Assembly (NCBI GenBank): GCA_024277065.1 | Contig: JAJRVY010000234.1 | Span: 1-46,431 of the forward strand | Source: Planctomycetota bacterium | GTDB lineage: Bacteria; Planctomycetota; JAJSAM01; JAJVHW01 | Direction: 5' to 3' | DNA: 46,431 nucleotides | Shown here: positions 1 through 46,431 of the stretch, piece by piece | How positions within the stretch are numbered: the first letter of the stretch is position 1 | Layout of the letters: every line of letters starts with the position of its first letter | Notes under the pieces: generated by a model | Database searches by the model: none | The model's input: only the letters and a program-made list of their open reading frames with translations | Told to the model about the DNA's origin: nothing | Made by a program: the position numbers and the translations under genes

Positions 1-87
1 AAGGCTACGAATCGAGCGGCCGGATCGCTGTAGCGCCACCATCTGGCGCCGGAACTCCTCGGGGTACGGTTTGCGTGTGCGTGGCAT
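1..87 (-). CDS. IS3-family transposase OrfA, N-terminal fragment
   Basis: 29 codons are visible, from an ATG at 87-85 to the window edge, preceded by a good ribosome site (GGAGGAG, about 101-107 on the plus strand). The peptide contains PYPEEFRRQMVALQRSGRS, the typical start of the IS3/IS911 OrfA helix-turn-helix (K.Y..EF....V.L...G.S). OrfA binds the IS ends and is normally fused to the OrfB DDE transposase by a -1 frameshift. Only the first part is present, so activity cannot be judged. Confidence 0.75.
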   Translation of the reverse strand, partial: MPRTRKPYPEEFRRQMVALQRSGRSIRSL

Positions 88-141
88 CGGGACAGTCTCC
101 TCCCCCCTGCGGGGATGTGTCCACGAAACGGGGGAACCTCA
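1..141 (-). mobile_element. IS3-family insertion sequence, left end (cut by window edge)
   Basis: The minus strand carries the start of an OrfA-type transposase. Upstream of it lies a CCCCCGTTTCGTGGACA stretch (about 118-134), which resembles the terminal inverted repeats of IS3-family elements. The probable tip is the TGAGG that reads leftward from 141. The rest of the element lies outside the window. The exact end is inferred, because the other terminus and any target duplication cannot be seen. The element abuts a 13-bp tandem repeat. Confidence 0.6.
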
Positions 142-241
142 CACCCCACCCGCGCACCCCACCCGCGCACCCCACCCTCGCACGCCGCCGGCGTGCCCGC
201 CCCACACTCGCACCCCCGCCGGCGTGCCCGCCCCACACTCG
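142..241. repeat. Two adjoining GC-rich tandem repeats beside the IS end
   Basis: A 13-bp unit (CACCCCACCCGCG) occurs at 142-154 and 155-167, with a one-base variant at 168-180. A 26-bp block (CCGCCGGCGTGCCCGCC, then CCACACTCG) follows at 185-210 and again at 216-241, giving a 31-bp period. There is no spacer diversity, so this is not a CRISPR. The repeat starts exactly where the IS3 end is inferred. No gene crosses it. Confidence 0.8.
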
Positions 242-255
242 CGACGCCGGGCGTA

Positions 256-279
256 GGGTTGACCCATTGTGGTCAACCC
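256..279. repeat. Perfect 9-bp inverted repeat GGGTTGACC-N6-GGTCAACCC
   Basis: The arms are 256-264 and 271-279, around the loop CATTGT. It could be a protein-binding operator, a second insertion-sequence end or a hairpin. It is not followed by a T tract. Nothing coding is close enough to assign it to a gene. Confidence 0.6.
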
Positions 280-765
280 GGAGGTCCCTGGCGCGCACGG
301 CTGTCGTAACGTCTCACGCCATACCTGTACCGCACACGTGCACTCTCTCTGGTGAAGGCCGTGCGCGGCGCCGTCCCGAGAGATCGGGTGGGGGCAGTGG
401 CGTGTAGGTCCGAAGGATGGACGACACCGGGGCACGAGCACGGATTCAGACAGCAGTACGCGTTCAGGGGGGGGCGTCGAGGCCGGTGACGCGGGCGCTC
501 GCTCTCTTGGTCGCATTGCGGGAGAGGTCGCCCTCCGTCGGGGCCGACCGTCGTCTACCGGGGAGGCGCCAGAACGCCGGCCGGCCTCACGCCGCGAGCG
601 AGCGTCGATGTCGAGGGGCCGGCGGCGCGGCCGGGCGGAACGGCGCAGGTCATCGATGTGGACCGTCCCGAGCCCGGAGGACCTGAGCCCCGACCGGCGT
701 GGCGGTGGGCGCGGTGGGCTGGGTAGCATCGGCGGCTTCCCGAGCGCATCCCCGAGGAGTCCCGC
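280..765. other. Gene-free stretch upstream of the peptide transporter
   Basis: I see no recognisable gene here. The open frames (for example 417-686 on the plus strand) have Arg/Ala/Gly-rich composition typical of random high-GC frames and no motif. A run of eight G lies at 467-474. The promoter of the transporter gene at 766 should lie in the last part, but I cannot pick convincing -35/-10 boxes. Confidence 0.5.
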
Positions 766-2643
766 ATGCCCAGCCCCACCGTGATCCGCCGCGCCGCGCC
801 ACTGGCGGCGCTGCTCGCTCTCGGCGCCGCGTCCTGCGGGGACGACACCGCCCCGCAGGCGACGCCCCCGCAGCAGGCGGCACCCGCCGCGGACTGGGCG
901 GATGCCGCGGGCGCCGCTCCGGTGGATGTCGGCACGCCGGCCCCGCCGTTCGCACCTCTCACCGTGGAGCCGCCCAAGGTGCACGACGTCTCCGGTCGCT
1001 ACGGCGGCATGCTGACGTGGGCCGAGGTCGGCGAGGTCGCTGCCTTCAACCCGACCGTCACGAACACGGCGATGGAGTCCGAGCTGGCGGGCCTCGTGTT
1101 CGACTCGCTCGTCACCTACGACAACGCCGCCTGGCGCCACGGGCCGTCTCTCGCCGCATCGTGGGACGTCAGCGACGACGATCTGACCTGGACTTTCCAC
1201 CTGCGCCGGGGCATCAAGTGGAGCGACGGCGAGCCCTTCACGGCACGCGACGTCGAGTTCACGTTCGAGGACGTGGTCTTCAACGACGCGATCCCGTCGA
1301 GCGACAAGGACGGCTTCAAGGTCGGCGACGCGCCGCTGCCCACCGTGGACGTCCTGGACGATCACACCGTGCGCTTCACGCTCCCGCGCGTCAACGCACT
1401 GTTCCTGACGTACGTGGGCGGCGTGTTCATCGTGCCCGAGCACAAGTGGAACGACGCCGTGACGGGCGACGACCCGGCGTACAAGTCGGCGATGAGCGCC
1501 ACGCAGGATCTCGCCGACGTGGTCGGCACCGGCCCCTTCCGCGTGATCGCCTACAGCGGCGCCGAGCGCGTGCTCTACGAGCGCAACCCGTATGCCTGGG
1601 AGGAGGACCGCGACGGTAACCGCCTGCCCTACGTCGATCGCGCCATGGTGCTGATGTACAAGGAGTTGCCGACGCGCACGACGGCCTTCCTCGCCGGTGA
1701 GTTCGACATGATCACGGACATCCCGGCCCCGGACTACGACCGCGTCAAGCAGGCCGAGGCGGGCGGCGCGTTCGAGATCCACCGGCTGGGGCTGTCGCTC
1801 AACACGAACTGGGTGACGTTCAACCAGCACGACGGCAGGAACGCGGACGGCGAGCCCTTCGTCGAGCCCGCCAAACTGGCTCTCTTCCAGAACCCCGACT
1901 TCCGGCGCGCCATGAGCTACGCGATCGATCGCGAGAACCTCGTCAAGCTGCTGCTCAACGGCAAGGGCGAGGCCATCTACGGCCCGACGAGTCCCGCGAA
2001 CGAGGAGTGGTACAGCGACGACTTCGACAAGACGCCCTACGACCCCGCGAAGGCGCGCACGCTGCTGGCCGGGATCGGCCTCACGGACCGCGACGGCGAC
2101 GGCGTGCTCGAGGACGCGGAGGGCAATCGCGTCTCCATCGAACTGACCACGAACGTCGAGAACAACACGCGCGTCCAGATCCTGAACCAGCTCAAGGCCG
2201 ACTGGACGGCGATCGGTGTCGAGGCGAGCACGCGCCCGCTGACGTTCCAGGAACTGGTCCACGAGCTCGAGGACGGCCACGGCTGGGAGGCCATGCTGCT
2301 CGGCTGGGGCAGCGCCGTGCCGCCGGACCCGCTCTTCGGCAAGAACATCCACCTGTCCTCGGGCCGCCTGCACGTCTGGTACCCGGCGCAGGCGGAGCCC
2401 GTGAACGAGTGGGAGCGGCAGGCCGACGCGATCCTCGAGAAGATGGCCGGCCTGCCGGACGCCGCCGACAGGAAACCGCTCTGGGCACAGTACCTCGCGC
2501 ACTTCGCGGGCGGTCTCCCGATGCTCTACCTCTTCAGCCAGAACGCGTACGCGGCCTCCGTGCCACGCGTGCGCAATCTGCAGCCGTCGGTCCTGCGCCC
2601 GCAGACCTGGCACAACATCGAGGAGCTCTGGCTGGAGCGCTGA
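766..2643 (+). CDS. ABC transporter substrate-binding lipoprotein, family 5 (peptide/oligopeptide)
   Basis: This 625-residue protein is the extracytoplasmic receptor of a dipeptide/oligopeptide (Dpp/Opp-type) importer. It starts with an n-region and hydrophobic stretch ending in AASC, a lipobox with the lipidated Cys at about 24. The mature part has SBP_bac_5 hallmarks: an early 'LTWTFHLRRGIKWSDGEPFT' segment, 'ADVVGTGPFRVI', and 'NPDFRRAMSYAIDRENLVKLLL'. The ATG at 766 has a GAGGAG site 7 nt upstream. The permease genes follow closely on the same strand. The ligand cannot be read from sequence; family 5 proteins also bind nickel, heme or sugars. Confidence 0.9.
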   Translation: MPSPTVIRRAAPLAALLALGAASCGDDTAPQATPPQQAAPAADWADAAGAAPVDVGTPAPPFAPLTVEPPKVHDVSGRYGGMLTWAEVGEVAAFNPTVTNTAMESELAGLVFDSLVTYDNAAWRHGPSLAASWDVSDDDLTWTFHLRRGIKWSDGEPFTARDVEFTFEDVVFNDAIPSSDKDGFKVGDAPLPTVDVLDDHTVRFTLPRVNALFLTYVGGVFIVPEHKWNDAVTGDDPAYKSAMSATQDLADVVGTGPFRVIAYSGAERVLYERNPYAWEEDRDGNRLPYVDRAMVLMYKELPTRTTAFLAGEFDMITDIPAPDYDRVKQAEAGGAFEIHRLGLSLNTNWVTFNQHDGRNADGEPFVEPAKLALFQNPDFRRAMSYAIDRENLVKLLLNGKGEAIYGPTSPANEEWYSDDFDKTPYDPAKARTLLAGIGLTDRDGDGVLEDAEGNRVSIELTTNVENNTRVQILNQLKADWTAIGVEASTRPLTFQELVHELEDGHGWEAMLLGWGSAVPPDPLFGKNIHLSSGRLHVWYPAQAEPVNEWERQADAILEKMAGLPDAADRKPLWAQYLAHFAGGLPMLYLFSQNAYAASVPRVRNLQPSVLRPQTWHNIEELWLER

Positions 2644-2678
2644 ACGAGGAGCCCGCGCCCGCCTTCCGGAACTCGACC

Positions 2679-3851
2679 GTGCCCACCTTCTTCCTCCGCC
2701 GGCTGCTGTCGCTGCCGCCGCTGCTGCTCGTCATCAGTTTCCTGACGTTCCTGCTGCTCCAGGCATCGGGCGGTGACTTCTTCAATCGCCTCGAAGAGGA
2801 CCCCAAGGTCTCGCAGGACTACGTGATGCGCCTGCGCGCGAGCGCCGGCCGCGTGGTACCCGTCGCGCCGGCGGATCGCGCCGAAGATCTCGGCACGTTC
2901 GAGGTGCGCGGCAACACGTATGCATTCGACGCGCAAGGCGCTCTGCTGCGTGACGGCGCGCCGGTTTCACCGGCCACGGAGCAGGACGCGCTCAAGCGCT
3001 TCGTCCACGCGGACGGGGATCAGTACACCGTCACCGAGCAGGGCAACGTCTATCTGTGGGTGGGCCGCCTTCGCGGCTACGCCGCGTGGCTCGGGAACGC
3101 CGTCACGGGGGACCTCGGCGAGAGCTTCCAGTACAAGACGAGCGTCGTGTCGGTGATCACCTCGCGACTGCTGAACACGCTGCTCCTCTCGAGCGTCGCG
3201 CTGCTCATCGCCTGGGGGCTGGCGATCCCGCTGGGCGTTTGGAGCGGCGTGCGGCCCAACAGCGTGATCGACTACGTCTGTGGCGCCACGGCCTACTTCG
3301 GTCTCTCGATCCCCTCCGTCTTCCTGGCGCTGCTCGCCGTCCTGTTCGCCTACTACACGGGGTGGTTCCCCATCGGCGGCATGCGCGACCTCGTGCGCTG
3401 GGGGGACATGACGGGCAGCGAGAAGGCCCTCGACCTCGCCCACCATCTCGCGCTCCCGGCGGCGGTCATCGGGTTCAACGGGCTCGCCGGGTACATGCGC
3501 CAGATGCGCGGGCAGATGGTCGAGACGATGTCCGCGGACTACGTGCGCACGGCGCGCGCCAAGGGCCTGGCGCGGCGCTCGGTCGTCTACAAACACGCCC
3601 TGCGCAACGCGATCAACCCGCTGCTCACCCTCCTCGGGTTCTCGCTTGCAGGCCTGCTCTCGGGGTCGTTCCTGGTCGAGGTCGTCATGAACTGGCCCGG
3701 GCTCGCGCGCGTGGTCGTCGATGCCGTCTTCGCGCGCGACGAACCGCTGGTGATGGCCGCCGTCCTCGTTGCCACGCTGATGCTGGTCGCGGGCAACATC
3801 GTCGCGGACATCCTGCTCGCGTTCGCCGACCCGAGGATCCGTCTGGAATGA
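2679..3851 (+). CDS. Peptide ABC transporter permease, DppB type
   Basis: Inner-membrane permease of about 390 residues. The GTG at 2679 is chosen because it gives a normal N-terminus (FFLRRLLSLPPLLLVISFL, first membrane helix). A CTG further upstream in the same frame would touch the previous stop. A hydrophilic segment of about 120 residues (roughly 30-150) separates helix 1 from the family signature GDLGESF. The BPD_transp_1 core follows, with the EAA loop 'ADYVRTARAKGLARRSV' that docks the ATPase. The gene ends in an ATGA overlap with the next permease. The periplasmic segment is longer than in typical DppB proteins (usually about 310-340 residues in all). Confidence 0.88.
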   Translation: MPTFFLRRLLSLPPLLLVISFLTFLLLQASGGDFFNRLEEDPKVSQDYVMRLRASAGRVVPVAPADRAEDLGTFEVRGNTYAFDAQGALLRDGAPVSPATEQDALKRFVHADGDQYTVTEQGNVYLWVGRLRGYAAWLGNAVTGDLGESFQYKTSVVSVITSRLLNTLLLSSVALLIAWGLAIPLGVWSGVRPNSVIDYVCGATAYFGLSIPSVFLALLAVLFAYYTGWFPIGGMRDLVRWGDMTGSEKALDLAHHLALPAAVIGFNGLAGYMRQMRGQMVETMSADYVRTARAKGLARRSVVYKHALRNAINPLLTLLGFSLAGLLSGSFLVEVVMNWPGLARVVVDAVFARDEPLVMAAVLVATLMLVAGNIVADILLAFADPRIRLE

Positions 3852-5179
3852 GCGCCGCCCCGGCTGCCGTCCGACCGAGCCCCGGCCCGTGGCGCGTGCT
3901 GTGGCGACGCCTGCTCCACAACCGCGTGGCGGTGACCGGCGGCGTGCTCCTGGCGATCCTGTACGCGTCGGCCTGTTTCGCGGGCTTCCTCGCGCCGTAT
4001 CGCTACGACGAAGGTGATCGCGACGCGAGCCGCGCGGCGCCGATGCTGTTCGGTGGCTTCGAGGCCGCCGCGCGCGAGATCCCGTCGAAGGTGCGGCCGG
4101 GCAGGACGGCGACCATCTACGAGCGCCGCTGGACGTGGCTCGAGGGCGGCATCCACTTCCGCGACCAGAGCGGCGCGTTCACGCTGCGGCCCCACGTCCA
4201 TCCGCTGACCGAGATCGAGTACCGCGACGAGTGGGGCGAGCGCGCGTACACCCGCGCCGAGGATCGCAGTGTCAGTCTCCCCGTGCGCTTCTTCGTGGAG
4301 TCCGAGAACGAGCACGAGATCTTCAGCCTGCTCGGCCTGTGGCCCGTCGAGAGCCGGCTCCGCCTGTTCGGCGTCGAGGCGCCGCCCGGCACGCAGGGAC
4401 GCGCGCACGTGTTCCTTCTCGGCAGCGACGCACAGGGCCGCGACATCTTCTCGCGCCTGCTCTTCGGCGGTCAGATCAGCCTCTCCGTCGGTCTTCTGGG
4501 AGTCCTCATCTCGATGAGCCTCGGCATGCTGATGGGAGGCATCAGCGGGTACTTCGGCGGCTGGATCGACTTCGTGTTCCAGCGCCTGGTCGAGGTCATC
4601 CTAGCGGTGCCCGCGCTCTATCTGATCATCGTGATCGGCGGGCAGCTCCGCGGCATGAAGCACAGCGACGGCAAACCGTTCTCGTCCACCGAGATCTACC
4701 TGTCGATCGTCATCGTCCTGGCGTTCGTCTACTGGGCGTCGATCAGTCGCGTGATCCGCGGCATGGTGCTGGCGCTCAAGGAGAACGAGTACGTCGTCGC
4801 CGCGCGCGCGCTCGGCGTGCCGACGCCGGCGATCATCGTCCGCCACATCCTGCCCAATACGTTCAGCTTCGCGATCGTGACGGCCACGCTGACGATCCCG
4901 TACTACATCCTCGGCGAGGTGGCGCTGTCGTTCCTCGGCCTCGGCATCCAGGACCCCGAGGCGTCCTGGGGCATCCTGCTGCGCGACGCGCAGGAGACCG
5001 CGTATCTCGTCGAGCAACCCTGGGTCATCGCCCCCGGCGTCTTCATCTTCATCGCCGTGATGGCCTTCAACTTCCTCGGCGACGGTCTGCGCGACGCCGC
5101 CGACCCCAAGGCCGTCATCCACACCGCCAAGACCGCGGGCGACGTGCTCGAGCACGCGGAGCCGGAAGCGGACGATTGA
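3848..5179 (+). CDS. Peptide ABC transporter permease, DppC type, with large periplasmic insert
   Basis: 443-residue second permease of the importer, starting at the ATG of an ATGA overlap with the upstream gene. Helix 1 (about 28-50) is followed by about 140 hydrophilic residues before the DppC hallmark LLGSDAQGRDIFSRLLFGG (about 190-208). The membrane core then carries the EAA loop 'ENEYVVAARALGVPTPA' and ends with 'NFLGDGLRDAADPK'. Normal DppC proteins are about 300 residues, so the insert is notable and parallels the enlarged loop of its partner. No DppD/DppF ATPase follows; the next genes are convergent, so ATPases must come from elsewhere. Confidence 0.88.
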   Translation: MSAAPAAVRPSPGPWRVLWRRLLHNRVAVTGGVLLAILYASACFAGFLAPYRYDEGDRDASRAAPMLFGGFEAAAREIPSKVRPGRTATIYERRWTWLEGGIHFRDQSGAFTLRPHVHPLTEIEYRDEWGERAYTRAEDRSVSLPVRFFVESENEHEIFSLLGLWPVESRLRLFGVEAPPGTQGRAHVFLLGSDAQGRDIFSRLLFGGQISLSVGLLGVLISMSLGMLMGGISGYFGGWIDFVFQRLVEVILAVPALYLIIVIGGQLRGMKHSDGKPFSSTEIYLSIVIVLAFVYWASISRVIRGMVLALKENEYVVAARALGVPTPAIIVRHILPNTFSFAIVTATLTIPYYILGEVALSFLGLGIQDPEASWGILLRDAQETAYLVEQPWVIAPGVFIFIAVMAFNFLGDGLRDAADPKAVIHTAKTAGDVLEHAEPEADD

Positions 5180-5192
5180 GTCTCTCCGCGCG

Positions 5193-5268
5193 CACGGGGC
5201 ACGGGGCACGGGGCACGGGGCACGGGGGCGCGGGGGCGCGGGGGCGCGGGGGCGCGGGGGCGCGGGGG
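5193..5268. repeat. Two-part microsatellite: 5 x CACGGGG then 5 x CGCGGGGG
   Basis: Five exact 7-bp units (5193-5227), one extra G, then five exact 8-bp units (5229-5268). The second unit differs from the first by A to G and one added G. It fills the gap between the convergent permease and glycine-zipper genes. Such G-rich arrays can slip and may form G-quadruplexes; that is inference. Confidence 0.95.
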
Positions 5269-5282
5269 CGCCGAGCGCTGCG

Positions 5283-5573
5283 CTACTCGATGGGCGGGGC
5301 GGGAGCGTTCGACGTCTTCTCCGGGCCCTTCGGGCGGGCCGCGTCGGCGTCGGCATCGTCCTGGCTCTTGCCGATGAGGTAGCCCGCGCCGGCGCCGACC
5401 GCGGCGCCGATCAGGGCGCCCTTGCCGCGGTTCCCGCTCTGGTGGCCGATGATCGCGCCCGCCCCGGCTCCGGCGCCCGCGCCGACGGCGGTGCCTGTGC
5501 CGGCCTTGGTGGCGCACGCGGGGAGGCATCCAGCGAGGACGACGGTGAGGACGAGGGCGAGGTGGCGTGACAT
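5283..5573 (-). CDS. Glycine-zipper lipoprotein
   Basis: 96 residues. The signal peptide ends in VVLAGC (lipidated Cys about 16), followed by alternating Ala/Gly stretches (VGAGAGAGAGAIIGHQSG and GALIGAAVGAGAGYLIGKSQ) that match the YMGG/OmpA-like glycine-zipper fold. Such proteins sit in the outer membrane or periplasm and are often linked to envelope integrity; no specific role can be given. The ATG at 5573 has an AGGAGA ribosome site. The tail is charged (Asp, Lys, Pro). The gene stops with TAG next to the G-rich satellite. Confidence 0.82.
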   Translation of the reverse strand: MSRHLALVLTVVLAGCLPACATKAGTGTAVGAGAGAGAGAIIGHQSGNRGKGALIGAAVGAGAGYLIGKSQDDADADAARPKGPEKTSNAPAPPIE

Positions 5574-5720
5574 GAGCGGTCTCCTGTTCTGCGACGTCCC
5601 ACGGACGTGCGGGGTGCGCGCGGCGCGCGGCGCGCGGCGGGTAGAGTACCGCCCGACACGCCTCCACGGCCCGCCTTCCAGAGCCCCGGCCGCGCAACGC
5701 CGGGCGGCAGCCGCGATCCG

Positions 5721-6596
5721 TCAACCGGCGGGCGACGCGAGTCCCCCGTCCGTACTCCGGTCCGTGGGTGCCGCAGGTCCCTCGGCACGGCCCTCGAGCT
5801 CTACGAGGCGGGCCTGGATGCGTGCGCGGCGTATGCTGACGAGGGTGCCAAGAGCTCCGCCGCACAGACCGACGGCGGCGCCGCCGAAGCCGCCGACGTA
5901 GGCGGCGCCCTCGGGTGCGAGCACGACGAGGACGGCGGTGGTGGCGAAGAGCACGCTGCCGGCGATGCCGCAGAGGAGGAAGCCGACGACCTTCACGCGG
6001 CGCAGGGCGGCGTAGGCTGCGGCCAGTCCGGGCGAGCCCGCGGCGTCGCGCGGTTCGGATTCGAGGCGCGAGGCGCGTGCTCCCCAGGCGAAGCCGGGCC
6101 AGAAGATGGCGCCGGCGAGGAGCGCGAGCGCGTGCGTGGACTCCGCGATCGCCCAGCCCGTGGCGGCGATGTAGACGGCGTAGAGCGCCCAGCCGAGAGC
6201 GACCAGCACCGTCGGCGCGGGGGACGCCTCGTGACGCGGCACGAGCGACGCGCTGCGCGTCGTGCGCGACGGACCGTTCGCGTTGCGCCAGCCCGGATCG
6301 CGGGCGGCGAGCACGCGCACCGCGAGGCCGAACCAGAGCGACATGAAGCTCGCCATCGTGAACAGGAGCGTCCAGACGCCGTGCCCGCTCGCGCTGAAGA
6401 CGGCGCCCCGCTCGTAGGCCGCCTGCGCGGCGACGTGAACGAGCAGCGCGAACGCCGTGGCGCTCCAGAGCGCCCGGGGGAGACGCGCCGCGCGGGCGCC
6501 GCCGACGGCCGGATGCCGCCGCACGAAGAGGGTGATCAGCGCCGGGAAGAGGATCATGGCCGGCGGGAAGAGTCGATCGAACCAGAGCATCATCGT
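5721..6596 (-). CDS. Uncharacterised multi-pass membrane protein co-transcribed with a GntR regulator
   Basis: 291 residues with about seven hydrophobic segments (roughly 8-25, 42-59, 72-95, 128-150, 153-171, 200-226, 230-254). A charged linker lies between segments 3 and 4 and a short cytoplasmic-looking tail at the end. I do not recognise a family. The start is the first of two adjacent ATGs just after AAGGAG, overlapping the end of the GntR gene. YtrA-type GntR regulators usually control the membrane transporter genes that follow them, so this protein is probably their target product, perhaps an export or stress protein. That role is inference. Confidence 0.7.
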   Translation of the reverse strand, partial: TMMLWFDRLFPPAMILFPALITLFVRRHPAVGGARAARLPRALWSATAFALLVHVAAQAAYERGAVFSASGHGVWTLLFTMASFMSLWFGLAVRVLAARDPGWRNANGPSRTTRSASLVPRHEASPAPTVLVALGWALYAVYIAATGWAIAESTHALALLAGAIFWPGFAWGARASRLESEPRDAAGSPGLAAAYAALRRVKVVGFLLCGIAGSVLFATTAVLVVLAPEGAAYVGGFGGAAVGLCGGALGTLVSIRRARIQARLVELEGRAEGPAAPTDRSTDGGLASPAG

Positions 6597-7021
6597 CGTG
6601 TCTCCTTGTGGGCCGCGCCGCGGCGGCGCGCCTTCCGCGCACGCGCCGGCCACAGCTCGTCGAGTGCCTCCTCCACGAGGCGTTCCGTCTGCCGGCGGCT
6701 GAGCCCGGCCAGCCGCGCGTCGGCCAGCGCCGCCGCCACGCGCGCCGCCACCTCGGCCGGCTCCGTGGCGCGGCCGGCGCGCGCCGTGCGCGCGGTGACG
6801 ACCGTGCCGCGCCCGCGCACGGTGCTGACCAGCCCCTGGCTCTCGAGCTCGCGGTAGGCCCGGGCCACGGTGTTCATGTGGATGCCCAGATCGGCGGCGA
6901 GCTGGCGCACGGTCGGCAGCCGCGCGCCCGGTTTCACCTCGCCGCGTGCGATGGCGCCGCGCAGCCCGGCCACGAGCTGGTCCGCGAGGGGCACCGGAGA
7001 GTCGAGCTGCACCGTGAGCAT
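6590..7021 (-). CDS. GntR-family transcriptional regulator, YtrA subfamily
   Basis: 143 residues from the ATG at 7021. The N-terminal winged helix (about 5-75) reads 'SPVPLADQLVAGLRGAIARG', 'GARLPTVRQLAADLGIHMNT' and 'AYRELESQGLVSTVRGRGT', the standard GntR DNA-binding pattern. Only a short helical C-terminal tail of about 65 residues follows, with no ligand-binding FCD/UTRA domain, which defines the YtrA type. It overlaps the downstream membrane-protein gene. A near-perfect palindrome overlaps its start region (7028-7050), which suggests autorepression. A longer in-frame start at 7111 exists but would read through the palindrome. Confidence 0.88.
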   Translation of the reverse strand: MLTVQLDSPVPLADQLVAGLRGAIARGEVKPGARLPTVRQLAADLGIHMNTVARAYRELESQGLVSTVRGRGTVVTARTARAGRATEPAEVAARVAAALADARLAGLSRRQTERLVEEALDELWPARARKARRRGAAHKETRR

Positions 7022-7027
7022 GTAATC

Positions 7028-7050
7028 ATTGTCTCGAACTTTGAGACAAT
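7028..7050 (-). promoter_or_regulatory. Probable operator of the GntR/YtrA regulator
   Basis: Inverted repeat ATTGTCTC-N7-GAGACAAT, 8-bp arms at 7028-7035 and 7043-7050, lying 7 nt upstream of the regulator's ATG. Its AT content stands out from the surrounding GC-rich DNA. The position suits an autoregulatory site that would cover the promoter or translation start. Binding by the neighbouring GntR protein is inferred. Confidence 0.6.
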
Positions 7051-7143
7051 TGCCAGCAAGAACCGGCCGACCACGAGGGGGTGGCGCGAGTTGCCCCTGG
7101 CGCGCGCGCAAGCGCTATCCTCTGCCGGACGGAGGGAGCCCCG

Positions 7144-8703
7144 ATGATCCGCGCACCGACATTCGCAGCAGCACTGGCGCTCGCGCTGGCGGCCGGCGCC
7201 GCACACGCCGCGGACGCCGCGAACGACGTGCCGCCGCCGCGCACGCCCGACGCGTACGTGGCCGAGGCCCTCGAGGCGGCCGGGAGCAACCGTGCGCAGC
7301 TCGAGAAGGCGCTCGCCGCGATGGACGCCTCCGGCGACGCGCAGGCGCGGGAGTGCATGCGCTTCCTCGTCGCGAACATGCCCGGGAAGGGCTATATCGT
7401 CACACACCTCGCCGACGAGGAGGGCAACGTCATCCCCTTCGACACCCTGGCGCACGCGACGTACGCCGAGTCCCGCGCGACCCTCGAGGCACTCGAGAAG
7501 GAGCACGGCGAGCTGCACTGGGCGCGGGACCGCATCGATCTCGACGTGGAGACGATCACCGCCGACTTCCTGATCCGGCACGTGAACCTGGCGCTCGAGA
7601 CCTGGCGCGCGACGCCGGCGGGCCGCCGCGTCGGCTTCGACGCCTTCGTCGAACACATCCTGCCCTACCGCGGTAGCCAGGAGCCGCTGGACGCCTGGCT
7701 GGCGCCGCTGCGCGCACGCTACGCCGACGTTCCCGCGGACGTCGCGGACGACGTCCGCGAGCTCTACGAGTGGGTCGGCAAGGACGTGGCCGCGCGCGTA
7801 CGCTTCGACGACCGCTACTACATGCACCCCACCGACCAGAGCTTCTCCGAGATGGAGGAGAGCGGCCTGGGGCGCTGCGAGGACATGACCAACGCGCAGA
7901 CGTTCGCCGCCCGCTCCCTGGCGCTCGCGACGGCCGCCGACTACACGCCGGCGTGGGCGCGCCGCGACAACAACCACGCCTGGAACGTGCTGCTCGACGC
8001 GAACGGCCGCGGATCCGTGCCCGCCTATGCCCACGCGGCCAAGGTCTACCGCAAGACGTACGCCCTGCAGCGCGACAACCTGGCGTTCCTGCTCCCGGAC
8101 GGGCGCGAGGCGCCGAACCGCTTCCTCGGCAGCAAGAGCTACATCGACGTCACCACGCAGTACGCGCCGACCACCGACGTCACGGTATCGCTCGACGCCG
8201 CCGTCGCGGCGGACGAGGAGTTCGCCTACATCTGCGTCTTCAACGGCGGGAACTGGACGGCGATCCACTGGGCGCCCATCGCGGACGGCCGCGCCACGTT
8301 CACGGCGATGGGCCGTGACATCGTCTACCTTCCGGCCGTGCACGACGGCGAGACGCTGATCCCCGCCGCCCCCCCGCTGCTCGTCCACGCGAGCGGCGCG
8401 CTCGAGATCCTGGCCGGCGGCGCGGCGACCTCCGATCTCGTGGCGACCTCACTGCGGCCCCGGCAGAGGAGCCCCGACACGAACGTCGAGACCGCCGTCT
8501 CGTACCTCGCGCCGGGCGCGGAGTACGTCCTGCAACGCTGGTCGGGCGGCGCTTGGGATGAGGTCGAGCGCTTCACGGCGAGCGAGGCGGCCCCGCGCTT
8601 CAGTGCCCTCCCCACCGGCACGCTCTACTGGATGGTCAAAGCCGAGTCCCGCCGCCTCGAGCGTGTCTTCACCATCGAATCCGGCGCGCAGCGCTGGTGG
8701 TGA
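7144..8703 (+). CDS. Secreted transglutaminase-like domain protein
   Basis: 519 residues with a cleavable signal peptide (hydrophobic segment to about 22, AHA-AD). The central region holds a transglutaminase/protease-like core: 'SGLGRCEDMTNAQTFAARSL' with the probable catalytic Cys at 245 and 'RDNNHAWNVLLD' with His 278 and a following Asp near 285. Beta-rich segments follow (about 330-519), compatible with one or two Ig-like or carbohydrate-associated domains. Related proteins with this arrangement occur in Bacteroidota and Planctomycetota and are thought to act as proteases or amidases. The ATG at 7144 has a GGAGGGA site, and a TATCCT box lies further upstream. The substrate is unknown. Confidence 0.8.
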   Translation: MIRAPTFAAALALALAAGAAHAADAANDVPPPRTPDAYVAEALEAAGSNRAQLEKALAAMDASGDAQARECMRFLVANMPGKGYIVTHLADEEGNVIPFDTLAHATYAESRATLEALEKEHGELHWARDRIDLDVETITADFLIRHVNLALETWRATPAGRRVGFDAFVEHILPYRGSQEPLDAWLAPLRARYADVPADVADDVRELYEWVGKDVAARVRFDDRYYMHPTDQSFSEMEESGLGRCEDMTNAQTFAARSLALATAADYTPAWARRDNNHAWNVLLDANGRGSVPAYAHAAKVYRKTYALQRDNLAFLLPDGREAPNRFLGSKSYIDVTTQYAPTTDVTVSLDAAVAADEEFAYICVFNGGNWTAIHWAPIADGRATFTAMGRDIVYLPAVHDGETLIPAAPPLLVHASGALEILAGGAATSDLVATSLRPRQRSPDTNVETAVSYLAPGAEYVLQRWSGGAWDEVERFTASEAAPRFSALPTGTLYWMVKAESRRLERVFTIESGAQRWW

Positions 8704-8748
8704 GACCGGCGGGCGCGGGATCATCGGCGCCCTGTCGGTGCGCGCGCG

Positions 8749-9231
8749 TCAACCTTCGGCGAGGCGCTCGCGCACGGCTTCCATGACGTCGGCGGGGAGC
8801 CAGCGCGAGGCGTCGCCGCCGCCCTCCATGACCTCCTTGATGAGGGACGACGAGAGGAACGCGTACTCCTGGGACGGCATCACGAAGGCGGTGTCGATGT
8901 CGGGCGCGAGGGAGCGGTTCGTGAGCGCCATCTGGTACTCGACTTCGAAGTCGCTGACCGTGCGCAGACCGCGCAGGAGTACGTCGATCCCCTGACTCGC
9001 GGCGAAGTCCACGATCAGGCCGCGAAACGTCGTGACGCTGACGTTCCCGAGCGACGCAGTGTGCGCGCGGAGCATCTCCGCGCGCTCCTCTGCCGTGAAG
9101 AGCGGCCGCTTGCGGGAGTTGTCACCCACCGCCACGACGAGCTCGTCGAACAGGCGCGCCCCGCGCGCCACGAGGTCGAGATGACCGAACGTCAGAGGGT
9201 CGAAGGTGCCGCCGTAGAGCGCCCGGGTCAC
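8749..9231 (-). CDS. coaD: Phosphopantetheine adenylyltransferase
   Basis: About 160 residues. It joins ATP and 4'-phosphopantetheine to give dephospho-CoA, the penultimate step of coenzyme A synthesis, in the cytosol. Diagnostic motifs: ALYGGTFDPLTFGHLDLV (nucleotidyltransferase T/HxGH), 'LLRGLRTVSDFEVEYQMALT' and 'FLSSSLIKEV'. The GTG at 9231 is chosen because it forms a GTGA overlap with the stop of the LptD-like gene; a GTG at 9240 would add three residues. The arrangement implies co-transcription with the outer-membrane gene. It converges on the transglutaminase-like gene. Confidence 0.95.
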   Translation of the reverse strand: MTRALYGGTFDPLTFGHLDLVARGARLFDELVVAVGDNSRKRPLFTAEERAEMLRAHTASLGNVSVTTFRGLIVDFAASQGIDVLLRGLRTVSDFEVEYQMALTNRSLAPDIDTAFVMPSQEYAFLSSSLIKEVMEGGGDASRWLPADVMEAVRERLAEG

Positions 9232-11804
9232 CGGTACCACCGCATGGCCTCGTAGTCGAGGTCGCGACGCGACGCGAGCGGGTCGCCCTTGCTGCCCAGC
9301 CAGTCGTTGGGGTAGACGGCGAAGAAGAACGAGGTCTCGTCGAGCTGCGCATCGCTACGGACCTCGACCGCGAACGTCAGGTCGTGCGAGCGCCGGTAGA
9401 GCGAGACGCGCGTGTCGAAGCGGTTGTTGTTGCGCGTGTTCTCCTGCTGGAGCACGGAGATGATCCACTTGTTCGTCAGACGGTAGTCCGCGCGGACGGT
9501 CCAGATGCGCGAGTCGTCGCGAATGGCCCGGCGGCCGGTGTACAGCGAGAGCTGATCGTCCACGTTCCAGCGCACGCCCCCCATCGTCGTCTCCCAGTTG
9601 TTCAGGTCCATGTCGTAGTCGCCCTCGGCGGCGAGCCACACGTTCGGCAGGATCTGCATCTTGGCGCGGTGCTGGTTGTAGGCGGCCCCGCTCTCGCGGC
9701 CCGCGTACTTGTCCTGACCGGCGAAGTCGAGCCGCTGCAGCGGCTGCGCGAAGTCCTCGCGATAGCCGAGCACCGAGCGCGAGGCGTCGAAGTCGTCGAG
9801 CAGTTGCAGGAAGCGGACCTCGTAGTCGAGCCAGTCCACGACCTCGCCGCCGCGATGGGTCTGCAGGCGGTTGCGCATGCGGAAGCTCGCCATGCGCACC
9901 TCGTCGAGCTCGTCGATGAGGTCGTTCGTCTGGAACGTGCCCGGGTCCTCGCTGACGCTGAAGCGATCGAAGTACTGCGCGTCGAAGGACGCCACGTGAC
10001 GCAGGCCACGCAGCGAGAAGAGCGAGTTCTCGATGTCGAAGTTGCGGTGCACCTCGGTGCCGATGCGCACACCCCAGAACCCGGCACGGCGGTCCTCGAA
10101 GTCATCGCGGTCCTCGCCCGGCCGCGACGGCCGGTAGCCGTTGGACTCGTCCGCGCCCATGTACGAGCCGCCCACAGCCGGGCTGACGTGCACGGGACCG
10201 AGTGAGAACGGCAGCGTGAGCCGCGTCTCGACGTCGCCGCGAGTCACCCGCTCACCGCGCCAGCCGATCGAGTTCGAGAGCCGCTTCTCGGTCCTCTCGT
10301 CCCAGTTGCGCCGGACGTTGGCGAGGCTCGCCTGCACTGACAGCCCGAGGGGCGCGAAGCCTGTCGTCTCCTTCGAGAGGAGCGGGCGATCGACCAGGTG
10401 ATACGTGACCGACGGCAGGTACTCCGTCTGCGTGGCGTAGTCGGTGAGGAACAGGTCCGACGGGCGGCGCACGAGCGACACGGCCTCGTCGTTCACGCGC
10501 GTCGAGGCCAGGATCGAGACGCCCTGGTCACTCCAGATGCGGCGCAGTTGCAGGAACGTCTCCTGCTGCTTCGCGGTGAGCGTCTCCTCACGCTCGTACT
10601 CGCCCAGGAATCCGCGGTCGGAGTACGTCGCGAGCTCTCCGTCCAGGCGCCAGCCCTCGGGCAGGAGCGACGTCGCGCTGCCGTGCTTGCGGAACCAGGC
10701 GCGGAACCGCCCGCGATCCGGGTTGCTGGAGCCGTCCTCGATCCCGTCGAACGCCGCGTCGCTGTACTTGTCCCTGCGCTTGGTGTCGCGCTGGTAGTAG
10801 GAGCGGATGTGCAGTTCGTCGCGGCGCCCCTTCTCGCCCTCGCCCGCGATGTCGAGATCCAGGCCGACGCCGGCCCCGCGATCACGGCGATAATCGGTGT
10901 TCAGACGCCAGTCCGCCCACTTCGAGCCGGCGTCGTCCTTCAGCTCCCCGCCCCACAGCACCTCGACCGTCGTGCCGAAGCGACCGGAGTTGCCGACGCT
11001 GAGATTCTGGAGCGGCCGCGTCTCGAACGTGCGTCCGCCGAGCTTGGGCAGGACGAGCACCGGCGTGTCGTCGCCGAGCACCGTGTCCACGCGCAGTCCC
11101 GGCCACCACCCGGTCTCGAAACCGACGTACTGCTGCGTGAAGTCGAGTTCCAGCGTGCCCGTGTCGAAGGAATAGTGCGGATTCTCGTACGCACAGGTCG
11201 TGAACGTCGCGTTCTCGGCGCTGTAGCGATCGCGAGCGATCCCGCGCACGATGTCCGCGCGCACGCTGAGCGAGATGCGCCGGCCGTCCGACTCGGCCGC
11301 GTCGCCGCGCATCAGAGCATTGACGATGAACGCCTGCGCCTTCTGGAAGTCGAGCAGGATGCGGTCGCCGCGCATGAGCTGCCGGTCGCGCTTCATCCAG
11401 ACCGAACCCTCGGCATAGATGGCGTGGATGACCGGTCCGAGGATCGCGTCGGCGGTCGTCTCGGCGTCGGGATCGCGCTTGCGCAGCGCGCCGAGGAGTC
11501 CCTCCCTGTCGCCCCAGATCACGACCGAGTCGCAACGCAGCTCGAACCCGGGCTGGCGGATCCAGACCGGCTGGCTGATCCCGCCGACGGCGTAGATCAC
11601 ACGCTCATCGCCCTCGATCGGTCCGGCGAACTGGTCGCCGAGCAGTGCGCCGTAGAAGTCGTCGTCGCCGGGCTGCGGGGCCGGCGCGTCCGCGGCAGGC
11701 GCCTCCTGGGCGAGCGTCGTCGCGGCGTGCGCCGAAAGCACTCCGCACGCCGCCAGCGCCACGGCCATCCGGCGTCTCCGCCTTCTCCGCCAACTGAGTT
11801 GCAT
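9228..11804 (-). CDS. LptD/OstA-like outer-membrane assembly protein
   Basis: 858 residues from the ATG at 11804 (GGGAGG site; the frame is open further upstream without a better start). A very basic n-region (WRRRRRRRM) and hydrophobic stretch form the signal peptide. Residues of about 70-210 read as OstA/LptA-like beta-jellyroll ('FELRCDSVVIWG', 'IHAIYAEGSVWMKRDRQLMRGDRILLDF'), and the rest is beta-strand-rich, as in the LptD barrel that inserts lipopolysaccharide into the outer membrane. The C-terminus ends in aromatic/charged alternation (YEAMRWYR). Divergence from proteobacterial LptD is strong, so the substrate may not be classical LPS. It overlaps coaD. Confidence 0.75.
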   Translation of the reverse strand: MQLSWRRRRRRRMAVALAACGVLSAHAATTLAQEAPAADAPAPQPGDDDFYGALLGDQFAGPIEGDERVIYAVGGISQPVWIRQPGFELRCDSVVIWGDREGLLGALRKRDPDAETTADAILGPVIHAIYAEGSVWMKRDRQLMRGDRILLDFQKAQAFIVNALMRGDAAESDGRRISLSVRADIVRGIARDRYSAENATFTTCAYENPHYSFDTGTLELDFTQQYVGFETGWWPGLRVDTVLGDDTPVLVLPKLGGRTFETRPLQNLSVGNSGRFGTTVEVLWGGELKDDAGSKWADWRLNTDYRRDRGAGVGLDLDIAGEGEKGRRDELHIRSYYQRDTKRRDKYSDAAFDGIEDGSSNPDRGRFRAWFRKHGSATSLLPEGWRLDGELATYSDRGFLGEYEREETLTAKQQETFLQLRRIWSDQGVSILASTRVNDEAVSLVRRPSDLFLTDYATQTEYLPSVTYHLVDRPLLSKETTGFAPLGLSVQASLANVRRNWDERTEKRLSNSIGWRGERVTRGDVETRLTLPFSLGPVHVSPAVGGSYMGADESNGYRPSRPGEDRDDFEDRRAGFWGVRIGTEVHRNFDIENSLFSLRGLRHVASFDAQYFDRFSVSEDPGTFQTNDLIDELDEVRMASFRMRNRLQTHRGGEVVDWLDYEVRFLQLLDDFDASRSVLGYREDFAQPLQRLDFAGQDKYAGRESGAAYNQHRAKMQILPNVWLAAEGDYDMDLNNWETTMGGVRWNVDDQLSLYTGRRAIRDDSRIWTVRADYRLTNKWIISVLQQENTRNNNRFDTRVSLYRRSHDLTFAVEVRSDAQLDETSFFFAVYPNDWLGSKGDPLASRRDLDYEAMRWYR

Positions 11805-12050
11805 CGCGAGCCTCCCGGCAGTCCTTCCACCAAGCGAGAGTCTACGGCGCGGACCCCGCACGGCGCACCACTCAGAACGTGTTCCCACGAACAAGCCGGC
11901 GCCCGCACGTGCCGGCGCCGTGGGCGGTGGGCTCGTCAGCCGCGAATCGCCTTCTCTCGGGCGCCGCGGAAGTCTTGGACCGGGCCACCCGGCTCCACGC
12001 GAAACCCGGAGCGGATGTAACCTTCGGCCTCCTCGTGCGACCTAGAGAGT

Positions 12051-14453
12051 ATGAGAGCACGAGTCCCGCCGATCCCCGAGAGCGCCCCGCCCCCGCTCAA
12101 GATCCTCGCCGCTGCGCTCGTCGCCGGAACGCTCTTCGGGCTCGCCGCGCCGGTGGCGGCCGTGGCGTGCTCGCTCGCGATCGCCGCGGCGGCCGTCCTC
12201 GTCGCGAGCCGCTCGGAGCGGCGCCCCCGCGGTCGCCTGGCACTCGTGCTGGTCGCCGCGGCACTGCTCCTGGGCGCCCTGCGGGGGGCCACGGCCACGC
12301 CGCCCCCGGCACCGCCGGGGTTTCGCGAGACGCCGGTCCTCTTGCGCGCCGTCGCCGAGGACGCGCCCGACGTGCGGCGCGACGCCGGCGGCGGCCGCAG
12401 CGCCATCCTGCGCGCCCGCCTGGGCGACGGCCGGCGCGTCGCGGTCGTGCGCGTGCGGCTCTCGGCCGACGCGCCCGCACCGCCGATCGTCGCCGGCGAC
12501 CACCTGCGCATCGCCGGCCGCGCGTCGGCGCCGCGCGCACCGTCCAACCCCGGGCAGCGCGATCTCCGCGCTGCGCGCCGCCGCGACGGCGTGGTGCTCG
12601 GCATCTCCGCCCCGACGAGCGGCGCGGTTCTCATCGAGCGGGCGGGCGGAGCGGGCACGAGCCTGCTCCATCGCGTGCGCCGCGCCGGATCGCGCGGGCG
12701 CTCGTGGCTCCTGCGTCGCCTGCGGGGCGCCGTCGGCGCGCGCCCGGGCACCGACGCGGTGCTCTCGGCGCTGCTCGTGGGCGATCGTTCACGCCTTGCG
12801 GATGACGTGCGCGACGACTTCCGGAGGGCCGGCGCCGCGCACCTCCTGGCCGTGAGCGGACTCCACGTCGTGCTCCTGATCGGCGGGCTCTCGACACTGA
12901 TCGCAGGCGTCGGCGCCCGCCTCTTCCCGGGTCGCCTCGGTCGGCTGTCGGCACTCGCCGCGGCGCTCGCCGCCCTCCTCGCCTACGCCGCGATCTGCCG
13001 CCTTGCGACACCCGTCGTCCGCGCGGCCGCGTTCGTGGCGATCGCCGTGATCGCGCGGCAGCTCGGACGTCGCACGCGAACCTCCGATCACATCGCCGCC
13101 GCCGCCGCGCTCGTCGTGGCCGCGGACCCTGCCCAGGTGCTCACACCCGGTTTCCACATGTCGTTCTGTGCCGTGCTCGGCCTCTCGGTGCTGACGCCGC
13201 GCTTCCGCGAGGCGCTGTTCGCACGCTGGGATCTCCTCGCACGCTTTCCGGAGGCTGTCCCCCGCTGGCGCCTACGCCTGAACGCGTGGCTGGCGGCGGG
13301 CGTCAGCGCGTCGCTCGCCGCCTCGTGCGCCACGGCCCCGGTCACCGCCGCCGTGTTCGGCGAGCTGCACCCGGCGGCGCCGCTGGCCAACCTGGTCGCC
13401 GTGCCGCTCGTCGCGCTGCTCCTGCCGGCGGCGGCGTTCGCCGCGCTCCTCGGGAGCGCCGTGGAACCGGTCGCCGGTCCCCTGCTCTGGGCCGGCGTCG
13501 AAGCTCTCGCGAAGACGCTCGCGGGCATCGCGGCACTCCCTGGCGCGACGGCGGCGACCGGCACCCTTCCCGTGTGGACCATCACCGCGTCCGGGCTGCT
13601 CCTGGTCGCCGGCGCGCTGATCACACCATGGCGTCCGCGCCATCTCGCACTGCCCGCGGCGGCGCTCGCGCTGCTCGTCCTCACGCCGGGCGAGCACGTC
13701 GCCGCCGCGACGCGCGGGGGTCCCTCGGTCGTCGCGCTCGACGTCGGTCACGGCGTCGCGGTCCTGCTGCGCGGCGGCGAAGGAGGCGCCGTACTCTACG
13801 ACGCCGGGGGCCGCATGCCCGGCACGGCGGAGCGCGTCGTCGTGCCCGCGCTGCGCGCGCTCGGTGTCTCGCGCCTCGCGGCCGTCGTCATCTCGCACGA
13901 GGACTCCGACCACAGCGGCGCGGTCCCTGACCTGCTCGCACGCGTTGCGGTCGGCGTGGTACTCGTCCCGGCGGGCTTCGGCGGCGCGCCCGCCGGGAGG
14001 CGCGTGCTGGCCGCCTGCGCCCGCTACGCGGTGCCCGTCGTGCGTCTCGGGCGCGGCGACACGTGGGCGGTGCGCGACATCGCGCTACGCGCCCTGCATC
14101 CCCGCCGGGGCGCCGCCGCACCGGCGGAGAACGAGGGCTCGCTCGTGCTCCACGCTGCGCTCGGCCGGCGGGCTTCGTACGGCGTGCTGCTGCCGGGAGA
14201 CGTCGAAGGCACGACGCTCGATACGCTGGCGGCCGACCGCACGCTGCCCCGCGCGGACGTGCTGCTCCTACCCCACCACGGCCGCGGGCCCCCGGCGCCG
14301 CACGAGAGGCTCGCCCGGCGCTGCGGCGCGCGCCATCTCGTGGCGAGTACGCCGGCCACGGTGCCCACTGGTGTGGCGGGCGCCCTCGTGACCGGGCGCA
14401 TGGGAGCCATTCTCCTCGCCCCCGGCCGTGCGCCATTGCGTCTGCGCCCGTGA
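12051..14453 (+). CDS. comEC: ComEC/Rec2-family DNA internalisation protein
   Basis: 800 residues. Inner-membrane channel that moves single-stranded DNA during natural transformation. An N-terminal OB-like DUF4131 region (about 60-180) is followed by the Competence membrane core with 'FRRAGAAHLLAVSGLHVVLL' (about 257-276) and many hydrophobic helices. A C-terminal metallo-beta-lactamase domain (about 560-790) carries 'VALDVGHGVAVLL', 'YDAGG', HEDSDHSG (His 616, Asp 618, Asp 620, His 621), 'LPGDVE' and 'LLLPHHG'. Length and domain order are normal. It is divergent from the LptD-like gene, sharing a 246-bp intergenic space. No other competence genes are visible. Confidence 0.92.
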   Translation: MRARVPPIPESAPPPLKILAAALVAGTLFGLAAPVAAVACSLAIAAAAVLVASRSERRPRGRLALVLVAAALLLGALRGATATPPPAPPGFRETPVLLRAVAEDAPDVRRDAGGGRSAILRARLGDGRRVAVVRVRLSADAPAPPIVAGDHLRIAGRASAPRAPSNPGQRDLRAARRRDGVVLGISAPTSGAVLIERAGGAGTSLLHRVRRAGSRGRSWLLRRLRGAVGARPGTDAVLSALLVGDRSRLADDVRDDFRRAGAAHLLAVSGLHVVLLIGGLSTLIAGVGARLFPGRLGRLSALAAALAALLAYAAICRLATPVVRAAAFVAIAVIARQLGRRTRTSDHIAAAAALVVAADPAQVLTPGFHMSFCAVLGLSVLTPRFREALFARWDLLARFPEAVPRWRLRLNAWLAAGVSASLAASCATAPVTAAVFGELHPAAPLANLVAVPLVALLLPAAAFAALLGSAVEPVAGPLLWAGVEALAKTLAGIAALPGATAATGTLPVWTITASGLLLVAGALITPWRPRHLALPAAALALLVLTPGEHVAAATRGGPSVVALDVGHGVAVLLRGGEGGAVLYDAGGRMPGTAERVVVPALRALGVSRLAAVVISHEDSDHSGAVPDLLARVAVGVVLVPAGFGGAPAGRRVLAACARYAVPVVRLGRGDTWAVRDIALRALHPRRGAAAPAENEGSLVLHAALGRRASYGVLLPGDVEGTTLDTLAADRTLPRADVLLLPHHGRGPPAPHERLARRCGARHLVASTPATVPTGVAGALVTGRMGAILLAPGRAPLRLRP

Positions 14454-14476
14454 ATCGCGCGCCGCCCCCGCGTTTC

Positions 14477-14505
14477 TCTTGTCCGCACCTTCTGAGAAGG
14501 TGTTC
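14477..14505. terminator. Inverted repeat between convergent genes; resembles the repeat-element ends
   Basis: CACCTTC (14486-14492), loop TGA, GAAGGTG (14496-14502): a 7-bp perfect hairpin between comEC and the converging micro-lipoprotein gene, so it could end transcription from both sides. The flanking bases extend a 17/20 match to the terminal repeat found at 17794-17813 and 20004-20023 (CTCTTGTCCGCACCTTCTGA here). The site may therefore be a remnant of that element, or the element's ends may themselves be terminator halves. Confidence 0.55.
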
Positions 14506-14551
14506 AGTTGCGCGGCGTCGTGCGCATGACCTCGTCGATGCGGTCCATGCG

Positions 14552-14644
14552 CTACGCCTCGTGCTTCGAGCCGACGGCGAACACGCAGCCGGGCAGGGCC
14601 GCGCCGAGAGCGAGCAGCGCGAGCAGCGAGATGATCCGTTTCAT
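14552..14644 (-). CDS. Micro-lipoprotein, 30 residues
   Basis: ATG at 14644 with a strong AGGAG site 5-6 nt upstream. The peptide is a classic signal (MKRIISLLALLALGAALPGC) with lipobox LPGC, leaving a mature peptide of only 11 residues (CVFAVGSKHEA) before TAG. The frame continues after TAG for 15 codons (RMDRIDEVMRTTPRN) to TGA, and these have amphipathic character, so the TAG may truncate a slightly longer lipoprotein. Small helical lipoproteins of this sort occur in several phyla, but I cannot assign a family. It converges on comEC. Confidence 0.65.
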   Translation of the reverse strand: MKRIISLLALLALGAALPGCVFAVGSKHEA

Positions 14645-14780
14645 GATTCTCCTCCGTGGCATGACGCCATTGTCAGGGGCAGGGTCACGCGCCGCCGAGC
14701 AAGCCCGGTGCCGGCCCCCCGCAGAGCGCGCCCGATCCAGGCGCAACCGCCGAAGGGGCGTCGCGGTTCTCCGAATACGA

Positions 14781-15458
14781 TCAGCCGTTCCCCGCGAGGA
14801 GACGCTCGGGGACCGAGACGCCCACCCACAGACCGTCACCGACCGGCACGATCACGCTCTCGAGCGCCGGCACCTGCGCCATGTGCTCGTTGAACGCCCG
14901 CACGGCGGGCACCTCGGGATCGGTCGGGTTCTCGTCGAAGAGCTGCCCGAAGGCGAACGCGTTGTCGATGAGGAACAGCCCGCCGGGTCGCACGATCCGC
15001 AGGCACTCTTGCAGGTAGAGCGGGTAGCCGGCCTTGTCGGCGTCCAGGAAGCAGGCGTCGGCCGAGTCGGTCCCGAGCGTCGGCAGCACGTCTGCGCCGT
15101 CACCACGCAGCACGTCGACGCGGCCCGCGACGTCGCTGCGGCCCACCCACTCCTCGGCAAAGTCGGCATGTGCGTCGAGCAACTCGATGGTGCGCACGCG
15201 ACCGCCCGGCGGCAGCGCGCGCGCCATGGCGATGGCGCTGTAGCCGGCGAGCGTGCCGACCTCGAGCACCTCCTTCGCGGCACACGCCCGCAACAGGATG
15301 CGCATGAACGCCGCCTGCTCGGGCGAGATCCAGATCGGCGGGATGTGCGCCACGAGCGCCGCCGCCTTGAGATCGGCGAGGAAGGAATCTTCGGGAACCG
15401 TACGCTCCCGGATGTAGTCGAAGTGGCGTGCAGTGACGCATGTCGGTTCTGCGGACAT
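14781..15458 (-). CDS. SAM-dependent O-methyltransferase, family 3
   Basis: 225 residues. Motif I is 'VLEVGTLAGYSAIAMARAL', and the acidic metal/SAM region is 'ACFLDADKAGYPLYLQECLRIVRPGGLFLIDN', typical of caffeoyl-CoA/catechol O-methyltransferases that use a divalent cation. An N-terminal helix carries the usual 'ISPEQAAFMRILL' (usual form: .G..Q..LL..L). It methylates a small hydroxylated molecule; the substrate is unknown. The start at 15458 has a CCGGAG site 11 nt upstream. It is divergent from the MazG-like gene across a 114-bp shared promoter region. Confidence 0.87.
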   Translation of the reverse strand: MSAEPTCVTARHFDYIRERTVPEDSFLADLKAAALVAHIPPIWISPEQAAFMRILLRACAAKEVLEVGTLAGYSAIAMARALPPGGRVRTIELLDAHADFAEEWVGRSDVAGRVDVLRGDGADVLPTLGTDSADACFLDADKAGYPLYLQECLRIVRPGGLFLIDNAFAFGQLFDENPTDPEVPAVRAFNEHMAQVPALESVIVPVGDGLWVGVSVPERLLAGNG

Positions 15459-15572
15459 GGCGTTGAGTCTCCGGAGCAATCGGGTTCTGGGCACGCGCCG
15501 CGGTTCGTGGATGCTCGGCTGCGTGGCGCGCGCAGCAACGAATTGAACGCGCTGAGAGCAAGGGGAGAGGCG

Positions 15573-15941
15573 ATGAAAACGGACCGCGAAGCGGGTTTCG
15601 ACGGGCTGGTCACGGCCGTCCGCCGGTTCCGTGACGAACGCGACTGGGCGCAGTTCCACAATCCGAAGGACCTCGCCGTGTCGATCGCGATCGAGGCCGC
15701 GGAGCTCCTCGAGCAGTTCCAGTGGAAGGACGCCCGCGCCGCCGCGGCGCACGTCGCCGACGACGCGGGACGGCGCGCGGTCGGCGACGAGATGGCCGAC
15801 GTGCTGATCCTGCTGGTGTCCTGCGCCGACACGCTCGGCGTGGACCTCGTCGCGGCGGCCCATGACAAGCTCGCGCGCAACGCCGTCAAGTACCCCGTCG
15901 AGAAGGCGCGCGGCAACGCGGCGAAGTACGACCGTCTGTGA
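15573..15941 (+). CDS. MazG-like nucleotide pyrophosphohydrolase (RS21-C6/dCTPase type)
   Basis: 122 residues. All-alpha NTP pyrophosphatase fold: 'HNPKDLAVSIAIEAAELLEQFQWK' supplies the EExxE-like acidic pair and 'VGDEMADVLILLVSCADTLGVDL' supplies the ExxD pair that together bind Mg2+. The tail 'KLARNAVKYPVEKARG' is typical of the family (N..KYP...). It hydrolyses non-canonical or excess NTPs/dNTPs to monophosphates (house-cleaning). The ATG at 15573 follows a GGGGAGAGG site. Its TGA overlaps the start of the next methyltransferase (TGATG), so the two are co-transcribed. Confidence 0.92.
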   Translation: MKTDREAGFDGLVTAVRRFRDERDWAQFHNPKDLAVSIAIEAAELLEQFQWKDARAAAAHVADDAGRRAVGDEMADVLILLVSCADTLGVDLVAAAHDKLARNAVKYPVEKARGNAAKYDRL

Positions 15942-16789
15942 TGGGTGCCAGGCCACACCCGCCCACGCTCGCACCGCTCGAGGCCTACCTCGACCACCTG
16001 CGGCGTCACGGCGTGCCGTTCGTCGTGGACGACGCGTTCTGCGCCCACCCGGACCACTGCGGCGCAGCAGACGAGGCGCCGGACGACAGCCGCGATTTCG
16101 TCGTTCCCGGCCTGCCGCCGGTCGTGGAGCGGCGGCGCGGCACCATCCGCTCGGACCACGCCACGGTCTCGATGGCCATGGAGATGGCGCGCCGCGGCCT
16201 GATCGCGCCCGGCAGCACGTTCTGGGACATCGGAACCGGCAGCGGCATGCTCGCCCTCTCCGCGTGCTCACTCGGGGCGCGGCACGTTCTCGCCACCGAC
16301 ATCGATCCGGACGCCCTCGCGCTGGCGAGCGCCAACGCGGCCGCCGCGGGCGCCGTGATCCGGGTCTACGCAGGCTCGCTGCTCACGGCGGTCCCGCAAC
16401 GCGAACGCGCTCCCGACATCGTCGCCGCCAACCTGCCCCACAAGCCGGCTCCCGCCCGCGGCGTGCTGCCGCTGTCCGAGGACGGCGGGGACGAAGGTGA
16501 CGCGCTGCTGCGGCCGTTCTTCGCGCAGGCGGCGGCATGCATGGCGCGCGGCTCGCGGCTCGTGCTCTTCCAGCACTCGCTGCCCCACCCGCGCAATCTG
16601 CGCGAACTCGGCGCGCACTTCCGCCTGTCGCTCTCGGCCTGGAAACGGCGCTTCCTCGCCGTCGGCGAGAACGGCGAGCTGGCCACCTCGTTCGCCGAGC
16701 GCGCCCGCGCGGGCACGTCCTACCTGGCGACGGACGAGTCCGGCCGCAGCTTCCTGGTGGCCTGCGTCTGGATCGCCACTCGGCGCTGA
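15941..16789 (+). CDS. PrmC/HemK-like SAM-dependent methyltransferase
   Basis: 282 residues. Class I methyltransferase with 'TFWDIGTGSGMLALSACSLG' (motif I) and 'VLATDIDPDALALASANA' (acidic motif II). Where PrmC-type enzymes have NPPY, this protein has 'IVAANLPHKP', so the catalytic loop is altered and the substrate need not be a glutamine side chain. N- and C-terminal extensions are present. The ATG at 15941 shares one base with the MazG stop. Ribosomal-protein or small-molecule methylation are both possible; the exact role is unknown. Confidence 0.78.
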   Translation: MGARPHPPTLAPLEAYLDHLRRHGVPFVVDDAFCAHPDHCGAADEAPDDSRDFVVPGLPPVVERRRGTIRSDHATVSMAMEMARRGLIAPGSTFWDIGTGSGMLALSACSLGARHVLATDIDPDALALASANAAAAGAVIRVYAGSLLTAVPQRERAPDIVAANLPHKPAPARGVLPLSEDGGDEGDALLRPFFAQAAACMARGSRLVLFQHSLPHPRNLRELGAHFRLSLSAWKRRFLAVGENGELATSFAERARAGTSYLATDESGRSFLVACVWIATRR

Positions 16790-16885
16790 ACTCGGCGCGG
16801 CATCGACGGCCCGGGTGACACTCTCGGCAGGAGCGCTGCGGCTGCCGGGCACGCCGGATGGCGGGCTACGCGTTCGTCACGCCGG

Positions 16886-19078
16886 TCACCTCGCGGTGAC
16901 GCGCCGTCCCGCGCACTGCCGGAGAGCAGCCTCAACGAGCGCCGGGAGGTGGCCGCGGCGCTCGTCGTGGTCGGCGACCTCCCCGCAGCGGACGCGGCGC
17001 GTCTGCTGGAGAACGTCGAGCCGTTCGAGGTCTCCGACGTGCTCGCGGCCGTGGGCTGCGACACGGCACGCGCCGGCGACGACATGGCGCTGCGGCTCTG
17101 GTCGATCGTCCTGTCCGACGAGAGCCGCTCGAGCGCCTCGTGTGCCTTCCGTGCGCTCGAGCGCGCGAAGGCCATCGACCGGCAGGACATTCCGCGCCTG
17201 CTGATGTCCGTGGAGAAGCACCAGATCGGCGTCTTCGTGCTCGCCGACCTCTGCCGGGATTCGACTGCCGCGCTTCCGCGACTGCTCCAGTTGCTCGCGC
17301 AGGGTCACGACGTGGCGTGGCCACTGGCGATGATGGGACCGCGTGCGAAGGCTGCGCTTCCTCGTCTCGTCTTCGAAGCACGCGACCAGGACTCCCACGC
17401 GTCGTTCGCCGTGGGCGCCATCGGCGCAGCCGGTGTGGAGCCTCTGCGCCGAGCGCTCGACGGCCAGTACGCGGTGCTCGCCACGTCCGTCATCGAGGAG
17501 GTCCTCGGCGGCGTTCGCGACACATCGCAGTGGCGCACGGACGCGCACGTGGACGCCGCCTGCCGCGGCTACCTCGCGCTCCTGATCGGCGGGCGCCGGG
17601 CGAGTTCGAGCCGTGGCTGCCACAGCTCTCCGTCCACGAGGACCCGGACGTCCGATGGGCTGCGGCGAGGCTCTCGCCATGAGGCGGGCGGGCACCGTGG
17701 ACGAGCGGAACTGCGGCGCGCGACTTGCGCCGCTGGACGCTGCGACAATCCCAGGCTCAGATCCGCGCAAGTCGCGTGACCGGCGCCGCGTTCCTTTTGT
17801 CAACACCTTCTGAGCCTTGCCGATGCTCACCAGCATCGCGAGTGTGCCCCCCTCGGGCGTGTGCGCGAGCGTCACGAGCCAACTGCCCGGCTCGGCGCGC
17901 ATCGTCCGGGCGTGGCGGCGCACTTCGGGCAGGTCAATCGTGACCGGCAGGCCGCTTGCGAGCTGCGTCGTGAAGACACCCCACGTCGGCACGGTCACCC
18001 AACTGATCTCCATCTGACCGCCATCGACGAACGTCGCGGAGATCCCCGATCGCAGGGTCTCGATCCGCGGCTCGGCGATCGGCAGGTCCCACTCCTGCTC
18101 GTAGTCGGCGACGTAGGCCTCGTCGAGCGACATCCGCATCGTGGCACCCGGCACATGGCGCGACGTCAGCGACATGCCACGCAGGAGCCGCGCAGCGGCC
18201 AGCCCGTAGCGCTGCCCGAGAGCCGCGTCCAGCACCTCGCCGAGGGGAGCCTCGGCGTCCAGGACGATAGCATCGACCTGGACGCGCAGGTCCTCGCCGG
18301 CCGTCGCGAGCCAGTCCCGCAGCGCGAACTCCGCGCCTCCGTCCACCGCGAAGTCCTGCACGTCCGCCGCGTCCACGCCCAGGAACATCTCCCGGGAACG
18401 GTCCTCGAAGTCGGGGACGACCACGTCCGCGGGGACCACGCGCACGTGCAACGCCACGGCTCCCTCGTCGCTGCCGAGCACCGCCAGGCGCGTCCACGAT
18501 CCCGGCGTCACGCGCCGCACACCGGCGACTTCGCTCGACGTCCTCTTCGGGAGCTGAACCGTCACCGGTTCCCGGGTCGAGATCACCAGGTTGCGAGTCG
18601 GGATGGGCCGCAGGAGCTCCGAGACACGCGCCCGGTACGAGAGGACGGCGGCGTCGCCATCCGCAGCGACGCACACCTCCAGCACGACGCCACTCTGCAG
18701 CATGCCCACGATCGGATCGACGAGGTAGTCGTCGCCGCTGAGTTCGATCTCGAAGTTCTCGACGTAGGCAGTCTGGTTGATCACCGTGACGTTCGCTCGC
18801 CGGCGCGCGTACACGGTGATGCGTGGCGCCATCAGCACATCCCCCTTCGCGCCCACGAGCCGCGTCTCGATGCCGAACGCCTGCGCACCGCGAGCGCTCA
18901 CGGCCATTGCGGCTTCGCGACGCTCCGCCGCCGCCGGGAGAGTGGCGACGCGGAACAGGGGATCGATCCGGTCGCGTCGATCCGGTGTCCCGGAAGTACC
19001 GGCACATCCGACGAGCCCCAGGAAGACGGGAACGATCAGTAGTTTCCGAATCGGTTTCGGCTGAACGATGTCGCGCAC
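16886..19078 (-). CDS. Secretin-like lipoprotein with lost natural C-terminus
   Basis: GTG at 19078 with a near-ideal GGAGGTGA site. Signal peptide with lipobox LVGC (Cys 25). The middle resembles the C-terminal domain of secretins and planctomycete secretin-like proteins: 'RANVTVINQTAYVENFEIEL', 'LVDPIVGMLQSGVVLEV', then 'FTTQLASGLPVTIDLPEV' and 'TPEGGTLAMLVS'. Genuine sequence ends near residue 422. From 17813 on, the frame enters the repeat element (QKVLTKGTRRRSRDL) and then runs antisense through the HEAT remnant to a stop at 16886. The last 300 or so residues are therefore probably not a real domain. Function in an outer-membrane pore or pseudopilus system is inference. Confidence 0.6.
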   Translation of the reverse strand: MRDIVQPKPIRKLLIVPVFLGLVGCAGTSGTPDRRDRIDPLFRVATLPAAAERREAAMAVSARGAQAFGIETRLVGAKGDVLMAPRITVYARRRANVTVINQTAYVENFEIELSGDDYLVDPIVGMLQSGVVLEVCVAADGDAAVLSYRARVSELLRPIPTRNLVISTREPVTVQLPKRTSSEVAGVRRVTPGSWTRLAVLGSDEGAVALHVRVVPADVVVPDFEDRSREMFLGVDAADVQDFAVDGGAEFALRDWLATAGEDLRVQVDAIVLDAEAPLGEVLDAALGQRYGLAAARLLRGMSLTSRHVPGATMRMSLDEAYVADYEQEWDLPIAEPRIETLRSGISATFVDGGQMEISWVTVPTWGVFTTQLASGLPVTIDLPEVRRHARTMRAEPGSWLVTLAHTPEGGTLAMLVSIGKAQKVLTKGTRRRSRDLRGSEPGIVAASSGASRAPQFRSSTVPARLMARASPQPIGRPGPRGRRAVAATARTRPAPADQEREVAAAGGVHVRVRAPLRCVANAAEDLLDDGRGEHRVLAVERSAQRLHTGCADGAHGERRVGVLVACFEDETRKRSLRTRSHHRQWPRHVVTLREQLEQSRKRGSRIPAEVGEHEDADLVLLHGHQQARNVLPVDGLRALERTEGTRGARAALVGQDDRPEPQRHVVAGACRVAAHGREHVGDLERLDVLQQTRRVRCGEVADHDERRGHLPALVEAALRQCAGRRVTAR
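16916..17682 (+). pseudogene. HEAT-like repeat protein remnant with frameshift
   Basis: The frame from about 16916 encodes helical repeats (for example 'REVAAALVVVGDLPAADAARLL', 'LAMMGPRAKAALPRLV', 'ASFAVGAIGAAGVEPLRRAL') of the HEAT/Armadillo type. No start codon with a ribosome site is visible; a GTG at 16949 is internal to the repeat pattern. Near 17595-17605 the repeat signal jumps to another frame, which continues as GEFEPWLPQLSVHEDPDVRW and stops at 17682. Loss of the N-terminus plus a frameshift points to a decayed gene, though a sequence error at the shift is possible. A half copy of the repeat element begins 5 bp after the stop. Confidence 0.6.
17687..17813 (-). repeat. Half copy (A) of the inverted-end structured repeat
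   Basis: Read on the minus strand from 17813, about 127 bases match copy B (19783-19909) with roughly nine differences. The end repeat CTTTTGTCAACACCTTCTGA is at 17794-17813. The internal 12-bp stem CGCGACTTGCGC / GCGCAAGTCGCG is perfect in this copy. The second half of the element is absent; the HEAT remnant begins instead. It sits at the 3' side of the secretin-like gene, in the same strand sense as that gene. Confidence 0.85.
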
Positions 19079-19189
19079 GGGTCACCTCCGAGGAGCACGA
19101 GAGTGCCTGCACGCTCTCACGGCGACATCACCCACCCGTCACTCCGGGATCACGTCCCCGTCCGCGCCGCGTCACGTACGATCCCCGGC

Positions 19190-19783
19190 ATGGAAATCGT
19201 GGCCAGCGACGTCAAGGGCCGGGACGCCTACCGGCTGCTCATCGCGTGTCTCGTACCGCGCCCCATCGCGTGGGTGAGCACCATGGACCTCGGGCAACGC
19301 GTCAATCTGGCGCCATTCAGCTTCTTCGGCGGCGTGACGACGGCGCCGCCGATCGTCATGGTCAGCGTCGGCCGCCGCCGCGGCGCGCGCAAGGACACGG
19401 CGCGCAACCTGCTCGTCTCCCGCGAGGCGGTGGTGCACATCTGCGACCGGCCGCTGGCCGAGAAGATGGTCGCGACCTCCGCCGACGTCGATCACGGGAT
19501 CGATGAGTTCGAGCTGGCGGGTCTCACCAAGACCGCGAGCACCGACGTGCGGCCGCCGCGGGTCGCCGACGCGGCGATCGCCCTGGAGACCAGGCTCGAG
19601 CGCCACATGGAGATCGGCGACGGCCCGAACGACGTGTTCCTGCTCGAGGTCGTGCGCTACCACCTGCGGGACGACGTACTGGTGGACGGTCTCCCGGACC
19701 CGGCGGCGCTCGCGGCGGTCGGCCGGCTCGGCGGCGCGGCCTACTGCGACACGTCGGCGCCGTTCGACGTGTCGCGCCCGTGA
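19190..19783 (+). CDS. Flavin reductase-like (FMN-binding split-barrel) protein
   Basis: 197 residues from the ATG at 19190. The motif order fits the flavin reductase-like family: 'LIACLVPRPIAWVSTMD', 'NLAPFSFFGGVTTAPPIVMVSVGRR', 'KDTARNLLVSREAVVHICD', 'DEFELAGLTKTAS'. Members bind FMN and either reduce flavins for partner monooxygenases or act as oxidoreductases; no partner is adjacent. There is no ribosome site, but TACGAT lies 7 nt before the ATG, so a leaderless transcript is possible. Its TGA forms the first bases of repeat element B (TGAGAAGG). Confidence 0.88.
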   Translation: MEIVASDVKGRDAYRLLIACLVPRPIAWVSTMDLGQRVNLAPFSFFGGVTTAPPIVMVSVGRRRGARKDTARNLLVSREAVVHICDRPLAEKMVATSADVDHGIDEFELAGLTKTASTDVRPPRVADAAIALETRLERHMEIGDGPNDVFLLEVVRYHLRDDVLVDGLPDPAALAAVGRLGGAAYCDTSAPFDVSRP

Positions 19784-20021
19784 GAAGGTGTTGACAAGAG
19801 GAACGCGGCGCCGGTCACGCGACTTGCGCGGATCTGAGCCTGGGATCGTCGCAGCGTCCAGCGGTGCAAGTTGCGCGCCGCAGCCCCGCTCGTCCGTGGA
19901 GCCCGCCGGACGGCGTTGCGCTCGCTCGATGACCGCGGCAGGGGAGTCACGTTCACGACCGCGCCTTGCCGGCAGGCTCCACGAACAAGCCGACGCTCCT
20001 TTTCTTTTGTCAACACCTTCT
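19783..20021 (+). repeat. Complete copy (B) of an inverted-end structured repeat
   Basis: Ends are AGAAGGTGTTGACAAGAG (19783-19800) and its complement at 20004-20021, differing at one base in 18. Two long internal stems follow: 19818-19829 with 19864-19875 (12 bp, two G-U), and 19895-19909 with 19969-19983 (15 bp, one mismatch). It begins at the flavin reductase stop. There is no transposase and no clear target duplication. It could be a MITE-like element, a REP/BIME-like repeat, or a 3' structured RNA. Confidence 0.85.
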
Positions 20022-20188
20022 GACGCGCGCGACGGATCGCTCCCCACGGCCGTGGAATCCGTGACGTGGATCGCTCGGCACCGTTGGATGGCGGCTGCGC
20101 CGCGCACGTCGCGGGCGCACGGATGAGCCGCGCAAGGGTTGTGACTCCGGTCACGACGCCCGACCGAGAACAGGAGTAGCGTGTTCCC

Positions 20189-20677
20189 ATGAGCGACGAC
20201 AAGCCCTGGAGCGAGAAGACCGCCCGCGACGTCATGCTGACCGACGTCGTCACGTGTTCGTACGCCGCACCCCTCTCCGAGGTCGAGCGGCTCCTCGTGG
20301 AGAACCGCATCAGCGGGATGCCGGTCGTGGACGAGGCCGGACACGTCGTCGGCGTCGTCTCCGTGAAGGACCTCATCGAGCGCTATGCCGAGGATCCCGA
20401 CGCCCGTCCGCGCCGCGGCCACGGCTACTACCACCTCTCCCTCGAGGATATGGACGACGAGGACTTCGAGGCGTTCTCGCTCCCGGAGGAAGGCGAGGAG
20501 ACGGCAGAGACGCTGATGACCGCCGAGATCTTCGCCGTCGGCGCCGACTCTTCGCTCCCCGAGGTCGCCGCCGCGATGACCGGCAACCGCGTCCACCGTC
20601 TGCTCGTGCAGGACGGCAACAAGTTCGTCGGGATCGTCACCACGCTCGAGGTTCTCGGAGCCGTCGCCGCGGGCTGA
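20189..20677 (+). CDS. Paired CBS-domain protein
   Basis: 162 residues made of two CBS motifs: about 10-70 ('ARDVMLTDVVTCSYAAPLSE', 'ISGMPVVDEAGHVVGVVSVK') and about 105-160 ('VHRLLVQDGNKFVGIVTTLE'). An acidic linker separates them (SLEDMDDEDFEAFSLPEEGE). Such stand-alone pairs bind adenine nucleotides and modulate partner proteins in the cytosol; the partner is unknown. A TAGCGT box lies 6 nt before the ATG, so a leaderless start is possible; an AGGAG lies 11 nt upstream. A hairpin terminator follows. Confidence 0.9.
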   Translation: MSDDKPWSEKTARDVMLTDVVTCSYAAPLSEVERLLVENRISGMPVVDEAGHVVGVVSVKDLIERYAEDPDARPRRGHGYYHLSLEDMDDEDFEAFSLPEEGEETAETLMTAEIFAVGADSSLPEVAAAMTGNRVHRLLVQDGNKFVGIVTTLEVLGAVAAG

Positions 20678-20700
20678 CCCGATGCGCGCACGCTCCACGG

Positions 20701-20728
20701 GCCCGCTGCGTCCCCGGATGCAGCGGGC
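20701..20728 (+). terminator. Stem-loop downstream of the CBS gene
   Basis: GCCCGCTGC (20701-20709) and GCAGCGGGC (20720-20728), a 9-bp GC stem with a 10-nt loop, 23 bp after the CBS stop. Only a weak T-containing tail follows, so it is a moderate intrinsic terminator candidate. Confidence 0.6.
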
Positions 20729-20755
20729 TCGTCTCATGGTTCCGTCTCGCAGATC

Positions 20756-21076
20756 GTGTTCCCCTTCGGCGCCTCGCAGATCCTCGTGCGCAACGAGCGC
20801 AACCTGCGGCTGATCATCCGGCAGTACACGTTGGAGGCCGGCGTGCGCGGGCTGGCGCGCCGCGTCCAGGCCGTCTTCCGCAAGCTGGCGTTCGCGGCTG
20901 CCTCCGGGCTGCCCGCGATGAAGCGCGTGCGCGCCACCGACGTCGAACCACTGCTCGGTCCGCCCGACTTCCTGGCCGAGGTCCGCCGCAAGCTGACGAT
21001 CCACGCCGTCAGTCACGCCGACGAGGTCCTCGACATCGCCTTGTCCAAGCGGCGTCGCCGCGAAGTTGACGCATGA
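20756..21076 (+). pseudogene. lon: Lon protease remnant with internal deletion
   Basis: The frame encodes 106 residues. The first part, 'LRLIIRQYTLEAGVRGLARR' then 'VQAVFRKLAF', is the AAA+ lid of Lon (usual form: YTREAGVRNLER..), followed by 'ATDVEPLLGPPDF'. It then jumps to the extreme Lon C-terminus, KLTIHAVSHADEVLDIAL (E. coli ends with a similar L.IH.V..EVL.LAL). The N-terminal domain, the Walker motifs and the whole proteolytic domain with its Ser-Lys dyad are missing. The GTG at 20756 has no convincing ribosome site. It is best read as a deletion derivative of lon left before fusA. Confidence 0.72.
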
Positions 21077-21215
21077 GCCCGGACGTGGTGTCGTGGGGGG
21101 TTGCCCCTCACGGACCGGCGAATCTCGCCCACTCCCCCCCTCCCGTTCCCGCCATCGCGCCGCTCGCTACCGCCCCATCCTCCAGCTTGGGGGCCGCGCC
21201 CCCCGGAGACGCACC

Positions 21216-23330
21216 ATGGATCCCAAGGTTCACGCCCATCAAGTCGCCGACCTCGCCGCCCGCCGCAACTTCGGCATCATGGCCCACATCGACGCCGGGA
21301 AGACGACGGTGTCCGAGCGCATCCTCTACTACACCGGCGTCATTCGCAAGACGCAGGAGGTGCACGACGGCGGCGCGACCATGGACTACATGGACGACGA
21401 GAAGGAGCGCGGCATCACGATCACGTCCGCCGCGACGTTCTGTGAGTGGAAGGGCAAGAAGCTCAGCCTGATCGACACGCCGGGACACGTGGACTTCACG
21501 GCCGAGGTCGAGCGCTCGCTGCGCGTCCTCGACGGCGCCGTGGCGGTGTTCGACGCCGTCTCGGGGGTCGCGGCGCAGTCCGAGACGGTCTGGCGCCAGG
21601 CGACGCGCTACGCGGTCCCGCGCATCTGCTTCGTCAACAAGATGGACCGCGCCGGCGCCGACTTCTGGGGCTGTGTCGAGAGCATCCGCACGCGCCTCGG
21701 CGCCAAGGCCGTCCCGATCCAGATCCCGATCATGGACGGGCAGGAAGTGAAGGGCGCCATCGACCTCGTCGAGATGGAGGTCATCCTGTCGCAGGAGGGC
21801 GACGACCCGATCCGCACCAAGGACCTCAGCCAGGTCCCGCAGGAGATCCGCGAGGATGCCCAGCGCGCCCGTATCGCGATGATCGAGGAGATCGCCGACT
21901 ACTCCGACGCGCTCATGGAGACCTACCTCGAGGGCGGCCACGTCACGCGTGACGAGATCCGTCACGCCATCCGTCAGGGCACGCTGCGCTGCGCGATGCA
22001 CCCCGTCCTCAGCGGCTCGGCCCTCAAGAATCGCGGCGTGCGGTCTCTGCTCGACGCGATCTGCGACTACCTGCCGTCGCCCCACGACCTCGCGCCGCTC
22101 ACGGGCACGGCGGGCCCCAAGGACGACACCGAAGTGGTCCGCAGGCACGACCAGAACGAGCCTTTCTGCGGTCTGGCGTTCAAGACGGTGAGTGATCCCA
22201 ACGGCGACCTCACGTTCGTGCGCGTGTACTCCGGCATCCTCAAGCGCGGCGACGAGGTCATGAACGTGCGCACCGGCAGGAAGGAGCGCATCGGACGGCT
22301 CCTGCGCATGCACGCGGACAACCGCGAGGCGATGGACCAGATCCGCGCGGGCGACATCTGTGCCGTGATCGGCCTCAAGCACTCGATCACCGGCGATACG
22401 CTGGCCGAGAAGGCGCACCCCATCCTCCTCGAGAGCATGGAGTTCCCCGAGACGGTGATCTCGATGTCGATCGCGCCGCAGAACCGCGGCGACCGCGACA
22501 AACTCGGCGAGGCGCTGGCGCGGCTGGCCAAGGAGGACCCGACCTTCCGCCGCTACACCGACGAGGAGACCGAGGAGACGATCATCGCCGGCATGGGCGA
22601 ATTGCACCTCGAGATCATCGCCAGCCGTCTGGCGCGCGAGTTCAAGGTGCCGGTCACCACCGGGCGTCCGCGCGTCGCCTACCGCCAGACGCTCGCCAGG
22701 CCCGTCGAGGTCCTCGGCAAGCACGTCAAGCAGACGGGCGGCAGCGGCCAGTACGGCGTCGTCAAGGTGAGCTTCCGGTCCGACCCCGAGAGCGCGCCAT
22801 TCGAGTTCGAGAGCAAGATCGTCGGTGGCTCGGTGCCGAAGGAGTACATCCCCGCCGTCGAGGACGGCATCCGCAAGTACTGCGAGGACGGCGGCGACCT
22901 GCGGCTGCCGATCGTCGGCATCAAGGCGGCGCTCCTCGATGGCAAGTCGCACGACGTGGACTCCAGCGAGCTCGCCTTCCGCGCCGCCGGCCGCCTGGCC
23001 ATCCGCGGGGCGATGGAGAAGGGCGGTGTCACGATCCTCGAACCGCTCATGAAGGTCGAGGTGCAGACGCCCGACGAGTTCGTCGGCGCGGTCATCGGCG
23101 ACCTGAACAGCCGCCGCATGCACATTGACGAGATCGCGCAGGGGCCCGGCGACATCCGTATCGTGCGCGGCAAGGTGCCCATCGCCGAGACGTTCCAGTA
23201 CTCGACGTCGCTGCGCTCGCTCACGCAGGGTCGCGCGACGTTCTCGATGGAGCCGAGCGAGTACGTGCCCGTGCCGCGCAGCCTGCAGGAAGTGATCATC
23301 GCGGAGCAGAGGGAGCGCCGGAAGAAGTAG
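21216..23330 (+). CDS. fusA: Translation elongation factor G
   Basis: 704 residues. The GTPase catalyses ribosomal translocation. G1 is MAHIDAGKTTVSERILYYTG, the switch region is 'DEKERGITITSAAT', G3 is 'LIDTPGHVDF', G4 is 'FVNKMDRAGADF'; domains II-V follow, with 'HVKQTGGSGQYGVVKV' in domain IV and 'PVPRSLQEVI' at the end. The ATG at 21216 has GGAG 7 nt upstream; the open frame further upstream is non-homologous. A GGGGGC-CGC-GCCCCC hairpin (21189-21203) sits directly before the ribosome site. The gene stands alone, not in the str operon, so it may be a second EF-G paralogue. Its stop is TAG. Confidence 0.97.
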   Translation: MDPKVHAHQVADLAARRNFGIMAHIDAGKTTVSERILYYTGVIRKTQEVHDGGATMDYMDDEKERGITITSAATFCEWKGKKLSLIDTPGHVDFTAEVERSLRVLDGAVAVFDAVSGVAAQSETVWRQATRYAVPRICFVNKMDRAGADFWGCVESIRTRLGAKAVPIQIPIMDGQEVKGAIDLVEMEVILSQEGDDPIRTKDLSQVPQEIREDAQRARIAMIEEIADYSDALMETYLEGGHVTRDEIRHAIRQGTLRCAMHPVLSGSALKNRGVRSLLDAICDYLPSPHDLAPLTGTAGPKDDTEVVRRHDQNEPFCGLAFKTVSDPNGDLTFVRVYSGILKRGDEVMNVRTGRKERIGRLLRMHADNREAMDQIRAGDICAVIGLKHSITGDTLAEKAHPILLESMEFPETVISMSIAPQNRGDRDKLGEALARLAKEDPTFRRYTDEETEETIIAGMGELHLEIIASRLAREFKVPVTTGRPRVAYRQTLARPVEVLGKHVKQTGGSGQYGVVKVSFRSDPESAPFEFESKIVGGSVPKEYIPAVEDGIRKYCEDGGDLRLPIVGIKAALLDGKSHDVDSSELAFRAAGRLAIRGAMEKGGVTILEPLMKVEVQTPDEFVGAVIGDLNSRRMHIDEIAQGPGDIRIVRGKVPIAETFQYSTSLRSLTQGRATFSMEPSEYVPVPRSLQEVIIAEQRERRKK

Positions 23331-23373
23331 CGGCAGCGCCGCGGCGGCGCCCGGCTGCGTCCCAAGGCTGCGT

Positions 23374-23931
23374 CTATCGGGGGGGCGCCGGCAGCGACTC
23401 CTGGAAGTGGCGGAAGGCGTCCAGCGCCCCCCCGCTCTCCTCGCGCACGAAGTAGAGGTCCTGCTCGGTGCCATCGACCGCCCGCACGCGCAACGTCGCG
23501 CGAGCGCGGCCGCCGGGTCCGTCTTCCGTCGCGGCGGCGATGATCGTGCCGTCGACGATCCAGCGCCAGAGCGGCGCGAGCTGCGCCGCGCGCACGAGAA
23601 TGCGTGCAGCAGCCTCGTCGAGCGTGCCGTCCAGGTAATCAGCGGGCAACGCGGCGTCGCCGGCGAGGACCTGCGCGACGGGCTCGCCCTCGGCGACGCG
23701 TGCGCGCACCGTGCGCACACGCTGGCGGAAGTAGGCCTGGGACTCCGCGTCGTGGAGCTCGAGCACGCGCGCCATCGCAGCCGTCCGCAACGCGGATCGC
23801 AGCGACAGATACGCGTCCTCGGCGCTGCCACGGCCGCCACCGCAGGAAAGCAGCACCGGGACGAGCGCGAGCACCAGCCACCAGCGCCGCAGGGGCGCAA
23901 GGCGCACACTCGCTGTCATCGCAGTCGTCAT
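23374..23931 (-). CDS. Hypothetical lipoprotein 1 (SnoaL/NTF2-like region possible)
   Basis: 185 residues. The ATG at 23931 overlaps the stop of the upstream lipoprotein (ATGA). Lipobox VLLSC follows a hydrophobic signal, then a GGGRGSAED linker. The mature part is helical then beta: 'AYLSLRSALRTAAMARVLELHDAESQ', ending 'LRVRAVDGTEQDLYFVREES'. The layout recalls NTF2-like lipoproteins that start with 'P..a...l..al...d...l...l', but the match is weak. It is paired with a second lipoprotein of similar design and converges on fusA. Confidence 0.75.
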   Translation of the reverse strand: MTTAMTASVRLAPLRRWWLVLALVPVLLSCGGGRGSAEDAYLSLRSALRTAAMARVLELHDAESQAYFRQRVRTVRARVAEGEPVAQVLAGDAALPADYLDGTLDEAAARILVRAAQLAPLWRWIVDGTIIAAATEDGPGGRARATLRVRAVDGTEQDLYFVREESGGALDAFRHFQESLPAPPR

Positions 23932-24503
23932 TCGCGCAGGGTGATCAGGTACCAACCGCCGTCCACGTACTGCGTGAGCATCGTGCTGCGCAGGCCTTGG
24001 GCGGTCTTCCAGCGCACGCGCTTGCCGTTCTCGATGTCGGGGGCGGACTCGACGTCGATGATCTCGGCGCCCTCGAGCCACGTGCGCCGCGAGGGCTCAC
24101 CGACCACGCTCTCGAAGATCTCGATGTCGGTCATGAGCGCCAGCTGCTCGGGCTCGACGCGGAAGTTGTCGATGCATTTCTGGCGATTGAGCGGCAGCGG
24201 GTTGGCCACGAGGAACTTCTTGTACTCGGCATACGCCTGACCCTGGCGGCGGCGCTCCTCGTCCGTGAAGAGGTCCCAGATCTTGCGCACGTCGCCGCTG
24301 GCGTTGAGTTCCTGGACGCGTTGGAACACCGCCTCGGGAGACTCCAGGCCGCCTCGCGTGCAACCGCCCAGTACGCCGACCAGCACGCCACCCACTGCGC
24401 CACCGAGCACGGCATGCCGCACGGCGACGCGCGCGAAGCGCACGCCGCGACGGAGGACGCGCGGCGCGGCGCGGGCGGGCAGAGCGGGCAGGATCATGCG
24501 CAT
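23928..24503 (-). CDS. Hypothetical lipoprotein 2, upstream partner
   Basis: About 191 residues. The start is uncertain: ATGs at 24503, 24497 or 24557; 24503 keeps the gene clear of the divergent MoeB start. A long basic n-region precedes a glycine-rich hydrophobic stretch ending in VLGGC. Mature segment: 'SPEAVFQRVQELNASGDVRK' followed by 'IWDLFTDEERRRQGQAYAEY', a pattern shared by planctomycete lipoproteins of unknown function. The C-terminal beta region includes 'KRVRWKTAQGLRSTMLTQYV'. It overlaps and probably acts with the following lipoprotein. Divergent from the MoeB-rhodanese gene. Confidence 0.75.
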   Translation of the reverse strand: MRMILPALPARAAPRVLRRGVRFARVAVRHAVLGGAVGGVLVGVLGGCTRGGLESPEAVFQRVQELNASGDVRKIWDLFTDEERRRQGQAYAEYKKFLVANPLPLNRQKCIDNFRVEPEQLALMTDIEIFESVVGEPSRRTWLEGAEIIDVESAPDIENGKRVRWKTAQGLRSTMLTQYVDGGWYLITLRE

Positions 24504-24546
24504 CTCGGCGATGATACCAGTGATCGCGCGATGCGAGATGACGCCC

Positions 24547-25704
24547 ATGACCCGCAAGCCGCCGCCCCTCGAACCCGACGAGTACCGCCGCTACGGACGT
24601 CACCTGACGCTCCCGGAGGTCGGCGAGGACGGCCAGCGACGGCTCAAGGGCTCGGCGGTGCTCGTCGTCGGCGCCGGCGGGCTGGGGTGTCCCATCGCGC
24701 TGTACCTCGCCGCCGCCGGCGTGGGCCGCATCACGCTCGCCGATTTCGACGTCGTGGACGAGAGCAACCTCCAGCGCCAGATCCTCTTCGGCAGTGGCGA
24801 CGTCGGCCGCGAGAAGGTGGTCGTGGCTGCCGAGAGGTTGCGGGACCTGAATCCGCACGTGGCGATCGAGCCGGTCGCGGACCGCGTCTCGTCCGCCAAC
24901 GTGCGGCACCTCGTGCGCAGCGCCGACGTCGTGCTGGACGGCAGCGACAACTTCACGACGCGCTACCTCGTGAGCGACGCATGCGTGCTCGAGGGCAGGC
25001 CATACGTCTACGGCAGCATCTTCCGCTTCGACGGCCAGGTCGCCGTCTTCCATCCGCCCGAGGGCCCCTGCTACCGCTGCCTGTTCCCGGAGCCGCCGCC
25101 GGACGCGCTGGTCCCCAACTGCGCGCAGGCGGGCGTGCTCGGCGTACTGCCCGGCCTGATCGGCACGATCCAGGCCGCCGAAGCGCTCAAGGTGCTGCTC
25201 GGTCGCGGTCGCACGCTGCTCGGCCGGCTGCTACTCGTCGATGCCCTGGACGCTCACTTCCGCGAGGTTCGCCTGCGCCGCGATCCCTCCTGCCCGGCGT
25301 GCGGCGAGAACGCCACCATCACCGACGCCGTGGAGACCGGCGGCGTGGCCTGCGCCGACGCCGCGGGCGAAAGTGGCGGAGGCGGCGGCCCGTCGGTCAC
25401 ACCCGCGGATCTCGCCCAGCGCCTCACCGGCGACGATCCGCCGCTGCTGCTCGACGTGCGCGAGGCCTGGGAGCACGGCGTGGGCGCGCTGCCGGGCGCG
25501 CTGCACATCGCGCTCGGCGACATCCAGCTCCGGCTCGCGGAGATCCCCCGCGACCGCGACATCGTGCTCTACTGCCGCGTCGGCCCGCGCGCCGAGCGCG
25601 CCGTCGAGATGCTGCGCGCGGCCGGGGTCGAGCGGACGTGGAACCTGCGCGGCGGACTCGCCGCATGGCGCGACGAAGAGGACCCGGCGCAGATCGTCGC
25701 GTAG
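24547..25704 (+). CDS. moeZ: MoeB/ThiF adenylyltransferase fused to rhodanese (MoeZ/MOCS3 type)
   Basis: 385 residues. The E1-like domain (about 10-265) adenylates the C-terminal Gly of a ubiquitin-like sulfur carrier (MoaD, ThiS or CysO type): 'VLVVGAGGLGCPIALYLAAAG' (ATP loop 42-49), 'DFDVVDESNLQRQILF', 'VLDGSDNFTTRYLV', the CxxC pairs CYRC and CPAC for zinc, and the probable active Cys 192 in 'NCAQAGVLG'. The rhodanese domain (about 280-385) has its persulfide Cys 343 in 'LYCRVGPRAERA'. The fusion lets one protein activate and sulfurate the carrier for molybdopterin or thiamine/cysteine synthesis. An ATG at 24538 is an alternative start. The carrier gene is not in this window. Confidence 0.92.
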   Translation: MTRKPPPLEPDEYRRYGRHLTLPEVGEDGQRRLKGSAVLVVGAGGLGCPIALYLAAAGVGRITLADFDVVDESNLQRQILFGSGDVGREKVVVAAERLRDLNPHVAIEPVADRVSSANVRHLVRSADVVLDGSDNFTTRYLVSDACVLEGRPYVYGSIFRFDGQVAVFHPPEGPCYRCLFPEPPPDALVPNCAQAGVLGVLPGLIGTIQAAEALKVLLGRGRTLLGRLLLVDALDAHFREVRLRRDPSCPACGENATITDAVETGGVACADAAGESGGGGGPSVTPADLAQRLTGDDPPLLLDVREAWEHGVGALPGALHIALGDIQLRLAEIPRDRDIVLYCRVGPRAERAVEMLRAAGVERTWNLRGGLAAWRDEEDPAQIVA

Positions 25705-25743
25705 CAGCCTGTCACGGTACCCGCGGGATCCCGGCGGATGCGG

Positions 25744-25772
25744 TTGCCTCGGTGGCCGAGTTCGGGCACAAT
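25744..25772 (+). promoter_or_regulatory. Sigma70-like promoter before the hypothetical gene
   Basis: TTGCCT (25744-25749), 17-nt spacer, CACAAT (25767-25772), ending about 41 bp before the ATG at 25814. The AT-rich -10 stands out in this GC-rich region. Inferred from sequence only. Confidence 0.45.
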
Positions 25773-25813
25773 GAAGTGTTCCGGGGACGAAGGGCACGGC
25801 TCGGGAGACAGGA

Positions 25814-26386
25814 ATGCGAGCCCGCATCCGCATGGCGGAGTACGACATGGAGTTCGCCGGCACGCCGGCGGTGTGGAACGAACACCTGCGGCCGATCTTC
25901 GGCGGGCCGGAGGCCGACGAGCGGTCCGACGGGGACTCGTGCGACCGGAATCCGTCCGACGGAGAGTCATCCGACGGAGATGGGCGCCGCGGCACGGACG
26001 CCGCGCCGCGGACGAAGTGTCCCGCGCCGCGCCCTCACGAGGCGACGACCGGCAAGGCGGCCACAGACGCGCCGCGCCACTCTGGTACGGACGAGCCGCC
26101 GGACATCGATGAGATCCTCGACGACCTCGCGGAGGCCGGCGGACGCCGGGCGGAGAAGGACGCCGTCCTCGTGGCGGTCTGGGGGCACGGGGGCAGCCGT
26201 GGCGACGTCGCGTTCCGCGATGTCGCCACGACGCTCCACGCCCACGACGACTTCCGCGACGTGCGCGTCAAGCCGCACCTGCTCAAGCACATCAGCCGCT
26301 CGCGGATGCTCGCGCCCGGGGAGTTGCGCGAGACCGCGCACCTGACGGACAAGGGGCGCCGCTACGTCGAGGAACTGATCTCGTAG
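25814..26386 (+). CDS. Hypothetical protein with acidic repeat linker and winged-helix-like C-terminus
   Basis: 190 residues. The N-terminus (about 1-32) reads as a small beta-rich unit (MAEYDMEFAGTPAVWNEHL). A low-complexity linker (about 36-95) repeats SDGDS, SDGES and SDGDG and is encoded by imperfect repeats of TCCGACGG. The C-terminal part (about 95-190) has helix-rich segments, 'EKDAVLVAVWGHGGSRGDV', 'FRDVRVKPHLLKHISRSRML' and 'LTDKGRRYVEELI', resembling a winged helix with a wing ending in the typical 'LT.KG..Y'. A regulatory or DNA-binding role is possible. The family is not recognised. The stop is TAG; it converges on the Liv operon. Confidence 0.65.
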   Translation: MRARIRMAEYDMEFAGTPAVWNEHLRPIFGGPEADERSDGDSCDRNPSDGESSDGDGRRGTDAAPRTKCPAPRPHEATTGKAATDAPRHSGTDEPPDIDEILDDLAEAGGRRAEKDAVLVAVWGHGGSRGDVAFRDVATTLHAHDDFRDVRVKPHLLKHISRSRMLAPGELRETAHLTDKGRRYVEELIS

Positions 26387-26450
26387 CCGGCTGCCCGCGG
26401 CAACGGCGAGAGACGGCCGCGACGCGCCCGTCACGTACTGCCGAGGCCCG

Positions 26451-27160
<710 letters not shown>

Positions 27161-27161
<1 letters not shown>

Positions 27162-27949
27162 CAGATCGCCTCGTCTCCGAGATAGGCGCGGATGACATCG
27201 GGGGCGTTCTTCACGTCGCCTGGAACACCGCGGGCGATGACCTCGCCGTGGTCGAGCACGACGACACGGTCCGAGATGCCCATCACCAGGCGCATGTCGT
27301 GCTCGATGAGCAGCACCGTCGTGCCGAGGTCGCGGATGCGGCGGATGAGCGCCATCAGATCCTCGGTCTCCTGCGGGTTCATGCCGGCCGCGGGCTCGTC
27401 GAGCAGCAGCAGGTTGGGGGCGAGGGCCAGCGCCCGCGCGATCTCGAGCCGCCGCTGCTCGCCGTACGGGAGATTGCGGGCGAGCTCGTGGGACTTGCCG
27501 GCGAGCCCCACGAAGTCGAGATAGCGGTACGCTGCGTCGTGGACGTCACGCTCCTCGGCCGCGGCCGGAAAGCGGAGTAGCGCCGCAAGTGCTCCACGCC
27601 GCGTTCGCGAGTGCAGACCGAGCTTCACGTTGTCGAGCGTCGGCACCTCGCCGAACAGTCGGATGTTCTGGAACGTCCGTGCGATGCCCAGCCGCGCGAT
27701 GCGATCGGGGCGCCGCCCGAGCAGATCGTGCGTGGCCCCCGCGGCGTCGGTGAAGCGCACGCTCCCGGCGGTGGCGTCGTAGTTACCGGTGACCAGGTTG
27801 AAGACCGTGGTCTTGCCGGCTCCGTTGGGCCCGATCAGCGCCGTGATCGTGCCGCTCGTGACCTCCATGTCCACGTCCTTGACGGCGCACACGCCGCCGA
27901 AGTCCTTGCGCAGCCGCGATGTCTCGAGGACGACGTACGAGTCGCTCAT
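27161..27949 (-). CDS. livG: Branched-chain amino acid ABC transporter ATPase LivG
   Basis: 262 residues. 'LRKDFGGVCAVKDVDMEV' at the start, Walker A 'IGPNGAGKTTVFNLVTG', the LivG-specific 'RLGIARTFQNIRLFGEVPTL', signature 'LPYGEQRRLEIARALA', Walker B 'LLLLDEPAAGMNPQE', and the C-terminal 'HGEVIARGVPGDVKNAPDVI'. It pairs with LivF below LivM/LivH in the inner membrane. TGATG junctions lie on both sides, so translation is coupled through the operon. Confidence 0.95.
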
Positions 27950-29184
27950 CAGGTGCCCTCGACCGCGTCAGCCCCAGCGGCGGCCGCCGCCCCGGCGGGC
28001 GCGCGGAGGTCGTAGAGCCGCGCGTGCCCGGTCGTGAGCGCCGCGTGCTCGGCGTCCGTGACCGCGCGGCTGCGGCGCACGGGTGGGAGCAGTCCCTGCG
28101 GACGGAAGCGCATCACGATGATCAGCAAGAGCCCGTAGATCAGGAACCGCGCCTCGGGCGGCACGCTCACGCCGCCGAAGTCCTCGCGGAGCAGTTCCCC
28201 GAGGCACATCAGTCCGGCGATGCCGACGGCCGTCCCGCGGATACTCCCCATGCCACCGAGGACGACGCCGCAGAGGATCAGGATCGACTGCCAGACGTCG
28301 AGTCCCTTGACGGCCACGGTGCCGCTCCAGAGCGTATAGAGGCCGCCGCCGATGCCGCCGACGAAGCCCGACACGGCGAAGGCGATCAGCTTGTGGCGCG
28401 AAACGTCCACACCGCACGCGCGCGCCGCCGTCTCGTCGAGCCGGATGGCTGCCATCGCGCGTCCCACGCGCGAGCGATTGAGATGGTGCGTGAGCAGGAA
28501 CGCGGAGACGACGAGCGCGAGGACGAGGTAATAGAAGACGGGCTGGTCGTAGTACAGCTTCTGCCCGAACAGGTGCGGCACGTGCGACGAGGGCAGCTTG
28601 ATGCCGAACGCCCCGCCCGTGACGCGCGTGAAGTTCAGGAGGTTGGTGTCGTCCCAGAGCGCGGTCTCGTAGAGGATCTCGGCGATACCGAGCGTGACGA
28701 TGGCGTAGTAGTCCCCCCGCACGCGCAGCGTCGGGATGCCGCGCAGCACGCCGAGCAGCGCACACGCGAGTCCGGCGGCGAGCAGAATGATCAGGATCGC
28801 GCCGTCGAATCCAAGCAGTGGCTCGCCGACGACGTCGTGCGAGACACCGATGGCCCAGTCGATGCCGCTCTCCGTGCGCGTCAGGCTGAGCAGGAGCGCG
28901 GTCACGATCGCGCCCAGCGCGAGGAACGCCACGTAACCGAGGTCGAGCAGACCGGTGAAGCCGACGACGACGTTGAGACCCAGCGCCAGGATCATGTAGA
29001 TGCCGACGTAGAGGGCGACGTTCGGCAGCGTGCCGCGGAAGCCCGCGAGCCATGGGAACACGATCGCCGCGAGCAGCGCCAGGGCGCCGAACACGGCGTC
29101 GGTGCGCGACACGTAGCTCGTTCCGGGAGCAGGCGGGCGAAGCCCGGGGCCGTGCGGCGGCCGGTGTGGGCATCCGCCGTTCAT
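27949..29184 (-). CDS. livM: Branched-chain amino acid ABC transporter permease LivM
   Basis: 411 residues. The ATG at 29184 overlaps the livH stop (ATGA). Eight to ten membrane helices; signatures 'NVALYVGIYMILALGLNVVVGFTGLLDLGYVAF' (split here: YMILALGLNVVVG, TGLLDLGYVAF), 'LRGDYYAIVTLG'-like 'VRGDYYAIVTLGIAEIL', 'RVGRAMAAIRLDETAA' and 'VLGGMGSIRGTAVG'. An N-terminal stretch of about 25 residues before the first helix and an Ala-rich C-terminal tail are extra. It forms the translocation path with LivH. Confidence 0.93.
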   Translation of the reverse strand: MNGGCPHRPPHGPGLRPPAPGTSYVSRTDAVFGALALLAAIVFPWLAGFRGTLPNVALYVGIYMILALGLNVVVGFTGLLDLGYVAFLALGAIVTALLLSLTRTESGIDWAIGVSHDVVGEPLLGFDGAILIILLAAGLACALLGVLRGIPTLRVRGDYYAIVTLGIAEILYETALWDDTNLLNFTRVTGGAFGIKLPSSHVPHLFGQKLYYDQPVFYYLVLALVVSAFLLTHHLNRSRVGRAMAAIRLDETAARACGVDVSRHKLIAFAVSGFVGGIGGGLYTLWSGTVAVKGLDVWQSILILCGVVLGGMGSIRGTAVGIAGLMCLGELLREDFGGVSVPPEARFLIYGLLLIIVMRFRPQGLLPPVRRSRAVTDAEHAALTTGHARLYDLRAPAGAAAAAGADAVEGT

Positions 29185-30302
29185 GCGCGCGTCGCCTGCG
29201 GTTCGCCGAGGATGCCGCGCGGCAGCACGAGCAGGACCAGGATCATCACCGCGAACGGCACCGAGAACGCGCCTCCGGTGAAGCCCTGCACGAACCCGAT
29301 GAGCACGCCCCCGAGCATCGCACCGCGCACGTTGCCGATGCCCCCCAGGACCGCCGCCGCGAACGCCAGGAGGCCGGGGTAGTAGCCCATCCGGAAGGAG
29401 ATGTTCCCGCCCACCTTGACGGCGTAGAGGATGCCCGCGACGGCCGCCATCGCCGAACCGACGACGAACGTGAACGCGATCACACGATCGACGGAGATGC
29501 CCATGAGCGCGGCCGTCTCCTGGTCCATCGAGCAGGCGCGCATGGCCGTCCCGATCTTGGTGCGCGTCACGAGCAGGTTGAGAGCGACCATCATCGCCAG
29601 CGCCGTCACCCAGATTGCGAGTTCCTTGCCGAGCACCGGCAGTCCGACGACGTCGAACGCGCCGACGCGCTCGTTCATGAAGGCCGGGATGGCGTCCTCC
29701 GGAAACGCGCGATAGTCCGCGCCCCAGATCAGTTGCGCCAGCGTCTGTAGGATGAGGCTCATGCCGATGGCGGTGATGAGCGCACTCAGGCGATCGGACG
29801 TGACGCGGCCGAGGGAGCGGCCGAGGAGGCCTCCCTTCTCGCCGATCGAGAGTGCGAGCATCGTCACCGGCACCAGGGCGATGACGGCCCAGCGCAGCAC
29901 GCCGTGTGCCGTCTCGGAGTGCCAGGTATGGGTCGTGTCGCCGGTCAGCTTGTAGGCGATGGCGCCGAGTCCGAGGATGGCGAGCAGAGCGACGCTCATC
30001 CAGTCCGCGAGCGGCAGGCGGCGGCGCAGGGACAGATACGCCGTCCAGTCGATCGACATGCCGACCGCCGCGCACAGCAGCATGGCGGGAACGATCGCAA
30101 CGAACAGGTTGATGCCCGTGGCCTGCTCGGCGCCGACCAGCATGAGCGCCCAGAACGCGCCCAGCATGAAGATCTCACCGTGCGCGAAGTTGATGAGCTT
30201 GATGATGCCGTAGACCATCGTGTAGCCCACGGCGATGAGCGCGTAGAGGGCGCCCAGCGACAGTGCGTTGACGAGGTTCTCGGGAGTCAACAGACTCGAC
30301 AT
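29181..30302 (-). CDS. livH: Branched-chain amino acid ABC transporter permease LivH, with an insert
   Basis: 373 residues, longer than the usual 290-310. The start is at ATG 30302. Signatures: 'ALSLGALYALIAVGYTMVYG', 'KLINFAHGEIFMLGAF', 'LITAIGMSLILQTLAQLIWG', 'GTAMRACSMDQETAALMGI' and 'AVLGGIGNVRGAMLGG'. The extra sequence (about 95-170) lies between 'LSLRRRLPLADWMS' and 'SDRLSALITAIGMS' and contains two hydrophobic segments flanking the polar stretch TGDTTHTWHSETAHG. Other LivH proteins have only a short loop there, so the subunit may have extra helices. Second gene of the operon, about 34 bp after the binding-protein gene. Confidence 0.93.
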   Translation of the reverse strand: MSSLLTPENLVNALSLGALYALIAVGYTMVYGIIKLINFAHGEIFMLGAFWALMLVGAEQATGINLFVAIVPAMLLCAAVGMSIDWTAYLSLRRRLPLADWMSVALLAILGLGAIAYKLTGDTTHTWHSETAHGVLRWAVIALVPVTMLALSIGEKGGLLGRSLGRVTSDRLSALITAIGMSLILQTLAQLIWGADYRAFPEDAIPAFMNERVGAFDVVGLPVLGKELAIWVTALAMMVALNLLVTRTKIGTAMRACSMDQETAALMGISVDRVIAFTFVVGSAMAAVAGILYAVKVGGNISFRMGYYPGLLAFAAAVLGGIGNVRGAMLGGVLIGFVQGFTGGAFSVPFAVMILVLLVLPRGILGEPQATRA

Positions 30303-30336
30303 GCGGTGTGCAGCGATCGGCGCGCCTCGGGCCCGC

Positions 30337-31527
30337 TCACTGCATCTGCTTCTCGGCCGGGACGAACTCGCCGTCCTTGACGACCGCCACGTACACCGGC
30401 TTTGAGTAGCAGTCGCCCTCCTCGTCAAAGTACGTGACGCCGGTGACGCCGGCGTAGCCGGACGCCTCGTTCCGCGCGGCGGCGAGCGTGTCGCGAACGT
30501 CCTGCCGTCCCGTCCCGACCTTCTCGATCGCGGCGAGCGCCATGCCCATGGCGTCGTAGGTCAGAGCCGCCCAGGTGTCGGGCTCCTTGCCGTAGGCGGT
30601 CTTGAACGTCTCGAGGAAGGCCGTCGCCGCAGGGCTGTCCGCGCCGGTGTTGAAGAGGAACGGCGTCGTCACCATGACGCCCTCGGCGGCCCGTCCCGCG
30701 TTCTTGATGAACGTCGGGCTCATGACCCCGTCACCGCCGATGATCGGCACGTCCATGCCGAGATCCTGGCGCGCGGCCTTCGCGATGAGCGCCGCCTCGT
30801 TGTAGAGCCCGGCCACGAAGATCGCGCTCGCGCCGGCGTCCTTGGCCTGCTGCACGAGCGGCTTGAAGTCCTGCGTGCGTTCACGCAGATAGGACACCGT
30901 CGCGACCACGTCGAGGCCCAGTTCGTCGGCGCGGCCCTTGAACGCCTGCATGAGGCCCTTGCCGTAGTCGTCGTTGTCGTAGACGACGGCCACGTTCTTC
31001 ACGGAGAGGACGCCCTGCAGGTACTGCGCGATCTGTTCGCCCTGGTAGTCGTCGCGGTAGAGGTTGCGGAAGGTGAACGGCCCACCGCGGCAGACGTTCA
31101 CGTTGGTCGATCCGGGCGAGAACTGGACGATGCCGACGCGGTTGTACTCTTCCTTCGCCGCGAGTGAACACGTCGAGTTGAAGTGCCCGATCACGAGCAC
31201 GAGATCGTCGTCGGACGCCACCTTGCGCGCCACGTTCGTGGCTTCGGTCGTATCGCCCTTGTCGTCGAAGATGACGGCCTCGACCCTCATCTTCTTGCCA
31301 CCGACAGTGATGCCTCCAGCGTCGTTGACCTCCTTCTCCTTCAGCTTCGCGGCGTTCTTGATCATCTCGCCGAAAGCCGCGGCGGAGCCCGTCATCGGAC
31401 CACAGACGGCGATGCGCACGACGCCCATCTCCGCGCCGTCGCCGCCGGTGCCGTCGCCGCACGTTGCGAGCATCGCAAGCGCGGGAATCGCGAGCAGAAA
31501 ACCGAAACGACGCGTGAGCGCACCCAT
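30337..31527 (-). CDS. livK: Branched-chain amino acid ABC transporter substrate-binding lipoprotein
   Basis: 396 residues. The ATG at 31527 follows a GAGGAGG site at ideal distance. The signal peptide ends in LATC, a lipobox, then a Gly/Asp-rich linker. Peripla_BP_6 features: 'VRIAVCGPMTGSAAAFGEMI', 'VNDAGGITVGGKKMRVEAVI', 'VIGHFNSTCSLAAKEEYNR', 'NLYRDDYQGEQIAQYL', 'GDGVMSPTFIKNAG'. It delivers ligand to LivH/LivM. First gene of the five-gene operon; divergent from the decarboxylase, sharing a 188-bp promoter region. Confidence 0.93.
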   Translation of the reverse strand: MGALTRRFGFLLAIPALAMLATCGDGTGGDGAEMGVVRIAVCGPMTGSAAAFGEMIKNAAKLKEKEVNDAGGITVGGKKMRVEAVIFDDKGDTTEATNVARKVASDDDLVLVIGHFNSTCSLAAKEEYNRVGIVQFSPGSTNVNVCRGGPFTFRNLYRDDYQGEQIAQYLQGVLSVKNVAVVYDNDDYGKGLMQAFKGRADELGLDVVATVSYLRERTQDFKPLVQQAKDAGASAIFVAGLYNEAALIAKAARQDLGMDVPIIGGDGVMSPTFIKNAGRAAEGVMVTTPFLFNTGADSPAATAFLETFKTAYGKEPDTWAALTYDAMGMALAAIEKVGTGRQDVRDTLAAARNEASGYAGVTGVTYFDEEGDCYSKPVYVAVVKDGEFVPAEKQMQ

Positions 31528-31715
31528 CCTTGCCTCCTCAATGCGCCGTCCACGCTCCTCGTCGAGGCGAGACGACGGCGGCCCGACGAAGCGCCGGGTC
31601 CCATCCCGCAACCTACGGTTCGCTCGGAAGCCGGTCAAGGCCGGTTTGCGCCCATCGCCATGCGCCGCCCGGGCACGCCGCGACCACGCCGCGGCGCCGA
31701 CGTAGAGTGGCCGCG

Positions 31716-33215
31716 ATGAACGATCCCCAGAGAGCCGCGGAGCATCCCCTCGAACCGCCACGCGCCACGCACGAGTCGTGGTTGCGGGCGCTCTCGGGAT
31801 TCGCGCTCGACGAAATCGATGCGCTGGCGAGCGGCCCCGCCGTCGGCACCATCGGCGCCGCGGGCCTGGACGTCGCCGACGCTGTCTCGCTGCCCATCCC
31901 GGAGGCCCCCCTGCCCGGGGGCGTCGAAGCCGTCATCGACCTGTTGCGGCAGGCCGCGAGAGCGTCCCTGGTGCCGCCCGGGCCGGGCTACCTGGCCTAC
32001 GTGCCGGGCACCGCCCTGTTCGCGTCGGCCCTCGCCGATCTCGTCTCAGGATCCCTCAACCGCTTCACCGGGCTCGCGGCAGCGGCGCCGGCGCTCTGCC
32101 GGCTCGAGGCCGACGTGATCGCGTGGCTGGGACGAGAATGCGGCTACGGCGAACGCTCCGGCGGCGTACTCCTCTCGGGCAGTTCGATGGCCAACTTCGG
32201 AGCCGTCGTCACGGCTCGGGAGGAGCTCGTCGGCGACAACGGAGACCTGCGGGCGGCGGTCGCCTACTGCTCGTCGCAGGCGCACCACTGCATCGACAAG
32301 GCCCTGCGCCTGGCCGGCATCCCCGCCGCGAACGTGCGCCGTGTGGCCGTCGATGCGGCCTTCCGCATGGACCCCACGGATCTCGCCGCGGCCATTGCCG
32401 CGGATCGCGACGCGGGGCGCACACCGTTCCTCGTCGTGGCCTCGGCGGGCACGACGAACACCGGCGCGCTCGACCCTCTGGACGCCCTCGCGACCGTCTG
32501 CGCCGAGCAGGGGGTCTGGTTCCACGTGGACGGGGCATACGGCGGCGCCTTCGTGCTCTGCGAGGACGGGCGACGGCTGCTCGCGGGCATGGAGCGCGCC
32601 GACTCGATCGCCCTCGACCCACACAAGGGGCTGTTCCTGCCATTCGGTACGGGCTGTCTGCTCGTCCGCGACGGGCCGAAGCTGCGCCGGGCGCACACGG
32701 CGAACGCGGGGTATCTGCAGGACTTCGACGCACTTGATCGCTCTCGCGAGGCGCCGAGTCCCACGGAACTCGGCCCGGAGCTCTCGCGCAGTTTCCGCGG
32801 GCTGCGGCTCTGGCTACCGCTCATGCTGCACGGGGCGGCAGCCTTCCGCGACGCACTCGCCGAGAAACTGCGCCTCGCGCACACGTTCCACAGGGAACTG
32901 GCGGCGCTCATCGATCGTGGCGCGCCGCTCGCGTGCGTTGCGCCGCCGCACCTCAGCACCGTGGCCTTTCGCCTGACGCGCCGCGACGAAGAAACGCTCG
33001 CGGACTGGAACGCCCGCAACACAGCGTTCCTGTCGCGGATCAACGCCGGAAGGCGTGTGTACCTCTCCAGCACGACGCTCCCGATTCCGGACGTTCCGGT
33101 GCAGGACGGCGGCGCGTTCACGCTGCGCGTCTGCGTTCTCGGCGCGCGCACGCACGCCGAACACATCGCGGCGTGCATCTCCGAGATCGAGCGGGCGCTG
33201 CCGGCACGCGGCTGA
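31716..33215 (+). CDS. PLP-dependent group II amino acid decarboxylase
   Basis: 499 residues. The fold-type I pyridoxal-phosphate enzyme removes the carboxyl group of an amino acid. 'GGVLLSGSSMANFGAVVTAR' is the cofactor phosphate loop, 'WFHVDGAYGG' carries the ring-nitrogen Asp (272), and 'IALDPHKGLFLPFGTG' carries the Schiff-base Lys (304). The family includes aromatic-L-amino-acid, tyrosine, glutamate and diaminobutyrate decarboxylases; the closest pattern is the aromatic/pyridoxal-dependent group, but substrate is not certain. No ribosome site; TAGAGT lies 7 nt before the ATG, so a leaderless mRNA is possible. Next to an amino-acid importer, it may act on the imported product. Confidence 0.88.
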   Translation: MNDPQRAAEHPLEPPRATHESWLRALSGFALDEIDALASGPAVGTIGAAGLDVADAVSLPIPEAPLPGGVEAVIDLLRQAARASLVPPGPGYLAYVPGTALFASALADLVSGSLNRFTGLAAAAPALCRLEADVIAWLGRECGYGERSGGVLLSGSSMANFGAVVTAREELVGDNGDLRAAVAYCSSQAHHCIDKALRLAGIPAANVRRVAVDAAFRMDPTDLAAAIAADRDAGRTPFLVVASAGTTNTGALDPLDALATVCAEQGVWFHVDGAYGGAFVLCEDGRRLLAGMERADSIALDPHKGLFLPFGTGCLLVRDGPKLRRAHTANAGYLQDFDALDRSREAPSPTELGPELSRSFRGLRLWLPLMLHGAAAFRDALAEKLRLAHTFHRELAALIDRGAPLACVAPPHLSTVAFRLTRRDEETLADWNARNTAFLSRINAGRRVYLSSTTLPIPDVPVQDGGAFTLRVCVLGARTHAEHIAACISEIERALPARG

Positions 33216-33228
33216 CGCCGGCCGCACG

Positions 33229-33288
33229 GCCCAGATCAACACAGCCCAGATCAGCGCGGCCCAGATCAGCGCGGCCCAGGTTGCGCTC
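33229..33288. repeat. Four 15-bp tandem units between convergent genes
   Basis: Units GCCCAGATCAACACA (33229-33243), GCCCAGATCAGCGCG (33244-33258 and 33259-33273, identical) and the diverged GCCCAGGTTGCGCTC (33274-33288). They occupy nearly all of the gap between the decarboxylase and STAS-PilZ stops. The array is open in most frames on both strands, and no coding role is evident. Confidence 0.9.
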
Positions 33289-33292
33289 TGCG

Positions 33293-34024
33293 TCAGTCCG
33301 AGAGCTCGCCCTTGAGGTAGCGCAGATCCCGGACGAACTGCTGGATGGCGCGGCGCTCGACGTCCGACAGGTTGGTGAACTTGGTCTGCACGGTGACCTT
33401 GTTGCCCGCCGTGACGGTGGCGTTCACGACCATCGCGATGGCATCGAACATGTGCGACTCGTGATAGAGCGGCAGGCGGAAGCGCAACTGGAGCACGGCT
33501 CCCGTGGCGAACATCGTGTCCACGTCGAGATCGTCCAGGTTCTCCCACTGGAATTGGATGCCGTACTCGCCGATGTTCTTCATCGTGCCCATGCGCGGCT
33601 CGTCGCCCGCGACGGCGACCTGCGCGTCACTGGAGAACACGAAGCCGACCTGCTGGTCGCCCTCGACGCCCACGCCCTCGGCGCCGACGCTCTCGAGGTA
33701 CTCGGACGCCTGGTCCGCCGCCTCGAAACAGCGGATCTTGCGATCCAGCCCGAGAGTCTTGAACACGCCGGCCGCGAAACTGGGCAGCGCGCAGATCGCG
33801 AGATCGCCACCGTATTGCTGCACACGCTTCTGGGCGCGGATCAACGATCCGAGCGCCGTCGAGTTGATGAACCGCATCTGGTCCGCGTCCACGAGCACGC
33901 GGAAGTATTGCGCGTCGATGGCCGCCTCGACGTGGGCGTGAAACGTCTCCACGTCGGTCGTGTCGAAGTTGCCGACGAGCCGCAGGATGCGGATGCCCTC
34001 GTCGTCCGAGTTCAAGATCTCCAT
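33293..34024 (-). CDS. STAS anti-anti-sigma domain fused to PilZ-like domain
   Basis: 243 residues. Residues of about 1-110 form a STAS domain with the phosphorylation loop 'MRFINSTALGSL' (Ser 55 / Thr 56), the target of an RsbW-type kinase and SpoIIE-type phosphatase. Residues of about 117-240 look like PilZ: 'MGTMKNIGEYGIQF', 'GAVLQLRFRLPLYHESHMFD', 'VQTKFTNLSDVERRAIQQFV'. The canonical c-di-GMP motifs are weak: no clear RxxxR, and NxGxxG where (D/N)xSxxG is expected, so binding is doubtful. Last gene of the partner-switching operon, 8 nt after the phosphatase gene. The output target (sigma factor or another partner) is not visible here. Confidence 0.85.
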   Translation of the reverse strand: MEILNSDDEGIRILRLVGNFDTTDVETFHAHVEAAIDAQYFRVLVDADQMRFINSTALGSLIRAQKRVQQYGGDLAICALPSFAAGVFKTLGLDRKIRCFEAADQASEYLESVGAEGVGVEGDQQVGFVFSSDAQVAVAGDEPRMGTMKNIGEYGIQFQWENLDDLDVDTMFATGAVLQLRFRLPLYHESHMFDAIAMVVNATVTAGNKVTVQTKFTNLSDVERRAIQQFVRDLRYLKGELSD

Positions 34025-34032
34025 GGCAGTCC

Positions 34033-35364
34033 TCAGATGGCCTTGGCCAGAACGAGGGTGAGATCGTCCTGGCGTTCGTCGGTTCCGATGTGAGCCTGCA
34101 CGGCGACGCGCAGGGAGTCCACGATGTTGCGAGCCGATTCGTCGCGGTGTGCGCGCAGAACCGTGTGAACGCGCTCGACGCCGAACGGCTCGCCGCGGGC
34201 GTCCATCGCTTCCACGATGCCGTCAGTGTACAGAAACAGCAGGTCGCCGTGGTGCAGCGAGACGGGCCCGTCGAGGTCGAACCGGAAGTCGTCGATCACG
34301 CCCAGCGCGATGCCTCCCTCGGCCAGTTCCTCGAAGCTGTCAGTCTCGCGGCGGTAGATGATCGGCTCGTTGTGACCGGCGCGCACGTACGTCAGGGTGC
34401 GATCGGACAGCGAGACCTCTCCGTAGAAGAGCGTCATGAAGCGGCCCGTCTCGACGTCCTCGGAGAGGAACGCGTTGACACGCGTGATGATGTCGGCCGG
34501 TTCGGCATCCGTCGCCGTCAGCGAACGCAGCAGCGCGCGCGCCGTGGACATCAGCAGCGCGGCGCCGATGCCGTGGCCGGAGACATCGCCGACGACGAGC
34601 CCGAGCCGTCCGTCGGAACGACGGATGTAGTCGAAGTAGTCCCCGCTCGTCTCCTCGCAGGGAACCGACACGCCGTGGATCTCGAGACCGTCCACGAGCA
34701 TCCCGCCGCGCGGCAGAAGACTGCGCTGGATGTCGCGCGCCATGGCGAGCCCCTGCTCGATGCGCTGCTTGTCCACGTAGTGCTGCAAGAGCCTGCTGTT
34801 GTCCACGGCGACGGCGACCTGACCGGCGAGCGCCTTGAAGAGCGTGAGGTCGCGGTCCGTGAACTCACGGTTCGTGGCCCTGCTGTCCACGTAGAGCAGG
34901 CCGATCATGCGGCTCTTCACGCGCAGTGGCACGCACATCACGGTCAGCAGCTTGAGGTCGAGGATCGACTGCCCGAGCGAGATCTCATCCTGGTTGGCCG
35001 TGTCGATCAGACAGATCCCCCGTCCGTCCTTGGCCACGCGCATCGCCACGGAGTGGCTGTACTGCACCTTGTCGCCGAGGTCCCGGCCGGCGCTGTCGCG
35101 CGCCATCTCGATGCGGAACACGTTCTCGTCGTCGTACAGCATGATCAGCGCACGCTCGGCGCCGGTGATCGCGATGCTCTTGTCCAGGACGTTCTGGATC
35201 ACCTCGCGGACATCGACGCTCGTGTTGACGTCCTCGAGGGTCTCGAACAGGATCGAGATGCGACGGCGGTCCTCCGTGATGTCGCCCGTGAGGAAGTCCG
35301 AGTAGTCGTCACGCACCGGATCGGGGTCAGGCAGGAAGATCCCGGTCTGCCGACTGAACGTCAC
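34033..35364 (-). CDS. GAF-SpoIIE/RsbU serine phosphatase
   Basis: 443 residues. The GTG at 35364 overlaps the upstream RsbW-like stop (GTGA). A GAF sensor (about 38-195, 'GAERALIMLYDDENVFRIEMA') is joined by a helix ('LAMARDIQRSLLP') to the PP2C-like phosphatase: 'CEETSGDYFDYI' (Asp 242), 'GLVVGDVSGHGIGAALLMS' (Asp 260), 'YVRAGHNEPI', 'LFLYTDGIVEA', 'RQDDLTLVLAKA'. It would dephosphorylate the STAS domain encoded next, releasing it to bind the RsbW-like kinase. The GAF ligand is unknown. Confidence 0.93.
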   Translation of the reverse strand: MTFSRQTGIFLPDPDPVRDDYSDFLTGDITEDRRRISILFETLEDVNTSVDVREVIQNVLDKSIAITGAERALIMLYDDENVFRIEMARDSAGRDLGDKVQYSHSVAMRVAKDGRGICLIDTANQDEISLGQSILDLKLLTVMCVPLRVKSRMIGLLYVDSRATNREFTDRDLTLFKALAGQVAVAVDNSRLLQHYVDKQRIEQGLAMARDIQRSLLPRGGMLVDGLEIHGVSVPCEETSGDYFDYIRRSDGRLGLVVGDVSGHGIGAALLMSTARALLRSLTATDAEPADIITRVNAFLSEDVETGRFMTLFYGEVSLSDRTLTYVRAGHNEPIIYRRETDSFEELAEGGIALGVIDDFRFDLDGPVSLHHGDLLFLYTDGIVEAMDARGEPFGVERVHTVLRAHRDESARNIVDSLRVAVQAHIGTDERQDDLTLVLAKAI

Positions 35365-35795
35365 GCTGACACCCCCGCTGCATCGCCGTCGATGCCATGT
35401 TCGTCGCGATGCCGGTAGCGGAGCGCGCGGATGCGCGTGCCCCCCCCATCGACCGGCCGCACCTCGATCTCGTCCATGAAATGCCGCACGAGGATCAGCC
35501 CCGCGCCGCGCCCGGTCTCGGAAAAGTTCGTCTCTTCCCGCTCGAAGAGCTCCTCGAGGTTGCCGTGGCAGTCCCCCGGGTACGTCACCTCGAGTTCGAT
35601 GTGGCGCGACACGATGACCCAGCGCACGCGGACACTGTCGCCGTCGCAGGCACAGCCGTGCTCGATCGCATTGCAGACCAGTTCCGTGAAGACCAGCTTC
35701 CACGCCTCGAGGGTCTCGCCCGCCACGCCATCGCGACCGCACGCCGCAACGAATCGCTCGCGCAGGAGCTGCACCTCGCCGAGGTCGTTGGTCAC
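35361..35795 (-). CDS. RsbW-like anti-sigma/serine kinase (HATPase_c_2)
   Basis: 144 residues, GTG start at 35795 because a TAG lies three codons upstream. N-box 'LVFTELVCNAIEHGC' (Asn 42), then G-boxes 'YPGD' and 'TGRGAGLILVRHFMDEIEV'. This is the ATP-binding fold of RsbW/SpoIIAB, which sequesters a partner and phosphorylates the STAS protein. First gene of a three-gene operon (kinase, phosphatase, STAS-PilZ). No sigma factor is present, so the regulated partner may be elsewhere or the switch may control another process. Confidence 0.92.
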   Translation of the reverse strand: MTNDLGEVQLLRERFVAACGRDGVAGETLEAWKLVFTELVCNAIEHGCACDGDSVRVRWVIVSRHIELEVTYPGDCHGNLEELFEREETNFSETGRGAGLILVRHFMDEIEVRPVDGGGTRIRALRYRHRDEHGIDGDAAGVSA

Positions 35796-35902
35796 GCGAA
35801 ACTAGTCGTTCTCTTCCATGGCTTCCGTCGGTCGGGGGCCGGCCCGGACCAGCCGCGCATGCTACACGAGGAGCCTGCCGGAGTAATGGCGCGAGTGTAA
35901 TC

Positions 35903-38900
35903 TCAGACGCCGGCGTAGCCCAGCTTGCGCAACTGCGACGCCAGTTCCGCGGCACGCTCCGCGGATGCCGCGGACGCCGCGGGATCCGAGTCACGCAGCG
36001 ACGTCGCCGTGGCGCGCAGGACCGAGAGCAGCAGCGGGTCCTCGACCTCGCCCTGCCGCAGCAGACCCGCAGCGCGGCGCAGCAGCGGGGCGGCTCGCTC
36101 CTCCTCGCCGGCCGCCCGCTCGACGGCGGCGAGCGCCGCGAGCGCGCGCGCCCGCACCCGCAGGCCGCCTCCGCGCTCGGCGATGCGCAGCGCTTCCTCC
36201 GCGGCGGCCCGGTCGTCGCCGAGCTCGGCGACGACGGCGAGGAGTGCGACGCGGCGGCGTGGCTCGATGCCGTGCAGCCGTGCCGCGTCCCGCGCCACCT
36301 CCACGGCGCTCTCGTGATCCCCCTGCGCAGCGTGCCAGCCCGCGATCGCCTCGGCCACCGCAGCCTCGGCGTCGTGATCGCCGCGGTGCAGCACGAGTTC
36401 CTGCGCCCGCCGCATCGAGCCACGGGCCTCCTCGTGAGCGGTTGTGCCCGGCGCCGCCGTCAGCACGCCGAGCCGTGCCGCCTCGGCGAGGGCCACCGCC
36501 CACGACACGGGATCGCCCGCGCACGCGAGCACCTGTCCCGCCTCGGCGAGACGCGGCGCCGCAAGGCGCGGCCGTCCGCCGTCGAGCAGCATGCGACCGA
36601 CGTTCGTCAACGCGATCCCCAATCCGCGAGCCGAGCTGATACGGCGTGTCAGTTCGACCGCGCGCTCGTACCCGCGCAGCGCCTCCGCGCGATCACCGAG
36701 CGCCTCGTGAACGGCGGCCACGTTGTTCCAGGAGGCGGCGACGGCCGCCAGATCCCCGATCTCCTGCCGCAGCCGGAGCGCGTGCATGAAGTGCGTCCGC
36801 GCACGCGCACTGCGCCCGTCGGCCATGTCGATCATGCCGAGCACGTTCCAGGCGTCGGCCGACGTCGTGCGGTCGCGGGCCACGCGCGCGTGGCGCAGCG
36901 CCGAACGCACGGCGTCGCGGGCGGCGGGCGCGTCACCGCGCCCGACGAGTACCCGTCCACGCAGCGCATGGGCCCGCCCCCGGGCGCGAGGGCTGTCCAC
37001 GCTCTCCGACGCCCGGAGCGCGCGCTCGATGTACGCCTCGCCGCGCGCGACGTCGCCCCGCACGAGATGCAGACCGGCCAGGTTCACGAGTGACATCGGG
37101 ACGTCGTCAGCGAGGCCGTGGGCCACGCGCAGCGAGAGACCCGTCGCATAGCAGCGCATGGCCTCGTCGAGATGTCCGAGCGCCTCGTGAACGCGCCCCA
37201 TGCGGCTGTACGCGGCCGCCAGTTCCGCCTTACCCGCCGCCCCCCGCGGCGGCGCGCCGACGACCGTTTCGTAGGCCCGCAACGCGGCCTCGTAGTCCCC
37301 GGAGAAGCGCAGCGCTTCGGCGCGCAGCATCGCGAGCTCCGTGCGCTCGTTCGCCGTCAGCTCGAGCGTCGCGTCGCGGACGAGCTCATCGGCGCCTCGC
37401 AGGACATCGGCGACGCGTCGGTACGACTGCTGTCCCGAGAGCCGCCACGCCGCGGCGAGGCGCCCACGAAACGCCTCGTGGGCGCGTCCGGCGACGGCGA
37501 GATGCCGCGCCACGCGCAGGGCCTGGCGGCCCTCGAAACCCTCGCGAGCGACGAGCCAATCGGCGGCGCGCGCGTTGTACTGCACCCACTCCTCGGCATG
37601 ACGAAGCCGGCACTGGCGCGCCAGGATCTCGGGTAGCAGAGGCTCGCGAAAGCGGACGTTGGCCACCGAGTCCCCGGACTCACGCAGCAGTCCCTCATGC
37701 TCCATTCCGGCAACGGCCGCGGCGGCCTCCTGCGCGTTGCCGACGACGTGTGCCAGGAGCTCGCTCTCGAACACGTCGCCGAGCACGCCGGCGGCCCGCG
37801 CGACGCGCGCGACGGTCTCCGGCAACTCCGCCAGACGCGCCGTGACGATCTCTTCGAGGCGCCGTGGCACGATGCCGTCGAGCGCCTCCTCGGTAAGGGC
37901 GCTCGTGGCGGTCCAGCGGCCACTCTGCACGACCACGAGTGGCGCGGCCGCGGAGGGCGCCGCACGCAGCGCGCGGAGCATCTCGGCGACGAACAGGGGA
38001 TTGCCGCCCGACAGTTCCGCAACGCGTCGCGTGAGCCAGGGCACCGTCGTGGCGAAGTCATTCGGATCGAACGCGGCAGCGGTGAGTTGCGCCACCGCAG
38101 CGTCGTCCAGCGGCGCGAGGTGCAACACGCGTGAGCAGGCGACCCGGTCCGACATGCGCTCGATGCGGGCCAGCACGTCGCGCCCGGCCTCGCCGTCCGC
38201 AAGCCCCGGGCGCGCCGTCATCAGTGTGGCGAAACTGGCGCCTGCGTAGGCGGCGTGGGATGTCATGCGGGCCGCGATGTTGGCGACGTCGGGATCGCGC
38301 TGCACGTCCTCGAGTACGAGCAGGAACGGCCGGACGCGGCCGATCGCCGCCGCGAAGCGGCCCCACATGACCCCGGCGCTCTCGCCGCGCGGGAGGGGGC
38401 GCGTGAGAAGCTCGGCGACGAGGAAGTCGAGCAGCCCCGGCGTCGTGTGCGCCGCGTCGCCGAGCAGCGCCACGACAGCCGCCGCGGTCTCGGAAGGTCC
38501 GGCACGGTCGCGCGGCAGCGCCAGCAGTTCGCGCAATGCCTCCTTGAGGGCGCCGCGAACCTGGACGCCGCGCCCCAGGCAGCGACCGCGCGCGACGAGG
38601 AACCCGCGCTCGCCCGCGACGTGCCGCGCGTTCCAGGCGAGCCGCGACTTGCCGAGCCCGCGCCGCCCGCTGAGCAGCATGCAGGCACCACCGTCGGCAG
38701 CGTCCAGGAACGTCTCCAGCTCGGACAGCTCGCGTTCGCGCCCCACCGTCGGGAGTGTCTCGCGCGGCAGCACACGTACGACGGACGGCGGACCGCGGAC
38801 CGCCACGCGCACGCCGGACTCGTCACGATACGTCGCGCGCACGGTTCGGACGGGGTACTCACCGGCCGTCAGCGGGCGCACGGTCCACGACACGCGCAGT

Positions 38901-40180
38901 GGCGCGTCCGCCGCTGTCGGCGGCACGTCACCGCGGAAGCCCCGTCGATGGCCCGAGGGACGGTCTAACGCGTCGGCGTCGGGGAGTACGTGGGGCACGA
39001 ACACGCCCGTCACGGGATCGCTGCCGGGGTTGCCCACGAGGGCGGTGATCACGACGGATTCGCCCTCGCGCACGACGCGGGGCCGCACCTCGACGCCCTC
39101 GACGACGAGCTCGCCACCGGCGCTGCGGCCGAGAGTCGGCGTCGCGAGAGCGCTGCGACGCGAGACGGGCGCATAGCGCACGCCCTCGGCCATGACGCCG
39201 CCGCAGACGGAGCAGACCGCAGAGGGTCGCGCGCTGAGCCAGCCGCAGACCGGGCAGCTCAGCGCTCCGCTCGGCGGTCGCCAGAGGGCATCGATCTCGC
39301 GGATCTCGCTGATCTCGCGGAGCACCTCGCCGAACGAGGCGGGGCGCTCGCCCGGCGACTTGGAGAGACACGCGACGACGAGCCGATCGAGAGCCGGCGG
39401 CACGCCGTCCCGGAGTGTGGAAGGCGCGGGCGGTAGATCGCGCAGGACCTTCAGCACCAGCTCGGCGAGCGATGTGGCGGGGAAGGGCGGCGCGCCTGTC
39501 AGCAAGTGGTGCAGGACGGCGCCGTAGGCATAGACGTCGCTCTGTGGTCCGGCGGCGCGGGCGTCCTTGAGCTGCTCCGGCGCGGCGTAGAACGGCGTGC
39601 CGAGGCCGGTGCCTTCCGCAGCGACCTCTTCCGCGCGATCGAGGGCGCGGGAGATGCCGAAGTCCGAGACCTTCACGACGCGGTCACGCGTCAGGAACAG
39701 GTTGTCGGGCTTGAGGTCGCGATGCACGAGCCGCGATCCCGCGCGCTCCTCGCCGTGGGCGTGGGCCATGCCCCAGGCCACGCCCGTGCCGACATCGAGC
39801 ACGACGGGCACGGCGAGAGGTCCCTCGTGCTCGAGGATCTCCCGCAGGGTCGGACCGTCCACATACTCGAGGAAGAGGAACGGACGCGGCACGCCGTCGA
39901 GAGTGATCGACTCCAGGAACGACGCCTCGACGACGTTCGGATGGGCGCCGAGCGTCAGCCAGTTCCGCGCCTCGACCTCGAAGCGCCGCACGGTCGCGGC
40001 GTCGAGATCGGCGTCGAGACGGGGCGTCTTGGCGGCGAGACGCGTTCCCGTGGCGGGGTCCGAGAGGATGAACACCGACCCCATGGCGCCGGGTAGCACA
40101 CGCTCGACGAGCCAACGATCGTCGAGCAGATCGCCGGCGCGGAACTCACGACGGATACGGGAAGGGGGCACGGAAACCAC
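35903..40180 (-). CDS. Giant Ser/Thr kinase with zinc ribbon, Ig-like, AAA-type ATPase and TPR regions
   Basis: 1425 residues. The GTG at 40180 has a GGAG site 6-7 nt upstream. Kinase (about 20-290): 'GAMGSVF', Lys 51, 'LVHRDLKPDNLFL' (about 150), 'VVKVSDFGISRAL' (about 171), 'TPFYAAPEQL'. Zinc ribbon (about 304-330): CPVCG and CSVCGG. A beta-rich, CARDB-like segment (about 345-480) follows. ATPase of the AAA16 type (about 490-800): Walker A GRRGLGKS (about 503-510), Walker B-like 'FLLVLEDVQ'. The C-terminal half is helical with several TPR units ('AYSRMGRVHEALGHLDEAMR', 'WNNVAAVHEALGDRAEALRG'). All catalytic residues look intact. It likely links phosphorylation to assembly on a scaffold; substrates are unknown. 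Confidence 0.9.
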   Translation of the reverse strand: MVSVPPSRIRREFRAGDLLDDRWLVERVLPGAMGSVFILSDPATGTRLAAKTPRLDADLDAATVRRFEVEARNWLTLGAHPNVVEASFLESITLDGVPRPFLFLEYVDGPTLREILEHEGPLAVPVVLDVGTGVAWGMAHAHGEERAGSRLVHRDLKPDNLFLTRDRVVKVSDFGISRALDRAEEVAAEGTGLGTPFYAAPEQLKDARAAGPQSDVYAYGAVLHHLLTGAPPFPATSLAELVLKVLRDLPPAPSTLRDGVPPALDRLVVACLSKSPGERPASFGEVLREISEIREIDALWRPPSGALSCPVCGWLSARPSAVCSVCGGVMAEGVRYAPVSRRSALATPTLGRSAGGELVVEGVEVRPRVVREGESVVITALVGNPGSDPVTGVFVPHVLPDADALDRPSGHRRGFRGDVPPTAADAPLRVSWTVRPLTAGEYPVRTVRATYRDESGVRVAVRGPPSVVRVLPRETLPTVGRERELSELETFLDAADGGACMLLSGRRGLGKSRLAWNARHVAGERGFLVARGRCLGRGVQVRGALKEALRELLALPRDRAGPSETAAAVVALLGDAAHTTPGLLDFLVAELLTRPLPRGESAGVMWGRFAAAIGRVRPFLLVLEDVQRDPDVANIAARMTSHAAYAGASFATLMTARPGLADGEAGRDVLARIERMSDRVACSRVLHLAPLDDAAVAQLTAAAFDPNDFATTVPWLTRRVAELSGGNPLFVAEMLRALRAAPSAAAPLVVVQSGRWTATSALTEEALDGIVPRRLEEIVTARLAELPETVARVARAAGVLGDVFESELLAHVVGNAQEAAAAVAGMEHEGLLRESGDSVANVRFREPLLPEILARQCRLRHAEEWVQYNARAADWLVAREGFEGRQALRVARHLAVAGRAHEAFRGRLAAAWRLSGQQSYRRVADVLRGADELVRDATLELTANERTELAMLRAEALRFSGDYEAALRAYETVVGAPPRGAAGKAELAAAYSRMGRVHEALGHLDEAMRCYATGLSLRVAHGLADDVPMSLVNLAGLHLVRGDVARGEAYIERALRASESVDSPRARGRAHALRGRVLVGRGDAPAARDAVRSALRHARVARDRTTSADAWNVLGMIDMADGRSARARTHFMHALRLRQEIGDLAAVAASWNNVAAVHEALGDRAEALRGYERAVELTRRISSARGLGIALTNVGRMLLDGGRPRLAAPRLAEAGQVLACAGDPVSWAVALAEAARLGVLTAAPGTTAHEEARGSMRRAQELVLHRGDHDAEAAVAEAIAGWHAAQGDHESAVEVARDAARLHGIEPRRRVALLAVVAELGDDRAAAEEALRIAERGGGLRVRARALAALAAVERAAGEEERAAPLLRRAAGLLRQGEVEDPLLLSVLRATATSLRDSDPAASAASAERAAELASQLRKLGYAGV

Positions 40181-40310
40181 GTTTCGCTCCTGCGGGGAGC
40201 GTCGAGTCGGAGATCCGGCTCGCTCCCACCGGGCTGCACGCCGGCGCCCCGACGCGAAGCATCGGGGGCAGGACGGCAGCGCGATCGTCGCCGCGCTCGG
40301 CAAGGCCCGT

Positions 40311-40499
40311 TCAGGAATTCGAGCGAGGGCGACGCAGCACGTTGCCGAGGATCGTCTGGTAGGCCTCGCAGGGCGTCCAGCAGTGGGGACACTTCCCGGC
40401 GGCGATCTCACGCTGCAGGGCCCGCGTGCGTTCTTCCCGCCACAGCCCCTCGAGGTCGAAGTCTCGCTCGCGCAGGCTCCCGAGGGGCGCGTCGTACAT
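40311..40499 (-). pseudogene. SPASM-type C-terminal fragment of the radical SAM gene, after an in-frame TAG
   Basis: 62 codons starting with ATG directly after the TAG at 40500-40502, in the same frame as the upstream radical SAM gene. The fragment 'MYDAPLGSLRERDFDLEGLW' then 'GKCPHCWTPCEAYQ' is the normal continuation of a SPASM domain (usual form: YPC..YD..LG.L.E) and supplies three more Cys ligands. It has no ribosome site of its own; translation could only come from read-through or re-initiation at TAG-ATG. Together with the upstream part it would give about 349 residues. Confidence 0.7.
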
Positions 40500-41360
40500 C
40501 TAACAGGGGTACACGTTCCAACGCGGATCGACGAACACGGACGACGCGAGCGCCTTGCACGGCAAGGGCGTGCGGCCCGAGGCCAGGAACGCCGGAGAGA
40601 GGCGCTGGTAGCGCCGTTCGAGCCACGCGACGGGATGGAAGCGGTGGCCCTTCTGCCGCAGGAAGGTCGCCAGGTCGCCGAGGCACTCGTCGCGCGTCCG
40701 TTCGAGGTCGTCGTTCTCGTAGTAGTGCGAGGAGCTCTGCGCCACGTTCACGTGGAACTCGCGCAGCGCGAGGTCGGGGATCTCCTCGCGCACCGCCTCG
40801 ATCGTGCGGAAGAGCTGGCCCTCGTTGAAGTTCGAGAGCGTCATGCCGAGGAACACGTCGAAGCGCGGCGAGCGCAACCGGCGCAGACGCGCGAACGTCG
40901 CCACGGCGTTGTCCCAGGCGCCCTTGCGCCGACGGATGTCCTCGTGCACCGCGCGCGGACCGTCGAGCGAGACGGTGACGAGGAGTCGCGGCAACCCGCT
41001 GCGGAGGATCTCCTCGACACCCGCGACGATGCGCGCGGTCTGCTGCCCCGTCGTCGGGAAGTCGAGCAGGTAGAGATCCGGCGAGCGCGAGATGACGGCC
41101 GCGATCAGTTCCGTGATGTCGGGACGGGTCCAGATCTCGCCGCCGGACAGGTTGATCCACGAGAACCGCGGATTGCGCTCGAAGAAGCGCTCCACCTCGG
41201 AGAGCGTCATCACGCCCTGATTGCCGCGCTGCCAGATGTTGCACATCTTGCAGCGCGTGTCGCAGCTCAGGGTCACGATGAGGGTGAGCTTGAACGGCCG
41301 CGGACCGCGCCCGAGATTCGAGCGTGCCACGCGAGCGCCGAGTGTCAGCAGCCGCCTCAC
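40500..41360 (-). CDS. Radical SAM protein, cut short by TAG inside the SPASM region
   Basis: 286 residues to the TAG. The GTG at 41360 forms a GTGA overlap with the upstream gene (ATG at 41375 is an alternative). The core begins 'LIVTLSCDTRCKMCNIWQRG', with the [4Fe-4S] ligands Cys 33, 37 and 40 (CxxxCxxC), then 'SWINLSGGEIWTRPD' and 'LVTVSLDGPRAVHEDIRRRK'. The last visible residues are 'VDPRWNVYPC', the start of the auxiliary-cluster region, after which TAG occurs. The missing part follows in frame. As read, the auxiliary cluster would be incomplete. Last gene of the radical SAM/glycosyltransferase operon. Confidence 0.85.
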   Translation of the reverse strand: MRRLLTLGARVARSNLGRGPRPFKLTLIVTLSCDTRCKMCNIWQRGNQGVMTLSEVERFFERNPRFSWINLSGGEIWTRPDITELIAAVISRSPDLYLLDFPTTGQQTARIVAGVEEILRSGLPRLLVTVSLDGPRAVHEDIRRRKGAWDNAVATFARLRRLRSPRFDVFLGMTLSNFNEGQLFRTIEAVREEIPDLALREFHVNVAQSSSHYYENDDLERTRDECLGDLATFLRQKGHRFHPVAWLERRYQRLSPAFLASGRTPLPCKALASSVFVDPRWNVYPC

Positions 41361-43018
41361 CGCCGTAGCCGCCATTCCCGCAGGTACGGCGCGAGCGGTC
41401 GCTCGAGCTGCGGATCGAGATGCTCCGCGACGTGGCCCGCGAGCCGCTCGAGGTCGCGATTCCAGAGGTCCACGCCACCCGCGGGGACGTCGGGCCGCTC
41501 GCCGTCCAGCCACGCCGTCAGCACGGCGGCCACCGCATCGATGTCACCCAGGGCGAGCGTGAGATCGATCGCGCGCAGCCGCGCCAGCGGCTCGAGCAGC
41601 GCGCGGTTCTCCTGCCGTCCGCGCGGGAAACGGTCGATCGCGGCCGCGTACTCGTCGCGGGCGCGGCGGGTCGCGGCGACGACGGCGTCGCCCTCCGTGC
41701 GGGCCGCCCTCGCCTCGAGCGCCTCTGCCAGCCGGAAGCGGGTCTTCGCGTCATCCGGCATCAGCCGAGCGGCCAGTTCGAGGTTCTCCACGGCACGCTC
41801 CACATCCCCCGCCCCGAGCGCGCTCATGCCGCGCCACACGCGCGAGCGCCAGTGGCGCGGCAGGCGTTCGGCGGTGCGCTGCCACAGGGTCGCGTCGCTC
41901 GCCCACGCCGGCGAGCCGTTCAGGCTGAACGCCGCGAGACAGGCGACCACGAGGGCGGCGGCGGGCAGCGCCCGACGCGACGTGGACGTGACCCGCGCGA
42001 CGACGATCGCCAGCGCGGGCAGGGCGAACAGCAGGAAGCGATCGGCGACGCGGATGTTCAGCGGCAGCGCGAGTTGGACGAACAGCGTCGGCACGAGAGC
42101 GACGAGAAACCACGCGGTGGCGATGCGCGTGCACCGCGGCACGAGAAGCGCGATCGCACCGAGCGCGGCGCACCCGAGCACGGCCCGCCCTCCCGCGCCG
42201 GCCGCTGCCCCGAGTTGCCAGTCGAAGACCCCGCCCACCGGCAGCAGCGCGTACCAGGCCTGATGGGCGAGCATGGAGGCTGCGGTGACCACGCCGATGG
42301 CGCCGCCCGGCAGGCCGCCCTCCTGGAACGGCTGCGCCAGCAGGACGTGGCGCAACCCGACGAACACGCCCACGAGGATGGCGGGCACGGCGGCACGCCG
42401 CAGCGCCGCCCCGGGCCGCTCACCCTGCAACGCCGCGACGAGGAACACGAACGCCGGCCAGACGACGGCCTGCTCCTTCGCCAGGAGCGCCGCGGCACCG
42501 AGTCCCCAGGCCACCAACGAGCGGCCCGGACGTTGCACGAGCAGGGCAGCCCAGACCAGAGCCGCAGCGAGCAGGTCCCCGCGCGACGAGATCCATGCCA
42601 CGCACTCGACCTGCACAGGGTGCACAGCGTAGACCAGCGCGCCCGCGGCGGCCGCGAGCGCGCTGCAGCCGACGCGCTGCAGGAGACGCGCGAGGACAGC
42701 GCTGGCGGCGCCGTGCAGGAACACGTTCACGAGATGCCCCCCCCAAGAGGCACTGCCGAAGACGAGGCGATCGAGGGCGAACGAGAGTGTGCGCAGCGGG
42801 CGCCAGAGCCCCGCGTGCGTGCCGTCGGCCGTCTGCACAGACGGATCGACGAACGCCCGCCAGAGGATCGACGGCTCACCGAGCGCGGCGTTGGCCTCCA
42901 CGAAGCGGTGGTCGTCGTAGACGAAGCCGTGGCCGATCGTCGGCACGAACACCAGGATCGCGGCGGCGGCGCAGACGATGGCGGGCCACGCAGCAACGCG
43001 TCCCCTCGCCGGAGTCAT
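41357..43018 (-). CDS. TMTC-like GT-C membrane glycosyltransferase with C-terminal TPR
   Basis: 553 residues, ATG of an ATGA overlap. About ten membrane helices. The N-terminal loop has 'GHGFVYDDHRFVEANAALG' (Asp 35/36, the GT-C catalytic-type acidic pair) and 'GLWRPLRTLSFALDRLVFG'; the family mark 'HPVQVECVAWISSRGDLLAA' follows. These are features of bacterial and eukaryotic TMTC O-mannosyltransferase-like proteins that use a lipid-linked sugar. Residues of about 395-545 carry TPR-like helices ('LGAGDVERAVENLELAARLM'). It probably transfers a sugar on the outer face of the inner membrane; acceptor unknown. Confidence 0.82.
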   Translation of the reverse strand: MTPARGRVAAWPAIVCAAAAILVFVPTIGHGFVYDDHRFVEANAALGEPSILWRAFVDPSVQTADGTHAGLWRPLRTLSFALDRLVFGSASWGGHLVNVFLHGAASAVLARLLQRVGCSALAAAAGALVYAVHPVQVECVAWISSRGDLLAAALVWAALLVQRPGRSLVAWGLGAAALLAKEQAVVWPAFVFLVAALQGERPGAALRRAAVPAILVGVFVGLRHVLLAQPFQEGGLPGGAIGVVTAASMLAHQAWYALLPVGGVFDWQLGAAAGAGGRAVLGCAALGAIALLVPRCTRIATAWFLVALVPTLFVQLALPLNIRVADRFLLFALPALAIVVARVTSTSRRALPAAALVVACLAAFSLNGSPAWASDATLWQRTAERLPRHWRSRVWRGMSALGAGDVERAVENLELAARLMPDDAKTRFRLAEALEARAARTEGDAVVAATRRARDEYAAAIDRFPRGRQENRALLEPLARLRAIDLTLALGDIDAVAAVLTAWLDGERPDVPAGGVDLWNRDLERLAGHVAEHLDPQLERPLAPYLREWRLRR

Positions 43019-44265
43019 GCGGTGCGCGCGGCCCGCCCCGCGCCGCCGTCCCGATGGTCCCGATGTTCGCTGCGTTCGCCGTGCTCGCTGCCTTCGCTGC
43101 CTTCGCTTCGTTCGCCGAGATGGGCGCGAATGCGCAGCGCGACCTCGTCCACGGTGATGTCACGGATGCAGACCGGCATGCGGCAGAGTGATGTCTTGTA
43201 GTTCATGTTGGTCAGGCACGGACTGCACGGCAGATCGCGGTAGAACGCGTGGCTGCCGGGAGAGAGCGGACCGTAGAGGAGCGGCGTGTTGGGTCCGAAG
43301 AAGGCGAACACCGGCACGCCGAGGGCGGAGCCGAGGTGCACGGGCGCCGTGTCGTTGGTGACGAGCAGGGTCGAGCGCGAGAGCAGCGCCACGAGGCCAG
43401 CGACGCCGAGCCGGCCGGCGCCGTCGATGGCGCGATCTGCGTGGCGCATGCCCGCCACGATGCGCGCCGTGAGCGCGCCCTCGGACGCGGTGCCGGTGAC
43501 GACGACCGACGCACCTTCCTCCTCGACGAGGCAGTCGGCCAGACGAGAGAACGACGCAGCCGGCCAGCGCCGCCCCTGGAAGTTGTCGCCCGAGCCGGGA
43601 TGCATAATGATCAGCGGCCCGGAGATCCGGGCATCGAGCAACAGCCGCTCCGACTGTTCGCGTCCGGCGGCGGTCACACGCAGCGCCGCCGGGCGGTATG
43701 TGCGCTGCGGGACGCCGGCAGCGCGCGCGAGATCGAGATAGGTCTGCCCCATGTGCTGCGTGTCGTCGTACGGCACGGGCTTGTGGTGGAGCGCGGCGCG
43801 GCTCTGTCCCGGCACGGAGAGACCGACGATCTGCCGCGCTCCGGCGAGCACCGCGACGATCGCCGACGCCCGCGCGAACTGCTCGAAGTCGATGCAGAGA
43901 TCGGGGCGCGCGCGGCGCGCACGGACGATCGTCGCGAGCAGCGTGGAGAGCAGCGCAAGCACGCTGTCGTCACGAACGTAGAGCCGCACGTCGAGCTCGT
44001 CGCACTCCTCGAGGAGATCGCGGTTGCGCGCGAACGAGACGAACACCAGACGCGCGTCGGGATAGCGCGCTCGAAGCAGGCGAATGACGGGGAGCAGGAG
44101 GACGATGTTGCCGAGCCCCCAGAATTTCACGAGTAGGATCGTGCGCGGCTCCAGCAGCTCGCGACGCGCCGCGAACATCTCGCGCAGCCCGCGCAGGGCG
44201 GCGAGCACGTGGCAGACGGCGATCCCCACGTAGCGATCGACGGCTTTGGCGGCGGAGAGGTTCAC
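43015..44265 (-). CDS. Glycosyltransferase family 9 (heptosyltransferase-like)
   Basis: 416 residues, GTG of a GTGA overlap. GT-B fold: 'RTILLVKFWGLGNIVLLLPV' (N-domain start), 'LIIMHPGSGDNFQGRRWPAA', 'LLVTNDTAPVHLGSALGVPV' and 'FFGPNTPLLYGPL' are hallmarks of the WaaC/WaaF/RfaF class that transfers heptose from ADP-heptose to lipopolysaccharide core. The donor here is not certain. The C-terminus carries a Cys-rich segment ('CSPCLTNMNYKTSLC') and then a low-complexity Ser/Glu/His/Arg tail encoded by short CGCTGCCTT-like repeats (about 43065-43116). Confidence 0.9.
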   Translation of the reverse strand: MNLSAAKAVDRYVGIAVCHVLAALRGLREMFAARRELLEPRTILLVKFWGLGNIVLLLPVIRLLRARYPDARLVFVSFARNRDLLEECDELDVRLYVRDDSVLALLSTLLATIVRARRARPDLCIDFEQFARASAIVAVLAGARQIVGLSVPGQSRAALHHKPVPYDDTQHMGQTYLDLARAAGVPQRTYRPAALRVTAAGREQSERLLLDARISGPLIIMHPGSGDNFQGRRWPAASFSRLADCLVEEEGASVVVTGTASEGALTARIVAGMRHADRAIDGAGRLGVAGLVALLSRSTLLVTNDTAPVHLGSALGVPVFAFFGPNTPLLYGPLSPGSHAFYRDLPCSPCLTNMNYKTSLCRMPVCIRDITVDEVALRIRAHLGERSEGSEGSEHGERSEHRDHRDGGAGRAARTA

Positions 44266-45407
44266 AGCCCCGCTGCTCCGCGGAAGACGTGCTCTGCCGA
44301 CGGCGGACGCTGCCACAGGAGGTTCATCTCGGTGTGACAGTTCCAGTAGCACGCCGTGCAACCTGCGAGGTCACGCCGCGCGGCGGCGAAGCGATCGGAC
44401 TTCCAGAACGCGGCCAACTCGTCGCCGCGGACCCGTCCGATGGGACGGTCGACCTCGGAGAGCGGCACACAGGGGAACACGCGGCCGTAGGCGTCGATCA
44501 CGAGGGACGTCGCGGGGGCGTGGCAGCGCAGGGGCGAGGGCCGCCCGGCGAAGCAGCGCGGGAACAGCGAGAGATAGGCGTCGCTGTTCTCGACGATCGT
44601 GCGCTCTCGCTTGAGGTGACGCAGGCGCTCGACGGCCCTCGCCATGCGCGCCGCCCAGGGCCGCGGGGGTGCGACGTCGCCGAGCTCGTCGCCGTCGTGA
44701 TACTCGTGCATGGGGATGAAGCCCACCGAGTCGGCCCCCAGGCGCTCGGCGAGATCGGCCATGGCCTCGACCTGATCGGCATTGTCGGGAGTGAGCACCG
44801 ACGTGATCCCGATGCGCGTACGGCGGCCGCGGGATGCGTGCCGATCGCGCGCGCCGGCGAGCGCAGCGATGCGGCCGGTGACCCGCTCGAACGACCCACG
44901 GTGCGCGCGAAGCCGGTCGTGGGTCGCGGCGTCGGCGCCGTCGAGCGAGACGTTGACGGAATCCAGCCCCATCGCGGCGAGGCGATCGACCAGCGCATCG
45001 TCCAGGAGGTGCGCGTTCGTGTTGACGTGCGTGACCATGCCCAGCTCGAGCGAGTACGCGAGCAGATCGGCGCAGTCCCGGCGCAGGAAGGGCTCGCCCC
45101 CCGTGAACCCGACGCCGGTCGTCCGCAGAGAGGCGAATCCGCGTAGCGCGGCCTTCCAGCCGTCGGTGTCGAACTCTTCCCAGCCCTCGGCGCGCCGTCG
45201 CGTGTGGCGCTGCGGCAACTCGCAGAACGTGCAGCGGTAGTTGCAGGCATAGGAGAGGATCACCGTCCCGAGGATCGGCCCGGACTCGGCCCGCCCGCCA
45301 CGAGCGGGGATCAGTGGGGCGAGCGTCTTCAGACCGGCGTCGAGAACGCTCTGCCATCCGCCGCTTTGCAGCCGCGACCGAACGACGTCCACGTACTGTT
45401 TCCTCAC
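44262..45407 (-). CDS. Radical SAM/SPASM protein (second of three)
   Basis: 381 residues, GTG of a GTGA overlap. 'LSYACNYRCTFCELPQRH' gives the cluster ligands Cys 55, 59 and 62; 'VGFTGGEPFLRRDC' is the SAM-binding GGEP, and 'VNVSLDGADAATHDRL' is also typical. The C-terminal SPASM-like region has 'LRCHAP', 'VFPCVPL' and 'LAGCTACYWNCHTEMN', enough Cys for an auxiliary [4Fe-4S] cluster. Such enzymes modify peptides, sugars or cofactors by radical chemistry. With the neighbouring transferases, a role in building a modified glycan or glycoconjugate is inferred. Confidence 0.9.
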   Translation of the reverse strand: MRKQYVDVVRSRLQSGGWQSVLDAGLKTLAPLIPARGGRAESGPILGTVILSYACNYRCTFCELPQRHTRRRAEGWEEFDTDGWKAALRGFASLRTTGVGFTGGEPFLRRDCADLLAYSLELGMVTHVNTNAHLLDDALVDRLAAMGLDSVNVSLDGADAATHDRLRAHRGSFERVTGRIAALAGARDRHASRGRRTRIGITSVLTPDNADQVEAMADLAERLGADSVGFIPMHEYHDGDELGDVAPPRPWAARMARAVERLRHLKRERTIVENSDAYLSLFPRCFAGRPSPLRCHAPATSLVIDAYGRVFPCVPLSEVDRPIGRVRGDELAAFWKSDRFAAARRDLAGCTACYWNCHTEMNLLWQRPPSAEHVFRGAAGL

Positions 45408-46429
45408 CGGAACCTCTTGGACACCGTGGGGTGCTCGTACTCACCGCACATCGCGCAGAGCGCCGGGAAGTCCCCGCGCGTGTGGGCCCCGCGGAGTGCG
45501 CGCATGGCCTCGCCGTTCCAGATCTCGGTCAGCGGTCGCGCCGTCGCGTCGCCCACCGTGAGGAGCCCCTCGCTGTCCACACAGCACGTCGTGACGCGAC
45601 CGTCCCACAGCACGACGAGTGTTCCGCGCCAGAGCTCCCGGCAGGGCGCGCTGCGGCGCTCGGCGACGATGCGCGGGATGGCCTGCACACGATCCGCAAT
45701 GCCCTTCCACTCCGCGAAGTACGTGTCGAGCGCCCCTTCCGTGGCCTGATCGACGACCATCGAGATGTCGATCCGCAGCGCGGCGCCCGCGGCGTCGCGC
45801 TCCTCCACCAGAGCGAGGATATCGCGCCGCAGGACGTCCAGATCGTAGCTGCGGATCGCCATGTGGGTGGCGTGATCGCCATCGACCGAGAACGTGATGC
45901 GATCGAGCCCGCACGCGAGCAGTTGCGCACGGTTCTCAGGTGACAGGTGCGTGCCGTTCGACGTGATCATCGTCCGCACGCCGTGGTCCGCGGCGTAGCG
46001 TGTGAGTTCGAAGAACTGCGGGTGCAGGAGCGGCTCGCCCCACTGGAACGCGAGCACGAAGTCGAGCTGCGGGTTCTCGTCGATGATGCGCCGGAACAGC
46101 GCCGGGTCCATGTAGCCCTTGGCGCGGCGCATGGTCGTGTTCACCGGACAGATCGTGCAGTTCAGGTTGCAGTGGTTGGTGAGTTCGAGGTTCACGCTGG
46201 ACAGCACGCCGGAGATCTCGCGTCCTGTGCGGAACGCCAACTCGTTGCGCAACGCGCTCCCGACCGCCTGGAGGGAAGGGAACTTCACCTCGAGCAGTTC
46301 GCGCACGTCCGGCTTGCCGAGGTAGTAGCGTGCACCGACCGAGGCAATCAGCCCGGCCAGCTTCCGCTCGATCGATCCCGGCTCACGTCGCACACGCCGC
46401 TCCTGCAACCCGGATGCCATCCTACTCAC
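45404..46429 (-). CDS. Radical SAM/SPASM protein (first of three)
   Basis: 341 residues from GTG 46429 (possibly a GTGA overlap with a gene just outside the window; ATG 46420 is an alternative). A helical N-terminal region (about 1-75) precedes 'LELTNHCNLNCTICPVNTTM' with Cys 87, 91 and 94. The SAM motif appears as 'AFQWGEPLLHP' (WGEP rather than GGEP). 'ITFSVDGDHATHMAIR' follows. The SPASM region has 'APCRELW', 'VTTCCVDSEG' and 'LCAMCGEYEHP'. Closest in style to radical SAM proteins of glycan and natural-product clusters. The operon may start upstream of the window. Confidence 0.88.
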   Translation of the reverse strand: MSRMASGLQERRVRREPGSIERKLAGLIASVGARYYLGKPDVRELLEVKFPSLQAVGSALRNELAFRTGREISGVLSSVNLELTNHCNLNCTICPVNTTMRRAKGYMDPALFRRIIDENPQLDFVLAFQWGEPLLHPQFFELTRYAADHGVRTMITSNGTHLSPENRAQLLACGLDRITFSVDGDHATHMAIRSYDLDVLRRDILALVEERDAAGAALRIDISMVVDQATEGALDTYFAEWKGIADRVQAIPRIVAERRSAPCRELWRGTLVVLWDGRVTTCCVDSEGLLTVGDATARPLTEIWNGEAMRALRGAHTRGDFPALCAMCGEYEHPTVSKRFR

Positions 46430-46431
46430 CC

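What the first reader, a model, noticed from the sequence alone, without database searches (positions are those of the whole stretch)
19783..20021. Repeat of about 240 bp with 18-bp inverted ends and two long internal stems, no transposase
Copy B has ends AGAAGGTGTTGACAAGAG / complement (17/18), a 12-bp stem (19818-19829 with 19864-19875) and a 15-bp stem with one mismatch (19895-19909 with 19969-19983). A second, half copy lies about 2 kb away (17687-17813) at about 93% identity. Both sit at the 3' side of a gene in the same strand sense. This matches no standard element I can name; it could be a MITE, a REP-like repeat or a structured RNA.
Basis: seen in the sequence. Interest (0 to 1): 0.75.

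Follow-up and report, generated by a model that had tools for sequence, protein, structure and literature searches.

The report
Jumping hairpin element with exchangeable ends
This 239-base repeat is one of at least forty related sequences in one planctomycete genome, has the same three bases duplicated on both sides, is likely moved by a borrowed transposase, and has a folded centre that recurs across the phylum while its ends differ from lineage to lineage.

Summary
The genome has at least 40 places matching the repeat (only 40 of 164 candidates were scored), 21 of them full length or nearly so. Four other genomes of the same family carry homologues; in three of them full copies keep the 238-240 bp length at about 70% identity. 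Complete copies are flanked by a direct TNA duplication in a CTNAG site: the middle base agrees in 30 of 42 copies, 13.7 expected. The locus is empty in a same-genus genome. So it is a MITE-like non-autonomous transposon. Its helices covary without an overall excess of G-T over A-C, which favours a DNA palindrome over an RNA. A ~80-nt hairpin core matches in 36 of 294 Planctomycetota genomes, mostly inside inverted ends of unrelated sequence about 42 nt from it. Two chimaeras show exchanged ends. In one genome core elements share their ends with an IS5-family insertion sequence; no partner was found in the window's own genome. A new variant of a known kind.

The parts
19783..20021 (+). Complete element (type A ends); strictly 19784-20020 between TNA duplications
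19781..19783 (+). Left copy of the 3-bp target duplication TGA, also the stop codon of gene 19103-19783
20021..20023 (+). Right copy of the target duplication TGA
19783..19803 (+). Left terminal inverted repeat (helix P1, 5' arm)
20001..20021 (+). Right terminal inverted repeat (helix P1, 3' arm)
19818..19828 (+). Helix P2, 5' arm (extra hairpin; the shorter ~164-bp relatives have no room for it)
19865..19875 (+). Helix P2, 3' arm
19888..19911 (+). Helix P3 outer stem, 5' arm
19968..19990 (+). Helix P3 outer stem, 3' arm
19899..19982 (+). Phylum-wide hairpin core (model R1, 82.2 bits)
17687..17811 (-). Truncated copy (element positions 1-125, 93%), one end kept and followed by TGA at 17811-17813
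14462..14503 (.). Remnant: type A end (- strand) joined through TGA to a second end (GAAGGTGTTCA)
19103..19783 (+). Neighbour gene, flavin reductase-like (PF01613), ends in the left duplication
20189..20677 (+). Neighbour gene, CBS-domain protein (PF00571)

Best explanation
The 239-bp repeat is a non-autonomous DNA transposon of the MITE kind, flanked by a direct TGA duplication at a gene's stop codon, likely moved in trans by an IS5-family-type transposase that would act on its inverted ends, and it carries a hairpin core that recurs in elements with unrelated ends across Planctomycetota. Shown: dispersed copies, direct TNA duplication, empty locus in a relative, covarying helices, a conserved core at a near-fixed distance from the right end, and chimaeras with exchanged ends. 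Inferred: a transposase binds the ends and pastes the element into CTNAG sites; insertions in a TGA or TAA stop codon leave the gene readable because the duplication keeps the stop, which would explain why many surviving copies sit there. The arms of the palindrome are likely kept identical at the DNA level, by selection for paired ends or by copying of one arm from the other. The core, with its nearly invariant and poorly complementary GCGTTGC / GCGCCTTGC sides, is likely a DNA hairpin recognised by a protein (transposase or host) that helps the element move or persist, so that it has been kept while the ends were changed to suit different transposases. The last point is the least certain.
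For: At least 40 distinct places in the own genome (41 rows, one being the other arm of a listed place; 40 of 164 candidates scored), 21 full or nearly full. 76 type A ends against 6 for the reversed control; 48 type B ends against 0. Target duplication in G000-G004 copies: same middle base in 30 of 42, 13.7 expected, 0 of 20,000 shuffles as high; complementary in 3 of 42. Empty locus: the matches to the two flanking genes lie 115 bp apart in G001, 422 bp in the window, with no element between. Structure on 24 copies: 93.0% of cells paired, shuffles 82.4 +/- 0.5; 155 cells changed on both sides, shuffles 44.9; slid versions 29-46% paired. Core in 36 of 294 genomes. Of 71 core matches examined 59 have an inverted repeat scoring 12 or more around them, and in 53 of these the right arm ends 38-52 nt from the core; at 300 random centres 21 and 1. 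Core identity 0.58 against 0.355 for the ends over 276 pairs of 24 elements. Partner: an IS5-family IS in G011 (NF033580, 192 bits, cut-off 110) has right end GAGCCTATCTCAGTAGGC and TTA/TTA flanks; core elements L212 (exact) and L211 (one base off) of that genome have that end. An IS of the same NCBI family in G142 has TAA/TAA flanks. A 3-nt insertion site is given as a feature of the IS1031 group of IS5 (passage of PMC2516522).
Against: No partner with the window's ends was found in G000-G004: the one DDE_Tnp_1 protein of G000 is of the IS701 family and has no such end nearby; an IS1634-family frame in G000 C49 has no type A or B end nearby either; reading the end lists gave no two ends at IS distance; PF13340 has no match in G000 and NF033580 only one below cut-off. 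G052, with 59 ends, shows no IS-sized pair of otherwise unpaired ends. So the partner evidence is one genome, and there the two core elements do not themselves have clean TNA duplications (L212 TTC/TTA; L211 none). A third NF033580 IS (G179) shows only TA on both sides. Elements in G044 and G052, and perhaps G235, do not show a direct TNA flank; the flank was counted only in G000-G004. 12 of 42 copies lack an identical middle base (one, L006, had wrong coordinates). The empty-site breakpoint cannot be aligned to the base. Matches in G142, G150, G190 and G239 have no inverted repeat and may be chance, and 7 of the 36 genomes were not looked at further. In helix P3 G-T exceeds A-C, 42 to 21, mainly through two pairs. 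8 of 27 sites lie within an open frame of over 100 high-GC3 codons once the element is taken out, so some copies may interrupt genes, or antisense frames mislead there. Protein binding to the core is not tested.
Confidence: 0.75

Rival explanations
1. A structured non-coding RNA gene or cis-acting RNA that happens to be multi-copy; the helices are kept because the transcript folds.
For: Strong fold and strong covariation; 15 of 30 complete copies directly follow the stop codon of a long frame; in helix P3 G-T exceeds A-C, 42 to 21, and one apical pair varies as T-G, T-A, C-G as an RNA wobble would.
Against: Over all helices G-T and A-C are about equal (60 v 54 cells, distinct pair types 20 v 30; 17 v 14 phylum-wide); P1 has more A-C (23 v 10); without two P3 pairs P3 is 13 v 21. 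Copies abutting a gene lie in both orientations (9 left, 7 right). Direct TNA duplications. No Rfam family reached its gathering score.
Confidence: 0.12
2. A REP/REPIN-like palindrome moved by a Y1 (RAYT) transposase through single-stranded DNA.
For: Palindromic, high copy, mostly DNA-level pairing; single ends and two-ended forms of 50-76 bp occur.
Against: Direct 3-bp target duplication, long terminal inverted repeats, no terminal GTAG or CGTC tag. RAYT genes were not searched for.
Confidence: 0.04
3. An ordinary MITE family in which each IS lineage independently left its own deletion derivative; the shared core is a relic or a common insertion target and has no role.
For: Two-ended forms of about 50 bp without the core exist, so the ends may suffice; ends such as AGAGCCTGAGCAAGAATCCC recur in several genomes and may mark one IS lineage.
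Against: The core is absent from the one partner IS found (no R1 match in L263), so it is not IS-derived there; its stems change on both sides across the phylum and it keeps its distance to the right end (53 of 59); two chimaeras show ends exchanged around one interior.
Confidence: 0.25
4. A host-useful repeat, such as a transcription terminator or mRNA-stabilising palindrome placed after stop codons.
For: 10 of 19 own-genome complete copies and 5 of 11 in relatives lie exactly in the stop codon of a long high-GC3 reading frame, against 3 of 40 control CTNAG sites.
Against: Purifying selection against insertions inside genes predicts the same; no fixed orientation; the locus is empty in a same-genus relative.
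Confidence: 0.12

Closest known systems
Bacterial MITEs (Correia/NEMIS, RUP, ERIC/IRU; review PMC2229807, abstract and passages seen)
   Same: Short, no transposase gene, terminal inverted repeats, target duplication, long stem-loop when folded.
   Different: The passages describe elements mostly with TA termini, A+T-rich and under 200 bp; here TNA in CTNAG, G+C-rich, mostly 160-320 bp, and the interior is better conserved across a phylum than the ends.
IS5 family (NCBI model NF033580, Pfam PF13340)
   Same: In G011 the core elements share the terminal repeat of an IS of this family, which has TTA on both sides.
   Different: The element codes for no transposase, and its core is not in that IS.
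Eukaryotic SINEs with a shared highly conserved domain (CORE, V, Deu), incl. V domain in the MER6 MITE (PMC6887750, abstract and passages seen)
   Same: A conserved central domain shared by elements of otherwise different origin, with parts that fit different partners.
   Different: Those are retroelements (or a mariner MITE) of animals; this is a bacterial DNA element with inverted ends. A likeness, not a relation.
bcr1 of Bacillus cereus (recalled; only a search listing seen)
   Same: Recalled as a mobile repeat of a similar size with a conserved predicted structure.
   Different: Other host phylum; nothing of it was tested here.
REP/REPIN with RAYT (PMC3733652, abstract and passages seen)
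   Same: Dispersed palindromes, in Planctomycetes among others.
   Different: REPs are described as 20-40 bp, most with a GTAG or CGTC tag; this element has long inverted ends and a target duplication.

Membership tests
MITE | Short, without a transposase gene | tested here: met
   239 bp; complete copies 238-241 bp, so frames shift; three ORFs through the element have no Pfam match
MITE | Terminal inverted repeats | tested here: met
   18-21 bp; helix P1 93.2% paired over 24 copies
MITE | Target-site duplication | tested here: met
   TNA, 30 of 42 with the same middle base, 13.7 expected
MITE | Many dispersed copies | tested here: met
   at least 40 places in 4.44 Mb
MITE | Presence/absence at orthologous loci | tested here: met
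   absent between the same two genes in G001; one locus tested, breakpoint not alignable to the base
MITE | Ends shared with an autonomous partner in the same genome | tested here: inconclusive
   met in G011; not found in G000 or G052
IS5 family | DDE transposase gene between the ends | tested here: not met
   239 bp; no Pfam match in ORFs through it
REP/REPIN | GTAG or CGTC tag at one end, no target duplication | tested here: not met
   ends GA(A/G)GGTG, direct TNA duplication
REP/REPIN | Y1 (RAYT) transposase in the genome | not tested
Structured RNA family | Match to a described family | tested here: not met
   no Rfam family at gathering score in 17500-20200; two weak microRNA matches below it
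Structured RNA family | Excess of G-U over A-C in helices | tested here: inconclusive
   overall none: 60 v 54 cells, 17 v 14; by helix 10 v 23, 8 v 10, 42 v 21, the last mainly from two pairs. No positive control was run
Structured RNA family | Transcript | not testable with these tools
   no expression data

The most novel reading that the evidence does not exclude
The unit of selection is the core, not the transposon ends: an ancient protein-binding DNA hairpin of about 80 nt that has persisted across Planctomycetota by trading its terminal inverted repeats and so hiring one transposase lineage after another. It would be the bacterial DNA-transposon counterpart of animal SINEs with a shared conserved domain.
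Probability: 0.35. Interest if true: 0.8.

Novelty: new variant of a known kind. Interest (0 to 1): 0.62.

Why it matters
MITEs are usually defined by their ends: the ends are conserved because the transposase reads them, and the interior is free (recalled). Here it is the other way round over a phylum. That makes a general question testable: can a non-coding element change its transposase by changing its ends, and what does a transposon gain from a conserved DNA hairpin in its middle? It also gives a simple reason why such elements are found at stop codons (a TNA duplication of TGA or TAA leaves the gene intact), and several contigs of this MAG break at a copy.

Tried and rejected
Structured RNA: not favoured, for lack of an overall G-U excess, although covariation is strong and P3 by itself leans to G-T, 42 v 21, 29 of the 42 from two pairs. 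No positive control with a known RNA was run. On re-reading the per-helix numbers I raised this rival from 0.10 to 0.12 and lowered the main reading from 0.76 to 0.75.

REP/RAYT: rejected on target duplication and end tags; RAYT genes not searched.

Partner in the window's genome: looked for by end patterns, DDE_Tnp_1, PF13340, NF033580 and NF033559. None found. In G235 an IS1634 transposase (L246) lies beside an end like that of core element L199, and I first took it for a partner (notebook); the end faces away from the gene, so the claim is dropped. The IS1380 element L233 of G235 has long inverted ends but no TNA duplication, and none of the core elements seen in G235 has those ends. The IS1182 protein L238 lies beside two 56-bp two-ended remnants, not inside them.

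Other phyla: the pattern scan of genome contigs gave 22 stretches, 11 in Planctomycetota MAGs and 11 elsewhere. The core model had no match at the pattern sites of those 11, and elsewhere in them only matches with E above 0.07, so I treat them as chance. The same pattern found nothing in viral contigs; blastn found nothing in plasmids with one core or in phages with the window element. Other phyla were not searched with the model.

Stop-codon targeting as an active preference: 10 of 19 own copies against 3 of 40 control sites, but purifying selection predicts the same, so not claimed.

Rows chosen or dropped: alignment A1 takes 22 of the 34 copies listed, plus L109 and L034; left out were L041 and L043 (truncated), L006 (wrong coordinates) and nine similar copies. 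The 38 cores of A3 were picked by hand; matches without a visible hairpin (L166-L168) were not put in. One search counts all 42 listed copies, L006 included. One search counts all 71 matches given to it: 23 of the loci and 48 of the 60 stretches; the other 12, and L148, are cut by contig ends; L143-L147 (own family) and L172 were not given.

Papers: PMC2516522, PMC2229807, PMC6887750, PMC3733652, abstract or passages only. The other papers were seen as search listings; one search listed none. The listings showed no paper that I recognised as describing this element; that is not proof that it is unpublished.

Full report
WHAT IS THERE. The ends and stems are at the stated places: ends 17/18, long stem 14/15, short stem 10 Watson-Crick pairs plus 2 G-T. 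The fold exceeds all 200 shuffles as RNA. A third remnant, two ends joined through TGA, is at about 14462-14503. Three ORFs that run through the element have no Pfam match.

COPIES. The own genome (G000, 4.44 Mb in 362 contigs) has 41 blastn rows at 40 distinct places. Only 40 of 164 candidates were scored, so this is a lower bound; on the other hand some pieces at contig ends may belong to one copy. 21 are full length or nearly so. Of 58 other genomes searched by blastn 5 match: G001-G004 of the same family and G029 with 35 bases only. Full-length copies at about 70% identity and 238-240 bp occur in G001 (same genus), G003 and G004, and a 275-bp form in G002. Contigs of equal length in named records identify G001, G003 and G004 as the Planctomycetota MAGs Dive100_bin1.14, Bin_16R and OFTM316.

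MOBILITY. Complete copies read, with exceptions, C-TNA-[GA(A/G)GGTG...CACC(T/C)TC]-TNA-G. The middle base is the same on both sides in 30 of 42 copies from G000-G004, 13.7 expected by shuffling, none of 20,000 shuffles as high; it is complementary in 3 of 42, so the flank is a direct duplication, not a further arm of the palindrome. In G001 the matches to the same flavin-reductase and CBS genes lie 115 bp apart with no element, against 422 bp in the window. Mobility is thus shown by comparison; movement itself was not observed.

SITE. In the window the left TGA is the stop codon of the flavin-reductase-like gene. Ten of 19 own-genome complete copies and 5 of 11 in relatives lie in the stop codon of a reading frame of at least 120 codons with GC3 of at least 0.83, against 3 of 40 control CTNAG sites (1 of 22 in the window, 2 of 18 in loci). 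Both orientations occur (left 7 and 2, right 4 and 3). Selection against insertions inside genes is enough to explain this. Eight of 27 sites lie within an open frame of over 100 high-GC3 codons once the element is taken out; whether these are genes was not checked.

STRUCTURE, AND AT WHICH LEVEL. On A1 (24 copies from five genomes) 67 pairs in three arms (P1 the terminal repeats, P2, P3) are 93.0% paired; 155 cells are changed on both sides against 44.9 in shuffles; sliding partners by 1-3 columns gives 29-46% paired. The structure was chosen from folds of these sequences, which favours it on cells paired. Within the same pairs G-T occurs in 60 cells and A-C in 54, distinct pair types 20 and 30. 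By helix it is 10 v 23 (P1), 8 v 10 (P2) and 42 v 21 (P3); two P3 pairs give 29 of the 42, the rest of P3 is 13 v 21, its outer stem 5 v 11. On 38 phylum-wide cores (A3) it is 17 and 14. A transcript under selection should favour G-U on its strand (recalled; no positive control). I read this as pairing held mainly in DNA; a role of the apical part as RNA is not excluded.

THE CORE. Types with different ends in the same genome share the P3 part. Model R1, from 25 such cores, matches 36 of 294 Planctomycetota genomes at E <= 0.001, 21 of 154 among the better ones. I examined 71 matches: 59 have an inverted repeat scoring at least 12 around the core, and in 53 the outer end of the right arm is 38-52 nt from the core; at 300 random centres the numbers are 21 and 1. 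Counting genomes: 25 have at least one such match (24, G000), 4 were examined without one (G142, G150, G190, G239), 7 were not examined. In G155 and G208 the inverted repeat is an extension of the core's own stem. Many short forms span 160-175 bp, core plus about 42 nt on each side; the window's type has an added hairpin P2 on the left. The sides GCGTTGC and GCGCCTTGC are nearly invariant, while the apical and outer stems covary.

THE ENDS. Over 276 pairs of 24 elements the core is 0.58 identical and the first 20 nt of the ends 0.355 (0.46 with the best shift, shuffled 0.405). Two own-genome copies are chimaeras. L024 has type B ends on both sides (18-19 and 19-20 of 21; type A 13-14) but a type A P2 region (67-71 of 82; type B 46-49); its P3 is about equally near to both. 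L029 has type D ends around a type A interior, with TCA on both sides.

PARTNER. In G011 an IS5-family IS (288-aa frame, PF13340 + PF01609, NF033580 at 192 bits) has the right end GAGCCTATCTCAGTAGGC, a degenerate left end with 12 perfect bases, and TTA on both sides. Core element L212 of that genome has that end exactly, L211 with one base changed; the flanks of L212 are TTC/TTA and those of L211 show no TNA duplication. R1 has no match in this IS. Another NF033580 IS, in G142, has TAA on both sides; one in G179 shows only TA. No partner was found for the window's own ends or in G052. G044 and G052 elements do not show the direct TNA flank.

READING. A MITE superfamily with a conserved DNA-hairpin core and exchangeable ends. 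The nearest likeness is the animal SINEs that share a highly conserved domain between unrelated heads and tails, one of which also spread inside a MITE (PMC6887750, abstract and passages). Bacterial MITEs as reviewed in PMC2229807 (abstract and passages) fit in anatomy; the passages seen do not describe a core shared between different ends. Novelty in print rests on the searches in one open-access library only.

Noticed in passing
L071 1500-1553 (G000 C135), L099 289-342 (C44), L101 1501-1551 (C88), L092 1501-1576 (C10): Two-ended forms of 50-76 bp with little or no interior; the C88 one has a type B left end and a type A right end, flanked by TGA on both sides.
   Followed up: partly
L004 866-1033, L012 1332-1499, L019 1331-1498: Second family (type F, 168 bp, AGGGCCCGCGCAGGAATA ends) sharing the core, directly abutting type A copies; an end plus its duplication recreates a CTNAG-like target, which may be why elements pile up end to end.
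   Followed up: partly
L048 1144-1419 (G001): A type F element with about 108 extra bases, apparently in the loop of the core.
   Followed up: no
L078 1485-1608 (G000 C173): A type B element with a type A end placed just inside its left end, an apparent nested or recombined copy.
   Followed up: no
G000 contigs C13, C214, C157, C205, C80, C309: Contigs begin or end at a copy of the element, so it fragments the assembly and a partner IS may be lost there.
   Followed up: no
L233 1060-2779 (G235): IS1380-family element with 27-bp perfect inverted ends CTCAGAGGCCGTGACC...; CTNAG-like ends but no direct TNA duplication.
   Followed up: partly
L200-L206 (G052): A type of about 160 bp with 59 ends in the genome and flanks mostly CT(C/A)...(G/T)AG that do not look like a TNA duplication; its target rule is unexplained.
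   Followed up: partly
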